Assembly: GCF_900184245.1 (NCBI RefSeq)
Contig: NZ_FXXB01000004.1
Location: forward strand, 248,001 to 312,000
From: Brachybacterium massiliense
Lineage (GTDB): Bacteria; Actinomycetota; Actinomycetes; Actinomycetales; Dermabacteraceae
DNA: 64,000 bases
Direction of reading: 5' to 3'
Shown piece after piece: positions 1 to 64,000 of this stretch. Position 1 is the first letter of the stretch, and each line of letters starts with the position of its first letter. A program made the translations under genes and the position numbers. The notes below the pieces were generated by a model. The model did not search any database. It was not told the origin of the DNA and saw only the letters and a list, made by a program, of their open reading frames with translations.

Positions 1-3000
1 CGGCCAGACCGGACAGGTGGTGGTCGATGCGTCCGAGCTGCTTGCGGGACTTCTCCAGCCGCGCGCCGACCTCCTCCAGCTGGCGCTGGGCGATCTCACG
101 CCGCTTCTCGGCGGTGCGGATCGTCAGGGCATCGGCCTGGTCACGGCGGGCGACGGCCACGGCCGGCTCCAGCTCCACGCTGATCTTCTCGGCCAGCGTG
201 TGGTGGCGGTTCTCGTCGCTGCGGACCGTGGCGGTGAGCCGGTCCCGGCGGCGGGTGAGGCGGTCGTGGACCACTCCCGGATCGGGCAGGTCCCCGTAGG
301 GGCGCTGCCGCCACGCCTTGGCGTCCCGGGCCGGCTCGGCCTCCGCGTTCGTGCCGGCGCGGTCGAGGTCGCGGGCGACGAGCTGGCGTAGCTGCTCATC
401 GGTGAGGTCGTGGCGCTCTCGGAGCATCGCGTCACTGAGCTGGGTCAGCACAGCGCTGGTGTCGGCCCCGGCGACCAGGGCGCGGTTCTCGAGCTTTCCA
501 CGGGTCATCCCCACGTAGAGCTGGGCGGCGGTGGTGTCGTCGGAGACGACCGTGACGGCGCGGCGGGTGGTGACGCCCTGCGCGCCGTGGATGGTGCTGG
601 CGTACCCCAGGGCCACGCTCTCGGCGGCGTACTCGGCGGGGATCTGCTCGGTGCGCTGGTCGATGCCACCGGAGAGCGTCACGGTGCCGTCCTCGGCCAC
701 GTCCCGGACCGTCCACACCTCGCGGTTGGCGACGGTGAAGTCCTCGCCGCGGTGGTTCCGGCGCGTGGTCACCACGTCTCCGATGTGCAGCACTGCGCCG
801 TCGCGGCCGGCGGCGGTCGTGGTGGTGGTGTTGAGCTGGCCGGCCTCGATCCGGGCTTCCTGGATCGCGGTGTTGATCGCGTCCACGGTCTCGTTGTTGG
901 TGGCCATGACGGCGATCGACTCGCCGGCCCCGTGGGCGGTCAGCCAGGCGGCTGCGGCCTGCTCGGTCTGGGCGGCGCTGTCGCTGAGCCGGTCCACATG
1001 GCCGTGCTCGTGAAGCCACAGGGCCACCTCGTGCGCCTTGGCGGGCGTCCCCGCGGTCCTCATGTCACGGGAGATCTCGGCGTAGGCGGTGTCGGCCACG
1101 CGGGGGTCATCGGCGCGGCGGAACCGGTGGATCGAGTGGAGGTCCACGCGGGCGTCCTCGGGCACCTGGGCCTGGACCAGGGCCATAGCGCCGGAGTGCC
1201 CCACGGGGCGGACCTGGTGGGGATCACCGACCAGGGCCAGGCGTGCCCCGGTGTCGTCGGCCACGGTCAGCAGCGCGGCCATGGCGTCCACGTCCACCAT
1301 GCCGGCCTCGTCGCAGACGATCACGTCGCCGGCGGCGAGCTGTGCGGCGGCGCTCGGGCCGTAGTAGATCGAGCCGTCCGTGTCGGTGTCCCCGGAGGCG
1401 AGGCGCTGCCAGGTGGTCTGCCCGGAGGGCGCGGTGCGCCACCGGAACCCGTGCTGGTACAGCAGCGCGTGGAGGCTGGAGCCGTCAGCACCGATCTCGG
1501 CCTGCGCCACCTGCGCGGCCTTCATCGTCGGGGCCACGGTCAGCATCCGGTGTCCCTCGGCGGCGATCGCCCGCTCTGCGACGGTCAGCATCGTGGTCTT
1601 GCCGGCCCCTGCCGGCCCCTCGATCGTCACCAGCGGGGAGCTGCCGGCCGCGGCGCGGGCCGCGGCGATCTGGCGATCATCGAGCCGCACCGGATCGTCC
1701 CCAGCGGCGGCACGCTCGGCGTCCACCACGGCGACGGCCGCGGCAATCGCCTCGACGGGCGCGGGCGCCGGGTCCCCGATTGCCGCGCGAACGGCGGCGC
1801 GCTCGGTGATCCGGGCGCGGGCCTCGCCCACGGCGGTCAGCCGGAAGGTCTTCACGTCCTCGGGGCTGCGGACGTCGGCCGGAGCCAGCGACTCGACCTC
1901 CAGTAGCGCCCGGGTCTCGATCTCCCCGATGAGGCGGTGCAGCTCCTCGGGGGCCGCGGTCAGCTGCGCCTGCGCGACGGCCATGGTCGCCCCGGCGCGG
2001 AGGTCCACGCGGGAGAACCTGCCCTGAGAGCGGACGGCCCGCTGATCGGTCCAACCCAGCGCGTAGGCGGTCAGCTGGTCCCGGTCCACCTCGTGTGCTT
2101 CGCGGGGCTGCACCGGGGCCGGCGGGCGGGCGACCAGCACGGCGGGGTCCACGTCGGCGATCTCGCGGCGCATCTGATCGCGCCACTGGTCCTCGTCCAG
2201 CTCCTCGGGCTTCTGCGCTCGATCCAGCGCCCACGCCTGCCGGTCCCACGATTCGATGAGCCGCGGGCTCGGCTCCTCGCCCGGATTCGCGGCCCTCCAC
2301 TCCCGCTCGAAACGGGCCTTGTTCCGGCCGATCTGGGCCGCGCGCTTACTCATCGGGTCCACGACGTGAGACAGCTCCGCGATCTCTCCCTCGTCGTTCA
2401 GCGTGTACCCGTGCGAGGCCAGCGCTGCCCTCCAGCGGGCGTCGGTGCGCGCTGCCAGCTCGCCGCGGGCGTTGACGAGGACCTGGTGCCGGAACACCTG
2501 CTGTGAGTCCACGTTCGACCACTTTCCATCGGCGCCCTGCACCTTGGCGTTGAGCCAGAGGTGGCGGTGCGCGTGGGGGTCCAGGGACCGGGAACGCTCG
2601 TGGTCCAGGGTCACGACTTCGACCTGCGCCAGGCCGATCCGCTGCTTCCCTCCCGCGCCGCGGCGGGTGGTCAGCTCCTCGCTCCAGGCGGTGACGGTCT
2701 CCTCGGTCACCCGGTCCATCAGAGCGTCGAACTCCTCGCGCAGCTCGGGGTGCAGCACCGCCGCCAGCGAGTAGGACTTCGGGGCGTTGATCGTCGCGTC
2801 ATAGAGCAGATGGGCGTCGGGGGAAGTCATCGTCCGGCCGCGCTGCTCGCCGGTCTCGGGGTCCACGCCGTCGATCCACGCGCGCAGCTGCTCGGCGTCG
2901 AGCCGGTCGCGCTGGATGCCGTCTGTCCGGGCGGTGTGCCGGACAACGGTGGGTGCGTCGTCGGGGCCGTACGCGGCGGCGGCATCCGCGCCGGCCGAGA

Positions 3001-3112
3001 CCTGGCGCTCGACCTCGGCGGCGTCGCAACCGCCCTGGAGGGCGTAGGCCGTGGCGTGGCGAATCCCGTGGCCATCAACACCACGTCGCCAGACCTGAAC
3101 CCCTCCGCGCAT
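1..3112 (-). CDS. MobF-family conjugative relaxase-helicase (TraA/TrwC-like), C-terminus beyond the window
   Basis: This protein nicks and unwinds the DNA strand sent during conjugation. The frame is open from the ATG at 3112 to the left edge (at least 1037 codons). The N-terminal relaxase domain has the histidine triad HAHRH (H180, H182, H184) that binds the catalytic metal; a tyrosine near residue 23 is a candidate nicking residue. A RecD/TraI-type helicase follows: Walker A GPAGAGKTT near residue 495, Walker B VIVCDEAGM near 600, then VGDPHQVRP, STIHGAQG and YVGMTRGK near 867. A charged helical tail begins near residue 930. The start fits the family, whose members often begin MRGG. Its presence marks this end of the island as the transfer region. 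The family call is firm; the gene name is not. Confidence 0.93.
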   Translation of the reverse strand, partial: MRGGVQVWRRGVDGHGIRHATAYALQGGCDAAEVERQVSAGADAAAAYGPDDAPTVVRHTARTDGIQRDRLDAEQLRAWIDGVDPETGEQRGRTMTSPDAHLLYDATINAPKSYSLAAVLHPELREEFDALMDRVTEETVTAWSEELTTRRGAGGKQRIGLAQVEVVTLDHERSRSLDPHAHRHLWLNAKVQGADGKWSNVDSQQVFRHQVLVNARGELAARTDARWRAALASHGYTLNDEGEIAELSHVVDPMSKRAAQIGRNKARFEREWRAANPGEEPSPRLIESWDRQAWALDRAQKPEELDEDQWRDQMRREIADVDPAVLVARPPAPVQPREAHEVDRDQLTAYALGWTDQRAVRSQGRFSRVDLRAGATMAVAQAQLTAAPEELHRLIGEIETRALLEVESLAPADVRSPEDVKTFRLTAVGEARARITERAAVRAAIGDPAPAPVEAIAAAVAVVDAERAAAGDDPVRLDDRQIAAARAAAGSSPLVTIEGPAGAGKTTMLTVAERAIAAEGHRMLTVAPTMKAAQVAQAEIGADGSSLHALLYQHGFRWRTAPSGQTTWQRLASGDTDTDGSIYYGPSAAAQLAAGDVIVCDEAGMVDVDAMAALLTVADDTGARLALVGDPHQVRPVGHSGAMALVQAQVPEDARVDLHSIHRFRRADDPRVADTAYAEISRDMRTAGTPAKAHEVALWLHEHGHVDRLSDSAAQTEQAAAAWLTAHGAGESIAVMATNNETVDAINTAIQEARIEAGQLNTTTTTAAGRDGAVLHIGDVVTTRRNHRGEDFTVANREVWTVRDVAEDGTVTLSGGIDQRTEQIPAEYAAESVALGYASTIHGAQGVTTRRAVTVVSDDTTAAQLYVGMTRGKLENRALVAGADTSAVLTQLSDAMLRERHDLTDEQLRQLVARDLDRAGTNAEAEPARDAKAWRQRPYGDLPDPGVVHDRLTRRRDRLTATVRSDENRHHTLAEKISVELEPAVAVARRDQADALTIRTAEKRREIAQRQLEEVGARLEKSRKQLGRIDHHLSGLA

Positions 3113-3323
3113 GCGGCCAGCGTAGCGCACCCACCACGTAGTGCTTACGTGCATAGCAGAATTTGATGGGAGGGCTGGATGGTGGGGCGGCACAGCGGGC
3201 GGAGCGAGCCGGTGGCGCTGAAGGAGCCGGCTCGTCGTCGTGAGGGAGGGGTGGCGGGCGCGTGAGCGGGGAGCTGTTGTAGCGGTGCGGCTGGTCAAGG
3301 AGACGGCAACGAAAGGGACAGCG
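3113..3323. other. Non-coding region upstream of the relaxase with two inverted repeats; possible oriT
   Basis: No gene is supported here. Two inverted repeats stand out: CACGTA/TACGTG around a 5-base spacer at 3135-3151, about 25 bases upstream of the relaxase start, and CGAGCCGG/CCGGCTCG at 3206-3235 with a 14-base loop. MobF systems often carry their origin of transfer just upstream of the relaxase gene, with short inverted repeats next to the nick. The first repeat could equally be an autoregulatory operator. Confidence 0.35.
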
Positions 3324-3843
3324 ATGGACGAGCAGAGCAACTACCAGGATCGTGGACGGCTGATCCGGCTGGAGGGCCGGCCGATCGAGCCGGACTGGAT
3401 GACGCTGCTGGGGGCGGTGCGCAATGCCGTCCAGACGGGCAGGGCGGCATTGCGTCGTTCCTGTCAGACGTGATGTGGGAGGGCGTGGATAACACGGTGG
3501 TGCCCCGCCCGGCCGCGCTCGACTACCCGTTCATGCGGCGCTGGCTCGCCGCGCGCGAACAAGCCGCGATCGACTACCTGTGCGACGGCTGGCGTTATGC
3601 GTTGTACGACCCCGAGCCGGAGCTGCCGACCAGGCGTTGGCGCGGCTGGATCTTCCCCGTTGCGCTACCAAGGCGAACGAGTGGCAGCACTTCATGTACG
3701 TGAATAAGCTCCTGGACCAGGACGGCCCGGTGGAATGGTCCGTGGGCTACTGCAACGACTGCCTATGGGCCGTGCTGACGCTGGATGACGAGAAGCAGCC
3801 GGGACCCTCCTGGTGGCTGTTCTACGACCAGGAGACGACATGA
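3324..3843 (+). pseudogene. Hypothetical small island protein, reading frame broken at least twice
   Basis: Three consecutive frames each carry a plausible piece of one protein. Frame one (3324-3473) begins MDEQSNYQDRGRLIRLEG after an AAAGGGA stretch. The frame holding RPDGQGGIASFLSDVMWEG and RRWLAAREQAAIDYLCDG carries on from about 3420 to 3640. A third frame (NEWQHFMYVNKLLDQDG to WWLFYDQETT) finishes at the TGA at 3843. Shifts of one or two bases near 3430 and 3640 would join them. This is either a decayed gene or sequencing error in GC runs. I do not recognise the family. The last piece overlaps the next start by ATGA. Confidence 0.5.
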
Positions 3844-4001
3844 GTCCCGCTTCCTCCCGTCAAGCAGACGCGGGGGCCGATCCGCGTTCCGGCGACCTCC
3901 TAGAGCTGCTGGGCCTGCCGCCAGCGAAGCTAGAGCGGTCTCGTTATGCAAGACGCACGGAGCGGGAGCGGTGCTGCGGCGTCCTGCCAGACCCGCTCTG
4001 A
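3840..4001 (+). CDS. Hypothetical 53-residue protein
   Basis: The ATG at 3840 overlaps the preceding TGA (ATGA), suggesting translational coupling to the broken gene upstream. The product is short and charged, with a central stretch SGDLLELLGLPPAKLERSRY that could form a helix and two adjacent cysteines near the end. There are no membrane segments and I recognise no family. The coupling, not conservation, is the reason for calling it. Confidence 0.4.
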   Translation: MSPASSRQADAGADPRSGDLLELLGLPPAKLERSRYARRTERERCCGVLPDPL

Positions 4002-4083
4002 ACGCAAAGGGGTATGGCCGAGTGATGCATTGTCGGGGGTGGCTGTGACGATAGGAACCACGACGCCACCAAGGGGGACTGTC

Positions 4084-4299
4084 ATGGACAGTGAAATCGA
4101 GGGGCTCAGCGAGACCGGGCTACTCGTGTTCGTAGGGACACTGGGAGGCCTCGCTGTCGTCATCGTCGTGGCCGCGCTTCTCGCACTCGGGTTCGCGCAC
4201 CGCCACCGGATGCTGACGGGCTGCGGCGTGTTCCTGGGCGGCGCTGCGATCGGCACGCCGGTACTGATCGTCGCAACCATCATCGCCCGGTCGATCTAG
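4084..4299 (+). CDS. Small double-pass membrane protein, unknown function
   Basis: The ATG at 4084 follows an AAGGGGG ribosome-binding site at good spacing. The 71-residue product has two hydrophobic segments (about residues 13-36 and 46-68) separated by a short basic turn with RHRM. An acidic N-terminus and the basic turn predict both ends outside and the loop inside. Tiny membrane proteins of this kind are common in transfer regions of actinobacterial elements, but no specific role can be assigned. Confidence 0.6.
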   Translation: MDSEIEGLSETGLLVFVGTLGGLAVVIVVAALLALGFAHRHRMLTGCGVFLGGAAIGTPVLIVATIIARSI

Positions 4300-4431
4300 T
4301 CGGCCAGCGGCGGTGCGCGACTCTCGGCTGAGTGGGCGACGGAAGCACTGGGCGTCGATAGGATCAACACCCCAGGCCACCAAAACGAAGCGCGAGGGCC
4401 GCACAGAGCCATCGAGGAGAAGTAGTAAGAG

Positions 4432-5031
4432 ATGCCCGAATCACTGCATAAGCTTTGGAATAGCTTAAGCGCCTTGGCCGACCTTGTGCCGGACCCGGTT
4501 TGGACAGCTATCGGCGCGATGATTCCCGTCATTGTTGCCGCGCATTTCGCCATACGCAAAGTAGGGCATGAGCGCCGCTTTGACAAGAACCTCGACATAT
4601 ACTCTCGACTCCATCGCGCAACGGATCGCGTGGCCGTCAATGCGCCCGGCTCCGACAAGAGCAAAGAGCAGGACGACGTCGCCGCAAAGGCGCTCAGCGA
4701 CATGATTGACGCGTACGATGAAGCGAAACTACACATATCTCCGAGGTCGAGAGTGGCACTAGAGAATTTATTTGGACAACTGAGGGTGCTGTGGGCCGAT
4801 GCGCAGGACGATCAGTCCCCCACCTCAAACCTCTCGAACAGGCGCGCAAACTTGCTCCTCCGTGAACTCCCGGAGCAGATCATCATACTCGGGCGCCGCG
4901 ACCTATATGGCGGAGAATCGTTGCGGAATCTTAATTTCAGGCTCTTCTGGCGACGTGACAGAAAACGAATACTGGGCGTTTTCCAGAAAGTTTGGGAAGA
5001 TTCCGTCAAGACTCCTGTGCCTCTCGACTAG
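4432..5031 (+). CDS. Hypothetical membrane-anchored protein, lower GC than its surroundings
   Basis: The ATG at 4432 lies behind a GAGGAGAAG ribosome-binding site. The 199-residue product has one clear membrane segment at about residues 22-42 (VWTAIGAMIPVIVAAHFAI). A basic cytoplasmic region follows, with helices rich in charged residues and a C-terminal RLFWRRDRKRILG stretch. Codon use and GC are lower than in flanking genes, which points to recent acquisition. It resembles no family I can name. The layout (single anchor, helical cytosolic part) is seen in uncharacterised defence or stress proteins, which is only a suggestion. Confidence 0.6.
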   Translation: MPESLHKLWNSLSALADLVPDPVWTAIGAMIPVIVAAHFAIRKVGHERRFDKNLDIYSRLHRATDRVAVNAPGSDKSKEQDDVAAKALSDMIDAYDEAKLHISPRSRVALENLFGQLRVLWADAQDDQSPTSNLSNRRANLLLRELPEQIIILGRRDLYGGESLRNLNFRLFWRRDRKRILGVFQKVWEDSVKTPVPLD

Positions 5032-5179
5032 TTTATATTCGCGGGTTCTTGGTTCTATGGGCGTCGAGGATAATGCTCGCGAGCGGCAGCTCGAATAACT
5101 GCGGCGAAATAGCTTCGGCGTCGTTCGGGACGATGCAGCGGACGGTCCCGCGCAAATCCAGTCAGGGGCCATCGGCAGC

Positions 5180-5205
5180 GACCCCCGTCCTCGAGGACGG
5201 GGGTC
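5180..5205. terminator. Perfect 26-bp palindrome, probable bidirectional terminator
   Basis: GACCCCCGTCCTC is followed directly by its reverse complement. It lies between a rightward gene ending at 5031 and a leftward gene ending at 5227, where a shared terminator is expected. No long T run follows on either side. Confidence 0.6.
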
Positions 5206-5226
5206 AACTCGTCAGGCGTGGGGTGG

Positions 5227-5520
5227 TCATAGGGCGATGCGCCCTGGTGGTGCTGCCGGATCTAACCCGATCTGCCCTCCACGGCCGGCGCTGCGGCCGG
5301 GAGCCAGCGCCTTGATCTTGTCGGGCCGGAAGCCGCTCCAGTGATCCTGACTCGTGACGACCACAGGGGCCCGGGCGTAGCCGAGGTCCTTGACCCTCGC
5401 CAGGGCCGCGGCGTCCTCGGTGAGGTCCACGGTCTCGTACTCGATGCGGTTGCTCGTCAGGGCGCGCTTGGTGGCGTCGCACTGAACGCACTGCGGCTTG
5501 GTGTACACGGTGACGTTCAT
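5227..5520 (-). CDS. NrdH-type glutaredoxin-like redoxin
   Basis: This 97-residue thiol-disulfide carrier has the NrdH active site CVQC (residues 11-14) and the family signature WSGFRPDKI near the C-terminus. NrdH normally reduces class Ib ribonucleotide reductase through thioredoxin reductase; no reductase subunits are nearby, so here it is an orphan. I chose the ATG at 5520 for its GAGGAGA ribosome-binding site. A GTG at 5598 would overlap the stop of the hydrolase upstream (GTGA) and add a low-complexity 26-residue N-terminus. Orphan redoxins occur beside transfer genes in actinobacterial elements, possibly to fold cysteine-containing exported proteins. Confidence 0.85.
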   Translation of the reverse strand: MNVTVYTKPQCVQCDATKRALTSNRIEYETVDLTEDAAALARVKDLGYARAPVVVTSQDHWSGFRPDKIKALAPGRSAGRGGQIGLDPAAPPGRIAL

Positions 5521-5594
5521 CGGGGTCTCCTCGTCGGTGGGGATGGATGGGGCCGGCTGCTGGGCGGTGCTCGCTGTGGTGGCGTCATCGGGGA

Positions 5595-6701
5595 TCACTG
5601 GGTGAACCCCTCGGGGACGCGGGCGATCCCCACGAACTGACCACCACTGAGGCGGGCATCGCTGATCTTGGTCACGGCCGCGCCGCGGCTCGCCTCGATC
5701 ATCTTTCCGTCGCCCAGATAGATGCCGACGTGGGACACGTCAGCGCCGAGCCGTCCCCAGGATTCGAAGATGAGATCGCCGGGCTGTGCCTCTCTGGGAG
5801 AGACCGCGTGGGAGCGCAGTGCCGCCCACTGCGCGCGGGCCGTGCGGGGAAGCCTGATCCCTGCGGCCGCGTAGGCGTACGTCGTCAGCCCAGAGCAGTC
5901 CTGCCCGCCTCGCGTGGGGCCGTCCCACCCGCCGCCACCGAACACGTAGCGCTGCCCCAGAGTGGTGTGGGCTCGCTCGATCACAAAGGCCAAGTCGCCG
6001 GTCGCGGTGGAACTGCCGTCGCCGCACACCGCGGAGCCGGCCTCGTCCTGGTCGATCGACACGTCCACGCCGGACAGGGCCGACATGATCTCCCGCGCCA
6101 CCGGCTCGTGCTTGGCGTATGCCTGCGGGTGCGCGCTGCGCTGGACGCGCTGCGCGGCCACGGTTGGCGCCAGCGACTCCCAGCCCTCCACGTTCACCAA
6201 TCCGGGAATGTGATAGCCCCTCGGGCCGGCTCCTCCGGGAATCGCCTCGGTGAGCGTCTTTCCCTTGTAGAACACCTTCGCGGCATAGGCGGTGTCGCTA
6301 ACTTCCTCCAGGGAGCCATACCAGCCGGGGAGCTGCCGCTGCTGGAATACTCCCGCGTCACCATTCCCGTCCGGCGTGAAGGTGCTCGGGTGATCCCCTA
6401 GACGCGATTCCTGCATCGCGGTCATCAGCGCGATCAGCTGCCCTCGGGCCGAGATCCCCTCGGCCTCCCCTACCGTCATGATGATCGCGGCCTGCTCCAT
6501 CGCGCGCGGTGTGTACCCGCCGACTGCCGCGGGAAGCTCCCCGTCGATACTGACGGACAGTGAGCTACCGGCGCAGATCGCGGTGTTGCTGCCGACGCTG
6601 CCGGCGAACATGCCGACTCCCACGACACCGGCACCGGCAACCAGGACCAGCGGCGCCGCGCAACCGACTACCAAGCTCGCCGCGATCGCCTTCTTCTTCA
6701 T
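5595..6701 (-). CDS. Bifunctional cell-wall hydrolase: lytic-transglycosylase-like plus NlpC/P60 (CwlT/Orf14-like)
   Basis: This exported or membrane-anchored hydrolase probably opens peptidoglycan locally for the conjugation channel. It has an N-terminal membrane segment at residues 4-35, then a lysozyme-like region with AMQESRLGDHPS and NGDAGVFQQR. The C-terminal NlpC/P60 domain has the catalytic cysteine in QDCSGLTTYAYAAAG (near 268) and the histidine in VSHVGIYLGDG (near 322). The ATG at 6701 follows GGAGGAGGTGG and lies 2 bases after the stop of the lipoprotein gene, so the two are cotranscribed. The same domain pair is found in Tn916 Orf14 and in TcpG of clostridial conjugation systems. 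Confidence 0.88.
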   Translation of the reverse strand: MKKKAIAASLVVGCAAPLVLVAGAGVVGVGMFAGSVGSNTAICAGSSLSVSIDGELPAAVGGYTPRAMEQAAIIMTVGEAEGISARGQLIALMTAMQESRLGDHPSTFTPDGNGDAGVFQQRQLPGWYGSLEEVSDTAYAAKVFYKGKTLTEAIPGGAGPRGYHIPGLVNVEGWESLAPTVAAQRVQRSAHPQAYAKHEPVAREIMSALSGVDVSIDQDEAGSAVCGDGSSTATGDLAFVIERAHTTLGQRYVFGGGGWDGPTRGGQDCSGLTTYAYAAAGIRLPRTARAQWAALRSHAVSPREAQPGDLIFESWGRLGADVSHVGIYLGDGKMIEASRGAAVTKISDARLSGGQFVGIARVPEGFTQ

Positions 6702-6703
6702 GC

Positions 6704-7246
6704 TCAGGCCACCTCCTCCGGCGGCTCCAAGTACGAGACCTTCCACGGGTCGACGGGGTCCGCGCGGACCATCACCAACTGGAAGTCCCCGATCGTCGCC
6801 GGGACGGTGACCTCAGCATCGGTGCCACTGACCAAGCCGTACTCGGCGCTGCCCTGCGGGGCTCCGGCCGGCCCGCGGCGAGGATCGGTGTACTGCCAGA
6901 CCTCCTGCGCGGCCGGCGTGAGGTGCTGGGAGAAGTTCGACCACCACTCGTCGGGATCTTCGGTGGCGAAGTACGCCTCGACGGCCGCGTGCGCGGCCGT
7001 GCCGGCCTCCTCGGCGTCCCCCTCCTCGGCCTCGGGCGGACCCTCGTCGCCGGGCACCACCGGGGCCTCCTCGCTGGGAGCCACGTCCCACTCGGTCGGG
7101 GACTCCTCCGGCTCGGCGGGCTCGCTCGTCGCGGTCGCCGGGGCCTCGCTGGTCGTCGGCTCCGGCTCGGGCACGTCGGCCGGGCCGCTGCATCCCACCA
7201 TCAGGAGCGCGACGGCCGCTATCGGAACTGCTCGGATTGATCGCAT
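6704..7246 (-). CDS. Conjugation-linked lipoprotein
   Basis: A 180-residue exported lipoprotein. The N-terminal signal MRSIRAVPIAAVALLMVGC ends in a lipobox with Cys19. An acidic Pro/Glu/Ser/Thr-rich linker covers roughly residues 20-85. The folded C-terminal region, with AAVEAYFATEDPDEWWSNF and EVWQYTDPRRG, looks like a small alpha+beta (NTF2/VirB8-like) fold, but this is inferred from pattern only. The start at 7246 puts the signal peptide at the N-terminus; the open frame runs further upstream without one. It is coupled to the cell-wall hydrolase and is likely part of the transfer apparatus at the cell surface. Confidence 0.75.
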   Translation of the reverse strand: MRSIRAVPIAAVALLMVGCSGPADVPEPEPTTSEAPATATSEPAEPEESPTEWDVAPSEEAPVVPGDEGPPEAEEGDAEEAGTAAHAAVEAYFATEDPDEWWSNFSQHLTPAAQEVWQYTDPRRGPAGAPQGSAEYGLVSGTDAEVTVPATIGDFQLVMVRADPVDPWKVSYLEPPEEVA

Positions 7247-7341
7247 GCCCAGACAAGCGCGCCCATCACGACAGCTCTCCCAGAACCGCCTACTGAGCGA
7301 CTGCTTTACTGCGCGCCTTCGTAGCCCCCGTGGCACCAAAC

Positions 7342-7409
7342 CACGGCCCCGCGGTCGCTGGAACGGGACGGGGGCCGGGTGCTGCCATGGAGCGTCGGGT
7401 ACGGCTGTC
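7342..7409 (+). repeat. Direct repeat copy 1 (about 68 bp)
   Basis: Begins CACGGCCCCGCGGTCGCTGG and ends CGTCGGGTACGGCTGTC. It matches the segment at 8671-8738 at about 62 of 68 positions, in the same orientation. The two copies bracket the membrane-GNAT gene. Confidence 0.85.
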
Positions 7410-7480
7410 GCGAAAGGGCGAGGCTAAGCTTAGGGACATAGACGATGTTATCAATGAGCTTTCAATGAGCGGGAGACGGC

Positions 7481-8374
7481 ATGAAATGGATACTTCGGCC
7501 CGAGAAGCAAGATGTACTCGCAGTATTTGGAGCAGCTTACGCTCTCATTCTTCTCGGGCCTACGATCGCAGCTGTTGGTCGGGGGGCATACACGCCTATC
7601 GGTGACTCGCTGTCGATTCTCGGGGGGGCCTCCATGGTGTTCGCTGCAATGGTCTACATGCAGTACTATCGCCGGAAGCGGATTTGGCGCTCCGGCGAAG
7701 TTCCGAGCGAATATGTTGCCTTCGCGTCCGGAGCGAGAGCGAAGGGCGACCGTAATGATTACAAACCAAACTATGGCGTCGGGAAGTTGCCGCGTCCGGG
7801 AGATGTTGAGCGCGTGGTCGACCTCGCTTTAGAGTACATTCCCGCGGAGCTCTTTTATTCCGAAAAGCAGGTACACGGCTTTCTTGAACGGAACCCTGGG
7901 GCGCTACGCTGCATCCGAACGTCGTCGGCCGGCGAAATTTCCGGCTACTACATCCTCCTTGCGCTTTCCCAGCGTGGAGAAGACCTCATCTTGGACGGCG
8001 CTGTCGATGTGGGGGTAGCGATGTCCCCGTCCCTTACCCTCAGCGACCCCGCCGATGCGTCCGCGCTCTACATTGGCATGATCCAGGGCGAAGGCGGGAG
8101 GGGAAGTGCTGCAGTGCTTTTGGCATTCGTTGAACATCTTCTGCAAATCGTTGAGCAGAACAAGAAGCCGATACGCCTATACGCGCGGTCTGGCCACAAG
8201 TCGTCGCGTTACCTAATGGACAAGCTCGGCTTTACGCCCGTAAAGGTAGCGGGTGGCGTCTCTTATCTCGAAGTGGCCGAAGTCGGTGAGGCTCAGCTAC
8301 GCGAGTTGCGGAATTCTGGGCTGCGTACGCGCAGGCGGGCAGAACGGGTGATGAAACAGCGTGAGGAGTTATAG
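7481..8374 (+). CDS. Membrane-anchored GNAT-like protein, unknown function
   Basis: A 297-residue protein. Two membrane segments (about residues 13-33 and 42-61) are followed by a cytoplasmic region that reads like a GNAT acetyltransferase fold: GYYILLALSQRG, then ALYIGMIQGEGGRGSAAVL (the acetyl-CoA loop), then RLYARSGHKSSRYLMDKLGF and a final strand. Codon use is lower-GC than in the conjugation genes. The start at 7481 follows GGGAGACGGC. A membrane-tethered acetyltransferase is unusual. Because it sits between direct repeats in a block with TIR genes, a role in defence or element maintenance is possible but unproven. Confidence 0.65.
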   Translation: MKWILRPEKQDVLAVFGAAYALILLGPTIAAVGRGAYTPIGDSLSILGGASMVFAAMVYMQYYRRKRIWRSGEVPSEYVAFASGARAKGDRNDYKPNYGVGKLPRPGDVERVVDLALEYIPAELFYSEKQVHGFLERNPGALRCIRTSSAGEISGYYILLALSQRGEDLILDGAVDVGVAMSPSLTLSDPADASALYIGMIQGEGGRGSAAVLLAFVEHLLQIVEQNKKPIRLYARSGHKSSRYLMDKLGFTPVKVAGGVSYLEVAEVGEAQLRELRNSGLRTRRRAERVMKQREEL

Positions 8375-8850
8375 CAAGTCGGAGTTCCTAGAGCTAGATG
8401 ACGACGCGAAACGAAACGACGTCACCGCGACTCTGACCGCCTGTGCTCGGCCAGTCCTAAGAACCTACAGGTTGTTGAGGCAGTCTCGCGGGTGTCATCC
8501 GTCGAGACAGTTCGAGCGCGTTCCTCCGCCAGGCTTGCGTCTCGCGAGCTCGTCTCGTCGGTAAGCGCCTCATGAGGCGTTCTATAGCAGCCCGTGAAAT
8601 GACGCTCGCCCAACGACCCATCGCGGCATTACTGCACGCACTCACAGCCGGGCCCCTCTCGGGAACGGGGCACGGCCCCGCGGTCGCTGGAATGGGACAG
8701 GGGCCGGCTGCTGCCACGGGACGTCGGGTACGGCTGTCAGCGCACCCCTCCAGCCTTTCGGAGGCAAAGGGCGCGGAGCGGCCTGCGGCAGCGCCTTTCC
8801 CACCGTGCCGATCGAGGGCCGGCGTCGGACCGCCGGGGCACCATGGCGTC
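8375..8850. other. Gene-poor stretch holding the second direct repeat
   Basis: Short open frames here have no ribosome-binding sites and no recognisable products. The only clear structure is the second repeat copy at 8671-8738. Confidence 0.5.
8671..8738 (+). repeat. Direct repeat copy 2 (about 68 bp)
   Basis: Same orientation as the copy at 7342-7409, with about six mismatches. Both copies also preserve part of a frame (GPAVAG, then RRVRLS), so they may be leftovers of one duplicated short gene. Confidence 0.85.
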
Positions 8851-8976
8851 ATGAGTGAGGCATGGCTCCGGCGCGGGCCGCACGGCTGGAGAGAGCCCAC
8901 ACCGCCACGCTGCGGCTGCGGCTCAACTCGGTACCTCGTCGGATGGGCGGCATGCCTGTGCGGGGCGGACCGATGA
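8851..8976 (+). CDS. Tiny cysteine-containing protein (41 residues)
   Basis: MSEAWLRRGPHGWREPTPPR is followed by CGCGSTRYLVGWAACLCGADR. The CGC and CLC pairs could bind zinc. Its TGA overlaps the ATG of the next tiny gene (ATGA), the best reason to think both are translated. Such tiny zinc-ribbon-like proteins are common on actinobacterial plasmids and phages. The ribosome-binding site is weak. Confidence 0.4.
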   Translation: MSEAWLRRGPHGWREPTPPRCGCGSTRYLVGWAACLCGADR

Positions 8977-9092
8977 CGCTCGGGCATCGGACGTGGTACT
9001 GCCAAGAGTGCGGGCAGCGCACCGTCATCGCCTGCGTGGATGCAACCTGTGACGTCCGGCCCGGTGATCCAGCGGCGCTACTGAACTACTGA
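8974..9092 (+). CDS. Tiny zinc-ribbon-like protein (39 residues)
   Basis: It contains CQECGQRTVIACVDATC, a C-x2-C plus C-x4-C arrangement that suggests one zinc site. It is translationally coupled to the previous tiny gene. Its 3' end overlaps the end of the opposing literal resolvase frame (stop at 9078). Function unknown. Confidence 0.45.
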
Positions 9093-9752
9093 TGTACGGA
9101 GGTACTGCATTTCTGCGTTGCGCTCGGCTGGCGCGGCGTCAGCGCAGAACGGGCTGGATCTCCTGTTGCCGGCGGTAGGTCTCGTGGCCGGGGGTGTCGC
9201 CGCGGCAGATGCGCGCAACCGTGCTGGCAGAGAGTCCGTCGCGGAGGCTATGGCTCGGTACGCCCGGCCCTGGCCGCGCAGTAGCAAGAGGGTCTCGTAC
9301 TGCTCGGGCTTGACGGCGATCGGACGGCCGGGGCGGCGGCCGCGGTTCCGGGCTGCTTCGAGCCCTGCCATGGTGCGCTCCCTGATGCGGTCCCGCTCGC
9401 GCTGCGCGAGGGCTCCGAGCAGCGTCACCGAGAACATGCCGTCAGCTGTGGAGGTGTCTACGCGCTCGTGCAGCGACTCCACCGTGATCCCGCGAGTCGT
9501 CAGCTCGTCCAAGGTGAGGATGAGCCGGCTCGTGCGCCGGGACAGGCGATCGAGGTCGGTTGCCACCAGGGTGTCGCCCCCGATCACCACGTCCGACATG
9601 AGTCGGTCTAGGACGGGGCGGTGGGGCGCTGCGCCCGATGCCGTCTCCTGGTGCAGGTGCTCGGGGAGCACACCGTGGGCGGTCAGTGCGTCGATCTGTC
9701 GCCCAAGGTTCTGCTCGTCGGTGGAGACCCTGGCGTACCCGTAACGCGTCAT
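9078..9752 (-). CDS. Serine recombinase (resolvase/invertase), C-terminal helix-turn-helix frameshifted
   Basis: The catalytic domain is intact: YGYARVSTDEQN with the nucleophile serine, then ATDLDRLSRRTSR and the RERDRIRERTMAGLEAARN hinge, followed by GRRPGRP. After RAYRAIASATD the frame runs into low-quality sequence. One extra base near 9231 would restore an ordinary helix-turn-helix ending (LSASTVARICRGDTPGHETY) that stops at 9139. The protein as encoded therefore lacks its DNA-binding domain, unless this is a sequencing error. Upstream (9753 onward) would hold its crossover site. Confidence 0.85.
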   Translation of the reverse strand: MTRYGYARVSTDEQNLGRQIDALTAHGVLPEHLHQETASGAAPHRPVLDRLMSDVVIGGDTLVATDLDRLSRRTSRLILTLDELTTRGITVESLHERVDTSTADGMFSVTLLGALAQRERDRIRERTMAGLEAARNRGRRPGRPIAVKPEQYETLLLLRGQGRAYRAIASATDSLPARLRASAAATPPATRPTAGNRRSSPFCADAAPAERNAEMQYLRTSVVQ

Positions 9753-10185
9753 TGGCTCGCGCCTTCCCGTGTGTCTTAATGCCGTGGGTCAGAGGACTTC
9801 TGGCACAGAACATTATGGGGCGCCGTTATGACACAAGCCGACCTGCGGTGATCGTCGCCAGCGGCCGGCGTCCGGCCGCGTGCCACTACCGACCGTTTAC
9901 GGCACAGGGGTCGTCGAGTCCTCGGCTAGCCGATAGCTGGTCTTTCCGGCTAGTCCGCACGCTCTAGTACCGTAGGACTGTCACGGCTAGCCGCTCTGAG
10001 CCTGCTGTCCCCAGGCGGGACGGCCCATGTGGCGCGATGCCCTCCATGGTTAGGCATAGGGGTGACTAGAAGTGGCCGAGGCCCGGCATGCCCGTAAGGG
10101 AGCTCTCGGTAGTGCCCGAGTTGGTAGGTGCCGCTCCCTCGCGCGCAGTTCCGCAACGGGCTACGGGCGAGGGAGCATGCCTTGC
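9753..10185. other. Intergenic region with repeated CGGCTAG palindromes
   Basis: No gene is supported. The perfect palindrome CGGCTAGCCG occurs at 9923-9932 and again at 9984-9993. A partial copy, CGGCTAGTCC, lies at 9947. The cluster is about 170-240 bases upstream of the resolvase start and downstream of the TIR gene, so it could be a recombinase or regulator binding region. Confidence 0.5.
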
Positions 10186-10962
10186 TCACCACGGTGCTGT
10201 ATCCAGCGGGCGCTGGAACGCACTGCTTGTGCGCAGGCCGTGACCGCGCAGCTTGCGCACAAAATCTCGTAGTTCTTCTCGTGTTTGGCGAGGAGTAGAT
10301 TTAGGCATAGCGATGGTGCGCCCGCGAGGCGACCTGAGGCGAAGTGTTGATTCGCTGTCGGTTTTTACGACCCAGCCTTGCGTCAGCGCGTCTGCCTTCA
10401 GTTTTGCGATTTCGCGCTCGAGGAGCCGTGAATCTTCTTTCGCCGACCCAACTGACGGCAGCGAGGTATGGCCGGGTTGCGGTGCGCTGGCTCTCCGTCC
10501 GAGTTTTCCGAATGCTTGCTTTACCTGGTAAGCAGCTGCGCGGACCGCTGGGAGACCACCGCCGACGTCGTCCCGATAGGGGAGCCGTGTAAGGCCGAAG
10601 AGATCGCTCGGCAGATCTATTTCGCCTGCCGCGAGAATGAAGGTCCGATCGCGCCCCAGGGCTCCGACGAATATTCCGAACTCGAGGATGATGTTGTCTC
10701 GCGCCGCAGGCTTGGCGGTGCCGCGCTTTGTGGTCGTGTCGTCTGGCGTGGCAACAAGGATGGCGAAATCCACTTCAGCTGCCTTTTGCAGGAGCGCTTC
10801 CAGCGTGAAGCTGCCGGGATCGAACACATCCAGGTCCCACCTCACTGGGTGGACCGTTGAGCCCAGGGAGTGCTCGAGGTCTTCCGCTACATCCTTTCCC
10901 TCGCTGGAGGAGCCGATGAACAGCTTCGGGAGGGGAGGTGGTGGAGGTTGAAGAATCGCCAT
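10186..10962 (-). CDS. TIR-like nucleotide-hydrolase domain protein (Pfam PF10137 type, as in CBASS/Pycsar effectors)
   Basis: Residues 13-150 match the TIR-like domain found in Cap12 and Pycsar TIR effectors: LFIGSSSEGKDVAEDLE, then ILVATPDDT, then RDNIILEFGIFVGALGR, in which E94 is the likely catalytic glutamate. Such domains cleave NAD+ when activated, killing infected cells. The C-terminal 80 residues (TDSESTLRLRSPRGRTIAMP and a basic helical end) are not a family I recognise and would be the sensor. No cyclase gene is adjacent, so the activating signal is unclear. The ATG at 10962 has a weak AAGG site. Cytoplasmic; defence role inferred. Confidence 0.8.
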   Translation of the reverse strand: MAILQPPPPPLPKLFIGSSSEGKDVAEDLEHSLGSTVHPVRWDLDVFDPGSFTLEALLQKAAEVDFAILVATPDDTTTKRGTAKPAARDNIILEFGIFVGALGRDRTFILAAGEIDLPSDLFGLTRLPYRDDVGGGLPAVRAAAYQVKQAFGKLGRRASAPQPGHTSLPSVGSAKEDSRLLEREIAKLKADALTQGWVVKTDSESTLRLRSPRGRTIAMPKSTPRQTREELRDFVRKLRGHGLRTSSAFQRPLDTAPW

Positions 10963-11206
10963 GCCAGAACCTTAAGAGTCGACGGGTTGCGCTGCGACGC
11001 ACAAGTCCTGTTTATACCCGAGCGAGCAGATCTGTGTCAGATCGGCCGTTTCGGAACCTGTGTAACGGGGGGACTTACGGCGCCGTCGCTGTCACGCAGG
11101 GTGGTGCTCAATGTGGCAGATGTGCCTAGTTGAGGTGTCACCAACTCGTGCATCAGTCCCTCTGGGGCTGCTGCGCCATCGGGAGGCAACCGAGGCGTCA
11201 CTCTGA

Positions 11207-11374
11207 GGTATACCTAAGGCACTCGGCACCGCTGTTGCTACGCCGCTGATCGGCCAGCTGGTCGATGAGTGGTCTGCGCAAGCGGGCTACCTCGCGATCA
11301 CCGGGGTTCTCATTCTCCTGCTCATCGTGACGGTTCGGCTCGATCGCGGCCGCCGACTATCGCCCGTACCATAA
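11207..11374 (+). pseudogene. C-terminal fragment of an MFS transporter, truncated at a GGTATACC site
   Basis: From 11219 the frame reads ALGTAVATPLIGQLVDEWSA, then GYLAITGVLILLLIVTVRLD and a basic end, stopping at 11374. This is the last transmembrane segment and tail of a major-facilitator protein. A stop lies directly upstream, and the fragment begins at GGTATACC (11207-11214), the motif that recurs at the edges of the arsenic cassette. The rest of the gene is absent, so it looks deleted by recombination at that site. Confidence 0.65.
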
Positions 11375-11416
11375 ACGGTTCACTTAGGCGCGGTCCGGTC
11401 GCCACCGGGGTGGAGG

Positions 11417-12145
11417 CTATTCGGTTTCGACGCCGTCCTCAACCGCTACCATTTCGGCAATCTTCTTGGCAATCTGCTCCAAGGTGTCATCCGCCGTGTC
11501 CATACCGTGCCTGGATCCGAGAAGGGGGCTGACCTCGCGAACCTCGTCGTATGTCACGCCATGAGCAACGGGGATTAGTTGATCGCGCGATAGCAGCTCT
11601 GACAGTTCTTTGTCGGAAACTCCGCCTCTTTCTACGCGCTGTAGGAACGCTGCAGTGATCAGGACAAGGCCTACTCGAGTCCTCGCAAGACCCCTGTCAA
11701 TCTCTCGCATGAAGGGCGTGCCAAGAATGATGTCCTTCTCGCTGAACCAAACCGACACGCCTTCGGCTACAAGCAGAGTGTGAAGCTCCATAGCCGATTG
11801 ACGTCGATCGTCCCAAGCGTGGCAGAGGAACACATCGCGGAGGTCGGGCCGTGCGCCGCGGGCTTCGACTACTTTCCGGTAGGGCTTTAGTGCCTCAACC
11901 TCAGCGTCTGTGTACGTCACAGTCGAGCTTGGAGGTGACCACGGGGCTCTGCTTCGGCCGCCGGAAGATCCACCGCTGCCGCCCGAACTTCCATACGACT
12001 CTCGTGACCGAGTCGGGCGCACCCGGGCGGGGTATTGGGGGGTCTGGCGTGGGTAGGCGCTGTACCCGCGTCGACCGTGGACCGGGCATCGCGCGGCCCC
12101 TGAGGCAGTCCGGTGCCCGCGATCGGGGGCTGTGCATCCGCTCAT
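11417..12145 (-). CDS. TIR-domain protein with an N-terminal Cys/His motif
   Basis: A 242-residue protein. The front end MSGCTAPDRGHRTASGAARC continues with PVHG, giving C-H-C-H spacing that suggests a small zinc-binding module. A Gly/Ser linker (residues 50-65) leads to a TIR domain from about residue 104: DVFLCHAWDDRR, GVSVWFSEKDIILGTPFMRE and VGLVLITAAFL, with VSDKELSELL holding the likely catalytic glutamate near 180. The start at 12145 is preferred over upstream in-frame starts because the Cys/His motif then sits at the N-terminus. Bacterial TIR proteins typically make or break NAD-derived signals in anti-phage systems. The two TIR genes here belong to different families. Confidence 0.82.
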   Translation of the reverse strand: MSGCTAPDRGHRTASGAARCPVHGRRGYSAYPRQTPQYPARVRPTRSRESYGSSGGSGGSSGGRSRAPWSPPSSTVTYTDAEVEALKPYRKVVEARGARPDLRDVFLCHAWDDRRQSAMELHTLLVAEGVSVWFSEKDIILGTPFMREIDRGLARTRVGLVLITAAFLQRVERGGVSDKELSELLSRDQLIPVAHGVTYDEVREVSPLLGSRHGMDTADDTLEQIAKKIAEMVAVEDGVETE

Positions 12146-12226
12146 AGCTCTGATTCTAGGTGACCTGCCACACAAAAATGTCGCGCCCAGGTCGCGGGCC
12201 GCGAGTTCTCCCCGGATGCGTCGCTT

Positions 12227-12256
12227 TGAGGTATACCCAGCGCGACAGATGTGGCG
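12227..12256 (+). repeat. GGTATACC-type recombination-like site, left of the arsenic cassette
   Basis: Reads TGAGGTATACCCAGCGCGAC and continues into AGATGTGGC. It closely resembles the site at 19599-19629 upstream of the second resolvase, in the same orientation (GGTATACCCA, CGCGACA and TGT shared), and shares TGAGGTATACC with 11205-11214. Confidence 0.55.
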
Positions 12257-12388
12257 CAAAAGTGCACCTTTGGGCCCTATTGGGAACCGTAAGCGACCAG
12301 CGAGTAACTGTTCTGCTGGGGTGCCGCAGTTTGGCACGCAACGTGCGGCGCGGTGCGTGACCCCTCTCGGTGGGTCAGTCTCCAGTCT

Positions 12389-12415
12389 GCTAACGAGGCG
12401 AACGGGCCCGTTAGC
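12389..12415 (-). terminator. Hairpin downstream of the arsenate reductase operon
   Basis: GCTAACG and CGTTAGC pair around a 13-base loop, about 35 bases past the last arsenate reductase stop. The position fits a terminator for the leftward arsR-arsC genes. There is no U tract. Confidence 0.45.
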
Positions 12416-12448
12416 GTCACCTGATTTGTGTGTTGTTCGTCGTGGCGG

Positions 12449-13108
12449 TCAGCTACGTGGAGTCGGGGCAGGGAGTATCTCGGTGAGCAGGTGGCGGACT
12501 CGGGCGTCGATCTCGTCGCGGACTTCGCGTGCTTGCTCGAGTGTGCTGTCTGCTGGGTCCCGGAGGTCCCAGTCTTCGTAGCGTCTGCCGGGGTAGATGG
12601 GGCAGGCGTCGCCGCAGCCCATGGTGATGACGACGTCGGCTGCGCGGACGACATCGTCGGTGAGGGGCTTGGGGAACGCGGAGCCCAGGTCGATCCCGAT
12701 TTCTCGCATGGCTTCCACGGCGCGTGGGTGCAGCGCGCCGCTGGGGGCGGATCCGGCGGAGCGGACGTGCACTCGACCGGCAGCGTGGTGGTCCAGCAGT
12801 GCGGCTGCCATCTGGGAGCGGCCTGCGTTTTGGACGCACACCAGCAGCACTTCGGGGACATCGTGCGGGGCGGCGCCCTTGGACTGTGCGAGCGCGGTCA
12901 ATCGGTCTCGGGCGAAACGCTCGGTGAGTGAGGGCAGGTGTGAGGTGATCTTGGAGGTGCGAGCCAGAGCGGTATAGGACTCGAAGACGTACCGGTCCAC
13001 CGTCTCGGCGGCGAAGATTCCCGTGAAGCGGCGGGAGAGGTCCTCGGCGATGCGGTGGAGGACGTGCTCGGCGTTCAGGAGTGAGGGGGTCTCGCGCGGC
13101 GTTGCCAT
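12449..13108 (-). CDS. arsC: Arsenate reductase, low-molecular-weight phosphatase fold with N-terminal helical domain
   Basis: Residues 12-75 are the three-helix domain found in fused actinobacterial reductases such as Corynebacterium glutamicum ArsC1'. The LMW-phosphatase-like domain follows: P-loop CVQNAGRS, SAGSAPSG, and CGDACPIYPGRRYEDW with the second redox cysteine. It reduces arsenate to arsenite, using thioredoxin or mycothiol as electron donor; the fused type is thioredoxin-linked in Corynebacterium. GTG (13111) and ATG (13108) starts are adjacent; I chose the ATG. It follows the other arsC by only a few bases, in one operon with arsR. Confidence 0.9.
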   Translation of the reverse strand: MATPRETPSLLNAEHVLHRIAEDLSRRFTGIFAAETVDRYVFESYTALARTSKITSHLPSLTERFARDRLTALAQSKGAAPHDVPEVLLVCVQNAGRSQMAAALLDHHAAGRVHVRSAGSAPSGALHPRAVEAMREIGIDLGSAFPKPLTDDVVRAADVVITMGCGDACPIYPGRRYEDWDLRDPADSTLEQAREVRDEIDARVRHLLTEILPAPTPRS

Positions 13109-13116
13109 CACGGTCC

Positions 13117-13548
13117 TCAGTTCTTAGCTGGAGTGGTCGGGGCGTGCTCGGGCAGGAGGCTGGCGATGAGCTCCTCGATGCGGGTGCGGATCCCGTCGCG
13201 CACGGGGCGGACTTCCGCGACGCCCTTGCCTGCTGGGTCCTCGAGCTTCCAGTCCTCGTACCGCTTGCCGGGGTAGTAGGGGCAGACGTCACCGCACCCC
13301 ATGGTGATGACCACGTCGGAAGCCTGGACGGATTCGGGGGTGAGGATCTTCGGGTTCTGGTGGGAGATGTCGATGCCAACCTCGGCCATGGCCTCGACTG
13401 CTGCGGGGTTGATCGAGTCGGCGGGCGCGGACCCAGCGGAGCGGACCTCGATGCGGTCCCCGGCGAGCTCCCGCAGCCACCCGGCTGCCATCTGGGATCG
13501 ACCGGCGTTGTGAACACAGACAAACAGGACGCTGGGGCGAGCGGTCAT
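13117..13548 (-). CDS. arsC: Arsenate reductase (arsenate-mycothiol transferase type)
   Basis: A single-domain LMW-phosphatase-fold reductase of 143 residues: P-loop CVHNAGRSQMAAG at the N-terminus, RSAGSAPADS, and TMGCGDVCPYYPGKRYEDW carrying the redox cysteines. In actinobacteria this type forms an arseno-mycothiol adduct that mycoredoxin resolves to arsenite. Two reductases with different domain layouts side by side match the Corynebacterium arrangement and may use different thiol donors. Confidence 0.92.
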   Translation of the reverse strand: MTARPSVLFVCVHNAGRSQMAAGWLRELAGDRIEVRSAGSAPADSINPAAVEAMAEVGIDISHQNPKILTPESVQASDVVITMGCGDVCPYYPGKRYEDWKLEDPAGKGVAEVRPVRDGIRTRIEELIASLLPEHAPTTPAKN

Positions 13549-13581
13549 GGGAGTCTCCAGACAGGGGTGAGAGGGAGGGGT

Positions 13582-13947
13582 TCAGGCGATGTCGAGGAAC
13601 GCACGGAGCTCGGCGAAGGCTGACGGGACGACGGAGTAGTGGGCCCAACGGCCCTTCTGCTCGCGCGTGAGCAGGCCGGCGTCGACGAGCTTCTTCATGT
13701 GGTGGCTGACGGTGGGCTGACTGATACCGAGCGGCTCGGTGAGATCGCACGCACAGACCGACTCGCAGCCCTGAGCGGCGACGTGGGAGAGGAGACGGAG
13801 GCGCGTGGGGTCGGACAGCGCCTTGAGCAGGGAAGCGATCCGCTCGGCATCGACGGTGTCGACCGGACCTGCGGACAGCGAGCAGCACCCGACAGGGCCG
13901 GTCCTCGCCGCGAATCCGGTGGCTGTGGTGTCGGTCGTCGTGGTCAT
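13582..13947 (-). CDS. arsR: ArsR-family arsenite-responsive repressor
   Basis: A 121-residue winged-helix repressor. The helix-turn-helix covers LSDPTRLRLLSHVA to ISQPTVSHHMKKLVDAGLL. Metal-site cysteines are present in two places: a CC pair near residues 21-22 (GPVGCCSLSAG) and ESVCACDL near 63-65. This is the arrangement known from Corynebacterium ArsR, where arsenite bridges the N-terminal pair of one subunit and a cysteine near the DNA-binding helix of the other. It is first in the leftward arsR-arsC-arsC operon and divergent from acr3, so one operator can control both. Confidence 0.93.
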   Translation of the reverse strand: MTTTTDTTATGFAARTGPVGCCSLSAGPVDTVDAERIASLLKALSDPTRLRLLSHVAAQGCESVCACDLTEPLGISQPTVSHHMKKLVDAGLLTREQKGRWAHYSVVPSAFAELRAFLDIA

Positions 13948-14028
13948 GCCCTCACCTTACATTGACAGTCATCGATGTGGAACATAGCGTACTCATCGAT
14001 AACCGTCGATGGAAGGTGTCTGGGCCTG
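13948..14028. promoter_or_regulatory. arsR-acr3 divergent promoter with repeated TCATCGAT
   Basis: TCATCGAT occurs at 13969-13976 and 13993-14000, with a related GTCGAT at about 14005. The 24-base spacing of AT-richer repeats between divergent genes fits an ArsR operator pair. I cannot place the -10 and -35 boxes with confidence. Confidence 0.55.
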
Positions 14029-15120
14029 ATGAGTACGACCACCAAGGACGTGGAGCAGCCGCGCGTGATGAAGGAGATGTCCTTCCTTGATCGCTGGCTC
14101 CCAGTATGGATTTTGGCCGCCATGGCCGTGGGGCTCCTGCTGGGGCGGTTCGTCCCCGGCCTGAACACCGCGCTGGAGGCGGTGAAGATCGGATCCGTGT
14201 CCCTGCCCATCGCGATCGGGCTGCTGGTGATGATGTACCCGGTCCTGGCGAAGGTCCGCTACGACGAGACCCGGCGCATCGGCGCAGACAGACGCCTGCT
14301 GTTGACCTCGCTGGTGCTGAACTGGATCGTCGGACCGGCCCTCATGTTCGGCCTCGCGTGGATCTTCCTGGCCGACCTGCCGGAATACCGGACCGGCCTG
14401 ATCATCGTCGGACTCGCGCGCTGCATCGCGATGGTCCTCATCTGGAACGACCTCGCCTGCGGTGACCGCGAAGCTGCCGCCGTGCTGGTCGCGATCAACT
14501 CCGTCTTCCAGGTGATCGCCTTCGGTGCCCTGGGCTGGTTCTACCTCCAGGCGCTGCCGTCTTGGCTGGGGCTGCCGACCACGTCGGCCGAGTTCTCGAT
14601 CGGCGCGATCGTCCTCAGCGTGCTGATCTTCCTCGGGATCCCCCTGGTCGCCGGCTTCCTGACCCGCGTCCTCGGGGAGCGAGCGAAGGGCCGGGCCTGG
14701 TACGAGGAGCGGTTCCTCCCGAAGATCGGTCCCTGGGCGCTGTACGGGCTGCTGTTCACCATCGTGCTGCTGTTCGCCCTCCAGGGCGACGCAATCATCT
14801 CCGCCCCGGGCGACGTGGCCCGCATCGCCCTGCCGCTGCTGGTCTACTTCGTGGTCATGTTCCTGGGGTCCTTCCTGCTCGGCCGTGCGATCGGCATGAA
14901 CTACGCGAAGTCCACGACCGTCGCGTTCACCGCCTCGGGCAACAACTTCGAGCTCGCCATCGCCGTCGCCATCGGCACCTTCGGCGTCACCTCCGGCCAG
15001 GCCCTCGCCGGGGTCGTCGGCCCCTTGATCGAGGTCCCCGTCCTCGTCGCCCTCGTCTACGTCGCCCTCGCCATGGGCCGCCGGCTCTTCCCCGGCGACC
15101 CAACCGTTCCCACCCGATGA
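14029..15120 (+). CDS. acr3: Arsenite efflux permease Acr3
   Basis: A 363-residue member of the bile/arsenite/riboflavin transporter superfamily with about ten membrane segments. The signature around [20 protein letters not shown] holds the conserved cysteine needed for arsenite transport, and [20 protein letters not shown] the conserved glutamate near the end. It exports the arsenite made by the ArsC enzymes. I chose the ATG at 14029 ([20 protein letters not shown]) over an upstream ATG at 13975, which would begin inside the operator region. Confidence 0.95.
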
Positions 15121-15143
15121 ACCAGCAGAGAGATCGAGTCACC

Positions 15144-15572
15144 ATGACCGCGAAACGCCCCGCAGTCCTGTTCGTGTGCGTGAAGAACGGCGGCAAGTCC
15201 CAGATGGCAGCCGCCCTAATGCGCCACCACGCCGGAGATGCCGTCGAGGTGCACTCCGCCGGCACCCGCCCCGGCACCGTCATCAATGCCCAGTCCGAGG
15301 AAGCGATCGCCGAGGTCGGCGCGGACATGTCCTCCGCCGTCCCGCAGCCGGTCACCCCCGAGCTGCTGCGCAGCGTCGACCACGTGATCGTCATCGGCGG
15401 CGAAGCCGTCATCGAACCAGTCGAGGGAATGACCGCGCCGGTCACCACCTGGCACACCGATGAGCCCTCCCAGCGGGGCATTGAGGGGATGGAGCGCATG
15501 CGCCTGGTCCGCGATGACATCGACCGCCGCGTGCGGGCGCTGCTCGAGGATCTGCGAGTCCACCGGGACTAG
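15144..15572 (+). CDS. ArsC-like LMW-phosphatase-fold protein with a Lys-variant P-loop
   Basis: A 142-residue protein with the LMW-phosphatase fold but a P-loop [12 protein letters not shown], so the usual C-x5-R is C-x5-K. HSAGTRPG is present, but the C-terminal CGDxCP redox motif of the neighbouring reductases is missing, replaced by [10 protein letters not shown]. It may be an accessory arsenic protein or a phosphatase rather than a full arsenate reductase. It starts 24 bases after acr3 and is cotranscribed. Similar GGKS proteins occur in actinobacterial ars operons as far as I recall; their function is not settled. Confidence 0.8.
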
Positions 15573-15597
15573 AGAGCCGCTGTGGTGTGAAGCGGTA

Positions 15598-16863
15598 TCA
15601 CTGGCCCGGCCCGGGGCTGCTCACGCGCAGGCGGACCAGCCGGTACACCAGCCCGACCGCGAGCACTGCAGCCCCGGCGAGGATCGAGGTCGGGGGCAGG
15701 GTCGCCACCAGCACCACGCAGCCGATCGCGCCCAGGCCCTGCCAGGCCTTGGCGTAGCGGCGGTGAGGCCCCTCCTGGGTGGCCGCGGCGATGTTCGCGA
15801 TGAGGTAGTAGACCAGGACTCCGAAGGACGAGAACCCGATCGCGTCGCGCAGGTCGGCCACGAGGATGATCCCGCTGACGACCAGCGCCAGAGCAATCTC
15901 GGCACGGTGGGGCACCTGGTACCTTGGGTGCACCGCGGCCAGCCAGCGGGGAAGATCCTGGTGGCGGGCCATCGCCAGGCTGGTGCGACCGACCCCCGCC
16001 ACCAAAGCCAGCAGCGCACCCAAGGCCGCAGCGGCCGCCCCGATCCGCACCAGCGGCTCCGCCCCTGCCCAGCCGCGCGCGATGACGACGTCAGCCAGCG
16101 GAGTCGCCGAGCTCGCGACGCTCGAGGCTCCCAGCGTCATCAGGACGCTCGCAGCGATCAGCACGTAGATCACCAGGGCCAGGCCGAGGGCAGTCAGGAT
16201 CGCCCGCGGGATGGTGCGCTGAGGTTCCTTGACCTCCTCGCCCATGGTCGCGATCCGCGCGTAGCCCGCGAACGCGAAGAACAACAGACCTGCTGACTGC
16301 AGGACGCCATACCAGCCGCCCTGGATCCACAGCCCCTCGGCGCCGTCGAGCGCTGGAGCGCCGGAGGTCAGCCCGGCCACGATGACCACAGCCAGCACCA
16401 CGAGCACGAACGACACGATCACCCGCGTCGCCGCGGCAGTGCGCGTGACCCCGAAGTAGTTGATGGCCGCCAACGCCAGCACAGCCGCCACGGCGACCGG
16501 CTTCTGCCACGGACCAGGGACCGCGTACGCCGCGAAGGTCATGGCCATCGCCGCGCAGCTCGCGGTCTTGCCGATGACGACCCCCCCCCCCGCCACGAAC
16601 CCCGGCCACTGCCCGAGGCGCTCGCGACCGTACACATAGGTTCCTCCGGACGTCGGGTACTGCGCCGCCAGCTGCGCCGAGGACGTGGCATTGCAGTACG
16701 CCACCACGGCAGCGATTGCCAAGCCGATCAGCAACCCTGCCCCGGCGGCTGCGGCAGCCGGCGCGAACGCGGCGAAGATGCCCGCACCCACCATCGACCC
16801 CAGCCCAATCATGACGGCATCACCCGTCCCCAACCGCCGGGCCAGACCAGGCTGAACACTCAT
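15598..16863 (-). CDS. APC-family amino acid/polyamine permease
   Basis: A 421-residue integral membrane protein with about twelve hydrophobic segments. The first helix has the substrate-binding GLGSMVGAGIFAAFAP motif, followed by YPTSGGTYVYGRERLG, both typical of APC permeases. Substrate unknown. An 11-G run lies in the third segment (16581-16591 on the plus strand, coding AGGGV). A slip of one base would end the protein early, so it may be phase-variable. It is divergent from the PadR regulator and ends tail-to-tail with the arsC-like gene. Confidence 0.9.
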   Translation of the reverse strand: MSVQPGLARRLGTGDAVMIGLGSMVGAGIFAAFAPAAAAAGAGLLIGLAIAAVVAYCNATSSAQLAAQYPTSGGTYVYGRERLGQWPGFVAGGGVVIGKTASCAAMAMTFAAYAVPGPWQKPVAVAAVLALAAINYFGVTRTAAATRVIVSFVLVVLAVVIVAGLTSGAPALDGAEGLWIQGGWYGVLQSAGLLFFAFAGYARIATMGEEVKEPQRTIPRAILTALGLALVIYVLIAASVLMTLGASSVASSATPLADVVIARGWAGAEPLVRIGAAAAALGALLALVAGVGRTSLAMARHQDLPRWLAAVHPRYQVPHRAEIALALVVSGIILVADLRDAIGFSSFGVLVYYLIANIAAATQEGPHRRYAKAWQGLGAIGCVVLVATLPPTSILAGAAVLAVGLVYRLVRLRVSSPGPGQ

Positions 16864-17023
16864 CTCTCGTCATCCCTCCAGAACGCGCGCCGTGGCAAGC
16901 CGCCACTCGCTGGAATCGTACCCCGATATCGGAAACCGATCCAGGATCGTCCAGTGGGCGGGTGGTGGGCGTAGACTCCGGTGCCGATATCGGATCCGTC
17001 ACCACAGAGGGAGGTGGAGCGCG
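16864..17023. promoter_or_regulatory. Divergent promoter with twin CCGATATCGG operators
   Basis: The perfect 10-bp palindrome CCGATATCGG occurs at 16923-16932 and 16984-16993, 61 bases apart. One copy lies nearer the permease gene and one just ahead of padR. The duplicated palindrome between a PadR gene and a divergent transporter strongly suggests a PadR operator controlling both directions. Confidence 0.65.
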
Positions 17024-17332
17024 GTGCGCGACTTCCAAAGGGGTGCAGTGCGGCTGCACATCCTGCATCACGCCGTCGAGGACGAGATCCACGGCGCATG
17101 GATGATGGCCGAACTCGCCGAGCACGGGTACTCCATCAGCCCTGGCACCCTGTATCCCACCCTGCATCGCATGGAATCCGATGGACTGCTGACCTCAACC
17201 AGCCGCACCGTCGAGGGACGCAACCGACGCGTCTACCGCGCCACCGACGCCGGCCGCGAGGCTCTGGACGACGACCGCAGAGCCCTCGCAGAACTCGCCC
17301 ACGAAGTCCTCGGCTGGCGCTCCCCGGAGTAG
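17024..17332 (+). CDS. PadR-family transcriptional regulator
   Basis: A 102-residue winged-helix protein: LHILHHAVEDEIHGAWMMAE, then ISPGTLYPTLHRMESDGLL (recognition helix), then the wing RNRRVYRATDAGREAL and a short C-terminal helix. The GTG at 17024 has an AGGGAGGTGG ribosome-binding site, and the fold starts right there, so the longer open frame upstream is not used. It probably represses the divergent APC permease and itself through the CCGATATCGG pair. Confidence 0.9.
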   Translation: MRDFQRGAVRLHILHHAVEDEIHGAWMMAELAEHGYSISPGTLYPTLHRMESDGLLTSTSRTVEGRNRRVYRATDAGREALDDDRRALAELAHEVLGWRSPE

Positions 17333-17425
17333 ACAAGACACCGGCCGCATCATCGGTCTAACGGGCGGCGGTTCATGGGGTCGTCGTTCAGGGCCTCAAA
17401 AATAGAGGGGGGGTGCTGGAGGGGA

Positions 17426-18976
17426 TCAGTGCCCGTCCCCGAGATTGCCCGAGAGGAGCTCGAGACGTCGGAGGCTGGCGCCGTCCAGGCCGATGATGCG
17501 AGCCTCCTTGCCGCGGGCGGCGTACTTGCTCTGCACTGCATCGAGGGTGGCAACGGTGGAGGCGTCCCAGACGTCGGCGGCGGTGAGGTCGATGATCACG
17601 GTCTTTGGGTCGCCGGCGTAGTCGAACTGGTAGACCAGGTCGTTGCTGGAGGCCCAGAACAGCTCACCCTTGACCGCGTAGCGGCGGATGTCGACGATGC
17701 CGTCTCCGTCGACGTCGGTCTCCCATACCTTCTCGATGGTGACGAGGTGGGCGACGCGGCGGGCGAACAGGATCATCGCTGTGATCACGCCGAGGACGAC
17801 GCCGATGGCGAGGTTGTGGGTGGCGACGGTGGCGATGACGGTGACCAGCATGACGGCGGTCTCAGACCACGGCATCAGGCGCAGCGTGGTGGGGCGGATG
17901 CTGTGCCAGTCGAAGGTCGCGACGGAGACCATGATCATCACCGCGACCAGCGCGGCCATCGGGATCAGGCCCACGATGTCGTTCAGGGCGATGACCAGGA
18001 TGAGCAGGAAGATGCCGGCGAGGAGGGTGGAGATCCGGGTGCGGGCCCCGGACTGCTTCACGTTGATCATGGTCTGGCCGATCATGGCGCAGCCACCCAT
18101 GCCCCCGAAGAACCCGGAGGCGATGTTGGCGATGCCCTGCCCCCAGGATTCGCGGGTCTTGTTGGAGTGGGTGTCGGTGATGTCGTCGACGAGCTTCGCG
18201 GTCATCAGCGATTCCATGATCCCCACGATCGCCATCGCGAAGGCGTACGGGGCGATGATCTGCAGCGTCTCGAGGTTCAAGGGCACGTTGGGGATGAACA
18301 GGGATGGCAGCGATTCGGGCAGCTCGCCCTGATCGGAGACGTTGGGCAGCGTCAATCCGCTGACGACAACGACGATGGTCAGCAGCACGATCGCGATCAG
18401 CGGTGCGGGGACCGCGGTGGTCAGTCGTGGGACGAGGACCATGATCGCCAGCCCCACCGCGACCAGGGGGTAGACGATGAGGGGGATGTTCTCGCCGAAG
18501 AGGTGGGGCAGCTGGGCGGTGAAGATGAGGATCGCCAGGGCGTTGACGAAGCCGGTCATCACGCTGCGGGGGATGAACCGCATCAGCTTCGCGACGCCAA
18601 GCAGAGCGAGAACGATCTGCAGAAGCCCGGCGAGGATCACGGTGGCGATGAAGTAGTCCAGCCCGTATTCGAGAGCGACGGGGGCGATGACTAAGGCGAT
18701 CGCGCCGGTGGCCGCGGAGATCATCGCGGGTCGGCCGCCGACGAACGCGATCGTGACCGCCATGACGAATGAGGAGAACAGTCCGACCTGAGGGGGAACG
18801 CCGGCCAGGATGGAGAAGGAGATCGCCTCGGGGATCAGGGCGAGAGCGACAACGAGACCGGCGAGGACCTCGGTCTTGAGCCGGCGGGGATTACGCAAGG
18901 CAGAGACGACGGTGTCCGGCTGCTGTTGGGAGTGTTGATGTGCGCTGTCGGTGGGCGCAGTGTTGAGGGAAGTCAC
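17426..18976 (-). CDS. SulP-family anion transporter with STAS domain
   Basis: A 516-residue protein. The sulfate-transporter core has ten or more membrane segments (ALALIPEAISFSILAGVPPQ, SAATGAIALVIAP, FGGMGGCAMIGQTMINVKQS are family signatures). The C-terminal cytoplasmic STAS domain (GELFWASSNDLVYQF to IIDLTAADVWDASTVATLD) follows. It takes up sulfate, bicarbonate or a related anion; the substrate is not readable from sequence. I chose GTG 18976 for its AGGA site; the open frame extends further but has no support. Promoter control by the adjacent MerR gene is likely. Confidence 0.9.
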   Translation of the reverse strand: MTSLNTAPTDSAHQHSQQQPDTVVSALRNPRRLKTEVLAGLVVALALIPEAISFSILAGVPPQVGLFSSFVMAVTIAFVGGRPAMISAATGAIALVIAPVALEYGLDYFIATVILAGLLQIVLALLGVAKLMRFIPRSVMTGFVNALAILIFTAQLPHLFGENIPLIVYPLVAVGLAIMVLVPRLTTAVPAPLIAIVLLTIVVVVSGLTLPNVSDQGELPESLPSLFIPNVPLNLETLQIIAPYAFAMAIVGIMESLMTAKLVDDITDTHSNKTRESWGQGIANIASGFFGGMGGCAMIGQTMINVKQSGARTRISTLLAGIFLLILVIALNDIVGLIPMAALVAVMIMVSVATFDWHSIRPTTLRLMPWSETAVMLVTVIATVATHNLAIGVVLGVITAMILFARRVAHLVTIEKVWETDVDGDGIVDIRRYAVKGELFWASSNDLVYQFDYAGDPKTVIIDLTAADVWDASTVATLDAVQSKYAARGKEARIIGLDGASLRRLELLSGNLGDGH

Positions 18977-19045
18977 GAGTCGTCCTAGGTGGGGAGGGAT
19001 GGGGCCCCGGCAGCACGAAACGTTTCCGTGAGGGACCCACTGGTC

Positions 19046-19068
19046 AACCCTCACGTTACGTGAGGTTT
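19046..19068. promoter_or_regulatory. MerR-type operator upstream of the SulP gene
   Basis: AACCCTCACGTTACGTGAGG (continuing TTT) has a 17-bp dyad core CCTCACGTTACGTGAGG. Dyads of this form and length normally lie between the -35 and -10 boxes of MerR-controlled promoters. It is 70 bases upstream of the SulP start and just downstream of the merR gene. Confidence 0.65.
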
Positions 19069-19132
19069 AGCCCGGCGGATACGAGGCCTGCCTCACAGAC
19101 GGCCAGGCACCAGGCCTCCCGCTCTCCTCCGC

Positions 19133-19531
19133 TTAGGGGGTGGGTGCGGAGAGGTCGCGGAGGCGCGAGAGGAACTCGTCGGCCATCGCCACCTTCTTCT
19201 CCAGTGCGTTGCGCCGCTCGATGGCGATCGCCTCTATCTCTTGCAGCTTCTGCCGCGCCTCAAGGGGAGCGCCAGGCTGAGAGACGTCGTGGGTGATGTC
19301 GAGCAGTTCGCGCATCTGCTCCAGTGTGAAGTCCAGCGGCTTCATGCGACGGATCAGCAGGATCCGCTCGACGTCCGCTTCGGAGTAGAGGCGGAATCCA
19401 CCCTCGCTGCGCTCGGAGGGGTTGACTAGCCCGATCTCGTCGTAGTGCCGCAGTGTCCGCAGGCTGAGCTCCGTGCGCTCGGCGACCGCACCGATATGCA
19501 GTAGCTGTTGCCTTCCGCTCTCTTCATCCAT
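19133..19531 (-). CDS. MerR-family transcriptional regulator
   Basis: A 132-residue regulator. The N-terminal MerR helix-turn-helix reads LHIGAVAERTELSLRTLRHY, DEIGLVNPSERSEGGFRLY, then RILLIRRMKPLDFTLEQMRE. A dimerisation coiled coil follows (EARQKLQEIEAIAIERRNAL). There are no metal-binding cysteines, so it is not a metal sensor. The ATG at 19531 begins MDEESGRQQ; the long open frame upstream is antisense to the next resolvase. It is in line with the SulP gene and has a MerR-type dyad between them. Confidence 0.9.
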   Translation of the reverse strand: MDEESGRQQLLHIGAVAERTELSLRTLRHYDEIGLVNPSERSEGGFRLYSEADVERILLIRRMKPLDFTLEQMRELLDITHDVSQPGAPLEARQKLQEIEAIAIERRNALEKKVAMADEFLSRLRDLSAPTP

Positions 19532-19596
19532 GAAGCCAGTTTGCCCCACCCGGTCAACTGCTCCGCGGGCGCGCAGACGCGGCAGGCTCTGCCCCA

Positions 19597-19684
19597 TTGG
19601 GGTATACCCAAACGCGACACCTGTTGCCGAGACATCGCCGCTGTTCCACAAGGCCCAATCGCGTGTTTTGGCGCATGTCTCGGC
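19597..19684 (+). other. Probable res (crossover) site of the downstream resolvase
   Basis: Directly upstream of the resolvase start lie TTGGGGTATACCCA with CGCGACA and TGTTGCC, then an inverted pair GCCGAGACAT (19626-19635) and ATGTCTCGGC (19675-19684). Tandem subsites with inverted half-sites just ahead of a resolvase gene are the usual layout of res sites. The first part resembles 12227-12256. Confidence 0.55.
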
Positions 19685-19697
19685 TAGGGTCTTAGAC

Positions 19698-20309
19698 ATG
19701 AATGGAACACATCGGGCCCCGGGGCAGCGCGTCGCGTACCTCCGGGTGTCATCGGCCGGCCAGAACCTCGCTCGCCAGCTCGAGGCGGTGGGGGAGTGCG
19801 ACCAGACCTTCACCGAGAAGCAGTCCGGCAAGAGCGCAACCGACCGCCCGCAGCTGCAGGCTCTGATTCGGCACGTCCGCCGCGGCGACCATGTCGTCGT
19901 CGCCTCCATGGACCGTCTGGCCCGCTCGGTCATCGACCTCAACGACATCGTCCAGCAGATCACCGGCGACCCCGCCGAGCACACCGAGCAGCACCCCATG
20001 AAGGGCGCGAGCATCGAGTTCCTCAAGGAACGACTCACCTTCGAGCCCGGGCACTCCGATGCGATGGCCGCGTTCCAGTTGAACATGGTGGGCGCCTTCG
20101 CGCAGTTCGAGCGCGAGCTCATCCGCCAGCGCCAGGCCGAGGGCATCGCCGCTGCGAAGAAGCGCGGCGCCTACAAGGGCCGGCCCCGCAGCCTCGCAAG
20201 CGACCAGATCCACTCCGTCCGCACCGCCGCCCTCGCCGGCATGCCCAAAGCCCAAATCGCCCGTGACCACGGCATCAGCCGATCCACGCTGTATCGTTAT
20301 CTGGCGTAG
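19698..20309 (+). CDS. Serine recombinase (resolvase/DNA invertase)
   Basis: A 203-residue small serine recombinase, complete. RVAYLRVSSAGQNLARQLEA holds the nucleophile serine; VVVASMDRLARSVIDL and AFAQFERELIRQRQAEGIAA are conserved catalytic and hinge regions; GRPRS leads to a C-terminal helix-turn-helix (KAQIARDHGISRSTLYRYL). The ATG at 19698 follows the likely res site. It could resolve or excise DNA between GGTATACC-type sites, including the arsenic cassette. Unlike the copy at 9078-9752 its reading frame is intact. Confidence 0.92.
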   Translation: MNGTHRAPGQRVAYLRVSSAGQNLARQLEAVGECDQTFTEKQSGKSATDRPQLQALIRHVRRGDHVVVASMDRLARSVIDLNDIVQQITGDPAEHTEQHPMKGASIEFLKERLTFEPGHSDAMAAFQLNMVGAFAQFERELIRQRQAEGIAAAKKRGAYKGRPRSLASDQIHSVRTAALAGMPKAQIARDHGISRSTLYRYLA

Positions 20310-20365
20310 ATGCAATTCCGCGGCCCCGCGAGCGCGAGGTTTGCTCGCGGGGATATCATTCCGGG

Positions 20366-21109
20366 GTGACGTTGTGGCAAAAAGGCCTCTCAAGCCTCTC
20401 GATCATCATTATTGGCGTTTGTCCGGTAGTCATTGGAAGCTTCGACGAGCCGTGGCGGAACCTCTGGTTGGTGTGCCTTGGCGTGCTGGTTCTACTCGCG
20501 CTCGTGTGGCAATCCAGTCAGATTCTCTTCACCCCCGGGCCGAGCAAATGGCGGGATCAGATCCTGCTCGGTCTGGCTGACACGACCCAGGCGACCTTTG
20601 AGTCAATCGCTCGAATGGCGCAGAAGACCCCCGGTGCGATCGCACGAAGTCGAGCCGATCAGTACGACAAGCTGGCTGGTGAGTTACGTGCCGCGCTCAT
20701 GGACCGGCACCGTCGTCCCCGAGTTCAAATCTTCCTCGTCGCACCCTCTACTGAGGGGGTCCCAGTTCGCGTAGAGCCTGATGGGCACGCAGGTCGCCGT
20801 CCGAAAAGCGACCCTTTTATTGCGGGCACACCGCGGGGAGATGCGACCCTCGCCTTCATCGAGCATGGCCAGTCGTACCTCTCCCATAATGTGCAAGACG
20901 ATCCTCCGGACGGCTGGCAGGGCACGACCTCTGGTTATCAGTCCTTCATGTCATGCCCAGTGGTGCGTGACGGCACCGACGGTCTCGGGATGGTGACGGT
21001 CGACTTCGAGCGGCCCGTCACGCTAACTGCAGGTGACGAGGCGATCCTTCGGCTCTTCGCGGGTCATGTGGCGGTGGCGCGCTCGATCGAACTGGCTTCG
21101 CAGCGATAG
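20366..21109 (+). CDS. Membrane-anchored GAF-like sensor protein, unknown role
   Basis: A 247-residue protein from GTG 20366. Two N-terminal membrane segments (about residues 8-26 and 32-52) are followed by a helix and a cytoplasmic GAF-like domain: RVQIFLVAPSTEGVPVRVEP, GDATLAFIEHGQSYLSHNVQ, SCPVVRDGTDGLGMVTVDFE and ILRLFAGHVAVARSIEL. GAF domains bind small molecules such as cyclic nucleotides. There is no output domain, so it may pass the signal to the tiny protein encoded next or act on the membrane. Neighbours are recombination, restriction and toxin-antitoxin genes. Confidence 0.65.
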   Translation: MTLWQKGLSSLSIIIIGVCPVVIGSFDEPWRNLWLVCLGVLVLLALVWQSSQILFTPGPSKWRDQILLGLADTTQATFESIARMAQKTPGAIARSRADQYDKLAGELRAALMDRHRRPRVQIFLVAPSTEGVPVRVEPDGHAGRRPKSDPFIAGTPRGDATLAFIEHGQSYLSHNVQDDPPDGWQGTTSGYQSFMSCPVVRDGTDGLGMVTVDFERPVTLTAGDEAILRLFAGHVAVARSIELASQR

Positions 21110-21154
21110 AATCGAAGCGACTGCGGGGCGCCGTAGTGAACCTGGGAGGCGGTT

Positions 21155-21340
21155 ATGACTGTTCAAGTAGTTAACGAAGGATCTGGCGCTTACATCAAGC
21201 GCACCGTTCCCTTGCGGCCAGTCGCTCCGAAGGTGCGCCCTTCTATTGACATCCGTATCCGGCGCTGGCTGCGCGAGATGGGGTCTGACGATAGCCGGGC
21301 ACCCCACACGCACCGTCTGGATCGACGAAATGGTCAATAA
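21155..21340 (+). CDS. Small basic protein (61 residues) following the GAF-like gene
   Basis: The ATG at 21155 follows GGGAGGCGG at good spacing, 45 bases after the GAF-like gene, so the two are probably cotranscribed. The product is Arg/Pro-rich (KRTVPLRPVAPKVRPSIDIR, then RRWLREMGSDDSR) with no membrane segment. No family recognised. Confidence 0.5.
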   Translation: MTVQVVNEGSGAYIKRTVPLRPVAPKVRPSIDIRIRRWLREMGSDDSRAPHTHRLDRRNGQ

Positions 21341-21376
21341 AGCGAACTTTCACTCCTAGATCGCAGGAGTAGGCGG

Positions 21377-24115
21377 TCAAGCAGTAAGTTCCGCGTAACG
21401 GGCGAACAGGACCTGCTGTCGTTCCTGCTCCGAGCGGCACGTGCGCTTGGAGCCGAAGACTCGATCGACCACCGCGTCGAGCTTGCCGTGGGCGGACACC
21501 AAGCTGGGATCCATGGCGAGAGGGTCGTAGTGCTCGGCCAGTGACCGCTCGGGGTGAGCCATGCGCGCCTCGAGCACCCCGTGCCCCGCGGCGGCGATCT
21601 TCGTCCGCAGCTCCTCGCTGGTAGCGGGAAGGGGCAGAGTGTTCCATGTCAGCGTATTGGAGAAGCGGATGTCCGACTTCAACCGTCCCCCGACCGATCG
21701 CTGCCAGGCCATGAACATCGATGAGGAAATCACTCCGAAGAGGAACCCATCGGGATCGTCGGCCTTGAACGCAGCGTTGCTGGTCACGACTTCTGGCCCG
21801 AAGTAAGCGCAGGTCATGAAGGGTCGCCGTTCGCTCACCACCCCGGGGATGCAGACATAGGGGACGTCGGGCTGGGATCGCTGCCCGAAGAGATGGGGGG
21901 TGGCGGCCATGGCGCGTGTGGAGGCGGCAGAGCTGGCGCTGCGGAACTCGCGGACCGCGTCGAGGCGGGCTCGGAGGATCGGGGACCTGCGTACGTCTGC
22001 GGGGTCCAGGTCGGTGAGCCACAGGCACCAGCGCTGTTGTCGTCGCACGAGTTCGCGGGCGCCGACGTACGGGCGCACGTACTTCGCGGCGATTGGATCA
22101 GCCATGACCTCGTCGTAGTCCTCGACTTCCACGACGAGGTTTCCGCCGTCGCGGGGCATGCTGCCGAACGTCGCTTCGGGCAGGCCCGGCGACAGAGGCG
22201 ATCGGCGCTGCTCGACGAGCACATTGGGGCCATCGACGAGGTAGCCGTTGATCGTCTGCGCCGGCGCCGAGATGGCTTCGCCACGGAGATCCGGGTACGA
22301 GAACAGGCGCGCCTGGATTTTCGATCTGTCGAACCCGACCACGACGCAGTGCACCGCGGCGGCGCCGGGGGCCTCGGAGACCCAGGCGAAGGTGCGGTGC
22401 GCGAAGCGGATGCGCCAGCCGGCCTCGAAGACGGGACCGAACAGGGCAGGGACGGGCTCGCCCTGACAGATGGAGTTGGTCGAGACGAAGGCGAATCGGC
22501 CGTTCACCGCGCCGAAGTAGTCGATCGCCTTCTTGTACCAGCCGGTGACGTAGTCGAGCCGTCCGATGTCCTTGCGCTCCCACACGTCGCGCAGCTCCTG
22601 GGCCTGCTCGGCGCTGCGCGTGGCGTGGCCGAGGAACGGCGGGTTCCCGAAGATGTGGACGTCAACGGAGGGCGGGATCACGCTGGCCCAATCCAGGCGC
22701 AGCGCGTTACCAACGGTGATGCGGGCGGAGTCCTGGAGGGGGAGCATGGGAACGGCGTAGCCGAGGGTGAGGTTCACGGCCTGGTTGGCCTGGTGCTCGA
22801 CCAGGAACATCGCGGTGCGGGCGATGGTGGCCGGCCACTCCTCGAGCTCGAACCCGTAGAACTGCGACAGCCGAACATGGACGCGCGACTCGGCGTCCAA
22901 GGACAGCTGAGCCCGGGACGGGTCGAGCTGCTGGAGGCGCTCGTGGATGCGCAGCTCGAGGGCGCGCAGTTCCCGGTAGGCGATGATCAGGAAGTTCCCG
23001 CACCCGCAGGCCGGGTCCAGGAACGACAGCGAGCCCAGGTGCTCGAGCAGCTTCTCCAGCTCGCGCTTCTTGGCGTGCGCCTTGGTGAACTGGTCCTCGA
23101 GTTCGTCGAGGAATAGGGGGCGGATGACTTTGAGGATGTTCGTCTCGGTCGTGTAGTGCTCGCCGAGTTCGCGCCGGGCCTTCTTGGACTTCACGGCCTG
23201 GAACATGGAGCCGAAGATCGCGGGGGAGATACTGGACCAGTTGAAGTACGCGGCCTGCAGCAGCAGCTCGCGGGAGGCCCGGTCGAAGTAGGGGATCTCC
23301 ACGGCCTCGCCGAACACGGAGCCGTTGACGTAGGGGAACGCCTGGATCAGGTCATCGTCGCGCCCGTACCGCTTGTCCTCGGGCTTGTTCAGGGCCTGGT
23401 AGAGCGTGGTCAGCTGCGCGCCGAGGTCGGAGCCGTCTTCGCTGGTGCGCTCTTCGATGTACCGGGAGAACAGGTCGCGCTCCCAGAGGCCGGAGTCGTC
23501 GGCGTACAGGCAGAACAGGGTGCGGATCAGGAAGATCGAGGCCTGGTGCTCGTCGTACCCGGTGGCCTCGAGATGCTCGTACAGCTTGGCCATCAGCTGC
23601 GCGGCCTTGATCGACGCGGTCTCCTGCTCAGTCGAGCCGAACTTCGCGCGCCGGTAACCGGCCAGGAACATCAGATCGTCGACATGCGCGGGCAGCTCCT
23701 CGAGCGGGAACTCGAGCAACTCGGTCTCGGGGGAGTCCGCGGCAAGATCGAGCAGCCGGAAATGCTTGAAGTCGCTGGTGATCACGAAGTCGGGCCGCTC
23801 GTGCTCGGTCAGGGACTCCATGTAGTCCAGCGCCTGAGCCTCGGCCTTGGCGAGGTCGGCGCCGGCGGACTTCATCTCGATCAACGCGGTACCGGAGATC
23901 AGCGCATCGATGTAGCCCTGACCGCCGGTGGAGGCGCGCTGAGCGCGCTTCTCATAGAGCGCCGCGCCGGAGCGGGTGATGCCGAAGACCCGCAGCAGGT
24001 CCCGGACGAAGGACTGTGCTTCCCCGCGCTCGTACCCCTCCGCGTCCCGCCACTGCGCGACGAACGCCCCTGCTCGGGAGCGGATATCGGGCAGCACGAG
24101 AGGCTTATGGCTCAT
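21377..24115 (-). CDS. MmeI-like type IIL restriction-modification enzyme
   Basis: A 912-residue single-chain enzyme, close to MmeI in length. The N-terminal nuclease domain has D70, E80 and K82 (YIDALISGTALIEMKSAG; PD-(D/E)xK type). A helical spacer precedes the N6-adenine methyltransferase with motif I LDPACGCGNFL (near 366) and motif IV GNPPF (near 490). A target-recognition region (IAAKYVRPYVGARELVRRQQ onward) and a helical end follow. Such enzymes cut some 20 bases from the site and protect host DNA by methylating one strand, so no separate methylase or specificity gene is needed. The ATG at 24115 (MSHKPLVLPDIRSRAGAFVA) fits the family N-terminus. Confidence 0.92.
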   Translation of the reverse strand: MSHKPLVLPDIRSRAGAFVAQWRDAEGYERGEAQSFVRDLLRVFGITRSGAALYEKRAQRASTGGQGYIDALISGTALIEMKSAGADLAKAEAQALDYMESLTEHERPDFVITSDFKHFRLLDLAADSPETELLEFPLEELPAHVDDLMFLAGYRRAKFGSTEQETASIKAAQLMAKLYEHLEATGYDEHQASIFLIRTLFCLYADDSGLWERDLFSRYIEERTSEDGSDLGAQLTTLYQALNKPEDKRYGRDDDLIQAFPYVNGSVFGEAVEIPYFDRASRELLLQAAYFNWSSISPAIFGSMFQAVKSKKARRELGEHYTTETNILKVIRPLFLDELEDQFTKAHAKKRELEKLLEHLGSLSFLDPACGCGNFLIIAYRELRALELRIHERLQQLDPSRAQLSLDAESRVHVRLSQFYGFELEEWPATIARTAMFLVEHQANQAVNLTLGYAVPMLPLQDSARITVGNALRLDWASVIPPSVDVHIFGNPPFLGHATRSAEQAQELRDVWERKDIGRLDYVTGWYKKAIDYFGAVNGRFAFVSTNSICQGEPVPALFGPVFEAGWRIRFAHRTFAWVSEAPGAAAVHCVVVGFDRSKIQARLFSYPDLRGEAISAPAQTINGYLVDGPNVLVEQRRSPLSPGLPEATFGSMPRDGGNLVVEVEDYDEVMADPIAAKYVRPYVGARELVRRQQRWCLWLTDLDPADVRRSPILRARLDAVREFRSASSAASTRAMAATPHLFGQRSQPDVPYVCIPGVVSERRPFMTCAYFGPEVVTSNAAFKADDPDGFLFGVISSSMFMAWQRSVGGRLKSDIRFSNTLTWNTLPLPATSEELRTKIAAAGHGVLEARMAHPERSLAEHYDPLAMDPSLVSAHGKLDAVVDRVFGSKRTCRSEQERQQVLFARYAELTA

Positions 24116-24484
24116 GGGTACATGATCTCAGGCCGTACTACCCGGTGGTCACGTTCTCGCGCGACCGCTTAGAGCGCGACACGCCGGGAGATTCCTTGGG
24201 ATACGGAATCGCGCGCCTGTGCGCCCGCGCAATCAGGTGGAAGCGTCCTGGCACGTCATAGGAGAAAGTGCTGTGCGTGTACGCAACGCGAAACCCCTAC
24301 ATGTTGGGTCGCGCGAAGCCTTCTCGCCCAACATGTAGGGGTGCGTGTCGGGCTCGCTCGGTAGAATGTGGGCGGCTGGGGATACCAACCCCAGCCGCTG
24401 ATCGGCGAACCTCGGACGTCACTGTAGGAAGTGGATCCCGAGAGTATCAGGCACCGTGCCTGCTGCCGGAGAAAGGAGACGGAA
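24116..24484. promoter_or_regulatory. Structured intergenic region with two perfect hairpins
   Basis: Between the divergent restriction gene and the small repeat-protein gene lie two strong hairpins. CCCCTACATGTTGGG (24294-24308) pairs perfectly with 24327-24341 around 18 bases, with further pairing inside (CGCGAAG/CTTCTCG with a bulge). GCGGCTGGGG (24372-24381) pairs perfectly with 24389-24398 around a 7-base loop. A transcript toward 24485 would start with both. It may be a structured leader or small RNA, or the control region of the restriction gene. Confidence 0.6.
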
Positions 24485-24700
24485 ATGGCCAAGAGTCGAT
24501 CCGTCACCAGGAGCGCTCGTACGGGGCGCTTCGTCACCAAGTCCCACGCGAAGAGGTCGCCGCGCACGACGACCACCGAGCGAGTGGGGCCCGGGACCTC
24601 CAACAGCCGCCAGGTGACGCGGTCCGCTAGCTCGGGCCGGTTCGTCACCACGCGATGGGGTGACCAGAACCCCGGGGGGACGGTCAGGCAGAAGGTCTGA
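24485..24700 (+). CDS. Small basic protein made of a duplicated VTRSA-GRFVT repeat
   Basis: The ATG at 24485 has a strong AAGGAGA ribosome-binding site. The 71-residue product holds two copies of one motif: VTRSARTGRFVTKSHAKR near the start and VTRSASSGRFVTTRWGDQ near the end, linked by RTTTTERVGPGTSNSR. It is strongly basic and soluble. Similar repeat proteins occur widely in actinobacteria as far as I recall, without an assigned function; DNA or RNA binding is plausible from charge. It lies behind two hairpins, between restriction and AbiE genes. Confidence 0.75.
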   Translation: MAKSRSVTRSARTGRFVTKSHAKRSPRTTTTERVGPGTSNSRQVTRSASSGRFVTTRWGDQNPGGTVRQKV

Positions 24701-24802
24701 CCTGACGTGGGTGGGTGGCGCCATCCAGCGCCATCCACCCCTTCTCTCGAGAACGGTCCGTACCGGGGTGTCCAGCGCTTCGATTGTATCGCTAGCTCTT
24801 TA

Positions 24803-24850
24803 CTCGATACTGCAAAAGTCGCTCTCAGGGGCTACAGTTGCAGTACCGAG
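24803..24850. promoter_or_regulatory. AbiE operator: inverted repeat upstream of abiEi
   Basis: CTCGATACTGCAA at 24803-24815 and TTGCAGTACCGAG at 24838-24850 pair at 12 of 13 positions with 22 bases between. AbiEi antitoxins bind two inverted repeats in their own promoter to repress the operon; position and layout match. Confidence 0.65.
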
Positions 24851-24867
24851 CATGGTGGAGGTGGCTG

Positions 24868-25932
24868 ATGCGTGCGAGTGATGCGCTGACTGTGCTGGAG
24901 CAGTTGGGGTCGGGGCAGTGGGGGCTGGTGACTACTGCTCAGGCAGCTGCTCTGGGGGTGACGCGCCCGGATCTTGGTCGACTTATGGGAGCTGGATCTG
25001 TGCAGCGGGTTCGGCACGGGGTGTACGCGCTGGCCTCGGCTGGGTACGGGCCGTTGCAGGATCTGCAGGCGGCGTGGCTGGCTACAGATCCCCGCACGGC
25101 GGGGGAGGCCAGGGTGATGGGAGGCGATGATGTCGTCGTCTCGCATGTCTCAGCGGCTCAGGTGCATGGGCTCGGTGACCTGATCGCCATGGCGCATGAG
25201 TTCACGTCGCCGCGGCGACGCCAGACGGCACAGCCTGACGTGCGGTTTCACCGCCTCGACCTGCCGGACGAAGACCGTGCGGTGGTGGATGGGCTGCCGG
25301 TGACGTCGGTCGTGCGGACGGTCGCCGACTTGGTGGCCTCGGCGACTGACTTCGATCATCTCGCGTCGGTGGTGCGGGATGCGTTATCGCTCCCGGACGT
25401 GCGTCACGACATGCTTGCTGCGCGCCTGGACGCCGGCGCCGGCCGCTACGGCTTCGAGGACGGCGATGAGCTCGTCAGCGCGTGCTTGGAGAGTGCCGGG
25501 TTGCCAACTGTCGCTGCGAATCTCGTCTCCAGCGATGCGTTTCTTCGGTCGCTGGTAGAGCCGCTCAGTCGGCAGCTCGTCGAGAGTATTCAGGGAACGT
25601 TCACTCGTAGCTTCCTGCAGGGTGGGACGGGGGTGGCGCCGACGATGCAGAACCTTCAGAAAGTCATTTCGCTGGACCATCTCACCGGTCCCATCGCTGA
25701 GTTGATGCGTCAGAACTCGGCACTGTTCGTGCCACCGAACCCGCGTGTGACCGCGGCAGCGCTGGAACACCTCGCCGCCTCTAGTCCATGGACCAAGGTC
25801 ATCGAGACAGGCTTAGCAGCGAGTGGGGCCCGGAATGACATGAGCGAGCGTCACGAGCGCGAGGACGAGGTGCCGGAAGGCAGCGACGATGAAGATGCAG
25901 AGGAGGGACAGTGCCACGATGGTGACGAATAG
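24868..25932 (+). CDS. abiEi: AbiEi-type antitoxin (type IV toxin-antitoxin)
   Basis: A 354-residue protein. The N-terminal winged-helix domain (QWGLVTTAQAAALGVTRPDL, then VQRVRHGVYALASAGYG) is the AbiEi DNA-binding part. The C-terminal antitoxin domain includes VVVSHVSAAQVHGLGDLI and RVVDGLPVTS-like segments around residues 90-170. It represses its own operon and counteracts AbiEii. The long acidic tail (DEVPEGSDDEDAEEGQ) beyond residue 330 is unusual. The ATG at 24868 follows GGTGGAGGTGG and lies 17 bases after the operator. The stop overlaps the start of the toxin gene. Confidence 0.85.
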   Translation: MRASDALTVLEQLGSGQWGLVTTAQAAALGVTRPDLGRLMGAGSVQRVRHGVYALASAGYGPLQDLQAAWLATDPRTAGEARVMGGDDVVVSHVSAAQVHGLGDLIAMAHEFTSPRRRQTAQPDVRFHRLDLPDEDRAVVDGLPVTSVVRTVADLVASATDFDHLASVVRDALSLPDVRHDMLAARLDAGAGRYGFEDGDELVSACLESAGLPTVAANLVSSDAFLRSLVEPLSRQLVESIQGTFTRSFLQGGTGVAPTMQNLQKVISLDHLTGPIAELMRQNSALFVPPNPRVTAAALEHLAASSPWTKVIETGLAASGARNDMSERHEREDEVPEGSDDEDAEEGQCHDGDE

Positions 25933-26845
25933 GCCGGCTCCCAGTTCGCCGGCGGCGCTACGTGCGTCGCTGAACAGTCTGCTGAAGAACGAGGCTCGGC
26001 GTCGCGGCGTGACGGTCGAGTTGGTGCGCAAGCAGTACATCTTCACGGTGTTCTTCCGCCGCGTATTCGCTCGCGAACAGACGGGATGGATGCTGCTGGG
26101 TGGCAACGCCCTGTTGATCCGCACGGGCGGTGGGCGGTTCACCCGGGACATCGACCTCGCTCGCGCGAGCGGATGGGAGAGCCCGGAGGCGCTACTCACC
26201 GAGCTTCGCGACCTCGTCGCTGACGAGCCAACGGACGGCTTCCGTTTCGAGGTGACCGGGGTGCTCGAGCACGATCGCACCGATGCGTACGGGTATGGGA
26301 CGGCCACGTCAAAAGTCGGTGTCAGATCATTTCTCGGTGCGGTGCCGTTCGAACCGTTCTCGATCGACATCAGCGTGCGCCGACACGTCGAGGGGCCGGT
26401 GGATCGCATCGCGCCGATGCAGGTCATCGATCACCCGTCACTGATAGACCTGCCGCTGATCCCGACAGTGCCGGTGGAGAACCATCTGGCAGACAAGATC
26501 TGCGCGATGTACGAACCGCACGAAACCGGCGTCTCCACGCGCTACCGCGATCTCGCGGACATCGTGCGCATCATCAAAGACCTCCGGTTCAATGCAGGCC
26601 AGCTCGACAAGCTCCTCGAGCACGAAAGCCAGCGCCGCCGTATCCAGCGTCCCGGCGCGCTGACATCGCCAGGCAGCCAGTGGTCCACCGGGTACGAGAG
26701 CGCGGCGCGCGGCTTCGCCGAGTTCCCCGTCGAACTGCAGTCACTGGATGCATCGCTCGCGTACGCCAGCGGCTGCTTAACCGATGTGCTGGCGCGCCAT
26801 CGCCGAACCGGGACGTGGGACCCCGAGGCGCAGGCGTGGGCGTGA
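25919..26845 (+). CDS. abiEii: AbiEii-type nucleotidyltransferase toxin
   Basis: A 308-residue DUF1814-type toxin of the DNA polymerase beta superfamily. The active-site motif GGNALLIRTGGGRFTRDIDL provides the GG, Arg and D-x-D residues; a second acidic residue lies in EPFSIDISV, and LPLIPTVPVENHLADKICAM with YRDLADIVRI are family-typical. AbiEii blocks growth by adding nucleotides to tRNA or similar targets, a phage-abortive mechanism. The ATG at 25919 overlaps the antitoxin stop by 14 bases, the usual coupling for this pair. Confidence 0.88.
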   Translation: MVTNRPAPSSPAALRASLNSLLKNEARRRGVTVELVRKQYIFTVFFRRVFAREQTGWMLLGGNALLIRTGGGRFTRDIDLARASGWESPEALLTELRDLVADEPTDGFRFEVTGVLEHDRTDAYGYGTATSKVGVRSFLGAVPFEPFSIDISVRRHVEGPVDRIAPMQVIDHPSLIDLPLIPTVPVENHLADKICAMYEPHETGVSTRYRDLADIVRIIKDLRFNAGQLDKLLEHESQRRRIQRPGALTSPGSQWSTGYESAARGFAEFPVELQSLDASLAYASGCLTDVLARHRRTGTWDPEAQAWA

Positions 26846-27002
26846 GGGCCCGTCTCTGCGGTAGAGGCGGCACCGGACGCTCCCACCCTCAGTGCTTCGC
26901 TGGTTTCCTCGCAGTGGGAAGGCCCGCCGGCGACAGCGAGTTCACGGCCGTTGCGTCAAGCAGCCAGGCTGGGCACGGGGGACAGGCCACGGCACACCTT
27001 GT
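26846..27002. other. Intergenic stretch between abiEii and the left dif-like site
   Basis: No ribosome-binding sites or recognisable products. I see nothing beyond the approach to the dif-like site. Confidence 0.4.
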
Positions 27003-27028
27003 AGTGCACATAATAGAAGTTATGCGAA
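27003..27028 (+). repeat. Left dif-like site
   Basis: Arms AGTGCACATAAT and TTATGCGAA flank a 5-base centre. It matches 33403-33428 at 21 of 26 positions, mismatches falling mainly in the centre, in the same orientation. The arm pattern resembles XerCD dif sites (the E. coli site begins GGTGCGCATAAT and has TTATG on the other arm). Confidence 0.7.
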
Positions 27029-27114
27029 TGGGTCATCCTTCGCGAGGCACGGAAAGATGTCTCGGATGCGAGAGGTTCCGAGGCCTCCTGGTCCTTCTCT
27101 GCTGCTGGTAGCAG

Positions 27115-28131
27115 TCAGCTTCTGACAGCCTTCTGTGGCAGGGACGGTCCGCATCCGCAGCTCGACCGGATGGCGAGCTGGGGGACCAGCCTCACGGCGC
27201 CCACAGCCATGTCGGGCCCGAGCAAGTCGAAGGCGCACCGCACCATGTCGTCCACCGGTTGCGTGACAGAGGTGACTGGAGGGCGGGCGTAGCGCATCTC
27301 CTCCGTCCCGTCGAAGGAGATCAGCGCGACGTCGTCGGGAGTGCTCAAGCCGTGCTGGTGCAGACCGAGAAGGATCCCGGAGGCGATCTCATCGGAGGCA
27401 GCGAAGACTGCTGTCGGTGGCCCGGGCATCTCGAGCAGCTCGGTCGCGGCAGCGAGTCCCGCATCCCGCGAGTACTCGGTGCGCAGGGTGAGGTCGGCAG
27501 GGAGGTCGGCGACCGCGAGGGCGTCGGACCAGCCGCGACGTCGCGCTTCCTCGGGGTCCGCAGGACCGGTGTAGGCAATCCGTTGATGCCCATGGCCAAT
27601 CAGGTGAGAGACGGCCTCGAACGCTCCTGCATAGCGATCCACGATGACGCTGCGGATCCCCGCGATCTCGGTGGGTTGGTTGAGGAGAACAACGGAAGTT
27701 TCGGAGTTCTCCATTCGCAGCAGATCGCCTCGAGTTACCTCGTTCGCGATGAGAACCCCATCGAGCTGCAGCGAAGCGATCCGGGTGACGACCTCCAGCA
27801 CCCCAGAATCCGCCGAGTTCATGACCACCGTCGCAAGGCCGCGCGCCCGCGCCTGCGCCTCGATGCGGTCGGTCAGCCAGGCGAAGAACGGGTTGCTAAC
27901 CCCCGGCACCACCAGGCCGATCTGCGAGGTACTGCCGAGCTTCAGGGCACGTGCCGTGGCGTTTGGGCGGTACCCCAGTAGCCTCACGGCCTCCAGGACG
28001 CGCTGTTTCGTTGCCTCCGCCACCGGTCGCGGGCCGTCGTTGAGCGCGTAGCTGACCACGGCCGTACTGACGCCGGCCAGGCGGGCGACGTCCGCTCGGG
28101 TGACCCGGCGATCGGAGGGAGGTGCGGTCAT
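27115..28131 (-). CDS. LacI-family transcriptional regulator
   Basis: A 338-residue repressor. The N-terminal LacI helix-turn-helix reads VTRADVARLAGVSTAVVSYA, and the hinge RPNATARALKLG precedes a periplasmic-binding-protein-like sensor domain (GLVVPGVSNPFFAWLTDRIE, VFAASDEIASGILLGLHQHG, DVALISFDGTEEM). It probably represses the divergent sugar operons until an inducer sugar binds. The ATG overlaps the stop of the dehydrogenase gene (ATGA), so the two are cotranscribed leftward. A Cys-rich end (CGCGPS) is slightly unusual. Confidence 0.93.
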   Translation of the reverse strand: MTAPPSDRRVTRADVARLAGVSTAVVSYALNDGPRPVAEATKQRVLEAVRLLGYRPNATARALKLGSTSQIGLVVPGVSNPFFAWLTDRIEAQARARGLATVVMNSADSGVLEVVTRIASLQLDGVLIANEVTRGDLLRMENSETSVVLLNQPTEIAGIRSVIVDRYAGAFEAVSHLIGHGHQRIAYTGPADPEEARRRGWSDALAVADLPADLTLRTEYSRDAGLAAATELLEMPGPPTAVFAASDEIASGILLGLHQHGLSTPDDVALISFDGTEEMRYARPPVTSVTQPVDDMVRCAFDLLGPDMAVGAVRLVPQLAIRSSCGCGPSLPQKAVRS

Positions 28132-29336
28132 CGTGGGAGGCTCTGCGGTGCGTCGCCGAAATCGTCGATCGGGAGTCGCTGACCATCGCGCAGCGCCGAC
28201 TGATGGGCGACGATGCCGGGCAAGGTGAAGCGCGCCGCCACCCAGGCGTTGACCGCGGGCAGGCGGCGCTCCTCCACGGCGCTGACGAACTCGTGCACGA
28301 GCAGATGATGCGCGCCCTCGTGCCCGTTGGGCAAACCCGTCAGCTCCTTGGGCAGCGCGCTGGTGTCGTGGACGGCGGCATGGCCGGAGACGAAGGCATC
28401 ACGTAGCTCGGGAGCAACATGCGCCAGGGAGGGGTCATCAAGGCTCAGCGTGCTCTCCGTGCGGATCAGGTCCGAGACATCGGTGGCCTCGCGCTTGTCC
28501 TGCCACAGCGAGGTGGTGGCGAGCTGCTCGAAGCTGGCGTCCGTCCCGAAGAACCGGAACCGGGACTCGCGGATGTGCGAGGGGTAGCCAACCCGCCTCA
28601 TCTCGTTCGTGCGCACCGCGCCGCCGTCGGCAAGCTCGAACAGCGCCGTCGCGTTGGAGATGTCGTTGTCCCACATGCTCACCTCGCGATCGAACACCCC
28701 ATCTTCGAGATGATCGCGCATGCCGATGCAACTGACACTCACGGCGTGGCTGGGCCAGGCCCCAAGGACTCCACCCAGGGCGTGCGTCGGGTACATCATC
28801 GGCGGGTAGCTCGCAGTGGACCGCCACTGCTGGCCACCGGAGTACTCGTAGGCCTTGTAGAAGCCGAGGTCCATGTCGTGCACATAGTCGCCCTCGGCGT
28901 AGAACAGGCGACCGAAAGCGCCCTCGGCGAGCTTGGTACGCGCATAGACGGTGGCCGGGTTGTAGTAGCTGGTCTCACCCATCATGTAGGTCAGCCCCGT
29001 CTCCCGGACCGCCTCGATAATCGCGGCGATCTCCTCCCGCGTGATCGCCATCGGAACCGCGGAGTAGACGTGCTTGCCGGCACGCAGCGCCGCGACGACG
29101 AGGGGCCCATGGGTCCAGCGCTGCGTGAAGATCGCGACCGCATCGACGTCTGACTCGAGCATCGTCTCGAAGTTCGGGAGTGTGCCGTCGAGATTCTCTC
29201 GCTCCACCAGGGCCGCAGCGCGCTCCGGACGCAGGTCCGTGGCCAGCACCCGGTCGATACCGGGGTGGGCCTTGAACAGTCGCGCGAAATGGCCGGAGAA
29301 CTGACCGGCACCGACGAATCCCAACGTGAACGTCAT
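28128..29336 (-). CDS. Gfo/Idh/MocA-family oxidoreductase
   Basis: A 402-residue NAD(P)-dependent dehydrogenase. The N-terminal Rossmann fold opens TFTLGFVGAGQFSGHFARLF; GKHVYSAVPMAITREE corresponds to the conserved EKP-type motif but with AVP in place of EKP, so the usual catalytic lysine appears absent there. The C-terminal domain contains GGVLGAWPSHAVSVSC and AHHLLVHEFVSAVEE. It probably oxidises or epimerises the imported sugar. The ATG at 29336 follows GAGGAAAC; the open frame upstream is antisense to the promoter region. Confidence 0.88.
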   Translation of the reverse strand: MTFTLGFVGAGQFSGHFARLFKAHPGIDRVLATDLRPERAAALVERENLDGTLPNFETMLESDVDAVAIFTQRWTHGPLVVAALRAGKHVYSAVPMAITREEIAAIIEAVRETGLTYMMGETSYYNPATVYARTKLAEGAFGRLFYAEGDYVHDMDLGFYKAYEYSGGQQWRSTASYPPMMYPTHALGGVLGAWPSHAVSVSCIGMRDHLEDGVFDREVSMWDNDISNATALFELADGGAVRTNEMRRVGYPSHIRESRFRFFGTDASFEQLATTSLWQDKREATDVSDLIRTESTLSLDDPSLAHVAPELRDAFVSGHAAVHDTSALPKELTGLPNGHEGAHHLLVHEFVSAVEERRLPAVNAWVAARFTLPGIVAHQSALRDGQRLPIDDFGDAPQSLPR

Positions 29337-29646
29337 CGTTTCCTCTTCTCTGCGGGGTGGCGCTGATGCCACAGCGCAGCCGGAGTCTACTCGAATAGAT
29401 GCGTGATGCAAGGACGGAGAGGGAGAGCCCTCGCTAGCCAGCACCTGCCGGCGCGACGCCAGACGCGACGGCTTCGGAGATGCGCACTGCCTGGAAATTT
29501 GTTGGATCGACCGTGAGGCTCGTGCGTCAAGAAGCTTCGAAGTGGACCTTGTGGTCATTGATCTACACGTGTAGGTTGCGGTGCCAGATGCCGGTCGCCT
29601 TTCAAGCGCGGGACCGGTGCGCAGAGGCTTTCGACGAGGAGGGCAC
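29337..29646. promoter_or_regulatory. Divergent promoter of the sugar module with two LacI-like operators
   Basis: CTACACGTGTAG at 29563-29574 is a perfect palindrome with central CG. CTACTCGAATAG at 29387-29398 matches its own complement at 10 of 12 positions and shares CTA/TAG ends and central CG. Each lies near one of the two divergent genes. LacI-family operators usually have a central CG, so these are good candidates. Confidence 0.55.
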
Positions 29647-30660
29647 ATGGCAGGCCACGCGGCGCCCGACGCGGCACCCAGCACGATGACGACGGACAGC
29701 ACACCGGCATACCCACCGGATGATGGGCGGCCGGGGCCCCGTCTTTCCCTGGACCGGCGCCGCCGGCGGTTGCGCCGGGACCTGCCGCTCATCCTCATCG
29801 GGGTGCCGGGCATCGCTCTGCTGCTCGCGTTCCACTACCTGCCGCTGCTGGGGAACGTGATCGCCTTCAAGGACTACCAGCCCTATCTCGGGATCGCAGA
29901 GAGCCCCTGGGTGGGGTGGGAGAACTTCCGGGTGATCGTCAACGGCGACCCGGCTTTCCTCAACGCCCTGAAGAACACGCTGATCCTGCTGTTCCTCCAG
30001 GTGGTTGTCGTCTTCCCCGCACCCATCGTGCTCGCGCTGGTGCTGAACTCCCTGCTCTCGGAGCGGCTGAAGCGTCTCGTCCAGAGCGTGCTGTACATGC
30101 CGCACTTCCTGTCCTGGGTGATCGTGGTGGCGCTGTTCCAGTCGATGCTCGGAGGCAGCGGCATGATCAACAGCTGGCTGCGCGCCAACGGGCACGCCAC
30201 CTTCGACCTGATCGGGAACTCGGACCTCTTCAAGCTGCTGCTGACCAGTCAGATCATCTGGAAAGACACCGGGTGGGCGACGATCCTCTTCCTCGCCGCG
30301 CTGTCTCAGATCTCCGCGGAGCTGTACGAAGCTGCGAGCGTGGACGGCGCCGGACGGATCCGCCAGATGTGGAGCGTCACACTGCCCGGCATGCGCGGCA
30401 TCATCATCCTCCTGCTCATCCTGCGGCTCGGAGACGCCCTCACCGTCGGCTTCGAGCAGATCGTGCTCCAACAGGGGCCGGTAGGTATCGGGGTCAGTGA
30501 AGTCCTCGACACCTACGTCTACAACCAAGGAATTCTCGGCGGGCAATGGGGGGTCGCTGCCGCCGTCGGCCTGGTCAAGGGCATCGTCGGCGTGGTGATG
30601 GTAATCGGCGCCAACAAGCTGGCCCACATCTTCGGAGAGGACGGGATCTACCGCTCATGA
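29647..30660 (+). CDS. ABC sugar transporter permease (LplB/MalF-like)
   Basis: A 337-residue carbohydrate permease with six membrane segments after a basic 40-residue cytoplasmic start. LPLILIGVPGIALLLAFHYL and FKDYQPYLGI are typical of the polysaccharide (LplB/YtcP) subgroup, and EAASVDGAGRIRQMWSVTLP is the EAA loop that contacts the ATPase. The ATG at 29647 has GAGGAGGGCAC ahead. It overlaps the next permease by ATGA. The module has no ATPase, so a shared MsmK/UgpC-type ATPase elsewhere must power it. Confidence 0.92.
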   Translation: MAGHAAPDAAPSTMTTDSTPAYPPDDGRPGPRLSLDRRRRRLRRDLPLILIGVPGIALLLAFHYLPLLGNVIAFKDYQPYLGIAESPWVGWENFRVIVNGDPAFLNALKNTLILLFLQVVVVFPAPIVLALVLNSLLSERLKRLVQSVLYMPHFLSWVIVVALFQSMLGGSGMINSWLRANGHATFDLIGNSDLFKLLLTSQIIWKDTGWATILFLAALSQISAELYEAASVDGAGRIRQMWSVTLPGMRGIIILLLILRLGDALTVGFEQIVLQQGPVGIGVSEVLDTYVYNQGILGGQWGVAAAVGLVKGIVGVVMVIGANKLAHIFGEDGIYRS

Positions 30661-31613
30661 CAACCCCTCAGCTGGCCAAAGCGCCCCGGGCCATCACGTC
30701 CCCCGAACGTCGAGGCAGGCGGCGTCCCCGGATGATCCAGGGCACCCCACCGCCAGGAATTGCCGCGCGGATCATCAAGGGCATCATCCTGACCATCGCC
30801 TGCCTGCTGGTGATCATCCCGTTTACCGGAGTCATCTCCACGAGCCTGGCGAGTCCTGAATCCGTAGCCCGTGCGGGTGGGTTCGTGATCATTCCCGACT
30901 CGATTAACTTCGGCGCCTACCGCGCGATCTTCTCCGGGGGAGTGGTCTCTCGGGCGGTCTGGGTGAGCATCGGGGTCACAGTCGCCGGCACGGCGATCAG
31001 CCTCGCGGTGACCACCATGCTCGCCTACGCGCTTAGCCGCCGCGGCAGCGTCGGTCAGCGCCCCATGCTCTTCCTGGTCCTGGGTGCGATCCTCTTCGCC
31101 CCTGGCATGATCCCGACCTACCTCGTCGTGAAGTCCTTCGGGTTGCTCGACAGCTATTGGGCGCTGATCCTCCCCACTGCGGTGAGCGCCTTCAACGTGA
31201 TCGTGGTGCGCTCCTTCTTCATGAGCATCCCGCAGGAACTGATCGACAGCGCCCGAGTGGACGGCGCCTCAGAGTGGATGACCTTCACCCGCATCGTGTT
31301 GCCGCTGTCCAAGGCCGCACTGGCCGTCATCGGTCTGTTCTACGCCGTCGGCTACTGGAACGCGTTCTTCAACGCCCTGCTGTACATGAACGACACCAGC
31401 AAGTGGCCCCTGCAGCTGGTGCTGCGCGCCTACGTCGTGGACGGCTCCTCCCTCAGCTCGAGTCAGCTCGCGGGCGCCGACGGAGCGTTCCCACCCCAAC
31501 AGTCACTGCAGATGGCGATCCTCGTCGTCTCCGTCGTGCCGATCCTCATCGTCTACCCGTTCCTGCAAAAGCACTTCGCCAAGGGAGTGCTCACCGGCGC
31601 GGTCAAGGGCTGA
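30657..31613 (+). CDS. ABC sugar transporter permease (LplC/MalG-like)
   Basis: A 318-residue second permease of the same importer, six membrane segments. The EAA loop reads DSARVDGASEWMTFTRIVLP, and MIPTYLVVKSFGLLDSYWAL is characteristic of LplC/YtcQ-partner permeases. Coupled to the first permease by ATGA, and followed 43 bases later by the binding-protein gene. Confidence 0.93.
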   Translation: MTTPQLAKAPRAITSPERRGRRRPRMIQGTPPPGIAARIIKGIILTIACLLVIIPFTGVISTSLASPESVARAGGFVIIPDSINFGAYRAIFSGGVVSRAVWVSIGVTVAGTAISLAVTTMLAYALSRRGSVGQRPMLFLVLGAILFAPGMIPTYLVVKSFGLLDSYWALILPTAVSAFNVIVVRSFFMSIPQELIDSARVDGASEWMTFTRIVLPLSKAALAVIGLFYAVGYWNAFFNALLYMNDTSKWPLQLVLRAYVVDGSSLSSSQLAGADGAFPPQQSLQMAILVVSVVPILIVYPFLQKHFAKGVLTGAVKG

Positions 31614-31656
31614 CCGCACCCGCCTCACCACCCGCATCGCAACCACAGGAGAGAAA

Positions 31657-33309
31657 ATGTCCGCATCACGCCCGCCCGCCCCCACGCCGACCCGCCGCGC
31701 AGTGCTGCGCGGCACTCTGGGTGCCGGAGCCCTCGCTGGCATCGGCCTGCCCGCGCTGAGTGCCTGCTCCTCAGGCTCGGCCGAGGAAGACATCGCGGTC
31801 AACAACGAGGTCGTGCTGCCCACCTATGCGCGACTGGAAGGAGTCGTCCCTGACCTGAAGGGGGATGGCGCCGGTATCGCAGACGGGTTCCTGGAGTACC
31901 CCTCCGACCTCGTGACCTCCGTCAGCGCCCCACCCGGGGACGGCTCCGCGATCACCGCATTTCTCGCCACGTCCACACCGCCCCCGACCGTGCGCGAGCG
32001 CAACGAATACTGGCAGGCGATCGAGGAGGAAGTCGGGGCGGAGCTCCAACTCTCGATCATCCCCGCAGGAGAGATGAACGATAAGTTCGCCACCCTCGTA
32101 GCAGGCGACGACCTGCCGGACGTGGTGCAGGTTTGGACTACACCCACTCCTAAAGCGGACCTCATGGCAGCCGTGTTCCAGGATCTCTCCGAGCTGGTCT
32201 CCGGAGACGCAGTCCTCGACTACCCGAACCTCGCCAACCTCCCCACGGAGGCCTGGGAGCACTGCGTGTTCAAGGGCGGGATCCACGGGATCCCGATCCC
32301 TCGCGGCACCATGTCCACGCAGTGCATCTTCATGCGTAAGGACCTCCTGGAATCCCTCGGTATCGGCAGCGTCTCCCCGCAGAGCGTGGACGAGCTGATC
32401 GCGCTGGGCGAGGAAGTCACCGATGAGCGCAGCAACCGGTGGGCCTTCGCCGACATCCCGGTGCGGCCGATCCAGCAGATGCATCGCCTGCCCAACACCT
32501 GGGACCTGGCGGACGGCACGCTCACCCACCTCTACGAGCACCCGGCGATGCCGGACGCTCTCGCGGATGCGAAACGGCTCTTCGACTCGGGCTCGGTTCA
32601 TCCCGACAACTTCAACGCGAACATCGGGACCCTCGCCAAGCAGTGGTTCAACCAGGGCTCAGCGCTGTTCCACGTCGACACCTACCCAGCCATGACCGGC
32701 TTCTATCGCGAGAACACCGCGGGCGACTCCTTCGCCGTGGACCTCATGCGGTTTGCCGGCGCCGACGGCGGTGACCCCGTGATCTGGCTGGGACACCCCA
32801 CCCACAGCGTCGTGGGGCTCAAGAAGGGCGACCTTGAACGCGCACGGATGATCCTGGGGGTACTCAACTACTTCGCCGCGCCAATGGGCACCGCCGAGCA
32901 CCGCATGGTCAACTTCGGCGTCGAAGGGTCCACCTTCGAGATGGTCGACGGGGCGCCCCGGCTCACCAGCCAAGGCGAAGGAGAGATCAACCTCGGACTC
33001 ATGTACCTCGGGGCACCTCCGCAGGCCTTCTACCTCGAAGGACACCCAGAAGTTACCGAACTCCAGTTCGAGCACCAGACCTGGAGCAACCAGCACGGAA
33101 TCGCGAACCCCGTGCTGGGCCTGCCCTCCGACACCAGCGACCGACACGGGGAGCGGCTCGACAAGATGATGTCCGACCTGCAAGCGGACATCCTCCAAGG
33201 CCGAGCCGACGTGAGCGACTGGACCGCCCAGGTCGAAACCTGGAAGAACGACGGCGGAGACGCCATGCGCGAGGAGTACCTGACCGCCCTCGAAGCCAAG
33301 GACGAGTGA
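31657..33309 (+). CDS. Sugar-binding lipoprotein of the ABC importer (LplA-like)
   Basis: A 550-residue extracellular solute-binding protein, the long form that accompanies LplB/LplC permeases. The signal peptide has twin arginines (TRRAVLRGTLGAGALAGIG) and a lipobox ending in Cys (LPALSAC), so it is probably exported by Tat and lipidated. A mature region with ERNEYWQAIEEEVGAELQLS and DDLPDVVQVWTTP is typical. AGGAGAG precedes the ATG. Such long binding proteins usually take oligosaccharides or uronide-containing glycans. It ends the operon. Confidence 0.92.
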   Translation: MSASRPPAPTPTRRAVLRGTLGAGALAGIGLPALSACSSGSAEEDIAVNNEVVLPTYARLEGVVPDLKGDGAGIADGFLEYPSDLVTSVSAPPGDGSAITAFLATSTPPPTVRERNEYWQAIEEEVGAELQLSIIPAGEMNDKFATLVAGDDLPDVVQVWTTPTPKADLMAAVFQDLSELVSGDAVLDYPNLANLPTEAWEHCVFKGGIHGIPIPRGTMSTQCIFMRKDLLESLGIGSVSPQSVDELIALGEEVTDERSNRWAFADIPVRPIQQMHRLPNTWDLADGTLTHLYEHPAMPDALADAKRLFDSGSVHPDNFNANIGTLAKQWFNQGSALFHVDTYPAMTGFYRENTAGDSFAVDLMRFAGADGGDPVIWLGHPTHSVVGLKKGDLERARMILGVLNYFAAPMGTAEHRMVNFGVEGSTFEMVDGAPRLTSQGEGEINLGLMYLGAPPQAFYLEGHPEVTELQFEHQTWSNQHGIANPVLGLPSDTSDRHGERLDKMMSDLQADILQGRADVSDWTAQVETWKNDGGDAMREEYLTALEAKDE

Positions 33310-33315
33310 ACAGGG

Positions 33316-33369
33316 GCGGACGCCCTCTACCTGCAGATCCCACAAATTGGGTGGGGGTGGGGCGTCCGC
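33316..33369 (+). terminator. Hairpin after the sugar-binding protein gene
   Basis: GCGGACGCCC at 33316-33325 and GGGCGTCCGC at 33360-33369 pair perfectly around a 34-base loop, starting seven bases after the stop codon. A terminator of the importer operon is likely, although the loop is long and no U tract follows. Confidence 0.5.
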
Positions 33370-33402
33370 TCTCGTCGAACGACGGGCCGGACACGCCGAG
33401 CT

Positions 33403-33428
33403 AGTGCGCATAATCAAGATTATGCGAA
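33403..33428 (+). repeat. Right dif-like site
   Basis: Arms AGTGCGCATAAT and TTATGCGAA flank a short centre. The left arm shares GTGCGCATAAT with the E. coli dif site. It overlaps the last codons and stop of the opposing excisionase-like gene (stop at 33420-33422). Same orientation as 27003-27028. Confidence 0.7.
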
Positions 33429-33647
33429 CCTTCGGGGCGTGTCCGGGGAGTGGTAGGACCGCAAAATGTACGCCTCGAGCTCAGCATTCTCGATGCGCCA
33501 CTGTCCGCGCCCCCCGACTCGGATCGCACGGAGCTCGCCTGACCGAACGAGTGCGTATGCCTGCGCAGCACTGATGGAGAGCACGTCACGGACGTCTTCC
33601 AGAGTGATGAACCGGCGCTCCAGGACCCGGGCTTGACTAGACATCAT
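33420..33647 (-). CDS. Excisionase-like helix-turn-helix protein
   Basis: A 75-residue DNA-binding protein of the HTH_17/MerR-like excisionase type: RFITLEDVRDVLSISAAQAY, ALVRSGELRAIRVGGRGQWR, then ENAELEAYI. Such proteins bend the attachment DNA to favour excision by the integrase. The ATG at 33647 (next to a second ATG) follows AAAGGTC. Its stop codon lies inside the right dif-like site, so any recombination there would change or keep its last residues. It precedes the tyrosine integrase gene's 3' end by about 45 bases, same strand. Confidence 0.75.
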   Translation of the reverse strand: MMSSQARVLERRFITLEDVRDVLSISAAQAYALVRSGELRAIRVGGRGQWRIENAELEAYILRSYHSPDTPRRFA

Positions 33648-33693
33648 CTGACCTTTCTTCAATGAATGGACTCGTCTGCCTCACCAGACTGGT

Positions 33694-34527
33694 CTACGCG
33701 ACCAGACTGATTCCGTTGACGACTGACCGCGCTTGGGCAGTGTCAAGGCCGACGTAGATGGCTGTGGTCTCGGGCTTCGAATGGCCCATGAGCGTCTGAA
33801 CTAAGAGGAGGTCCCGGGAGCTCCGGTATGCCTCGGTTGCGAAGCGGTGGCGCAAGGTGTGTGCACTCCAGTGGCCCGAGAGAGTCTCGTTGACGAGCTC
33901 GCCAACTCGTATCGGCTGGAGGTGTGTATCGGCATAGCGCCCCATTGACGGGAAGAGCCAGGGGAGCTCAGCTGAGACATCGTTGAACTGTCGTGCGACG
34001 GCGTCGGCTGCTGTCGGAGTTAAGGGCACCGTGCGTTCGCGTCGACCCTTGCCATGAACGATGAGCGACGTTCCAGCGGGCTCTTCGATGACATCCGAGC
34101 GGGAGATCACTGCGATCTCGCCACGTCGTAGTCCAGCTTCGGCCGCGAGAGTGATCATCGCTTGCACCCTCGTGTTTGAGCTGAGAAGTGCCTTCCGGAT
34201 GATCGGGTCTGGACACGGCCTGGGTACAGACTTGGGAGCTCGGGCCGGCGGGATGAGCGCAAGTGGATCTGCGAGAACCCTGCCGGTGCGGTGGAGCCAC
34301 GTTGTCCAGATCCGCAGCGAGGTCCGGGCGCTCCGTCGAGTTGCGGCTTTCCAGCGCGGATTCGCGAGGTAGGCGACAAGCCACTCAAGATCTAGCGGAT
34401 CCGTCTCAGCAGGGACACCATTCAAGTAGCGCCGCACGTGGTACTCGCGCAGTCGCACAGTCGTCTCGGAGCGCTCTGAGGCACGAAGCCAAGCGGTCCA
34501 GAGAGGGAGTTGTGCGATGACGTCCAT
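33694..34527 (-). CDS. int: Tyrosine recombinase (phage-integrase family)
   Basis: Integrase of the island, 277 residues from ATG 34527. The N-terminal SAM-like core-binding domain (LPLWTAWLRASERSETTVRL, EYHVRRYLN) precedes the catalytic domain with the first Arg in EAGLRRGEIAVISR, then WSAHTLRHRFATEAYR, MGHSKPETTAIYV where the final Tyr is the nucleophile. A TTG start at 34659 would add 44 residues, but the ATG sits right before the folded core with GGAAG ahead of it. It lies about 210 bases from the tRNA-Lys fragment, as expected for an integrase beside its attachment site. Confidence 0.9.
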   Translation of the reverse strand: MDVIAQLPLWTAWLRASERSETTVRLREYHVRRYLNGVPAETDPLDLEWLVAYLANPRWKAATRRSARTSLRIWTTWLHRTGRVLADPLALIPPARAPKSVPRPCPDPIIRKALLSSNTRVQAMITLAAEAGLRRGEIAVISRSDVIEEPAGTSLIVHGKGRRERTVPLTPTAADAVARQFNDVSAELPWLFPSMGRYADTHLQPIRVGELVNETLSGHWSAHTLRHRFATEAYRSSRDLLLVQTLMGHSKPETTAIYVGLDTAQARSVVNGISLVA

Positions 34528-34738
34528 GGCTTCCACGTTGCCCGACAGCTCTGTCGGGTTTCGAGCGGCGCCGATGATTTGGGGATAACTGGGGTGTGTG
34601 GAGGAAAGAAGGCGCAGGGGCGCCGCTGCAGCGTCCGCTCTGCCAGAGGATTCATCCAAGAGTCACCCAACCATGGTGCGCCGACCTCGGGCATTGCCGA
34701 AGTCGACCTCGATCAGAGACCCCAAGGTGGGCGGCTCG

Positions 34739-34783
34739 AGACTCTTAATCAGCGGGTCCGGGGTTCGAATCCCTGATGGCGCA
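34739..34783 (+). other. Attachment-site remnant: 3' half of tRNA-Lys(CTT)
   Basis: GACTCTTAATCAGCGGGTCC and the following T-arm GGGGTTCGAATCCC, then ATGGCGC with discriminator A, are the anticodon loop, T-arm and acceptor 3' strand of tRNA-Lys(CTT). The bases upstream do not form a D-arm, anticodon 5' stem or 5' acceptor (which would need GCGCCAT). Only the 3' half is present, starting in the anticodon loop, a standard crossover point for tyrosine integrases. The intact gene should be at the far end of the island. Confidence 0.8.
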
Positions 34784-34789
34784 CCCGAG

Positions 34790-34825
34790 GAAGAAGCCCC
34801 ACCGGTCACCCGGTGGGGCTTCTTC
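34790..34825 (+). terminator. Strong terminator hairpin after the tRNA-Lys fragment
   Basis: GAAGAAGCCCCACCGG pairs perfectly with CCGGTGGGGCTTCTTC around a four-base loop: a 16-bp stem. It was probably the terminator of the original tRNA-Lys gene and so marks chromosomal DNA right of the island. Confidence 0.8.
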
Positions 34826-34976
34826 GCATTCCAGGATCTCCGCGCAGCTCGGAATCCGCGGTGACGGCGCGCGCTCGACCGACCGAGCTCTCGGTCCCCT
34901 CGGAGACTCTCCTGGCACACTGGCAGGCCACGGACGATTCATCCCGAGCGCCCCCGATCTCCAGGAGATCCCGCCG

Positions 34977-36371
34977 ATGACTGATTCCCGCCCGCCGGAG
35001 ACGGACCGGCCCACGGACCCCTGGTCGGACAACCTCGGCCGGGCCGGGGCCCGCGCCGGTCAGCTGCTGCTGATCGCCGCGGTGGCGGCGGGGGCGGTGT
35101 GGCTGCTGTTGCGCGTGCGCGTGGTGGTGGTCTCGGTGCTGGTGGCGCTGATCCTCTCCGCCGCCGTGGGGCCGCTGGTGCGCTGGCTGATCGGCAGGGG
35201 CTGGTCGCGAATGTGGGCCACGCTCGCCTCGTTCTTCGCGATCGTGCTGGTCGCAAGCGGTGTGGTCAGCGGGATCGTGCTGGCGATCCGCAGCGAATGG
35301 GACAACCTCGTCTCCTCTGCCGTGGGCGGCTGGGAGCAGCTGAACACCTGGATCACGTCGGCGCCCCTGCCCGTGGACACCTCGATGCTGGACGACCTCA
35401 CGCAGCAGGTCACCGACTTCGTCAGCAGCGAGGACTTCGCCGCCAGCACCCTGACCGGGGTCAGCGCCGCCACCGAGTTCCTCACCGGCGTGGTGCTGAG
35501 CATCGTGCTGCTGTTCTTCTTCCTCAAGGACAGCTCGAACATCTGGAACTTCGTGCTGCGCTGGTTCCGCGGGGAGACCCGCGCCAAGCTCGCCGAATCC
35601 GTGGACCGCGCCGCAGGCGTGCTGGGCGGCTATGTGCGCGGCACCGCGACGGTCGCCCTGGTCGACGCAGTGCTGATCGGCATCGGCCTGGCGGCAGTGG
35701 GGGTGCCCCTTGCGGTGCCGCTCGCGGTGATCGTGTTCATCGGCGCCTTCATCCCGGTGGTCGGCGCGACCGTCGCAGGGATCCTGGCCGCCGCCGTGAC
35801 GGTGGTGACCACCGGTCCCGTCGAGGCCCTGATCGTGGTGATCATCGTGATCGCCGTGAACCAGATCGAGGGCAACCTCCTCCAGCCCGTCGTGATGGGC
35901 CGCACCCTCAGCATGCACCCGCTGATCGTGCTGCTCGCCCTGACGATCGGCACGATCGTGGGAGGGATCTTCGGGGCGATCCTCGCCGTGCCGTACACCG
36001 CGATGGCGTGGGTGTTGATCCAGGTGTGGACCGACCGGTACCAGGCCGGTGACGACCCGGTGCTGGGCAAGGATCCGCTCGAGCCCAAGGAGCGCGTCAA
36101 GAACCGGGCCACGCGAGCGCAGCGGGTGAAGTACCAGCGTCTGCGCCGTGAACGCAAGGGCGCCACGGCGCTCGGCGCCGTCGAGCACGCCGCGTCCGAC
36201 GCCGCCCCCGACAAGACGCCCGCCCCCGACAAACCACCCGCGTCCGACGAGCCGCTTCCGCCCGAGGTCTCACCGGAGCCCCCGACGGAGCCCGAGCTGG
36301 AGCCGGAGCCCACGCCAGAGACCGAGCAGAAGGATCCTCCCGAGCCTCCGTCAGCGCCCAAGGGCGAGTGA
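34977..36371 (+). CDS. AI-2E-family transporter-like membrane protein
   Basis: A 464-residue protein of the AI-2E (PerM/YdiK-like) family with seven to eight membrane segments (residues 25-70, 80-105, 155-180, 215-345). FIPVVGATVAGILAAAVTV and NQIEGNLLQPVVMGRTLSMH are the family signature. Members export small molecules or act as Na+/H+ antiporters; the substrate cannot be read. The C-terminal 100 residues are a low-complexity Pro/Glu/Asp tail. The ATG at 34977 follows AGGAGA. It is the first chromosomal gene after the island. Confidence 0.88.
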   Translation: MTDSRPPETDRPTDPWSDNLGRAGARAGQLLLIAAVAAGAVWLLLRVRVVVVSVLVALILSAAVGPLVRWLIGRGWSRMWATLASFFAIVLVASGVVSGIVLAIRSEWDNLVSSAVGGWEQLNTWITSAPLPVDTSMLDDLTQQVTDFVSSEDFAASTLTGVSAATEFLTGVVLSIVLLFFFLKDSSNIWNFVLRWFRGETRAKLAESVDRAAGVLGGYVRGTATVALVDAVLIGIGLAAVGVPLAVPLAVIVFIGAFIPVVGATVAGILAAAVTVVTTGPVEALIVVIIVIAVNQIEGNLLQPVVMGRTLSMHPLIVLLALTIGTIVGGIFGAILAVPYTAMAWVLIQVWTDRYQAGDDPVLGKDPLEPKERVKNRATRAQRVKYQRLRRERKGATALGAVEHAASDAAPDKTPAPDKPPASDEPLPPEVSPEPPTEPELEPEPTPETEQKDPPEPPSAPKGE

Positions 36372-36434
36372 CGCACTGCGCGAGAGGCGCAGCGCCGCCG
36401 TTCTCGTTTCTACAGCTCGCCATAGGGTGAGCAG

Positions 36435-37166
36435 ATGAACGACTCCCAGGGACGTGCCCGGAGCGAGCACATGGCGGAGCGGGTCCGTGCCCACTGCCTG
36501 GTGGCCCGGGATCGCGGGGTGCATGAGGTGCGGGCGCTGCAGGACATCGCGGTCGAGCTGGAGCTCTCCCTCGCGGACTGTGCCACCGCCGTCGGCCGGG
36601 AGGACCTGCTTGATGCTGCAGGCTCCTCGTGGATGCTCGCCCCGAGCTCTCCGCCCACCCCCGGACAGCTCGTCATCCGGCCCTGCACCGTGGATGATCT
36701 GGGAGATCTCACGGCGCAGTGGCCCGTGCCCGGAGACGTGCACGAGGCGCATCACGCCCGCCAGCTGCGGGGCGACGCCGCATATCTGGTGGCGTGGCGC
36801 GACACCACGCCGCTCGGCTCCGTGGTGCTGCGCCGCGACGGATGCACCGGGGAGCGGGGGCGCGCCGCCCACCCGGAGTCGGTGGAGATCTGCCATCTGC
36901 AGGTGCGTGAGGAGCATCGCGGGCAGGGAGTGGGGACGGCGCTCATCGCCGCCGCCGAGCACGAGGCGCTGCGGCACGGCCACCGGGTGGTGGCGATGGG
37001 CGCGGCCGACGACAACCCCGGCGCGCTCCGGCTGTACGAGCGGCTGGGGTACCGCGCCACAGGGATCGTGGACGTCACCGAGTACGACTGGGTGGGCGAG
37101 GATGGCGTGGTCCACCACGCCCGCGAGCACGACCAGCTGCTGCTGAAGAGTCTGACGAGCGGCTGA
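36435..37166 (+). CDS. GNAT-family acetyltransferase with an N-terminal extra domain
   Basis: A 243-residue protein. Residues 1-70 form a helical region with RVRAHCLVARDRGVHEVRAL and ELSLADCATAVGRED, possibly a small helix-turn-helix. Residues 75-240 are a GNAT domain: IRPCTVDDLGDLTAQWPVPG, then the acetyl-CoA loop EEHRGQGVGTALIAAAEHEA, then NPGALRLYERLGYRATGIVD. The acetylated target is unknown. The mix of a possible DNA-binding front and GNAT is less common than GNAT alone. Confidence 0.85.
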   Translation: MNDSQGRARSEHMAERVRAHCLVARDRGVHEVRALQDIAVELELSLADCATAVGREDLLDAAGSSWMLAPSSPPTPGQLVIRPCTVDDLGDLTAQWPVPGDVHEAHHARQLRGDAAYLVAWRDTTPLGSVVLRRDGCTGERGRAAHPESVEICHLQVREEHRGQGVGTALIAAAEHEALRHGHRVVAMGAADDNPGALRLYERLGYRATGIVDVTEYDWVGEDGVVHHAREHDQLLLKSLTSG

Positions 37167-37197
37167 GCTGCGCGTCGGGAGACAGAGCGGCGTCGGC

Positions 37198-37506
37198 TCA
37201 GTCCTTCTCGTGCTGGAACCACTTCTCCGCGACGGCGCTCTCGGTATCGATGCCCTGCTGATGCGCATACACCAGACACATCCCGATGACGTCGCCGAGC
37301 TCCGCGGCGAGCTCCTGGCGGTGCTCCGCCTCGCTCCGGCCGCGGTCCTTGCTCTGGCCCGTCGCCGTGAGATGGGCCTGGGCCAGCTCACCCACCTCCT
37401 CGGTGAGCTTCAGCAGGGCCCATTCGGCCGAACGCTCGATTCCGTACACCTCCGCGTACTGGGCAGAGAGCTTCTCGATGCGTGCGCCGATGTCATTGAG
37501 GTGCAT
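37198..37506 (-). CDS. MazG-like nucleotide pyrophosphohydrolase
   Basis: A 102-residue single-domain MazG/dUTPase-like protein. The metal-binding helices carry KLTEEVGELAQAHL and ELAAELGDVIGMCL, giving the E-x2-E and E-x2-D pattern that binds magnesium. It hydrolyses nucleoside triphosphates to monophosphates and pyrophosphate, as house-cleaning or alarmone control. Monocistronic, convergent with the GNAT gene. Confidence 0.82.
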   Translation of the reverse strand: MHLNDIGARIEKLSAQYAEVYGIERSAEWALLKLTEEVGELAQAHLTATGQSKDRGRSEAEHRQELAAELGDVIGMCLVYAHQQGIDTESAVAEKWFQHEKD

Positions 37507-37712
37507 CCGGCAACGGTACTGGCGCAGTCACGCTGCGCGGTCCGCCATTACTTGCGCGATCTCCTGGGTGAGCAGCATTGTCGCCTCAAGCACGAGGAGG
37601 GTGCGGTGCTGATGGCCTGGCGGGCGCGGAACGTCCATGCGAAGATCGCGTCCTACGGTCCGACACGCTCGAGGGGAGGCTCAGCATGGGGTCCATCGAG
37701 CGAGGAGCGATC

Positions 37713-38246
37713 GTGACGAGACGACGGGCCGGGACCATGGCGGCAGTGGCGCTGCTCGCGCTGATGCCGGGCTGTGCTGCACCGTCCGGAGAGCTCAAGG
37801 GATCCGAGTCCGCTCTCGCGGAGTCGTACAGCTCCCTGGAGGAGCTCTCGGAGCACGCATCGTTGATCGTCCAGGGTGTCGCTGCCGACAGCGAGCGGGT
37901 CACCGTCGAGGGCGCCGGCTTCGTGATCGCCGAGGTCGAGGTGTCACGAGTGCTCAAGGGCAGCGCGCAGGACGTGGTGCATGTGCGCCAGACGGGCGAC
38001 GGATACTTCGAGGACACCTATCCGGTGGCTCCGGCCCTCACCCAGGGCACGGACTACGTGCTCTACCTGAAGCCCTTCGAGGTGGTTCCCGGGAATGCCA
38101 CCGACGAGTTCGTGGTGCTCGGAGTGGGCGCGTTCGAGGTGGAGGGTCGTGTGGTCATCCTCCCGGACCAGGCGAGCTGGTACGAGGGCTTCCCCGACCG
38201 AACGGGTCTCGACGAGGTCGAGGAACTCGCCCAGCGGTCGGGCTGA
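37713..38246 (+). CDS. Small exported lipoprotein
   Basis: A 177-residue lipoprotein from GTG 37713 (AGGAG ahead): signal TRRRAGTMAAVALLALMPGC with lipobox Cys. The mature part has ASLIVQGVAADSERVTVEG, EVEVSRVLKGSAQDVVHVRQ and TDYVLYLKPFEVVPGN, a beta-rich fold. An ATG at 37686, also with a good ribosome-binding site, would add nine residues. It is similar in style to the lipoprotein at 38801-39289, which has DAVIIGRP and VDVVQIFKGEIDETV in matching places, so the two appear to be divergent copies of one family. Function unknown. Confidence 0.72.
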   Translation: MTRRRAGTMAAVALLALMPGCAAPSGELKGSESALAESYSSLEELSEHASLIVQGVAADSERVTVEGAGFVIAEVEVSRVLKGSAQDVVHVRQTGDGYFEDTYPVAPALTQGTDYVLYLKPFEVVPGNATDEFVVLGVGAFEVEGRVVILPDQASWYEGFPDRTGLDEVEELAQRSG

Positions 38247-38317
38247 AGGATGGCGCCGGGTCGAGGCGCGGTCTCGCCCCCGTACGGGGACCCGCGCGGA
38301 GCACCCCCGATGAGCGC

Positions 38318-38710
38318 TCACTCGGCATTGCCGTCGACGATCTTTCGTCCGCCGAGGGGCTCCGCGATCTCGACCAGCGTCGTGTGCTCCACTGCGAGTC
38401 CGTCGCACCCTTCCCACGCTCGGGGGATCGCACCGGTGACCAGTGAGATCGTAACTGCGCTGGTGGTCTCATCGACCTCGATGTCGTGACCCCAGCAGCC
38501 GTCCACCCCACTCCAGAACGTCACTCGCAGATGCGTGTCGTCCACGATCTCCACCTCGTTCCACGAGATCGGGCGCGCATGGCTGAGGTCGGACCGAGGG
38601 AGCTGATCACCCTGATCCGTGTACCGGTTATCCGTGGAACAGCCGGCGAGAACGGCGACGAGGAGCACGAGTCCGGCCAATCGCCGCCTGCCCTGCCCTG
38701 ATCTGTGCAC
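38318..38710 (-). CDS. Small lipoprotein, unknown function
   Basis: A 130-residue product. The signal RRRLAGLVLLVAVLAGCSTD places the lipid-anchor Cys near residue 24. The mature protein has WNEVEIVDDTHLRVTFWSGV and a Cys pair (DGCWGHD, WEGCDGL) that may form a disulfide. Starts at GTG 38710. No family recognised. It is the middle one of three lipoprotein genes in a row. Confidence 0.65.
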   Translation of the reverse strand: MHRSGQGRRRLAGLVLLVAVLAGCSTDNRYTDQGDQLPRSDLSHARPISWNEVEIVDDTHLRVTFWSGVDGCWGHDIEVDETTSAVTISLVTGAIPRAWEGCDGLAVEHTTLVEIAEPLGGRKIVDGNAE

Positions 38711-38800
38711 CTCTGTCTCCTCTCGACGGAAGTGGGAATGAGTGAAGCACGGGCCGGCCGCTTCTGCACCGCGAACCGAGGCGGCGAGTCCAGTGCCGCA

Positions 38801-39289
38801 TCACTGGTCGGAGGGGGAGACGGAGCCGAAGGGGAGCGAACCGTCCTCAGGCACGCTTCTCACACCGTCGAACGGGGTCACCGTGGACCAGATTCCGTCG
38901 TCGGCGGGTGCCGTGAGGAACAGGAGCACCTCCAGCTCCGTCTCCAGAGGGTCGCCGTTCGGGTAGGGAGACCCCGTCGTGCACGTCTCCGGGGTCGATG
39001 CGATGGACACTGTCTCGTCGATCTCGCCCTTGAAGATCTGCACCACGTCGACCTCGTGCACGGTGGCGTCGACGCTGAACATGAGCTTCGCCCCGGAAGA
39101 GGCGACAGGACGACCAATGATCACCGCGTCCGCTACGTCGAACGCAGTCTGGGGATCTGCGAGATCGGACCAGCTCACGCACTCCGCAACGATCTCTCCC
39201 TCCCGGGGATCTGAGGAGCAGGCGGGAATCAGCAGGCAGGCTGCGGCTCCGAGGAGCAGCAGGCGCCGGGAGCGACTGTGCATGAGCAT
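38801..39289 (-). CDS. Small lipoprotein similar in layout to the one at 37713
   Basis: A 162-residue lipoprotein: signal SRRLLLLGAAACLLIPACSS with lipobox Cys, then CVSWSDLADPQTAFDVADAV, EVDVVQIFKGEIDETVSIAS and a Cys in TPETCTTG. The segment order matches the lipoprotein at 37713-38246. ATG 39289 or 39283; I chose the first. The long open frame further upstream on this strand is antisense to the next gene. Confidence 0.7.
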   Translation of the reverse strand: MLMHSRSRRLLLLGAAACLLIPACSSDPREGEIVAECVSWSDLADPQTAFDVADAVIIGRPVASSGAKLMFSVDATVHEVDVVQIFKGEIDETVSIASTPETCTTGSPYPNGDPLETELEVLLFLTAPADDGIWSTVTPFDGVRSVPEDGSLPFGSVSPSDQ

Positions 39290-39394
39290 CAGTATGGAGG
39301 GCCCGCGCCCCGCTGGACACCCCGCAGCGAAGCACCACCTGCCCCGTAGGATCCCGTGATCGGTGAAGGGCTCGACCTGAAGGGTGACGTGAGG

Positions 39395-40996
39395 ATGAAC
39401 GGCGACACCGCCCCCGAGGCGCCGCGGCGCATCGCGATTCTCGGCAGCAGCGGGGGCAACCTGCGCAGCCACGGTGGCAGCGACCCCGCCCGCCTGATCA
39501 ACGACGTCGCACGCCAGGTCGACGCCGCAGGATTCGTGCTCGAGGAGGTCCAGTTCGTGGCGGCGGCCGCGTCGATGGACGGCGTCGCCCAGTCCGTGCC
39601 CGCCGCGCTGTGGGGCCTCGGCGCGGACGGTCCGCAGCTTCTCCAGGAGGGACCGCTCTCGGAGATCAACGATCTCGCCCGTGAGAACGACGAGCGGCTC
39701 GCCGCCCGCGTGCGCGCTGGCGAGATCGATGGCCTGATCGTGATGAGCCATGACCCCGGCGACACCAACTCCCGGACGGTCACCGCGGCGGCCGCCGCGG
39801 AGATCCCCGCCGCCGGCACCGGCGGCAGCTCGCTCGCGACGGCCCAGCAGATGGGGCTGCGGGTCGTCTCCGCCTCGGGCACCACGGGCACCACCAGCTC
39901 CACCCGCGCCGTCTCCGCCGTCTCGGGCCTGGCCCGGCATTGGAAGGTCAGCTACCGGCCTCGTCTCGGCGGCTCTTCCGCAGAGGGCAACGGCGCCGAG
40001 ACGGACGAGCCCGCCTGGAAGCGCATCAGCATCCGCGGGATCATGGTCGGCTCGATCCCGGCCTTCATCGCCCTCGCACTGCTGCTGGCCGTCTCGAAGA
40101 TCCCGGGCCTGGGCGCCCTCCAGGGCGCCTTCGACCTGATGATCGCGGGCCTGCCGATCATCGTCTCCGCCATCGCGGCCCGGAAGATCAGCGGGCTCGG
40201 CGAGGTGGGTGTGGTGGCCGGCGTGATCGCGGGCGTCCTCGCCCAGGAGGGCGGGATCCTCGGCGGTCTGCTCAGCGGCATCCTCTCCGGCCTGCTCGTC
40301 GGCCCGATCCTGCGGCGCTGCGTGACCTGGAGCTTCCCCGCCACCACCGCGAACATCGCCACCGGCGCCCTGGGAGGCCTGCTGCCGGGGCTGCTGATGT
40401 ACTTCGTGCTCTCCCCGCTGACCGCGGTTCTCGGCACGTGGATCTCCGACGCGATCGCCTGGGCGGTGGCGTTCAACCCGATCATGGCCGGTGCCCTCGC
40501 AGGACTGGCCATCTGGCCCGCGATCATCGGCGGGGTCTACCACTCGGCGATCCTGCCCCTGGTGCTGCTGGAGATGGGGCAGAAGGGCCACAGCTTCTTC
40601 GGTGCAGTGGACATGGCCGCACTCGTGGTCGTATCCCTCGGCATCACGCTCGCCAACGTCATCCGGCCCCGCACCTCGGGAGAGCGGGCACTGGCCGGCT
40701 CCGGCTCGGCGGTGAACTTCTTCTTCGGCACCTTTGTCGAGTCCTCCTACCCCTTCATGTTCGGGGACAGGCGGGTGTTCGCCGCGGCGCTGCTCGCCGC
40801 CACCGCGGGCGGCGCGGTCGTCGGCATGACGGGCGCGGAGGCGTCCGCCTACGTGCCGGTCTTCATCGCCCCGTTCATCTCCACCAGCGCGGCGGGACTC
40901 GCACTGGCGATGCTCACCTCGTTCGCGATCGCCTTCACGCTGACCCTCTTCGCGAACCTCTCGGCACTGAAGAAGAACCGGGCCGCGGCGGCCTGA
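39395..40996 (+). CDS. PTS EIIC-like membrane permease with unusual soluble N-terminal domain
   Basis: A 533-residue protein. Residues 1-185 are soluble and alpha/beta (RRIAILGSSGGNLRSHGGSD, EIDGLIVMSHDPGDTN, PAAGTGGSSLATAQQMGLRV), a domain I cannot name. Residues 210-525 hold about eight membrane segments with VGVVAGVIAGVLAQEGGILG, FNPIMAGALAGLAIWPAIIG and FVESSYPFMFGDRRVFAAAL, resembling PTS IIC domains. No IIA or IIB domain or phosphorylation-site cysteine is obvious. It may be a sugar or carboxylate permease. ATG 39395 is preferred over GTG 39356 because AAGGGTGACGTGAGG precedes it. Confidence 0.6.
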   Translation: MNGDTAPEAPRRIAILGSSGGNLRSHGGSDPARLINDVARQVDAAGFVLEEVQFVAAAASMDGVAQSVPAALWGLGADGPQLLQEGPLSEINDLARENDERLAARVRAGEIDGLIVMSHDPGDTNSRTVTAAAAAEIPAAGTGGSSLATAQQMGLRVVSASGTTGTTSSTRAVSAVSGLARHWKVSYRPRLGGSSAEGNGAETDEPAWKRISIRGIMVGSIPAFIALALLLAVSKIPGLGALQGAFDLMIAGLPIIVSAIAARKISGLGEVGVVAGVIAGVLAQEGGILGGLLSGILSGLLVGPILRRCVTWSFPATTANIATGALGGLLPGLLMYFVLSPLTAVLGTWISDAIAWAVAFNPIMAGALAGLAIWPAIIGGVYHSAILPLVLLEMGQKGHSFFGAVDMAALVVVSLGITLANVIRPRTSGERALAGSGSAVNFFFGTFVESSYPFMFGDRRVFAAALLAATAGGAVVGMTGAEASAYVPVFIAPFISTSAAGLALAMLTSFAIAFTLTLFANLSALKKNRAAAA

Positions 40997-41062
40997 ACGA
41001 CCGCCGCGACCCGGCTCAGCGCTCCACGCCGACGGCAGATGCCGCCTGCCGAGAGGACCCTC

Positions 41063-42640
41063 TCAGCTCAGCGGACCTGCGACGGACTGCGCGGCGGCGG
41101 TGACCTCCCGGGACCGCACCAGGCGCACCATCAGCTCGATGTCGGGGGAGAGCCAGCGGTCCGGGCCCACGCCCTCGACGTGCTCGCGGATCGTGCGCAG
41201 GGCGGCGCCGGTGGCGGGGGAGGGATCCAGCGGCGCCCGCAGCTCGAGGCCGCGGGCCGCGGCCATCAGCTCGATCGCGATCACGCGCTGGACAGCATCG
41301 ACCGCGCGGCGCAGCTTGCGCGCCGCCGCCCAGCCCATCGAGACGTGGTCCTCCTGCATCGCCGAGGAGGGGATCGAGTCCACGCTCGCGGGTGCTGCGA
41401 GCCGCTTGAGGTCGCTGACCAGGGATGCCTGCGTGTACTGCGCGATCATCAGGCCCGAGTCGATGCCCGGATCGGCGCCGAGGAAGGCGGGCAGGCCGTG
41501 GGAGCGTGCGGGATCCAGCAGCCGATCGGTGCGGCGCTCGCTCATCGAGGCGAGATCCGCGACGGCGATGGCGAGGAAGTCCAGCACGTAGCCGACGGGC
41601 GCGCCGTGGAAGTTCCCGTTGGACTCCACGCGGCCGTCATCGAGCACCACCGGGTTGTCCACGGCGCTGGCCAGCTCGATCCCGGCGACGGACTCGGCAT
41701 GGGCGAGCGTGGCTCGGAAGGCGCCCGCGACCTGGGGCGCGCAGCGCAGCGAATAGGCGTCCTGGACCACCGTGCAGTCCGCTCCGCGGTGGCTGGCCAC
41801 GATCGCCGACTCCGCCAGCAGGGTCGCGAGGTTCCGGGCGGAGGCCTGCTGACCCGGGTGCGGGCGCACCTCGTGCAGCGCCGCCTCGAAGACCCGGTCC
41901 GTGCCCAGCAGCGCCTCGATGCTCATGGCCGCGGAGACGTCCACGGCCCGTGCGACCTCGTGCAGATCATGCAGAGACAGCGCGAGCATGCCCAGCATCC
42001 CGTCCGTGCCGTTGATCAGCGACAGCCCCTCCTTGGCCTGCAGCTCCACCGGGCTCGAGCCCGCACCTGCGAGCGCCTCGGCGCTGTCGCGCAGCACACC
42101 GTCGCGATCGCGCACCTGCCCCTCTCCGATCACCGCGAGCGCGCAGTGCGCCAGCGGTGCGAGGTCCCCTGAGCAGCCCAGCGACCCGTTCTCGTGCACG
42201 ACCGGGGTGAGCACCTCGTTCAGCAACGTCACGTAGCGGTCGGCGACCGCGGGGCGCACGCCGGTGCGGCCGGTGGTGAGGGTCTGCAGGCGCAGCAGCA
42301 TCATCGCTCGCACCGCTTCCTCCTCGACCTCCGCTCCCGTGCCCGCGGCGTGGGAGCGCACGAGCGAGGCCTGGAGCCGGGTGCGGGCGCTGACGTCGAT
42401 CTTCCGATCGGCGAGCGCACCGAAGCCGGTCGAGACGCCGTAGGCGGGGGTGTCGGCCGCGGCGAGACGGTCCACCGCCTCACGCGCCCGCAGCATCTTC
42501 TCGCGCGAGGACTCGGCGATCGTGACCGGTGCGCGGTGGCGGGCGACCTGCACGACCTCCTCGATCGTCAGGGGCCGCTCACCGAGGACGATGGTCGTGG
42601 GGGCAGCCTCGCGCTGCGGGTGGGCGTGGGTGCTCGTCAT
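41063..42640 (-). CDS. hutH: Histidine ammonia-lyase
   Basis: A 525-residue enzyme that removes ammonia from L-histidine to give urocanate, first step of histidine breakdown. The prosthetic MIO group forms from the triad in GSLGCSGDLAPLAHCAL; here it is Cys-Ser-Gly in place of the usual Ala-Ser-Gly. YGVSTGFGALADR carries the catalytic tyrosine, and SIPSSAMQEDHVSMGWAAAR and NPVVLDDGRVESNGNFHGAP are also diagnostic. Urocanase and the other hut genes are not adjacent. An ABC ATPase gene lies upstream on the same strand. Confidence 0.95.
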   Translation of the reverse strand: MTSTHAHPQREAAPTTIVLGERPLTIEEVVQVARHRAPVTIAESSREKMLRAREAVDRLAAADTPAYGVSTGFGALADRKIDVSARTRLQASLVRSHAAGTGAEVEEEAVRAMMLLRLQTLTTGRTGVRPAVADRYVTLLNEVLTPVVHENGSLGCSGDLAPLAHCALAVIGEGQVRDRDGVLRDSAEALAGAGSSPVELQAKEGLSLINGTDGMLGMLALSLHDLHEVARAVDVSAAMSIEALLGTDRVFEAALHEVRPHPGQQASARNLATLLAESAIVASHRGADCTVVQDAYSLRCAPQVAGAFRATLAHAESVAGIELASAVDNPVVLDDGRVESNGNFHGAPVGYVLDFLAIAVADLASMSERRTDRLLDPARSHGLPAFLGADPGIDSGLMIAQYTQASLVSDLKRLAAPASVDSIPSSAMQEDHVSMGWAAARKLRRAVDAVQRVIAIELMAAARGLELRAPLDPSPATGAALRTIREHVEGVGPDRWLSPDIELMVRLVRSREVTAAAQSVAGPLS

Positions 42641-42767
42641 GCCGTCGGTGCCTCCTCGGTCGGATCCTGGGTGCGATCCTTCCGAGTCTGACGCGGCATG
42701 TCCCGGCTCAGACGGCGCACCTGCCGAATCTGTCCGGGATGCCGGACAGCAGGGTGTGCGGGCGACG

Positions 42768-43541
42768 TCAGCGGAAGCGCTGCACCGCGAGCGGGTTCGC
42801 CTCGGCGAGCTCCCTGATGGGCTCGTGCTCGGTGCGGGCCAGCACCTCGGACAGCGCACCCCGGGCCAGTAGACGCCCCTCGCCGAGGAACACGATCTGC
42901 GGGCACAGCCGCTGCAGCAGCTCGACGTCATGCGAGGCGATCAGCGCACCGATGCCGAGGCGCTCGATGGTCGCCGCGAGGCGCTGGGCGATCTGCCCGC
43001 GGGTGCTGGGGTCCACAGCGGTCAGCGGCTCATCGAGCACCAGGATCTCCGGGCGCGTGGCGAGGGCGGTCGCGAGGGCGACCCGCTGGGTCTCCCCACC
43101 GGAGAGGGTGCGCATGGTGCGCGGAAGGAAGTGCTCGCCCAGTCCCACCGACTCGAGCATCTCGGCGGGGGAGACGGAGTGGGTGCGCCCGCCCTTGCGA
43201 GCCTCCTTCGCGGCGAGCTCGAGCCGGGAGCGCACCGTCTCGCGCGGATCGGAGATGGTCATCGCGTACTGCGAGACGAAGCGCACCGCGGCCCGGAACA
43301 TCCGTCGATCCCTGCCACGCAGCTTCGAGACGCTGCGCCCGTTCCAGGTGACCTGCCCCGAGCTGGGGCGATGCTCGCCGCTCAGCGCCGCCAGCAGCGT
43401 CGTCTTGCCCGCCCCCGAGGCGCCGAGCAGTCCCAGGGGCGGGTCCCCGGCGCTCAGCGTGAGGTCGATCCCTCGCAGCACCTCCTCACCTGGATAGCCG
43501 GCGTGCAGGGCGGTGGCGGTCAACGGGCTCGAAGCAGGCAT
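42768..43541 (-). CDS. ABC transporter ATP-binding protein
   Basis: A 257-residue ATPase: Walker A GASGAGKTTLLAALSGEHRP, Q-loop FVSQYAMTISDPRET, signature LSGGETQRVALATALATRP, Walker B ILVLDEPLTAVDPSTRGQIA, and H-loop ASHDVELLQRLC. It resembles the nickel/peptide (DppF/NikE) group. No permease or binding protein is adjacent, so the transporter it serves lies elsewhere. It is upstream of hutH on the same strand, separated by about 130 bases. Confidence 0.9.
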   Translation of the reverse strand: MPASSPLTATALHAGYPGEEVLRGIDLTLSAGDPPLGLLGASGAGKTTLLAALSGEHRPSSGQVTWNGRSVSKLRGRDRRMFRAAVRFVSQYAMTISDPRETVRSRLELAAKEARKGGRTHSVSPAEMLESVGLGEHFLPRTMRTLSGGETQRVALATALATRPEILVLDEPLTAVDPSTRGQIAQRLAATIERLGIGALIASHDVELLQRLCPQIVFLGEGRLLARGALSEVLARTEHEPIRELAEANPLAVQRFR

Positions 43542-43633
43542 CGGGGTCTTTCCTCGCGGGGACGGATGCCACGCACTCTAGTCAGGAGTGCTGGGTGTTC
43601 CCCGGTCGCCGCCCGGCCCGCGAGATCATCGGC

Positions 43634-44668
43634 TCAGTGCGAGGCTCCCGATTCCACGAAGGAGCGAGCCAGGCGGGTGAGCTCCTCGATCGGGGCATCG
43701 TCGTGACCGCCGCCTTGCATGGTGCGCACGGTCCGCTCCCGCACCGCCAGGTTCAGCACGAGACCGAACATCGCCCGGCTGGCGAAGGCGGGATCCAGAC
43801 CCGGCCGGAGCAGGTCCCGCTGCCGGAACTCGAGAAAGCACTGCTCGAACACATGCTCGTGGACGCGGCGCAGCCGTGCCATCCGGAAGCGGCCGGGGTG
43901 GTCGCCGCTGACGGACTCCGCGCCGAGGGTGGCCAGCAGCTGGGTGGGCAGCGCGGCGGGATCCCAGTGCACCGACAGCGCCCGCAGCATCGCCGCAGGG
44001 TCCGCGTGCATCGTCTCGACCTGGTCGAGGATGCGCTGCGCATGGGCCTCGAGCAGGTCGATGACACCGTCGAGCAGGATGTCCTTCGAGGCGAAGTGAT
44101 GCATCAGCCCCGGATGGGAGATCCCGATGTGGCGGCTGATGTCCCGCAGGCTCGCCCCGCGGTAGCCGTGCTCGGCGAACATCTCCGCGGCGCCGGCGAG
44201 GATCTCCTCGCGGCGGGTGCGTGCGCGGGTCGCGCGCTCGGGAGCATCGGCCGACGTCGCCGTGGCGGACGCCACCCGTGACGGCGCCTCGGCGCTTCGC
44301 AGCAGTGCCAGGGGCGTCTGTCGGCCGGTAGACCGGGGGAGCAGCTCCTCCCCGCTGCCCGCCGGGACAGCAGGCATCGTCCGACCACACATCGGCAGGG
44401 GATCAGGGACCCGGTAGTCCAGGGGCGCCGCGCCGGGGCCGCTCTCGTGGTCGAGCGCGTGCCGCAGCGGCATCAGACCGTCCAGATCGATGTGTTCGGC
44501 ACCGGACAGGTCGACGGTGATCCGCGGAGAGGGATCCAGACCGCGGGCCTGACGCACGATGGGCAGCAGCGAGGGGTGCGTCTGGGCGGTCAGGCATCCG
44601 GCGACCGCGAGCTGGACCTCTTGGAGGTCGAGGTCGACATGGACGGTCACCGAGAGGGTGTGAGGCAT
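43634..44668 (-). CDS. TetR-family regulator fused to an N-terminal STAS-like domain
   Basis: A 344-residue protein. Residues 1-80 look like a STAS domain (VTVHVDLDLQEVQLAVAGCL, RITVDLSGAEHIDLDGLMPL). A linker leads to a TetR helix-turn-helix at 148-200 (RTRREEILAGAAEMFAEHGY, RGASLRDISRHIGISHPGLM) and a ligand-binding C-terminus (FGLVLNLAVRERTVRTMQGG). STAS usually binds nucleotides or partner kinases, so this fusion may add an input to a TetR repressor. The TetR part is closely related to the separate TetR at 49962-50612. Monocistronic. Confidence 0.8.
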   Translation of the reverse strand: MPHTLSVTVHVDLDLQEVQLAVAGCLTAQTHPSLLPIVRQARGLDPSPRITVDLSGAEHIDLDGLMPLRHALDHESGPGAAPLDYRVPDPLPMCGRTMPAVPAGSGEELLPRSTGRQTPLALLRSAEAPSRVASATATSADAPERATRARTRREEILAGAAEMFAEHGYRGASLRDISRHIGISHPGLMHHFASKDILLDGVIDLLEAHAQRILDQVETMHADPAAMLRALSVHWDPAALPTQLLATLGAESVSGDHPGRFRMARLRRVHEHVFEQCFLEFRQRDLLRPGLDPAFASRAMFGLVLNLAVRERTVRTMQGGGHDDAPIEELTRLARSFVESGASH

Positions 44669-44751
44669 GGAGAGGCCGTTTCGTGCAACAGGAAGAGAAG
44701 GCCTGCTGCTAGACCTCAGTGAAGACTATCCGGGAAGGCCTCCGGGCACAA

Positions 44752-45492
44752 TCAGCTCTCGAACGCGGTGCGCGGGGGCGTCGTGCTCACCGAGGCGATG
44801 AGCTCCGCTGCGAGATCTCGCAGCTTGACGTTGCGATGGTTCGAGGCCCGTTTGAGGATCTCCACGGCCTCGTCCTGACTGCACCGGTTCTGGCCCATGA
44901 TCACGCCCACGGCGAGGTCGATCACGGTGCGGGACTCCATCGCGGCCCGCAGATCGTGCTCCGATTCGCGCTGGGAGGCCAACCGCACGGCGAGGCGCAG
45001 CGCGTCGGCCGCGAGGCGGGTCTCGAGCTGGATCGACTCGATCATCTCGGGGGTGAAGTCGTGGGGGACCTCGGAGTAGATGTTCACCCCGGCCTGGGCA
45101 TCGTCGTCGAGATCGAAGGGCAGCCCGAGCACCGAGCGCACCCCGTGAGCCACGGCGGCCCGCTGATAGTCCGGCCAGCGATCGTCGGTGCGCAGATCAC
45201 CGGCGCGGATCACCGTGTTCTCGCGGATCGCGGTCATGCACGGCCCGTGAGTGAAGGTGTTCTGCAGCTCGTCGAGCTCACGGGCCACGGGCCCGGAGGA
45301 GACGGCCGTGGCGGCCTTGCGATCGCGCAGCAGGGTGATCGCGCACCACCGATCCCCGCCGGGACCGGCGAGCCTGCCCGCCAGCAGTTCCGTGAAGTCC
45401 TGGAGGAAGGAGGCGATGTCCTCGCTCTCCAGGATCAGCCGCTGCATCGTGCTCAGGTGCTGCTGGCGGGTGCTGTCCACATCGTCGAGCAT
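44752..45492 (-). CDS. GAF-ANTAR RNA-binding antitermination regulator
   Basis: A 246-residue cytoplasmic regulator. The GAF domain (SEDIASFLQDFTELLAGRLA, CAITLLRDRKAATAVSSGPV, LGLPFDLDDDAQAGVNIYSE) senses a small molecule. The C-terminal ANTAR domain (RTVIDLAVGVIMGQNRCSQD, EAVEILKRASNHRNVKLRDL) binds dual hairpins in nascent RNA to prevent termination. The ATG at 45492 follows GGAGGACG. It is divergent from the binding-protein gene at 45724; its RNA targets are not visible in the window. Confidence 0.9.
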   Translation of the reverse strand: MLDDVDSTRQQHLSTMQRLILESEDIASFLQDFTELLAGRLAGPGGDRWCAITLLRDRKAATAVSSGPVARELDELQNTFTHGPCMTAIRENTVIRAGDLRTDDRWPDYQRAAVAHGVRSVLGLPFDLDDDAQAGVNIYSEVPHDFTPEMIESIQLETRLAADALRLAVRLASQRESEHDLRAAMESRTVIDLAVGVIMGQNRCSQDEAVEILKRASNHRNVKLRDLAAELIASVSTTPPRTAFES

Positions 45493-45723
45493 GGCGCGTC
45501 CTCCACTCCCTCCTGCTGCTTCCGGGTTTCGGGTTCGCATCGTGGCATGCGCCACGGCGTCATCACACGCTCGCGCCGTGCTCGCGTCAACCGTCCAGAG
45601 CGTGTCCTGCAGGTCGCAGCGCTCGACCGATCGGACGGACGCTTCCGCGGCGGACTCCCTAGAGTCAGCAGGTACGACAGACCTGGGCGTGCCAGCGCCC
45701 CGTCGGAGAGCGCGGTGACCACG

Positions 45724-46215
45724 ATGCGAACCCCCGTCCTGCAGCGGATGCGGCATCTTCTGGTGCTCGCGCTGCTGCTCGTCGCAGCCGGCTGCCAGGG
45801 CAGCTTCCCCGCCGACACCCAGGGCACCCTCGACCGAGCCACCGGCGGCGAGCTGCGCGTCGGCATCGCCGAGAATCCGCCCTGGACCCAGGTCGCTCCC
45901 GACGGCACGGTCAGCGGGACGGAGGTCGAACTGCTCGAGGGCTACGCGACCACGATCGATGCCGAGATCCGCTGGGTGCCCGCAGGGGAGAACACTCTGG
46001 CCGCCCAGATGAGGAACGGCGAGCTGGACCTCGTGATCGGCGGTCTCGCCTCGGACGTCCCCTGGACCTCACAGATCGCACTGACCCGCCCCTACACCAC
46101 CGCCGAGGGCCCCGACGGAGCGCCGGTGGACCTGGTGATGGGTGTGCGGCCGGGCGAGAACGCACTGCTGGTCGACCTCGAGCGATACCTCGCCGAGCAG
46201 GGCGGCGAGCTGTGA
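45724..46215 (+). CDS. Short extracellular solute-binding lipoprotein
   Basis: A 163-residue lipoprotein: signal RHLLVLALLLVAAGCQGSFP with lipobox Cys. GGELRVGIAENPPWTQVAPD, GTEVELLEGYATTIDAEIRW and GELDLVIGGLASDVPWTSQI are the first lobe of an amino-acid-type (family 3) binding protein. The length is roughly two-thirds of a normal binding protein; the second lobe is shortened and the end reads into the next gene. A GTG at 45715 is an alternative start. The stop overlaps the start of the cation transporter by GTGA, so the two are coupled, suggesting it presents an ion or ligand to it. Confidence 0.75.
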   Translation: MRTPVLQRMRHLLVLALLLVAAGCQGSFPADTQGTLDRATGGELRVGIAENPPWTQVAPDGTVSGTEVELLEGYATTIDAEIRWVPAGENTLAAQMRNGELDLVIGGLASDVPWTSQIALTRPYTTAEGPDGAPVDLVMGVRPGENALLVDLERYLAEQGGEL

Positions 46216-47222
46216 ACGCTCAGGACGAGGGGAGCGCCGAGGACACCGGCACCGGCCATGACGCATTCGGCGAGGAGCAGCGCGAGGCGCTGCGCCACGC
46301 GATCCGCCTGGAGTGGTTCACGCTCGCCTGGATGAGCGGCACAGTCGTGCTGGTGGCGCTCGTGGCAGGCCAGTCCCAGGCCATGCAGGCGGCCTGGGCG
46401 GAGGACATGCTGTCCCTGCTGCCGCCGATCGCGTTCCTCGTCGCGACCCGTCGCATCCGCCGGAAGCCCGACCGCCTCCATCCCTACGGCCACCACCGCT
46501 CGATCGGTGTCGCCCACCTCGTGGCGGCCACCGCGCTGCTCGCCATGGGCGGCTACCTGGCCTACGACTCCGTGGTGACGCTGGTGAGCGTCGAGCGCCC
46601 GCCGATCGGGCTGACCGTCCTGTTCGGGCAGGGGCTCTGGGCGGGCTGGCTGATGGTCGCCGTGATGGTGGTGACCAGCACCGGCCCGGTGGGGCTGGGC
46701 CTGAAGAAGCTCGCGCTCGCCGAGCAGCTGCACGACAAGGTGCTCTACGCGGATGCGGACATGAACAAGGCGGACTGGACCACCGCGGTCGCCACCATCA
46801 CCGGTGTGCTCGGCGTGGGGCTGGGGCTGTGGTGGGCCGATGCCGTCGCCGCGCTGCTGGTCTCCGTCTCGATCCTGCGCGACGGGGTGAAGAACCTGCG
46901 CAGCTCGATCGGCGGGCTCACCGACGCCGAGGCACGCACGTACGACGACTCCGCACCGCACCCGCTGATCCACGAGGTCGAGGACGCGGCAGCGCAGGAG
47001 ACATGGGTGGCCGAGGCCTCCGCACGGGTGCGGGATCAGGGCCACGTCTTCCACGCCGAGGTGTTCGTGGTCCCGCGCCCGGGAGCGGAGCCGAGCGCGG
47101 TGCAGCTCGCCGCGCTGCGCGACCGTCTCCACGCCCTGGACTGGAAGATGCACGACGTCGTCGTCGCGCCGGTGCCCGAGCTCCCTCACCGGCAGACCTT
47201 TCGGTCGACACTGCGGACATGA
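46212..47222 (+). CDS. Cation diffusion facilitator (CDF)-family transporter
   Basis: A 336-residue membrane protein with five to six hydrophobic segments. CDF-type motifs are HPYGHHRSIGVAHLVAATAL and YADADMNKADWTTAVATITG (metal-site aspartates), and TM2 has WAEDMLSLLPPIAFLVATRR. The C-terminal cytoplasmic domain (HVFHAEVFVVPRPGAEPSAV) is the metal-sensing part. It exports divalent metal (zinc, cobalt or manganese); specificity is unknown. The start overlaps the previous stop (GTGA). Confidence 0.88.
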   Translation: MNAQDEGSAEDTGTGHDAFGEEQREALRHAIRLEWFTLAWMSGTVVLVALVAGQSQAMQAAWAEDMLSLLPPIAFLVATRRIRRKPDRLHPYGHHRSIGVAHLVAATALLAMGGYLAYDSVVTLVSVERPPIGLTVLFGQGLWAGWLMVAVMVVTSTGPVGLGLKKLALAEQLHDKVLYADADMNKADWTTAVATITGVLGVGLGLWWADAVAALLVSVSILRDGVKNLRSSIGGLTDAEARTYDDSAPHPLIHEVEDAAAQETWVAEASARVRDQGHVFHAEVFVVPRPGAEPSAVQLAALRDRLHALDWKMHDVVVAPVPELPHRQTFRSTLRT

Positions 47223-47279
47223 GCAGCGTGGACCCATAGCGTGGAGCGACACCCGAGATCACCACCGGAAGGCGGGATC

Positions 47280-48485
47280 ATGAGAGCAGTGACCTGGCAG
47301 GGCACCGAACGCGTGAGCGTCGCGACCGTGCCCGACCCCATCCTCCAGCACCCCACCGACGCGATCATCCGCATCACCTCCACCGCGATATGCGGCTCGG
47401 ACCTCCACCTCTACGAGGTGCTCGGTCCGTTCATGACCGCCGGCGACGTCATCGGCCACGAGCCGATGGGCATCGTCGAGGAGGTCGGCGGGGAGGTCAC
47501 CCACGTGCGTCCCGGCGACCGCGTGGTGGTCCCTTTCACCATCTCCTGCGGGCGCTGCACCATGTGTGCCCAGCAGCTGCCCTCGCAGTGCGAGACCACG
47601 CAGGTCACCGAGTACGGCTCCGGCGCAGCGCTGCTGGGCTACTCCAAGCTCTACGGTCAGGTCCCCGGCGGCCAGGCCGAGCTCCTGCGCGTCCCGCACG
47701 CCGACTTCGGGCTGATGAAGGTGGGCACCGAGCTGCCGGACGAGAACTATCTCTTCCTCAGCGACATCCTCCCCACCGCCTGGCAGGCCGTGCAGTACGC
47801 GGGCGTCCCCGCGCACCGCACCCTGACGGTGATCGGGCTGGGCCCGGTGGGTCAGCTGTGTGCGAGGATCGGCCGCCACCTGGGGGCTCGTGTGTTCGGC
47901 ATCGACCCCGTGCCCGAGCGTCGCGCGATGGCCGAGCGCCATGGCACCGAGGTGTTCGACCTCGCTGAGGACACCGTCGGCGAGATCCGCGAGCGCACCC
48001 AGGGTCGCGGTCCCGATGCCGTCATCGATGCTGTCGGGATGGAGGCCGAGGGCAGTCCTGTCGCGGGCCTCGCCCAGACGATCGCCGGCAAGCTCCCCGA
48101 TGCCGTGGCCCGGCCCCTCATGGAGCACGCCGGAGTGGATCGGCTCGCTGCCCTGCACACCTCCATCGACCTCGTGCGCCGCGGCGGCACCGTCTCGCTG
48201 TCCGGCGTCTACGGCGGCGCGGCGAGCCCGATGCCGCTGCTGACGATGTTCGACAAGCAGCTGCAGCTGCGGATGGGCCAGTGCAACGTGCGCGCCTGGA
48301 CCGACGATCTGCTGCCGCTGGTCGAGGACCCCGCCGATCCGCTCGGCGTCGGCGACCTGGTCACCCACCGGCTGCCGCTCGAGGAGGCCGCCGTCGGCTA
48401 CGACCTCTTCCAGAGGAAGCATGACGGCTGCATCAAGGTGGTGCTCGATCCGACGGTCGCGGCCGCGCCCACCGAGCTCCCCTGA
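47280..48485 (+). CDS. Zinc-dependent alcohol dehydrogenase (glutathione-independent formaldehyde dehydrogenase-like group)
   Basis: A 401-residue medium-chain dehydrogenase. Catalytic zinc ligands come from ICGSDLHLY and GHEPMGIVEE; structural zinc from CGRCTMCAQQLPSQC. The NAD(P)-binding fold has LTVIGLGPVGQLCARIGRHL. The long form with the extra AQTIAGKLPDAVARPLMEHA segment resembles the glutathione-independent formaldehyde dehydrogenase group. The ATG at 47280 follows GGAAGGCGGG. It probably shares an operon with the next two genes. Confidence 0.9.
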   Translation: MRAVTWQGTERVSVATVPDPILQHPTDAIIRITSTAICGSDLHLYEVLGPFMTAGDVIGHEPMGIVEEVGGEVTHVRPGDRVVVPFTISCGRCTMCAQQLPSQCETTQVTEYGSGAALLGYSKLYGQVPGGQAELLRVPHADFGLMKVGTELPDENYLFLSDILPTAWQAVQYAGVPAHRTLTVIGLGPVGQLCARIGRHLGARVFGIDPVPERRAMAERHGTEVFDLAEDTVGEIRERTQGRGPDAVIDAVGMEAEGSPVAGLAQTIAGKLPDAVARPLMEHAGVDRLAALHTSIDLVRRGGTVSLSGVYGGAASPMPLLTMFDKQLQLRMGQCNVRAWTDDLLPLVEDPADPLGVGDLVTHRLPLEEAAVGYDLFQRKHDGCIKVVLDPTVAAAPTELP

Positions 48486-48530
48486 ACCTGCACGCACCCC
48501 CACCCACCCTCGCCTCGTGAGGAGGACCCC

Positions 48531-49424
48531 ATGGCGGACCAGCTCACCTTCACCAACCCCGTCACCCGATTCCCCGACATCACCCCGCCGAAGCAGGATC
48601 AGCCCGAACCGGGACTGGACACGGAGCTGATCCCCGGCACCGACCGTGGCGAGGAGTCCTATCGCGGCACCGGCCGTCTGCAGGGACGACGGGCCCTGAT
48701 CACCGGGGCCGATTCCGGGATCGGGGCGGCGGTCGCGATCGCCTTCGCGCGCGAGGGTGCGGACATCGCCCTGAACTACCTCCCGCAGGAGGAGCGGGAC
48801 GCCCAGCACATCGCCGAGGTGATCCGCAAGGAGGGCCGCACCGCAGTGCTGCTGCCCGGCGATCTGGCTGACGCGGACTTCTGCCGTCGCCTGGTCGAGG
48901 ATGCTGTCGAGGGCCTGGGCGGGCTGGACGCGCTGGTGAACAATGCCGGCCGACAGATCGCGGTCGAGAGCCTCGAGGAGATCGACGACCAGCAGTGGAC
49001 GCAGACCTACGAGGTCAACATCCACGCGATGTTCCGCCTCACGAAGGCTGCCCTCGCGCACCTCCCGGCGGGGTCCACGATCGTCAACTCCACCTCGATC
49101 CAGGCCTATCAGCCCTCACCCACGCTCGTGGACTACGCCTCGACCAAGGCGGCGATCAACAACTTCACCAAAGGCCTGGCCCAGCAGCTCGCCCCGCACG
49201 GCATCCGTGTCAACGCCGTCGCCCCCGGACCGATCTGGACGCCCCTGCAGGTCTCCGACGGTCAGCCGAAGGAGGCCCTGCCCGAGTTCGGCAAGTCCAC
49301 GCCATTGGGGCGTGCGGGCCAGCCCACGGAGCTCGCCCCCGCCTACGTCTTCCTCACCTCCTCGGAGTCCAGCTACGTGCTCGGCGAGACCCTCGCCGTC
49401 ACAGGAGGGAGCCCCACCCCGTGA
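48531..49424 (+). CDS. Short-chain dehydrogenase/reductase (YghA/general-stress-type)
   Basis: A 297-residue SDR. The Rossmann motif TGADSGIGAAVAIAFAREGA, NNAGRQ, catalytic Ser region NSTSIQAYQPSPTLVDYAST with YxxxK, and PGPIWTPLQVSD place it in the classical group with a long N-terminal extension (PKQDQPEPGLDTELIPGTDR) seen in general-stress SDRs such as YghA/YhxC. Substrate unknown. The ATG has GAGGAGGACCCC ahead. Its stop overlaps the next start (GTGA). Confidence 0.9.
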   Translation: MADQLTFTNPVTRFPDITPPKQDQPEPGLDTELIPGTDRGEESYRGTGRLQGRRALITGADSGIGAAVAIAFAREGADIALNYLPQEERDAQHIAEVIRKEGRTAVLLPGDLADADFCRRLVEDAVEGLGGLDALVNNAGRQIAVESLEEIDDQQWTQTYEVNIHAMFRLTKAALAHLPAGSTIVNSTSIQAYQPSPTLVDYASTKAAINNFTKGLAQQLAPHGIRVNAVAPGPIWTPLQVSDGQPKEALPEFGKSTPLGRAGQPTELAPAYVFLTSSESSYVLGETLAVTGGSPTP

Positions 49425-49993
49425 GCCTCCGGCCCAGCGCACTGCTGCTGATCGATCTGCAGGAGGCCTTCTTCGAGAAGCCCGCGCTCGCAGCCGCCCG
49501 CGGAGAGGTGCTCGGCGCGGTGCGAGCGCTCGCCGAGGAGGCGCGACGCATCGAGGCGCCGATCTTCCTGATCACCACCGAGCACAGTCGGGATCGGTCC
49601 ACCTGGACGCTCAGCATGATCGATGACGACCAGGGCTATCTCTTCCACGGCGAGGAGAGCACCGCGGTGGTCGCCGAGCTCGAGACCGAGGGCATGACGC
49701 GGATCGAGAAGACCCGCGACAGCGCCTGGTTCGGCACCGATCTGCTGCTGCGGCTGCGCAACCTCGGCGTCGAGCAGGTGGTGATCGCCGGGGTCTCCAC
49801 GCACGCCTGCATCGCCCAGACAGCCCGAGACGCCTACGCGCACAACGTGCGCGCCACGATCGTCACCGACGCGGTGGCCGACGAGCGAGAGGACCACAAG
49901 GAGATGATCCTCGAGCAGCTGGCGGGTGACCGTCAGGCGACGCTCGCGACGCTCGAGGAGATCAGGGAGCGGTGGGCTCCGGATCCGGGCTGA
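49421..49993 (+). CDS. Isochorismatase-like cysteine hydrolase
   Basis: A 190-residue hydrolase of the isochorismatase/nicotinamidase superfamily: Asp in LLLIDLQEAFFEK, Lys in RIEKTRDSAWFGTDL and nucleophile Cys in AGVSTHACIAQTARDAYAHN form the catalytic triad. It is not PncA itself, as the metal-binding motif differs. It is translated by coupling with the upstream SDR. Its 3' end overlaps the tail of the convergent TetR gene by 32 bases. Confidence 0.88.
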   Translation: MSLRPSALLLIDLQEAFFEKPALAAARGEVLGAVRALAEEARRIEAPIFLITTEHSRDRSTWTLSMIDDDQGYLFHGEESTAVVAELETEGMTRIEKTRDSAWFGTDLLLRLRNLGVEQVVIAGVSTHACIAQTARDAYAHNVRATIVTDAVADEREDHKEMILEQLAGDRQATLATLEEIRERWAPDPG

Positions 49994-50612
49994 CCAGGAA
50001 CGCTTCGACCTGCTTGGCCAGGTCCTGCAGCGGGGCGTCATCGTGCACGCCGTGCTGGAGGGGGCGGACCGTCTTCTCACGGATGGCGAGGTTCAGGATC
50101 ACGGCCAGCAGCGCGCGCCCGGCGAAGGCAGGGTCCGACCCCTCCCGCAGCAGGCCCTTCGCCGCGAGCGACGCGAAGCAGGTCTCCAGCATGTGCTCGT
50201 GGACGCGGCGGAGCCGGGCGAGGCGGAAACGCCCGGGGTGGTCCTCGCTGACGCTCTCGGCATCGAGTGTGGCCAGCAGGCGGATCGGGAGTGAGGCGGG
50301 ATGCCAGATCGCGGCCAGGCCCCGCATCACCATCTCGCGGCTGCCGTCGATCTCGTGGATCCGGTCCAGTGCCGCCTGAGCGTGCTCCTCCATACGGTCG
50401 ATCACCGCATCGAGAAGGACGTCCTTGGCTCCGAAGTGGTGCAGCATCCCGGAGTGGGAGATGCCGATGTGCTGGGAGATGTCCCGCAGGCTCGAGCCGT
50501 GGTAACCGTGCTCGGCGAACATCTCGGCGGCGCCGTCAAGGATCTCCTCGCTGCGCCCGGCACGGGCGGCCGGCTCGGTCTCCTGCGCGCTCGCTGCAGC
50601 CTTCTCCGTCAT
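49962..50612 (-). CDS. TetR-family transcriptional regulator
   Basis: A 216-residue regulator from ATG 50612 (AGGAGA ahead). Helix-turn-helix: RSEEILDGAAEMFAEHGYHG, SSLRDISQHIGISHSGMLHH. The C-terminal domain (PLRLARLRRVHEH-type core, LAVILNLAIREKTVRPLQHG) matches the STAS-TetR protein at 43634-44668 in most motifs, so the two are paralogs. It is convergent to the dehydrogenase operon and may regulate it; no operator was found. Confidence 0.9.
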   Translation of the reverse strand: MTEKAAASAQETEPAARAGRSEEILDGAAEMFAEHGYHGSSLRDISQHIGISHSGMLHHFGAKDVLLDAVIDRMEEHAQAALDRIHEIDGSREMVMRGLAAIWHPASLPIRLLATLDAESVSEDHPGRFRLARLRRVHEHMLETCFASLAAKGLLREGSDPAFAGRALLAVILNLAIREKTVRPLQHGVHDDAPLQDLAKQVEAFLVSPDPEPTAP

Positions 50613-50858
50613 GATCTCCTCGATCCTGCCCTGCACGCTCGATGCCGACGCATGGTCGGAGCGGCAAATGATGTTCATGGCCGCCATCACAGCCCGTTGT
50701 GGACTTTAATGCATCACGTCGCATGTCCGATACGCAGGGCAGTCCAGTGGCCGGGAGGTCTGCGGCGCACCAGCGGGGCGATCCCCGTCGGCAGCGCCTG
50801 TGCCCCGAAGGAGAGAATGGGGGTGTCGCCTGCCGTTCGCGAGTGCTTCGATGGGGCC

Positions 50859-51701
50859 ATGAGCATCGACGCCATCGCCCTCATCGACGAGGAGGCGGAG
50901 CGGCTGACCACCGCCCTGGCCCCTCTCGATCCCGCCCAGCAGGTCCCCACCTGCCCCGAGTGGACCGCCGAGGACCTCCTGTGGCATCTCACCGAGGTCC
51001 ACGAGTTCTGGACGCGGATCCTCGGCGACCACGCCACCACCGACGAGCAGGTGAGGGCCATCGAGGAGAGCATCCCGCCCCGCCCCGAGCAGCGGCCTGC
51101 GCTGCTGCAGCGCCGCACCGCCGCCACGCAGGGGCTGCTCGCCCAGCTCTCCGCGCGGACCGACGAGGAGCCGGCATGGTTCTGGTACTCGAAGGAACGG
51201 ACCGTCGGCGCGACCCGCCGGATGCAGGTCCACGAGGCGACGATCCATCGGGTGGACGCCGAGCTCACCGCGGGCGGACCCCTCAGCCCGATCAGCCCCG
51301 ACGTCTCCGCCGCCGGGCTCGAGCACGTGCTGCGCGTGATGTGGCCGGCCGGCTTCGAGTGGATCCCCGACTGGGCGAGCGTGCATCCCGTGGCCGCGAT
51401 CGAGATCCGACCCGACGGGGGAGCGGTCCGGCTGCTCGGCATCAGTCGCTGGTCCGGCACCAGGCCCCGCGACGGCAAGGACTTCGACGCCCCCGTCGGC
51501 CGCCTGCTCGAGAACTCCGCCGACGCCGACGGGCTGCCGCGCGCGACCGCCTCCGGCAGCGCGCTCGCGCTGAACCTCTGGGCCTGGGGGAGAGGAGCAG
51601 CGCTCGAGCACCTCGCCGACGGACCGGACACCGTCGAGATCCAGGGGGACCCCGAGGCTGTACAGCAGCTCGCGGCGCTGATCGCCCAAGGGCACGACTG
51701 A
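50859..51701 (+). CDS. Mycothiol-dependent maleylpyruvate isomerase-like protein
   Basis: A 280-residue protein of the DinB/MDMPI superfamily. The metal-binding histidines and glutamate appear in CPEWTAEDLLWHLTEVHEFW and VHEATIHRVDAELTAGG (H-x3-E-x3-H pattern). A C-terminal SCP-2-like part (AIEIRPDGGAVRLLGISRWS, LEHLADGPDTVEIQGDPEAV) follows. Many such proteins use mycothiol and act on toxic compounds; this one is a family-level call. The ATG at 50859 fits the family start; in-frame upstream sequence is unsupported. Confidence 0.85.
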   Translation: MSIDAIALIDEEAERLTTALAPLDPAQQVPTCPEWTAEDLLWHLTEVHEFWTRILGDHATTDEQVRAIEESIPPRPEQRPALLQRRTAATQGLLAQLSARTDEEPAWFWYSKERTVGATRRMQVHEATIHRVDAELTAGGPLSPISPDVSAAGLEHVLRVMWPAGFEWIPDWASVHPVAAIEIRPDGGAVRLLGISRWSGTRPRDGKDFDAPVGRLLENSADADGLPRATASGSALALNLWAWGRGAALEHLADGPDTVEIQGDPEAVQQLAALIAQGHD

Positions 51702-51729
51702 GCCGGGCCCCGCGCGGGCCCCATGCCGC

Positions 51730-52914
51730 TCAGCGGCGCGGCACCAGCACCACCGGGGCGTGCGCCCAGCCGCCCACGGGCGCGATCTCGCGCTCGCCGG
51801 GCGTCTCGGCGGGGCGGACGTCCGCGACCGAGAGCAGCTCCTGGACGGCGACCACCAGCTCGAGGGTCGCCAGCGGCCGGCCCGGGCAGATGTGCTTCCC
51901 GATCCCGTAGACGAGGTTCTGCGGAGCATTGCCGTGCGGATCCATGCCGTCGGGCTCGGCGAAGACCCGCTCGTCGCGGTTGGCCGAGGTCCAATGGATC
52001 AGCACCTGCTCGCCCTCACCGATCTCCTGACCGGCGAGGGTGACCGGACAGGTGGCCACCCGCCGGTTCGAGACGAACGGGTCATCGATGCGCAGCAGCT
52101 CGTCGACGATCGCGCTCGCCTCGGCGAAGGAGCCCGACCGCAGCCGTTCCGCCAGCTCCGGCGCCCGGGTGAGGGCGGTCAGCAGCACGCCGACGCACAG
52201 GGCGATCGACCCGAGGTCCCCGCCCGTCCAGTTGCGCAGGATCGAGACGATTTCCTCGTCCTCGAGCACACGCTCCCGGGAGCCGGGAATCTCCGGGTCC
52301 GGCAATGGCACCCGCACCCGCATCAGCTCGGTGGTCACATCCTCCGGCGCGTCCGCGCCGAGGGCGCGGCGCGGCGCGACCACCGAGCGGATCATCGCAT
52401 CGAACTGCTCGGCGACCTCGGCCGTGCGCGCCAGCTCCCGCGAGCGGGACGCCTCATGGTTGTCGATCATCCACTGCAGCAGCTCGGGCTCGAGCGCGGC
52501 GGGCCAGCCCAGCCAGGCCGTCTGGGCGCGCACCGCGAACACGGCGCCGAGCGCGGCGACGGCATCGATCTCGGTCCCTGCCGCGCCCACATCGTCCAGC
52601 AGCTCGCTGACCAGCTCCGCCGCGATGCCGCGCACCACGGGCTCCAGCGCCTCCATCCGCTCGGGACCGAAGAACGGGTCGGTCACCTCGCGGAAGGCCG
52701 TGTGCTCGGCGCCGTCCAGACCGTTCGGCACCTGCAGGAAGCGCGAGACGGCCGAGGAGAAGGACCCATGATCGGAGGCCACCGCCTTCGCCTCCTGGTG
52801 GCCGAGCACCACCCAGGTGCCGTCGGGGGTGCGGGCGAGCGGCGCCTCGGCACGCTGCTCGTCGGTGGCGGTGCGGGGCTCGAGACCCGCCGGATCGAAG
52901 ATCGGTGCGCTCAT
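51730..52914 (-). CDS. Cytochrome P450
   Basis: A 394-residue soluble bacterial P450. The haem loop is YGIGKHICPGRPLATLEL (Cys thiolate; His replaces the usual Arg near it). The K-helix E-x2-R is in VDELLRIDDPFVSNRR, and the I-helix has WTGGDLGSIALCVGVLL, where the acid/Thr oxygen-activation pair is altered (GGDLGS). The redox partner and substrate are unknown. The start overlaps no neighbour; the next gene upstream begins 5 bases away. Confidence 0.92.
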   Translation of the reverse strand: MSAPIFDPAGLEPRTATDEQRAEAPLARTPDGTWVVLGHQEAKAVASDHGSFSSAVSRFLQVPNGLDGAEHTAFREVTDPFFGPERMEALEPVVRGIAAELVSELLDDVGAAGTEIDAVAALGAVFAVRAQTAWLGWPAALEPELLQWMIDNHEASRSRELARTAEVAEQFDAMIRSVVAPRRALGADAPEDVTTELMRVRVPLPDPEIPGSRERVLEDEEIVSILRNWTGGDLGSIALCVGVLLTALTRAPELAERLRSGSFAEASAIVDELLRIDDPFVSNRRVATCPVTLAGQEIGEGEQVLIHWTSANRDERVFAEPDGMDPHGNAPQNLVYGIGKHICPGRPLATLELVVAVQELLSVADVRPAETPGEREIAPVGGWAHAPVVLVPRR

Positions 52915-52918
52915 CCGT

Positions 52919-53554
52919 TCACCGTACTGCCGGCACGGCGGACTCTTCAGGGACCTCGCGCGGTCGTAGCCGTCCCTCGAGCAGATGCACCGCGGCGGCG
53001 ACCGCGAAGAACGCCACCAGCACCACAGCCGTGGTCAGCAGCACCTGGTTCCATGACGAGGCCGTGGGATCCAGGAACTCGTACGGGTACCAGCCCGTGA
53101 TCCCACCGCGCACCCAGGTGCCCACCAGGAACGCCACCGGATACAGCTGCCACCACAGGATACGGCGCGCCTGCGGGGCACGATGCCGCCGCGCGAGGAG
53201 CCAGTCCAGCACCGCCACCACGGGCGCCAGGCGATGCAGCACGATCCCCGTCCAGCCGATGTCCCAGCGCAGCAGCTCCTCCAGCGGAGCCACCAGCAGC
53301 GCATAGATGATCCCGGTCATCGCCAGATAGAACGCGACCGCACCGCGCACGTCGTCGAACCAGGCGGGCAACCGCGGCCCTGCCACGGATCCGGCGAGGA
53401 CCAGCATCACGAACAGCAGGTTGGACTGGTTGGTGAAGTACGAGATGTTCTGCGCGAGCAGCCCGTCGCGTCCGGCGTCGATCGCATTGCTGACCAGTGC
53501 CGCGGTGATCAGCAGCGCCACCAGCACCCGCGCCACGGCGGCCGGTGCCCTCAT
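52919..53554 (-). CDS. Pr6Pr-family integral membrane protein
   Basis: A 211-residue membrane protein with six hydrophobic segments. FTNQSNLLFVMLVLAGSVAG, VLHRLAPVVAVLDWLLARRH and LYPVAFLVGTWVRGGITGWY are typical of the Pr6Pr (six-helix) family. Function unknown. The ATG overlaps the stop of the preceding dehydrogenase by ATGA, so the P450, this gene and the dehydrogenase form one leftward operon. Confidence 0.85.
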   Translation of the reverse strand: MRAPAAVARVLVALLITAALVSNAIDAGRDGLLAQNISYFTNQSNLLFVMLVLAGSVAGPRLPAWFDDVRGAVAFYLAMTGIIYALLVAPLEELLRWDIGWTGIVLHRLAPVVAVLDWLLARRHRAPQARRILWWQLYPVAFLVGTWVRGGITGWYPYEFLDPTASSWNQVLLTTAVVLVAFFAVAAAVHLLEGRLRPREVPEESAVPAVR

Positions 53555-54342
53555 GAGTCGCGCGGCCAGTCGTCCCTCACCGGGGCTCCGCCCTCGACGA
53601 TCCGCTCCTCGGCGCCCGGCAGCGAGGTCCAGGAGTCCTGAGGGCGGTACCCCAGCTCGAGCGAGGTGTTGGTCAGCGACCATCGCCGATTGGGGTTGTC
53701 GGAGATCGCGTAGTACAGGCCGAAGGCCACCTCCGCCTCGATCGCACGCACCACCACCCGGGTGCAGTCCGCGGGACTCAGCCACATCGCGCGCAGGATG
53801 TCCTCCTCGGCCGCGAGCGGATCCTCGGAGAACCAGCCGATGCGCAGATTGATCACGTCCAGGCCGTGCTCGTCGTGGTAGAAGCGTCCCAGCGACTCGC
53901 CGAACACCTTCGAGACCCCGTAGAGGGAATCTCCCCGCGGCAGCTGATCGGGGTAGACCGGCCACTGCTCGTAGCGGTCATACATCCCCATCGCGTGGTT
54001 CGAGGAGGCCAGCACCACGCGCCGCACCCCGGCCTCGCGGGCGGCCTCGAGCACGTTGCGCACCCCGATGATGTTCGCCGCCAGCACCGCATCCCAGCTC
54101 GAGTCCGGGGCGGCGGCACCGGCCATGTTCACCACCGTGTCCACCCCGTCCATCAGGGCCAGCACCTCGTCGTACTCGGACAGATCGGCGATCGCGAGAT
54201 CCACCCCCTCGGGGGCCTTGTCCGGACTGCGGCCGTGCAGCACGAGCTCGTAGTCCTCGGCCAGGGCCGTCGCCAGGTGAGAGCCGATGCCCCCGGTCGC
54301 CCCGGTGATCAGTACACGTCTGCGTGCGTTCGTCTCCGCCAT
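53551..54342 (-). CDS. NAD-dependent epimerase/dehydratase-family protein, uronate-dehydrogenase-like
   Basis: A 263-residue extended SDR: LITGATGGIGSHLATALAED (NAD binding), VVNMAGAAAPDSSWDAVLAA, ASSNHAMGMYDRYEQWPVYP, and catalytic YGVSKVFGESLGRFYHDEHG. SSNHxxG plus YGVSKxFGE is the pattern of uronate dehydrogenases, which oxidise glucuronate or galacturonate to aldarolactones. First gene of the leftward operon. Confidence 0.85.
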   Translation of the reverse strand: MAETNARRRVLITGATGGIGSHLATALAEDYELVLHGRSPDKAPEGVDLAIADLSEYDEVLALMDGVDTVVNMAGAAAPDSSWDAVLAANIIGVRNVLEAAREAGVRRVVLASSNHAMGMYDRYEQWPVYPDQLPRGDSLYGVSKVFGESLGRFYHDEHGLDVINLRIGWFSEDPLAAEEDILRAMWLSPADCTRVVVRAIEAEVAFGLYYAISDNPNRRWSLTNTSLELGYRPQDSWTSLPGAEERIVEGGAPVRDDWPRDS

Positions 54343-54409
54343 GACTCCATTATGGGACGCACGGCACGATCATGGGCCGACGGGCGGGACCTCGAGCCGA
54401 TGGGCGCGG

Positions 54410-55177
54410 TCAGGGGCCGACGGGGGAACCGCCCTCCGGATCGGGACGCTCGGGCATCGGCCGGATGTCGCCGCGCAGACGCTCCATCCGCTGATCGAGG
54501 TCCGCGGCGACGCGGGCCGCGTCATCGAGCTCCTCCTGCAGGCGTGCGGGGAGGTTCTTGCGGTACTTGTAGGAGAGCTTGTGCTCGGTGCTGGCCCAGA
54601 AGTCCATCGCGATGGTGCGCAGCTGCAGCTCCACCGGCACCATCTCCGTGTGCTGGGAGAGGTACACGGGCACCTGGACGATCAGGTGCAGCGAGCGGTA
54701 GCCGTTGGGCTTCGGGGAGGCGATGTAGTCCTTGACCGCGAGCACCTCGAGATCCTGGTGGCGGCTGAGCATCTCCGCGATCCAGTACACGTCCGAGACG
54801 AAGCTGCAGGTGATCCGGATCCCGGCGATGTCCGTGACCCTCTCGCGGATCGCGGGCAGGGTCATCTCCCCGCCCGTGCGCACGGCCTTCTCGATCAGGC
54901 TCTCGGTGGACTTCAGGCGCGAGCGGACGTGCTCGATCGGGCTGTAGTCATGGATCAGCTCGAACTCCTGACGCAGGATGTTGACCTTCGTCTCCACCTC
55001 GTCGATGCCGAACTGGTAATGCATCCGCAGCTGGACGAACTCGTCATGGAGCTGCTTCATCTGCGCGGCCAGCTGCTCCTGATCCATCCCCGGGGCGGCG
55101 AGCGCCTGCTGACGCGTCGCGACCATCTCCTGGACGCGTTCGCGCCACGGAGCGCCGTCGGGCTCAGAGGTCTGCAT
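54410..55177 (-). CDS. Small alarmone (ppGpp) synthetase, RelP/RelQ-like
   Basis: A 255-residue GTP pyrophosphokinase with only the synthetase domain, lacking the hydrolase and regulatory parts of RelA/SpoT. Motifs: PIEHVRSRLKSTESLIEKAV, VTDIAGIRITCSFVSDVYWI, KDYIASPKPNGYRSLHLIVQ, VELQLRTIAMDFWASTEHKL. N-terminal and C-terminal helices form the oligomer interface in this group. It makes (p)ppGpp or pppGpp under stress. Monocistronic. Confidence 0.9.
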   Translation of the reverse strand: MQTSEPDGAPWRERVQEMVATRQQALAAPGMDQEQLAAQMKQLHDEFVQLRMHYQFGIDEVETKVNILRQEFELIHDYSPIEHVRSRLKSTESLIEKAVRTGGEMTLPAIRERVTDIAGIRITCSFVSDVYWIAEMLSRHQDLEVLAVKDYIASPKPNGYRSLHLIVQVPVYLSQHTEMVPVELQLRTIAMDFWASTEHKLSYKYRKNLPARLQEELDDAARVAADLDQRMERLRGDIRPMPERPDPEGGSPVGP

Positions 55178-55284
55178 CGGAGGTCTCCTGGCAACGTCGG
55201 GGAACGGACCATCGGATCATCGCAGAACCGGCTGGACCCCCGGTGAGGGCCCTGGCCGATACGGTGCGCGCACACCCTCCAGGG

Positions 55285-55316
55285 AAAGAAAAAACGCCCT
55301 GTCACCAGGGCGTTTC
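55285..55316 (-). terminator. Terminator of tRNA-His
   Basis: AAACGCCCTG and CAGGGCGTTT pair around TCAC. Read leftward, the hairpin is followed by a run of T, so it is a typical intrinsic terminator just past the tRNA. Confidence 0.85.
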
Positions 55317-55320
55317 TTGG

Positions 55321-55394
55321 GGTGATCGACGGGATTTGAACCCGCGACCGCCTGGACCACAACCAGGAGCTCTACCAACTGAGCTACGACCACC
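55321..55394 (-). tRNA. tRNA-His(GTG)
   Basis: Acceptor GTGGTCG pairs with CGATCAC; the D-arm has AGCTCAGTTGGTAGAGCT; anticodon stem-loop CCTGGTTGTGGTCCAGG gives anticodon GTG; the T-arm is CGGGTTCAAATCCCG. The extra G at position -1 (base 55394) is encoded, as expected for tRNA-His. CCA is not encoded. Confidence 0.95.
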
Positions 55395-55554
55395 ATGTGC
55401 GAGGCCGGAGCCTGCAACGAGAGATCAATATACCGTGTCGCCAGGGCGCTTCCCAGCCCAGAAGGGCCTGAGGGGGTGTGAGACACATTGCATCACCCCC
55501 AGGGAGGGTCGGCGCTTCCCGCCGACCGTCGTTCGGCCGGCGGGAGGCGTGCGC

Positions 55555-56538
55555 TCACAGCAGCTCGGCGCGCAGCTGCTCGGGCGACTTCGGGGACAGC
55601 AGGCCCGGGGCCACGTCGAAGGGGGTCTTCGCCCCATGCTGGCCATCGGCCGCCATGCGGCCCGCGGCGCGGGCGTAGGCGACGATCACGCTCGCGGTGA
55701 ACTCGGGATTCGAGTCCTCCTGCAGGCGGTACTCGATCGTCTGGGTGGTGCCGGGCGAGGACTCCGCGGAACGGATCACGAAGCCGCCGTGGGGCATGCT
55801 GCGGTGATCGCGGTCGAGCTCCTCGGCGCTGAGGAAGGTCACCGTGGTCTCGAAGGGCTCGAAGTAGTGCGGCATGGTCACGATCTGCTGACGCACCGCC
55901 TCGGCGTCGGCGCCCTCGTCGAGCACCACGAAGCATTCGCGCGTGTGCTTCTCGCGGCTGCTCAGCTCGGGCCGCTCGCCGGCGCGCACGCGGTCGATGG
56001 CGTCCTGGGAGGGGATCGTGTACTGGACGGCGGCGGCGACCCCGTCGATGCGGCGCAGCGCATCGGAGTGGCCCTGGGACAGGCCCCGGCCCCAGAAGGT
56101 GTAGGTCGAGCCGGCCGGGAGGATCGATTCACCGAACACGCGGTTGATCGAGAAGAGGCCGGGATCCCAGCCGGTGGAGATGATCGCGGTGGTGCCGGCG
56201 GCGCGGGCGGCGGCGTCGACCTTCGCGAAGTGCTCGGGGATCTGGGCGTGGGTGTCGTAGCTGTCCACGACGGTGAAGCGCTGGGCGAGCTGCGGGGTCT
56301 GCTCGGGCAGATCACTCTTGGAGCCGCCGCACAGCACGAGCACGTCGATCTCGTCCTGCATCCCCTCGAGCGCGTCCATCGGATGGACGGGGGTCTGCTC
56401 ACCCACGGTGGCGACCGTGGAGGGGTCGCGGCGCGTGAACACGCCCACCAGCTCCATGTCGTCCTGGAGGGAGAGGGCGATCTCGACGCCGCGTCCCAGG
56501 TTCCCGTAGCCGACGATGCCGATGCGGAGAGAAGTCAT
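55555..56538 (-). CDS. ddh: meso-Diaminopimelate D-dehydrogenase
   Basis: A 327-residue NADPH enzyme that makes meso-diaminopimelate from tetrahydrodipicolinate in one step (lysine and peptidoglycan pathway). SLRIGIVGYGNLGRGVEIAL binds the cofactor; VLCGGSKSDLPEQTPQLAQR, STGWDPGLFSINRVFGESIL and GRGLSQGHSDALRRIDGVAA are family motifs. The ATG at 56538 follows GAGGACC. The gene fits an actinomycete with DAP in its cell wall. Confidence 0.95.
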   Translation of the reverse strand: MTSLRIGIVGYGNLGRGVEIALSLQDDMELVGVFTRRDPSTVATVGEQTPVHPMDALEGMQDEIDVLVLCGGSKSDLPEQTPQLAQRFTVVDSYDTHAQIPEHFAKVDAAARAAGTTAIISTGWDPGLFSINRVFGESILPAGSTYTFWGRGLSQGHSDALRRIDGVAAAVQYTIPSQDAIDRVRAGERPELSSREKHTRECFVVLDEGADAEAVRQQIVTMPHYFEPFETTVTFLSAEELDRDHRSMPHGGFVIRSAESSPGTTQTIEYRLQEDSNPEFTASVIVAYARAAGRMAADGQHGAKTPFDVAPGLLSPKSPEQLRAELL

Positions 56539-56567
56539 GGTCCTCGATTCTGTGCAGGGGTGGAGGG

Positions 56568-58478
56568 TCAGATGTCGCTGTCGAGCCGGTCGTCGCGCAG
56601 CGCGGCGGCGAGCGTCGGGGTCACCGGCAGGCGCGGGATGAGCGTGGCCTGCAGTGCGTGGTAGATGTCGGGCTTGCCCGGCCACGTCTTCCCCTGGGGC
56701 TCGTTGTCCGCGTCGAGCTCGTGGAACCACGAGCCGTGCTCGGGGTCCAGCAGGTAGGTGGAGATGTACTCCCACCACTGCTCGTAGCGCTCGGCCCAGA
56801 TCCGCTCACCGGTGACCTGGTGCATCACCGCCGCCGCGCCGACCGCCTCGGCCGCCACCCAGTGCATCCGCTCTGTGGTCACGGGGGAGCCGTCCCAGTC
56901 CACGGTGTACACCCAGCCCGGAGCTCCGTCGGCACCGAAGGCGGCAGCGGACTTCTCCATCAGCGCGATCGCCGATTCGAGCATCCACTCCGGTGCCTCG
57001 CCGTCGAGCGTGATCAGCGCGGCCCTGGCATGAAGCACCAGGCGCGCCCACTCGATCCAGTGACCGATGGTCGCTCCGTAGGGACGGAACTGGTGGGCGG
57101 GCTGGTCCTGGTTGTAGTCCAGCACCGGCTCCCAGTCGAGGTCGTAGTGCTCGGGCAGGGCCCAGTCGTTGAGGCGCGCGAACTCGTCGATCGCGCGAGT
57201 GGCGATGCCGACCGCGCGATCCAGCCAGCGGCGCTCTCCGGTGACGTCGGCCGCGGCCAGCAGCGCCTCGACGGTGTGCATGTTGGAGTTGATGCCGCGG
57301 TAGGGCTCGCACTCGGAGAAGGAGCGGTCGAAGCTGTCCACGCTCATCCCGGCGGACTCGTCGAAGAACTTCTCATCGAGCACCTCGAGCGCCTCGTCCA
57401 GCAGCTCCTTCGCGCCGGGGCGACCGGCCGCCAGGCCGGAGGCGGCGGCGAGCACCACGAAGGCATGGGCGTAGGCCTGCTTGGAGTCGTCGACGGCGCG
57501 TCCGCCGGCGACCGAGGAGTACCAGCCGCCGTGCTCCTGATCGCGGAACACGCCGCGCAGGGAGGCCAGGCCGTGGTCGGCGAAGCGACCGAAATCGGGA
57601 TGGCCCAGCAGGTGGCCGAGCGCGAAGCTGTGCGTCATCCGGCAGGTCAGCCACAGCTCGGAGGGCCGGGAAAGATCCGGTGCGCCCTGCTCATCGAGCC
57701 AGGCGAAGCCGCCGTCCTCGCGCACCGATTCCGCGGCGAAGTGGAGCAGCTCGAGGCTCGCGCCGTCGAGCCAGGCCCGGTGTGAGGCGCGCTCGAGCCA
57801 CGGCACGTGCGGCGCCGGCGTCGATGCCGTCTTCCCCGAGGCGGGGGCGGCGGGCTCCTCCCGCAGCTCGAAGCTGCGGGAGGCCTCCTGCGCCTGGGCG
57901 GTGGTGGGACCGGGCTCATCCACCAGGAGCACCTCGCGGTAGTACTTCAGCTCCTGGATCGACTCGCGGATATCGGCGAGCGCCCGGTGCCCGCCGTGCT
58001 TGGCGGGGATGTTGTAGTAGACGCGCGGGAACCAGCGCTTGGCCAGCTCCTTGAGGCTCGAGACGTCGATCGTGCGATAGGACAGCCAGCTCGCGAACTC
58101 GGGCACATCGCGGTCCAGGAACACGCGGTCGGTGCCCACGCTGTTCCCTGCCAGCGGCGCCTTGCCCGGCTCAGGGCAGTACTGCTTCACGTACTCCAGG
58201 CACTGCGCCTGGGCCTCCTCGAGGCTCATCCCGTCGTCGAGCTCCTCGAGCAGACCGGAGACGGTGTGCATGTTGACCACGAACGGGTCCATGCCCTTCA
58301 GCGCCTCGGCCGGCGGCTTGATGACGACGTCGACGCCGTCCCCGAGGATGTTCAGATCGGCGTCGGTGACGAGAACGGCGATCTCGACGAGCGCGTCGCG
58401 CTGCTTGTCGAGGCCGGTCATCTCGCAGTCGACCCAGATGATGCGGTCGTTGATGGCACGCGTGGAGCTGGAAGTCAC
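56568..58478 (-). CDS. Oligoribonuclease fused to an AGE-family sugar epimerase/isomerase
   Basis: A 636-residue protein joining two enzymes in one open frame. Residues 1-190 are oligoribonuclease (Orn), a DEDDh 3'-5' exonuclease for short RNAs such as pGpG: IIWVDCEMTGLDKQRDALVE with D-x-E, LAGNSVGTDRVFLDRDVPEF, and KHGGHRALADIRESIQELKY with catalytic His/Asp. After a Pro/Ala-rich linker (190-225), residues 225-630 are an alpha/alpha-barrel of the N-acylglucosamine 2-epimerase group: GGWYSSVAGGRAVDDSKQAY, ECEPYRGINSNMHTVEALLA, and GKPDIYHALQATLIPRL. Orn is normally a separate protein of about 200 residues. No stop, start or ribosome-binding site separates the parts. Confidence 0.9.
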   Translation of the reverse strand: MTSSSTRAINDRIIWVDCEMTGLDKQRDALVEIAVLVTDADLNILGDGVDVVIKPPAEALKGMDPFVVNMHTVSGLLEELDDGMSLEEAQAQCLEYVKQYCPEPGKAPLAGNSVGTDRVFLDRDVPEFASWLSYRTIDVSSLKELAKRWFPRVYYNIPAKHGGHRALADIRESIQELKYYREVLLVDEPGPTTAQAQEASRSFELREEPAAPASGKTASTPAPHVPWLERASHRAWLDGASLELLHFAAESVREDGGFAWLDEQGAPDLSRPSELWLTCRMTHSFALGHLLGHPDFGRFADHGLASLRGVFRDQEHGGWYSSVAGGRAVDDSKQAYAHAFVVLAAASGLAAGRPGAKELLDEALEVLDEKFFDESAGMSVDSFDRSFSECEPYRGINSNMHTVEALLAAADVTGERRWLDRAVGIATRAIDEFARLNDWALPEHYDLDWEPVLDYNQDQPAHQFRPYGATIGHWIEWARLVLHARAALITLDGEAPEWMLESAIALMEKSAAAFGADGAPGWVYTVDWDGSPVTTERMHWVAAEAVGAAAVMHQVTGERIWAERYEQWWEYISTYLLDPEHGSWFHELDADNEPQGKTWPGKPDIYHALQATLIPRLPVTPTLAAALRDDRLDSDI

Positions 58479-58594
58479 TGCTCAACAGTAGCGCGGACCC
58501 GGAGGCGGGGAGCGAGGAGGCGCACCCCGGGCAGTTACTCTGTGGTCACCAATACTCGTCGTCGAGTGGTCGCGAGCCACCGGAGGGCACCTCT

Positions 58595-59122
58595 GTGAAT
58601 CTGTACTTCCGTCTGCTGCTGTTCATGATCCGCGTGCGCTTCCGCAGCAGGCTGGGGATCTGGGACACCTCGCACGTCACCTTCCGGGTGAACCCCTTGG
58701 ATCTCGATCTGCAGCGGCACATGAACAACGGCCGCTATCTCAGCCTGATGGATCTGGGGCGGATGGACCTCATGCTGCGCTCCCGATTCTGGCAGCGCAT
58801 CACCGGCCAGGGCTGGTACCCGGTGGTCGCCGGGCAGACCATCACCTACCGCCGCTCCCTGCTCCTGTGGGAGAGGTTCGACCTCGCCTCGCGGGTGATC
58901 GGGCACGACGACCGCTGGATCTACATGGAGCAGGTCTTCCGGCGCGACGGGCAGGTCGTCGCCGATGCGATCGTGCGCGCCCGCTTCCTGCGCAGGACCG
59001 GCGGATCGGTGCCGGTCGACGAGCTCATCGCGCTGGTGGGCCCTCTGCCGGAGCACCTCACGCTGCCGGAATGGGTCACAGAGTGGAACGAGGGCTCCTC
59101 GCAGCACAGCAGGGAGCTCTGA
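58595..59122 (+). CDS. Hotdog-fold acyl-CoA thioesterase-like protein
   Basis: A 175-residue single-domain hotdog protein. DLDLQRHMNNGRYLSLMDLG is the 4HBT-type active-site helix region; AGQTITYRRSLLLWERFDLA and WIYMEQVFRRDGQVVADAIV are the strand core. It resembles THEM6-like and acyl-ACP thioesterases of unknown substrate. The GTG at 58595 follows GGAGG. Monocistronic and divergent from the fusion gene. Confidence 0.85.
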   Translation: MNLYFRLLLFMIRVRFRSRLGIWDTSHVTFRVNPLDLDLQRHMNNGRYLSLMDLGRMDLMLRSRFWQRITGQGWYPVVAGQTITYRRSLLLWERFDLASRVIGHDDRWIYMEQVFRRDGQVVADAIVRARFLRRTGGSVPVDELIALVGPLPEHLTLPEWVTEWNEGSSQHSREL

Positions 59123-59213
59123 ACCGCGCCGGATCCCGCGAGCCTGCTGGACGAATCCCTCCGATCCGGCGCAGCGGTGAGCGATCCTGCGCTGCGAACC
59201 TGGCTGAGCGAGT

Positions 59214-59504
59214 TCAGCGGCTCCTCGGCCGCGGCGAAGACTGCCCGGAGACTGCTCGCACGCTCCGGCTCCCGCGACGACGCAGCTCCTCGATCCCGCT
59301 GATCACCAGCAGCACCACCACCACGGCCAGCAGGATCCACTGCTCGAACACCACCGCGAGCACACCGGCGAGCAGCAGCGCCACCAGGAACACGATCTCC
59401 AGCACGCGCAGCGGCACCCCGAGCAGCCGCGCCCCGAACCGGGTGCGCGCCAGGCGCAGGAGCAGCAGCGCACCGATCGCGACGAACGTCAGGATTCTCA
59501 GCAT
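59214..59504 (-). CDS. Small membrane protein, unknown function
   Basis: A 96-residue protein: three hydrophobic segments (about 2-17, 33-52 and 53-70), then a basic tail (RRRGSRSVRAVSGQSSPRPR). RILTFVAIGALLLLRLARTR begins it. AGGAGAAGC lies ahead of the ATG at 59504. No family recognised. It is the last chromosomal gene before the tRNA-Arg island. Confidence 0.65.
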   Translation of the reverse strand: MLRILTFVAIGALLLLRLARTRFGARLLGVPLRVLEIVFLVALLLAGVLAVVFEQWILLAVVVVLLVISGIEELRRRGSRSVRAVSGQSSPRPRSR

Positions 59505-59534
59505 CTGCTTCTCCTCCTGCGGGGGTGGCTGACG

Positions 59535-59574
<40 letters not shown>

Positions 59575-59894
59575 GCGGTAGGGACTCTCGTCACCTCATC
59601 ACTGCAGGTCAGGGGCATACTGGTCGCATTCTATAACGAGGTAACCACTTGGTGTGAATCTGCAGGTGTAATACCGTAATTGCCTTCGTTACTGCTCTGC
59701 CTTCGTGGGGTTTCGACGTCGTTTTCTCGTCGTCTCTACGGTGACATACCTGCAGGTCAGACTGCAAATCGTAGTCCTCATCAGGGTCTCGGCGTGTCCC
59801 GTGAAACCTGGAGCGTCGACGTGTAGACATGAGGACGCGGCCCCCGTTGATCCCGGATTGCAGTCCGGGCGGAGGCCGCGTCGGAGATCACTTC
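59575..59894. other. AT-richer region inside the island with three CTGCAGGT boxes and a compound hairpin
   Basis: CTGCAGGT occurs in the same orientation at 59602-59609, 59660-59667 and 59750-59757, close to the att copy, as integrase arm-binding sites often do. At 59834-59882 GACGCGGCC pairs with GGCCGCGTC, with a second inner stem CCCGG/CCGGG. No convincing gene. Confidence 0.5.
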
Positions 59895-60138
59895 ATGCGC
59901 CAGAGTACGACCGGCGCGCGCGTCATCGCATCCGGGCGCGCCGCCTCCACTGACCCGCTTGTGTCCGCGCATCCGTGCGCGTCGACGCGCACGCGGGTCG
60001 ACGCGGAGCGAGTCCTCATATTCCTTCAGGTCCCTGCCGAGGGTGCTCGTGCCCTCGCCGTCCGCGACGTAGCTCTGAGCGTCGGTCTCTCGGTCCCTGC
60101 AGCCGGGCAGAGGATTCGTGACCTCCTGGGACTATCCC
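59895..60138 (+). pseudogene. Truncated winged-helix DNA-binding protein
   Basis: From about 59895 the frame reads MRQSTTGARVIASGRAASTD, then VDAERVLIFLQVPAEGARAL, AVRDVALSVGLSVPAAGQRI and RDLLGLS, a winged-helix pattern. It runs into the detached IS end at 60139 and stops shortly after (60173), so the natural C-terminus is lost. An in-frame ATG at 59829 also exists. Perhaps an excisionase-like or regulatory gene of the original element. Confidence 0.5.
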
Positions 60139-60190
60139 GGCTCATCGCATTTGAGGGTGTAGGTGGGGTCTGAAGCCTCCTGCTTCGAGG
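60139..60190 (-). mobile_element. Detached end of a second ISL3-family copy
   Basis: 52 bases beginning GGCTCATCGCATTTGAGGGT, identical to the reverse complement of the ISL3 right end at 62950-63001. The inner part still encodes the transposase C-terminus (LEAGGFRPHLHPQMR). The rest of that copy is gone, evidence of a deletion between or beside IS copies. Confidence 0.9.
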
Positions 60191-60342
60191 GGGCTTCGTC
60201 GTGTCCGGGCGGCGGTCGGCGGCCACTGTGTGGCCGTGGTCCGGCCGCCTCCTGGTAACCCGGCCGGCATCGAGTGCGAGGTCAGTGGCGTCTCTAGGGT
60301 CTGGATGTGCCACCGAGCTCGCACTCGATCGGAAGAGCGAAG

Positions 60343-61398
60343 TCAGTCGACGTCGGGTTCCTCGGCGCAGTACTTCTCCAGGGCGGCGCGGAGGACACCC
60401 CCGGAGCGGGGGGTGCGGGAGCCGAACTGGAAATCGTCGACCGCGTTCATCAGAAGGTCCCAGACGGGTACGTAGGCACCTGCGCAACCGCGCTCCCAGA
60501 CGTGAGACACGGAAGGGTGTGAGTCCTCGTCCTTCACCCGCCTGACGTTCTTCAAGAACGGGGCGTGAGGTAGATCGATACGGCCTCCTCCGTGTCTGAC
60601 GAAAGTGGTGGCGACGTACCGGGACGCACCCCGAACGTCTTCGTCCAGAACTCGATCCTCCAATGCATCCGCAGTCGGGAAGGAATCCAGTAGCCACTGC
60701 TCGACTGCATCAAGCGATTCCGGTGAGAGGTCCAGAGAGCCATATGAGACCCGGTCCGTTGTCCAGGTATCGATTGCTCTGTCGTTGTCGACGAGCCAGG
60801 CGGCCAGGGTCGGATTGATCCGTTCGGGCTCCGCCAGTGCCATGCCCCGCCATCCGGACGACAGATCGATGGGACCGGGTTCCCCGAAGCTCCGCAGGAT
60901 CGCGTCGAGGAGTTCCCGGAAGTACGTCCCGGACCGCGTCCCGGCGGCGCCGAGGACGGTCGTGTACACATCGACGGTCCCTCCGGTCGCGTATCCGGCG
61001 GGGGAATCCGCGCGGATGAAAGGCATGCCGGCGCCTTCCTCGCCACGCTCCCAGAGCTCTTCCCACTCCCAGTCACCGCCGGCGTTGCGGAGGATCGTCT
61101 CGCCCAGGTACCGGTAGGTGCCGAGGAAGACCGCCCGGACGGTCGGGTCCTCCAGGTCCGCGGGACGGTGGAGGTGCGAGAGCAGGTGCGCCTCGACGGC
61201 GGCGAGGGAATCCGGCGTGTAGGCGGGGCCCGTGAGGACACCCGCCTCGCGGAGATGCGCGACGAAGGCCTGCGTGTCCTCCCGGAGGGAGTCGGTGAAG
61301 GACAGGAAGTACGACTCCGCCTCCGCCCGCGGAGGGCGCTTCCTGACCCCGACGAGCAGACTGCCCAGGTCGTCCGCGTCCTTGTCGTCCATCGCCAT
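60343..61398 (-). CDS. Hypothetical protein, candidate immunity protein of the adjacent toxin fragment
   Basis: A 351-residue soluble acidic protein. The ATG at 61398 has GGAGGACG ahead, 16 bases after the stop of the toxin tail, the normal spacing of a toxin-immunity pair. Two halves look alike in layout: SLAAVEAHLLSHLHRPADLE with FLGTYRYLGETILRNAGGDW, and SLDAVEQWLLDSFPTADALE with VATTFVRHGGGRIDL, suggesting an internal duplication. No family name recalled. It would protect the cell against the original toxin; the toxin is now broken, so it is perhaps an orphan immunity gene. Confidence 0.6.
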   Translation of the reverse strand: MAMDDKDADDLGSLLVGVRKRPPRAEAESYFLSFTDSLREDTQAFVAHLREAGVLTGPAYTPDSLAAVEAHLLSHLHRPADLEDPTVRAVFLGTYRYLGETILRNAGGDWEWEELWERGEEGAGMPFIRADSPAGYATGGTVDVYTTVLGAAGTRSGTYFRELLDAILRSFGEPGPIDLSSGWRGMALAEPERINPTLAAWLVDNDRAIDTWTTDRVSYGSLDLSPESLDAVEQWLLDSFPTADALEDRVLDEDVRGASRYVATTFVRHGGGRIDLPHAPFLKNVRRVKDEDSHPSVSHVWERGCAGAYVPVWDLLMNAVDDFQFGSRTPRSGGVLRAALEKYCAEEPDVD

Positions 61399-61413
61399 GT
61401 TCTCGTCCTCCAC

Positions 61414-61562
61414 TCAGCCGAATTCCGTGTCGGTCACTTCGTACCGGATATTGTTGTCCCGCATCCGCTTCTTCACGCTCTCACTCGGTTCCTTCGAGAG
61501 GATGTAGGTGATCTCCCACGGTGGGTCACCGTTGGCGAGCGCGACGTCCTTCTCCCATTGTG
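61414..61562 (-). pseudogene. 3' tail of a polymorphic-toxin-like gene, cut off by the ISL3 element
   Basis: The frame from the IS end reads QWEKDVALANGDPPWEITYI, then LSKEPSESVKKRMRDNNIRY and EVTDTEFG, stopping at 61414. No start is possible on this side, because the IS removed or separated the 5' part. The tail size and position directly ahead of a likely immunity gene fit the C-terminal toxin domain of a polymorphic toxin. The activity cannot be named from this fragment. Confidence 0.55.
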
Positions 61563-63001
61563 GGCCCTTCGCAGATGAGGGGGTAGCTGCGGAGTGTGGG
61601 GTGGGCGCGTCGGTGCCGGGATAGACGTCGAGGTCTCCCGATGATGGAAGTTCTGACGCTCGCCATCTGGAAGACCTCGACGTGCCTAACGCTACCTTCG
61701 CCGACCCCGATCTGACGACCTTCACGCGCTTGGAGGAGCTCGGCCTCGTCGCTGTCGGTCAGCGGCTCACGACCGAGCGGGCGGTGCTCGAGTGTCGGCT
61801 CGCTGAGGAGGATCCGTGGTGCCGCGCCTGCGGAGCACGGGCGACCTCGCGCGGCACGATCACTCGTCGCCTCGCCCATGAACCTTTCGGCCACCGCCCC
61901 ACGACGCTGCTGGTGCGGATCCGGCGTTACCGGTGTGATCACTGCGGGAACCGGTGGCGAGAGGACACCACCGCCGCCGCCGCCGCGCCCGAGCGGGCGA
62001 AGCTCTCTCGCGGCGGGATGCGGTGGGCACTGGAAGGCCTGGTCATCGATCACCTCACGATCGCAAGGATCGCCGCCGGGCTCGGGGTTGCCTGGCACAC
62101 CGCCAACGACGCCGTCCTGGCCGAGGGCCAGCGGCTGCTGATCGATGACCCAGCCCACTTCGACGCCGTCCGCGTGATCGGTGTTGACGAGCACGTCTGG
62201 CGCCACACCCGGCGCGGCGACAAGTACGTCACCGTGATCATCGACCTCACCCCAGCCAGGGACAAGACCGGCCCGGCGAGGCTGCTGGACATGATCCCCG
62301 GCCGCTCCAAAGCAGCGTTCAAGGCCTGGCTCGAGGCCCGCCCCAAGGCATGGAAGGACCGCATCGAGGGAGTGGCGATGGACGGGTTCACCGGATACAA
62401 GACCGCCACCGGCGAGGCCCTCCCAGGCGCGGTCGCGGTCATGGATCCCTTCCACGTCGTCCGCCTCGCCGGAGACGCACTGGACGACTGCCGACGACGC
62501 GTCCAGCAGCAGCTCCACCAGCGCAGGGGCCGCAAGGACGACCCCCTCTACAAGACTCGCCGCACCCTCCACACCGGCACCAAGCTGCTGACCGACCGCC
62601 AATGCCAGCGTCTCAGCAGCCTGTTCGAGCGAGAGAAGCACGTTGCGGTCGAGGTGACCTGGGAGATCTACCAGGCGATGGTCGCCGCCTACCGAGAACC
62701 TGACCGGGCGAAAGCCAAAGCGAAGATGGACAAGCTCATCACCGCGCTGAGCAAGCGCGTCCCGGACGCCATGCCCGAGCTGGGCAAGCTCGGCCGAACA
62801 CTGACGAAACGCGCAACCGACGTGCTGGCCTTCTTCGACCGACCGGGCACCAGCAACGGTCCGACAGAGGCGATCAACGGCCGGCTCGAACACCTCCGCG
62901 GCTCCGCCCTCGGGTTCCGCAACCTCACCCACTACATCGCCCGCAGCCTCCTCGAAGCAGGAGGCTTCAGACCCCACCTACACCCTCAAATGCGATGAGC
63001 C
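61563..63001 (+). mobile_element. ISL3-family insertion sequence, complete
   Basis: Left end GGCCCTTCGCAGATGAGGGG and right end (reverse complement) GGCTCATCGCATTTGAGGGT are imperfect inverted repeats; they share TCGCA, TGAGGG and GTAG at matching places. One transposase gene fills the element. Flanking bases show no clear 8-bp target duplication, so the surroundings have probably rearranged. The right end is only 16 bases from the tRNA-Arg repeat. Confidence 0.88.
61682..62998 (+). CDS. ISL3-family transposase
   Basis: A 438-residue DDE transposase. The N-terminal zinc ribbon has CRACGARATS and CDHCGNRW. Acidic active-site residues lie in VIGVDEHVWRHTRRGDK, AVAVMDPFHVVRLAGDALDD and NGPTEAINGRLEHLRGSALG. 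GTG 61682 starts the family N-terminus. It overlaps the right inverted repeat at the C-terminus (HLHPQMR). Intact, so the element may still move. Confidence 0.95.
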   Translation: MPNATFADPDLTTFTRLEELGLVAVGQRLTTERAVLECRLAEEDPWCRACGARATSRGTITRRLAHEPFGHRPTTLLVRIRRYRCDHCGNRWREDTTAAAAAPERAKLSRGGMRWALEGLVIDHLTIARIAAGLGVAWHTANDAVLAEGQRLLIDDPAHFDAVRVIGVDEHVWRHTRRGDKYVTVIIDLTPARDKTGPARLLDMIPGRSKAAFKAWLEARPKAWKDRIEGVAMDGFTGYKTATGEALPGAVAVMDPFHVVRLAGDALDDCRRRVQQQLHQRRGRKDDPLYKTRRTLHTGTKLLTDRQCQRLSSLFEREKHVAVEVTWEIYQAMVAAYREPDRAKAKAKMDKLITALSKRVPDAMPELGKLGRTLTKRATDVLAFFDRPGTSNGPTEAINGRLEHLRGSALGFRNLTHYIARSLLEAGGFRPHLHPQMR

Positions 63002-63017
63002 ACATTAGACCTGTTCA

Positions 63018-63091
<74 letters not shown>

Positions 63092-63141
63092 TTGGGCTCG
63101 GACGCCGTACGGCGATGAGCACCTGGAGGAGTCTACCGACC

Positions 63142-64000
63142 TCACCGGCGGTGTCGGGCACGGCGGTGGACGGGCTCACGCCTCGCAGGTGCGGCTGCGA
63201 TGCCCGGACCTGCCTGGCAGCGCGGACAGAACCACAGCACCCGCGGCTCCGTCCCCTCGAGGCGGGGCTCGCCGAGCTCACCGCGCTGGATCCGCGCTCC
63301 GCAGCGCCGGCACGGCCTCCCACCGCGCCCGTACACCCAGAGATCGCCGTCCCGGCCCATCATCCCGCCGGTGGTGACGCGCACCGTGCGGTCCACGTTC
63401 AGCACCAGCAGCCGACGGGCGAGATCCACGATCCGCCCGAGCTCGCCCGCGGCGCCGACGGGGGCAGCCGGGTGCACCCGCTGCAGGAAGCACAGCTCGC
63501 TGCGATAGATGTTGCCGATCCCGGCCAGCAGCTGCTGATCGAGCAGCGCCAGCCCGAGCGGCCGCTCGGGCTCCCTGCCGAGGTTCTCCACCGCGCGCTC
63601 GCGCAGGCTCGGATCCTCCTCCCAGGCAGGGTCCAGCAGGTCCGGTCCGAGATGGCCGACGAGCGAGTTCTCGTCGGCGGTGCGCAGCAGGCGCACCTGC
63701 TTGACGTCATAGGCGATCGCGCGGGTCTCTCGCCCGTCCTCATGACGGGCGGTGAGGACGATGCGGATCGTGTCCGCGGAGCGTGGTCCGGCGCTGGTGT
63801 CGCTCGAGCGCAGCGGTGCGCCGTCCACATGCCAGATCCCATCCATCATCAGATGCGAGTGGAGGGTCAGCGGGGCGGGTCCCGGCGTCGGCGGTGCGAG
63901 GCGGATCAGCAGATGCTTGCCGCGCGGCCGCACCTCGCGCACCCTCCAGTCGGTGAGGTCGGCGGTCGCGGCGCGCGGCACCCGCAGGTCGGAACCGGTG
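63142..64000 (-). CDS. Endonuclease VIII-like DNA glycosylase (Nei/Fpg family), N-terminus beyond the window
   Basis: The frame runs open past position 64000; at least 286 codons are visible. RGKHLLIRLAPPTPG, LHSHLMMDGIWHVDG and LLDQQLLAGIGNIYRSELCF (H2TH motif) identify the Fpg/Nei superfamily, and the C-terminal zinc finger is CRRCGARIQRGELG to WFCPRCQ, with VYGRGGRPC ahead. The catalytic N-terminal proline and glutamate lie beyond the edge. Actinobacterial Nei enzymes excise oxidised pyrimidines. Confidence 0.92.
   Translation of the reverse strand, partial: TGSDLRVPRAATADLTDWRVREVRPRGKHLLIRLAPPTPGPAPLTLHSHLMMDGIWHVDGAPLRSSDTSAGPRSADTIRIVLTARHEDGRETRAIAYDVKQVRLLRTADENSLVGHLGPDLLDPAWEEDPSLRERAVENLGREPERPLGLALLDQQLLAGIGNIYRSELCFLQRVHPAAPVGAAGELGRIVDLARRLLVLNVDRTVRVTTGGMMGRDGDLWVYGRGGRPCRRCGARIQRGELGEPRLEGTEPRVLWFCPRCQAGPGIAAAPARREPVHRRARHRR

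Follow-up and report, generated by a model that had tools for sequence, protein, structure and literature searches.

Organization of the fused gene

We analysed a window of 64,000 nucleotides from the genome of Brachybacterium massiliense, in which one gene on the minus strand (56568..58478) opens with GTG and runs over 636 codons to its stop. Residues 10-193 (57900..58451, minus strand) form an oligoribonuclease (Orn) half of the DEDDh type, residues 194-225 (57804..57899, minus strand) the Orn tail and a linker rich in alanine and proline, and residues 226-636 (56571..57803, minus strand) a half predicted to be a YihS-type aldose-ketose isomerase. Orn and isomerase lie in a real single open frame and both halves are complete. 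Within its own genome (8 contigs, 3.87 Mb) the fused protein is the only match to itself at E ≤ 0.001. Outside the fusion lie a gene for a meso-diaminopimelate dehydrogenase (55555..56538, minus strand; TIGR01921, 446.3 bits) and, beyond it and about 1.2 kb from the fusion, a tRNA-His gene (55318..55393, minus strand) identified by a tRNA scan and the sole match of an Rfam scan over positions 53000-62000.

The Orn half matches the oligoribonuclease model NF003765 with 247.6 bits, above the curated cut-off of 106, confirming the continuous frame with a complete DEDDh oligoribonuclease that a preliminary description of the sequence had proposed. Residues D17, E19, D117, H164 and D169, which we take to be the DEDDh catalytic residues, are identical in 36/36 fused genes. 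In its near full-length match and these five residues the half resembles known Orn exoribonucleases (closest solved chains: 9f7m and 7wik); the fused protein goes beyond them in a linker and a sugar isomerase (about 410 residues) at its C terminus, whereas the matching Orn chains of the PDB measure 180-237 residues. A PADLOC match to this half (DEDDh, 37.2 bits) was counted as a shared exonuclease fold only. The Orn half is the sole Orn match in the window's genome. Elsewhere in the family, distant second Orn-like matches of 34-36% identity, with stops within the alignment, were seen at G024:C2:1707274-1707873 and G066:C13:382648-383301. A protein of the DHH family (RecJ, NrnA type) was detected in none of 7 family genomes searched (the same search was positive in 13/14 control genomes), but a PF01612 exonuclease domain (RNase D or NrnC type) was present in 7/7, so the fusion may be a main dinucleotide-clearing enzyme, though not certainly the only one.

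The sugar half is the complete alpha/alpha-barrel first described, with residues 256-611 matching PF07221 over its full length (379 bits; cut-off 23.4), yet the label of AGE-type epimerase that came with that description had to be replaced. The model of N-acylglucosamine 2-epimerase (NF052547) gave 17 bits against a cut-off of 600. The best NCBIfam match was D-mannose isomerase (5x32; NF051846), with 477.4 bits over positions 1-400 of 401, short of its equivalog cut-off of 600 bits. YihS-type isomerases are described in PMC7762179 as being marked by three active-site histidines. Among the fused genes H401 and H473 are found in 36/36 and H607 in 35/36, the remaining row being gapped at that position; the half also carries R280 and E476, and its active-site residues are invariant among fused genes. 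The match list of a fold search was taken up by the isomerase half, which has the YihS-type fold. These features place the sugar half among the YihS-type aldose-ketose isomerases and not among the epimerases; the PF07221 fold is common to it and N-acylglucosamine 2-epimerase. The substrate pair of this half is probably D-mannose/D-fructose. From YihS itself (sulfoquinovose / aldose-ketose isomerase; 2rgk, 2afa, 2zbl, 7ag4) the fused protein differs by its N-terminal Orn; no sulfoquinovose gene was recognised near the fusion among the few neighbours identified. Pro603, four residues ahead of H607, occupies the position of a Gln in the aligned YihS chains, a residue that presumably binds the sulfonate.

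Distribution of the fusion

We searched for the same fusion in related genomes, as had been suggested, and found one frame spanning the Orn-isomerase junction in 37/38 Brachybacterium genomes. In 34 of the 37 a single match crosses the junction (in one of them, G001, it reaches the contig end, and in another, G023, a frameshift follows within the isomerase half). G027 gave two matches within one frame of 671 amino acids with a longer linker, and in G003 and G005 the frame passes the junction before a contig end cuts the gene. The sole miss of the 38 is G006, an assembly of 750 contigs and 88% completeness, without a match to the fused protein. None of the 38 Brachybacterium genomes that has both halves has them apart.

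In a family sample of 47 genomes from 6 genera, the fusion recurs in G065, the single genome of another genus (g25), while in eight genomes from four genera the Orn and isomerase genes are adjacent but separate. Outside the family, none of the matches listed spans both halves (149 genomes of the order, 138 of them outside the family), and among these matches halves that share a contig lie >250 kb apart; 3/138 of these genomes have no match. Among plasmids, no record covers 80% of the fused query in one place, 312 records matching it partly. We recognised no description of an Orn-isomerase fusion in the open-access literature searched, which omits most subscription journals. The fusion is old and genus-wide, and joins two known enzymes.

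This distribution decides whether two genes were merely joined by an error of sequencing or assembly, such as an indel, a concern raised from the window alone. Sister genera do carry a stop at the junction, and separate genes in relatives had been named as a finding that would refute the fusion. Such relatives exist, but with 37/38 genus genomes fused their separate genes point to the ancestral state and not to a mistake in ours. The junction is open in all 37 assemblies, single-contig ones included, which rules out an indel or a misassembly and leaves this explanation with practically no probability.

The genomes also bear on the proposal that the fusion ties cyclic-dinucleotide turnover (pGpG or pApA) to carbohydrate metabolism. 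Its appeal lies in the degradation of pGpG by Orn in Pseudomonas aeruginosa, as stated in PMC6256023. Against it, neither GGDEF nor diadenylate cyclase domains were detected in any of the 38 genus genomes (0/38). Across the family, GGDEF was found in 1/47 genomes (G066, which has the two genes apart) and the diadenylate cyclase domain in 0/47, while the same searches were positive in 8/14 and 11/14 control genomes, respectively. The family may therefore do without both common cyclic-dinucleotide synthases. To the extent that it is defined by these two protein families, the proposed signalling link thereby falls away, and we regard it as highly improbable.

Linker, selection and expression

The linker proper comes in 12 different lengths (14-50 residues) among 36 fused genes, with the isomerase in the Orn frame in each. 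It consists of 28% Ala and 19% Pro, and its core (residues 208-222) is predicted at pLDDT <50. Counting stops in the linker neighbourhood of 34 genes (the 36 fused genes less L016 and L023; 2040 codons) gave 0 in frame 0, compared to 15 and 18 in frames +1 and +2. With 561 pairs each, Orn had a median dN/dS of 0.21 and the isomerase one of 0.25; the value for the tail plus linker was 0.68 (500/561 pairs, the rest being saturated or too alike). Purifying selection acts on both halves, whereas the linker is short, flexible and fast-evolving. Gene lengths that differ by multiples of 3 were discarded as evidence for fusion, since this holds for any open frames.

These values also bear on whether the tether is functional, that is, whether RNA recycling is coupled to sugar metabolism through allostery or through Orn dimers carried on YihS-like hexamers. 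The persistence of the fusion in 37/38 genus genomes, and its recurrence in G065, whose gene stands apart on the isomerase tree, would favour such coupling, as would the six chains held by each of four YihS crystal entries, although six chains per entry are no proof of a hexamer. On the other hand, the genes are separate in sister genera, and no fixed geometry seems to be selected given that the linker evolves fast and varies in length. We consider functional coupling improbable.

An open frame could also conceal an isomerase made mostly on its own from an internal start. We scanned 35/36 genes (L021 was left out) for ATG, GTG and TTG, CTG and rarer starts not being counted, and found an in-frame candidate ahead of the isomerase in 26/35 fused genes, 17 of the 26 at a single site that roughly corresponds to the start of the isomerase gene where it stands alone. 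Yet none was present in 9/35, and an internal start lies behind a Shine-Dalgarno-like stretch in only 3/35, which together make internal initiation unlikely as a general rule. Moreover, internal starts would not need the frame that is kept through the linker. Separate production of most of the isomerase is in our view quite improbable, although internal initiation at a low level may occur, as may cleavage of the linker by proteases.

Upstream of the gene, a TACTGT (58485..58490, minus strand) that ends 6 nt ahead of the GTG is a likely -10 box. The pattern is conserved: a TANNNT ends 4-9 nt ahead of the start in 35/36 fused genes, and exactly 6 nt ahead in 32, compared to a mean fraction of 0.001 at shifted positions. 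In the 36th gene (L018) the start called by our script lies further upstream, and by eye a TAGTCT lies 7 nt ahead of the next GTG. The same analysis flagged no Shine-Dalgarno stretch. Reading TANNNT as a sign of leaderless transcription follows actinobacterial promoter patterns, and the fused gene is probably read from a leaderless promoter at its start codon.

Gene order and origin of the fusion

Gene order suggests how the two frames met. In 7/7 loci scanned outside the family (L060-L064, L066 and L069), a tRNA-His gene of the same orientation starts <300 nt from the end of the orn match. Four family genomes (G064, G066, G067 and G068) show the order orn, isomerase gene, tRNA-His, all on one strand. 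In G060, G061, G063 and G065 the nearby tRNA-His gene has the opposite orientation, and the stretch of G062 that was scanned yielded none, so that the ancestral order rests on the four genomes named first and the outside loci. Different genes have come to occupy this gap within the family; a relative of the diaminopimelate dehydrogenase gene lies near the fusion in 3/14 Brachybacterium loci compared (L031, L032 and L036).

The junctions of the separate pairs, read by eye, show degrees of proximity. Stop and start overlap as ATGA in G062 and as GTGA in G066; the isomerase starts one base past the orn stop in G064, and four-base gaps separate the genes in G067 and G068. In G060, G061 and G063 a Shine-Dalgarno-like stretch precedes an ATG about 50 bases past the orn stop; this ATG is in frame in G060 and G063. 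In a tree of 39 sequences the family isomerases form one branch (support 97/98), for which one captured gene is the simplest account. Probably, judging from this order and these junctions, an isomerase gene came in between orn and tRNA-His, and fusion of the frames followed later. Ten neighbours of isomerase genes outside the family, taken from six of the ten loci scanned for frames, show no clear pathway: a seryl-tRNA synthetase, a HAD hydrolase, an EamA transporter, four zinc-type dehydrogenases, a MerR/TipAS regulator, an ABC permease and one without a Pfam match.

The merger has perhaps happened more than once. The isomerase tree does not join the G065 gene to the Brachybacterium genes and rejects a single clade of fused genes (p-AU 0.000165; 10 rows vs 13), though the branch of the Dermabacter-type isomerases is long (0.71), which can mislead a tree. 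In an rpoB tree of 20 genomes, the fused G065 is placed next to G060-G063, whose genes are separate; the fork that joins them with Brachybacterium is weakly resolved, and there two fusions are no more costly than a fusion and a split. The well-supported branches of the Orn tree (26 rows) force one change only, so the Orn half is compatible with a single origin. There were either two fusions or one fusion with later splits, and the rpoB and Orn trees do not favour either. The two places of the fusion on the isomerase tree could hint at an advantage, and the fusion might then have arisen at least twice because tethering helps, the isomerase gathering Orn dimers in one particle or gaining a constant supply from a housekeeping gene; we give this scenario only a small chance.

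We favour instead, as likely, a fusion by loss of a stop after gene capture and close coupling, which would have produced a tethered two-enzyme protein without functional coupling between its parts. In the ancestor of the family, the isomerase gene would have landed between orn and tRNA-His, with its start near the orn stop or overlapping it. This stop would have been lost in frame in the Brachybacterium line, giving rise to the flexible linker of 14-50 residues, and in the second genus it would have been lost separately, unless later splits followed one fusion. The product would be a chain in which Orn clears RNAs of 2-5 nt and the isomerase interconverts free aldose and ketose, the halves being tied by physical tethering and shared expression and not by regulation. 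A passive fusion, the other option offered initially, best fits the evidence; a regulatory tie between the halves is possible, if unsupported.

The locus illustrates clearly how bacterial genes fuse, since every stage is represented among living relatives: orn next to tRNA-His, a further gene between the two, overlapping stop and start, and one frame. Automatic annotation and domain-fusion ('Rosetta stone') methods would be misled by such a fusion into a link between RNA decay and sugar metabolism. If the tethering reading were true, an RNase would serve as a scaffold tied to sugar metabolism in bacteria without a detected GGDEF or diadenylate-cyclase domain. Should the tether matter, the fusion would offer a natural test of the effect of joining a housekeeping RNase to a metabolic enzyme.
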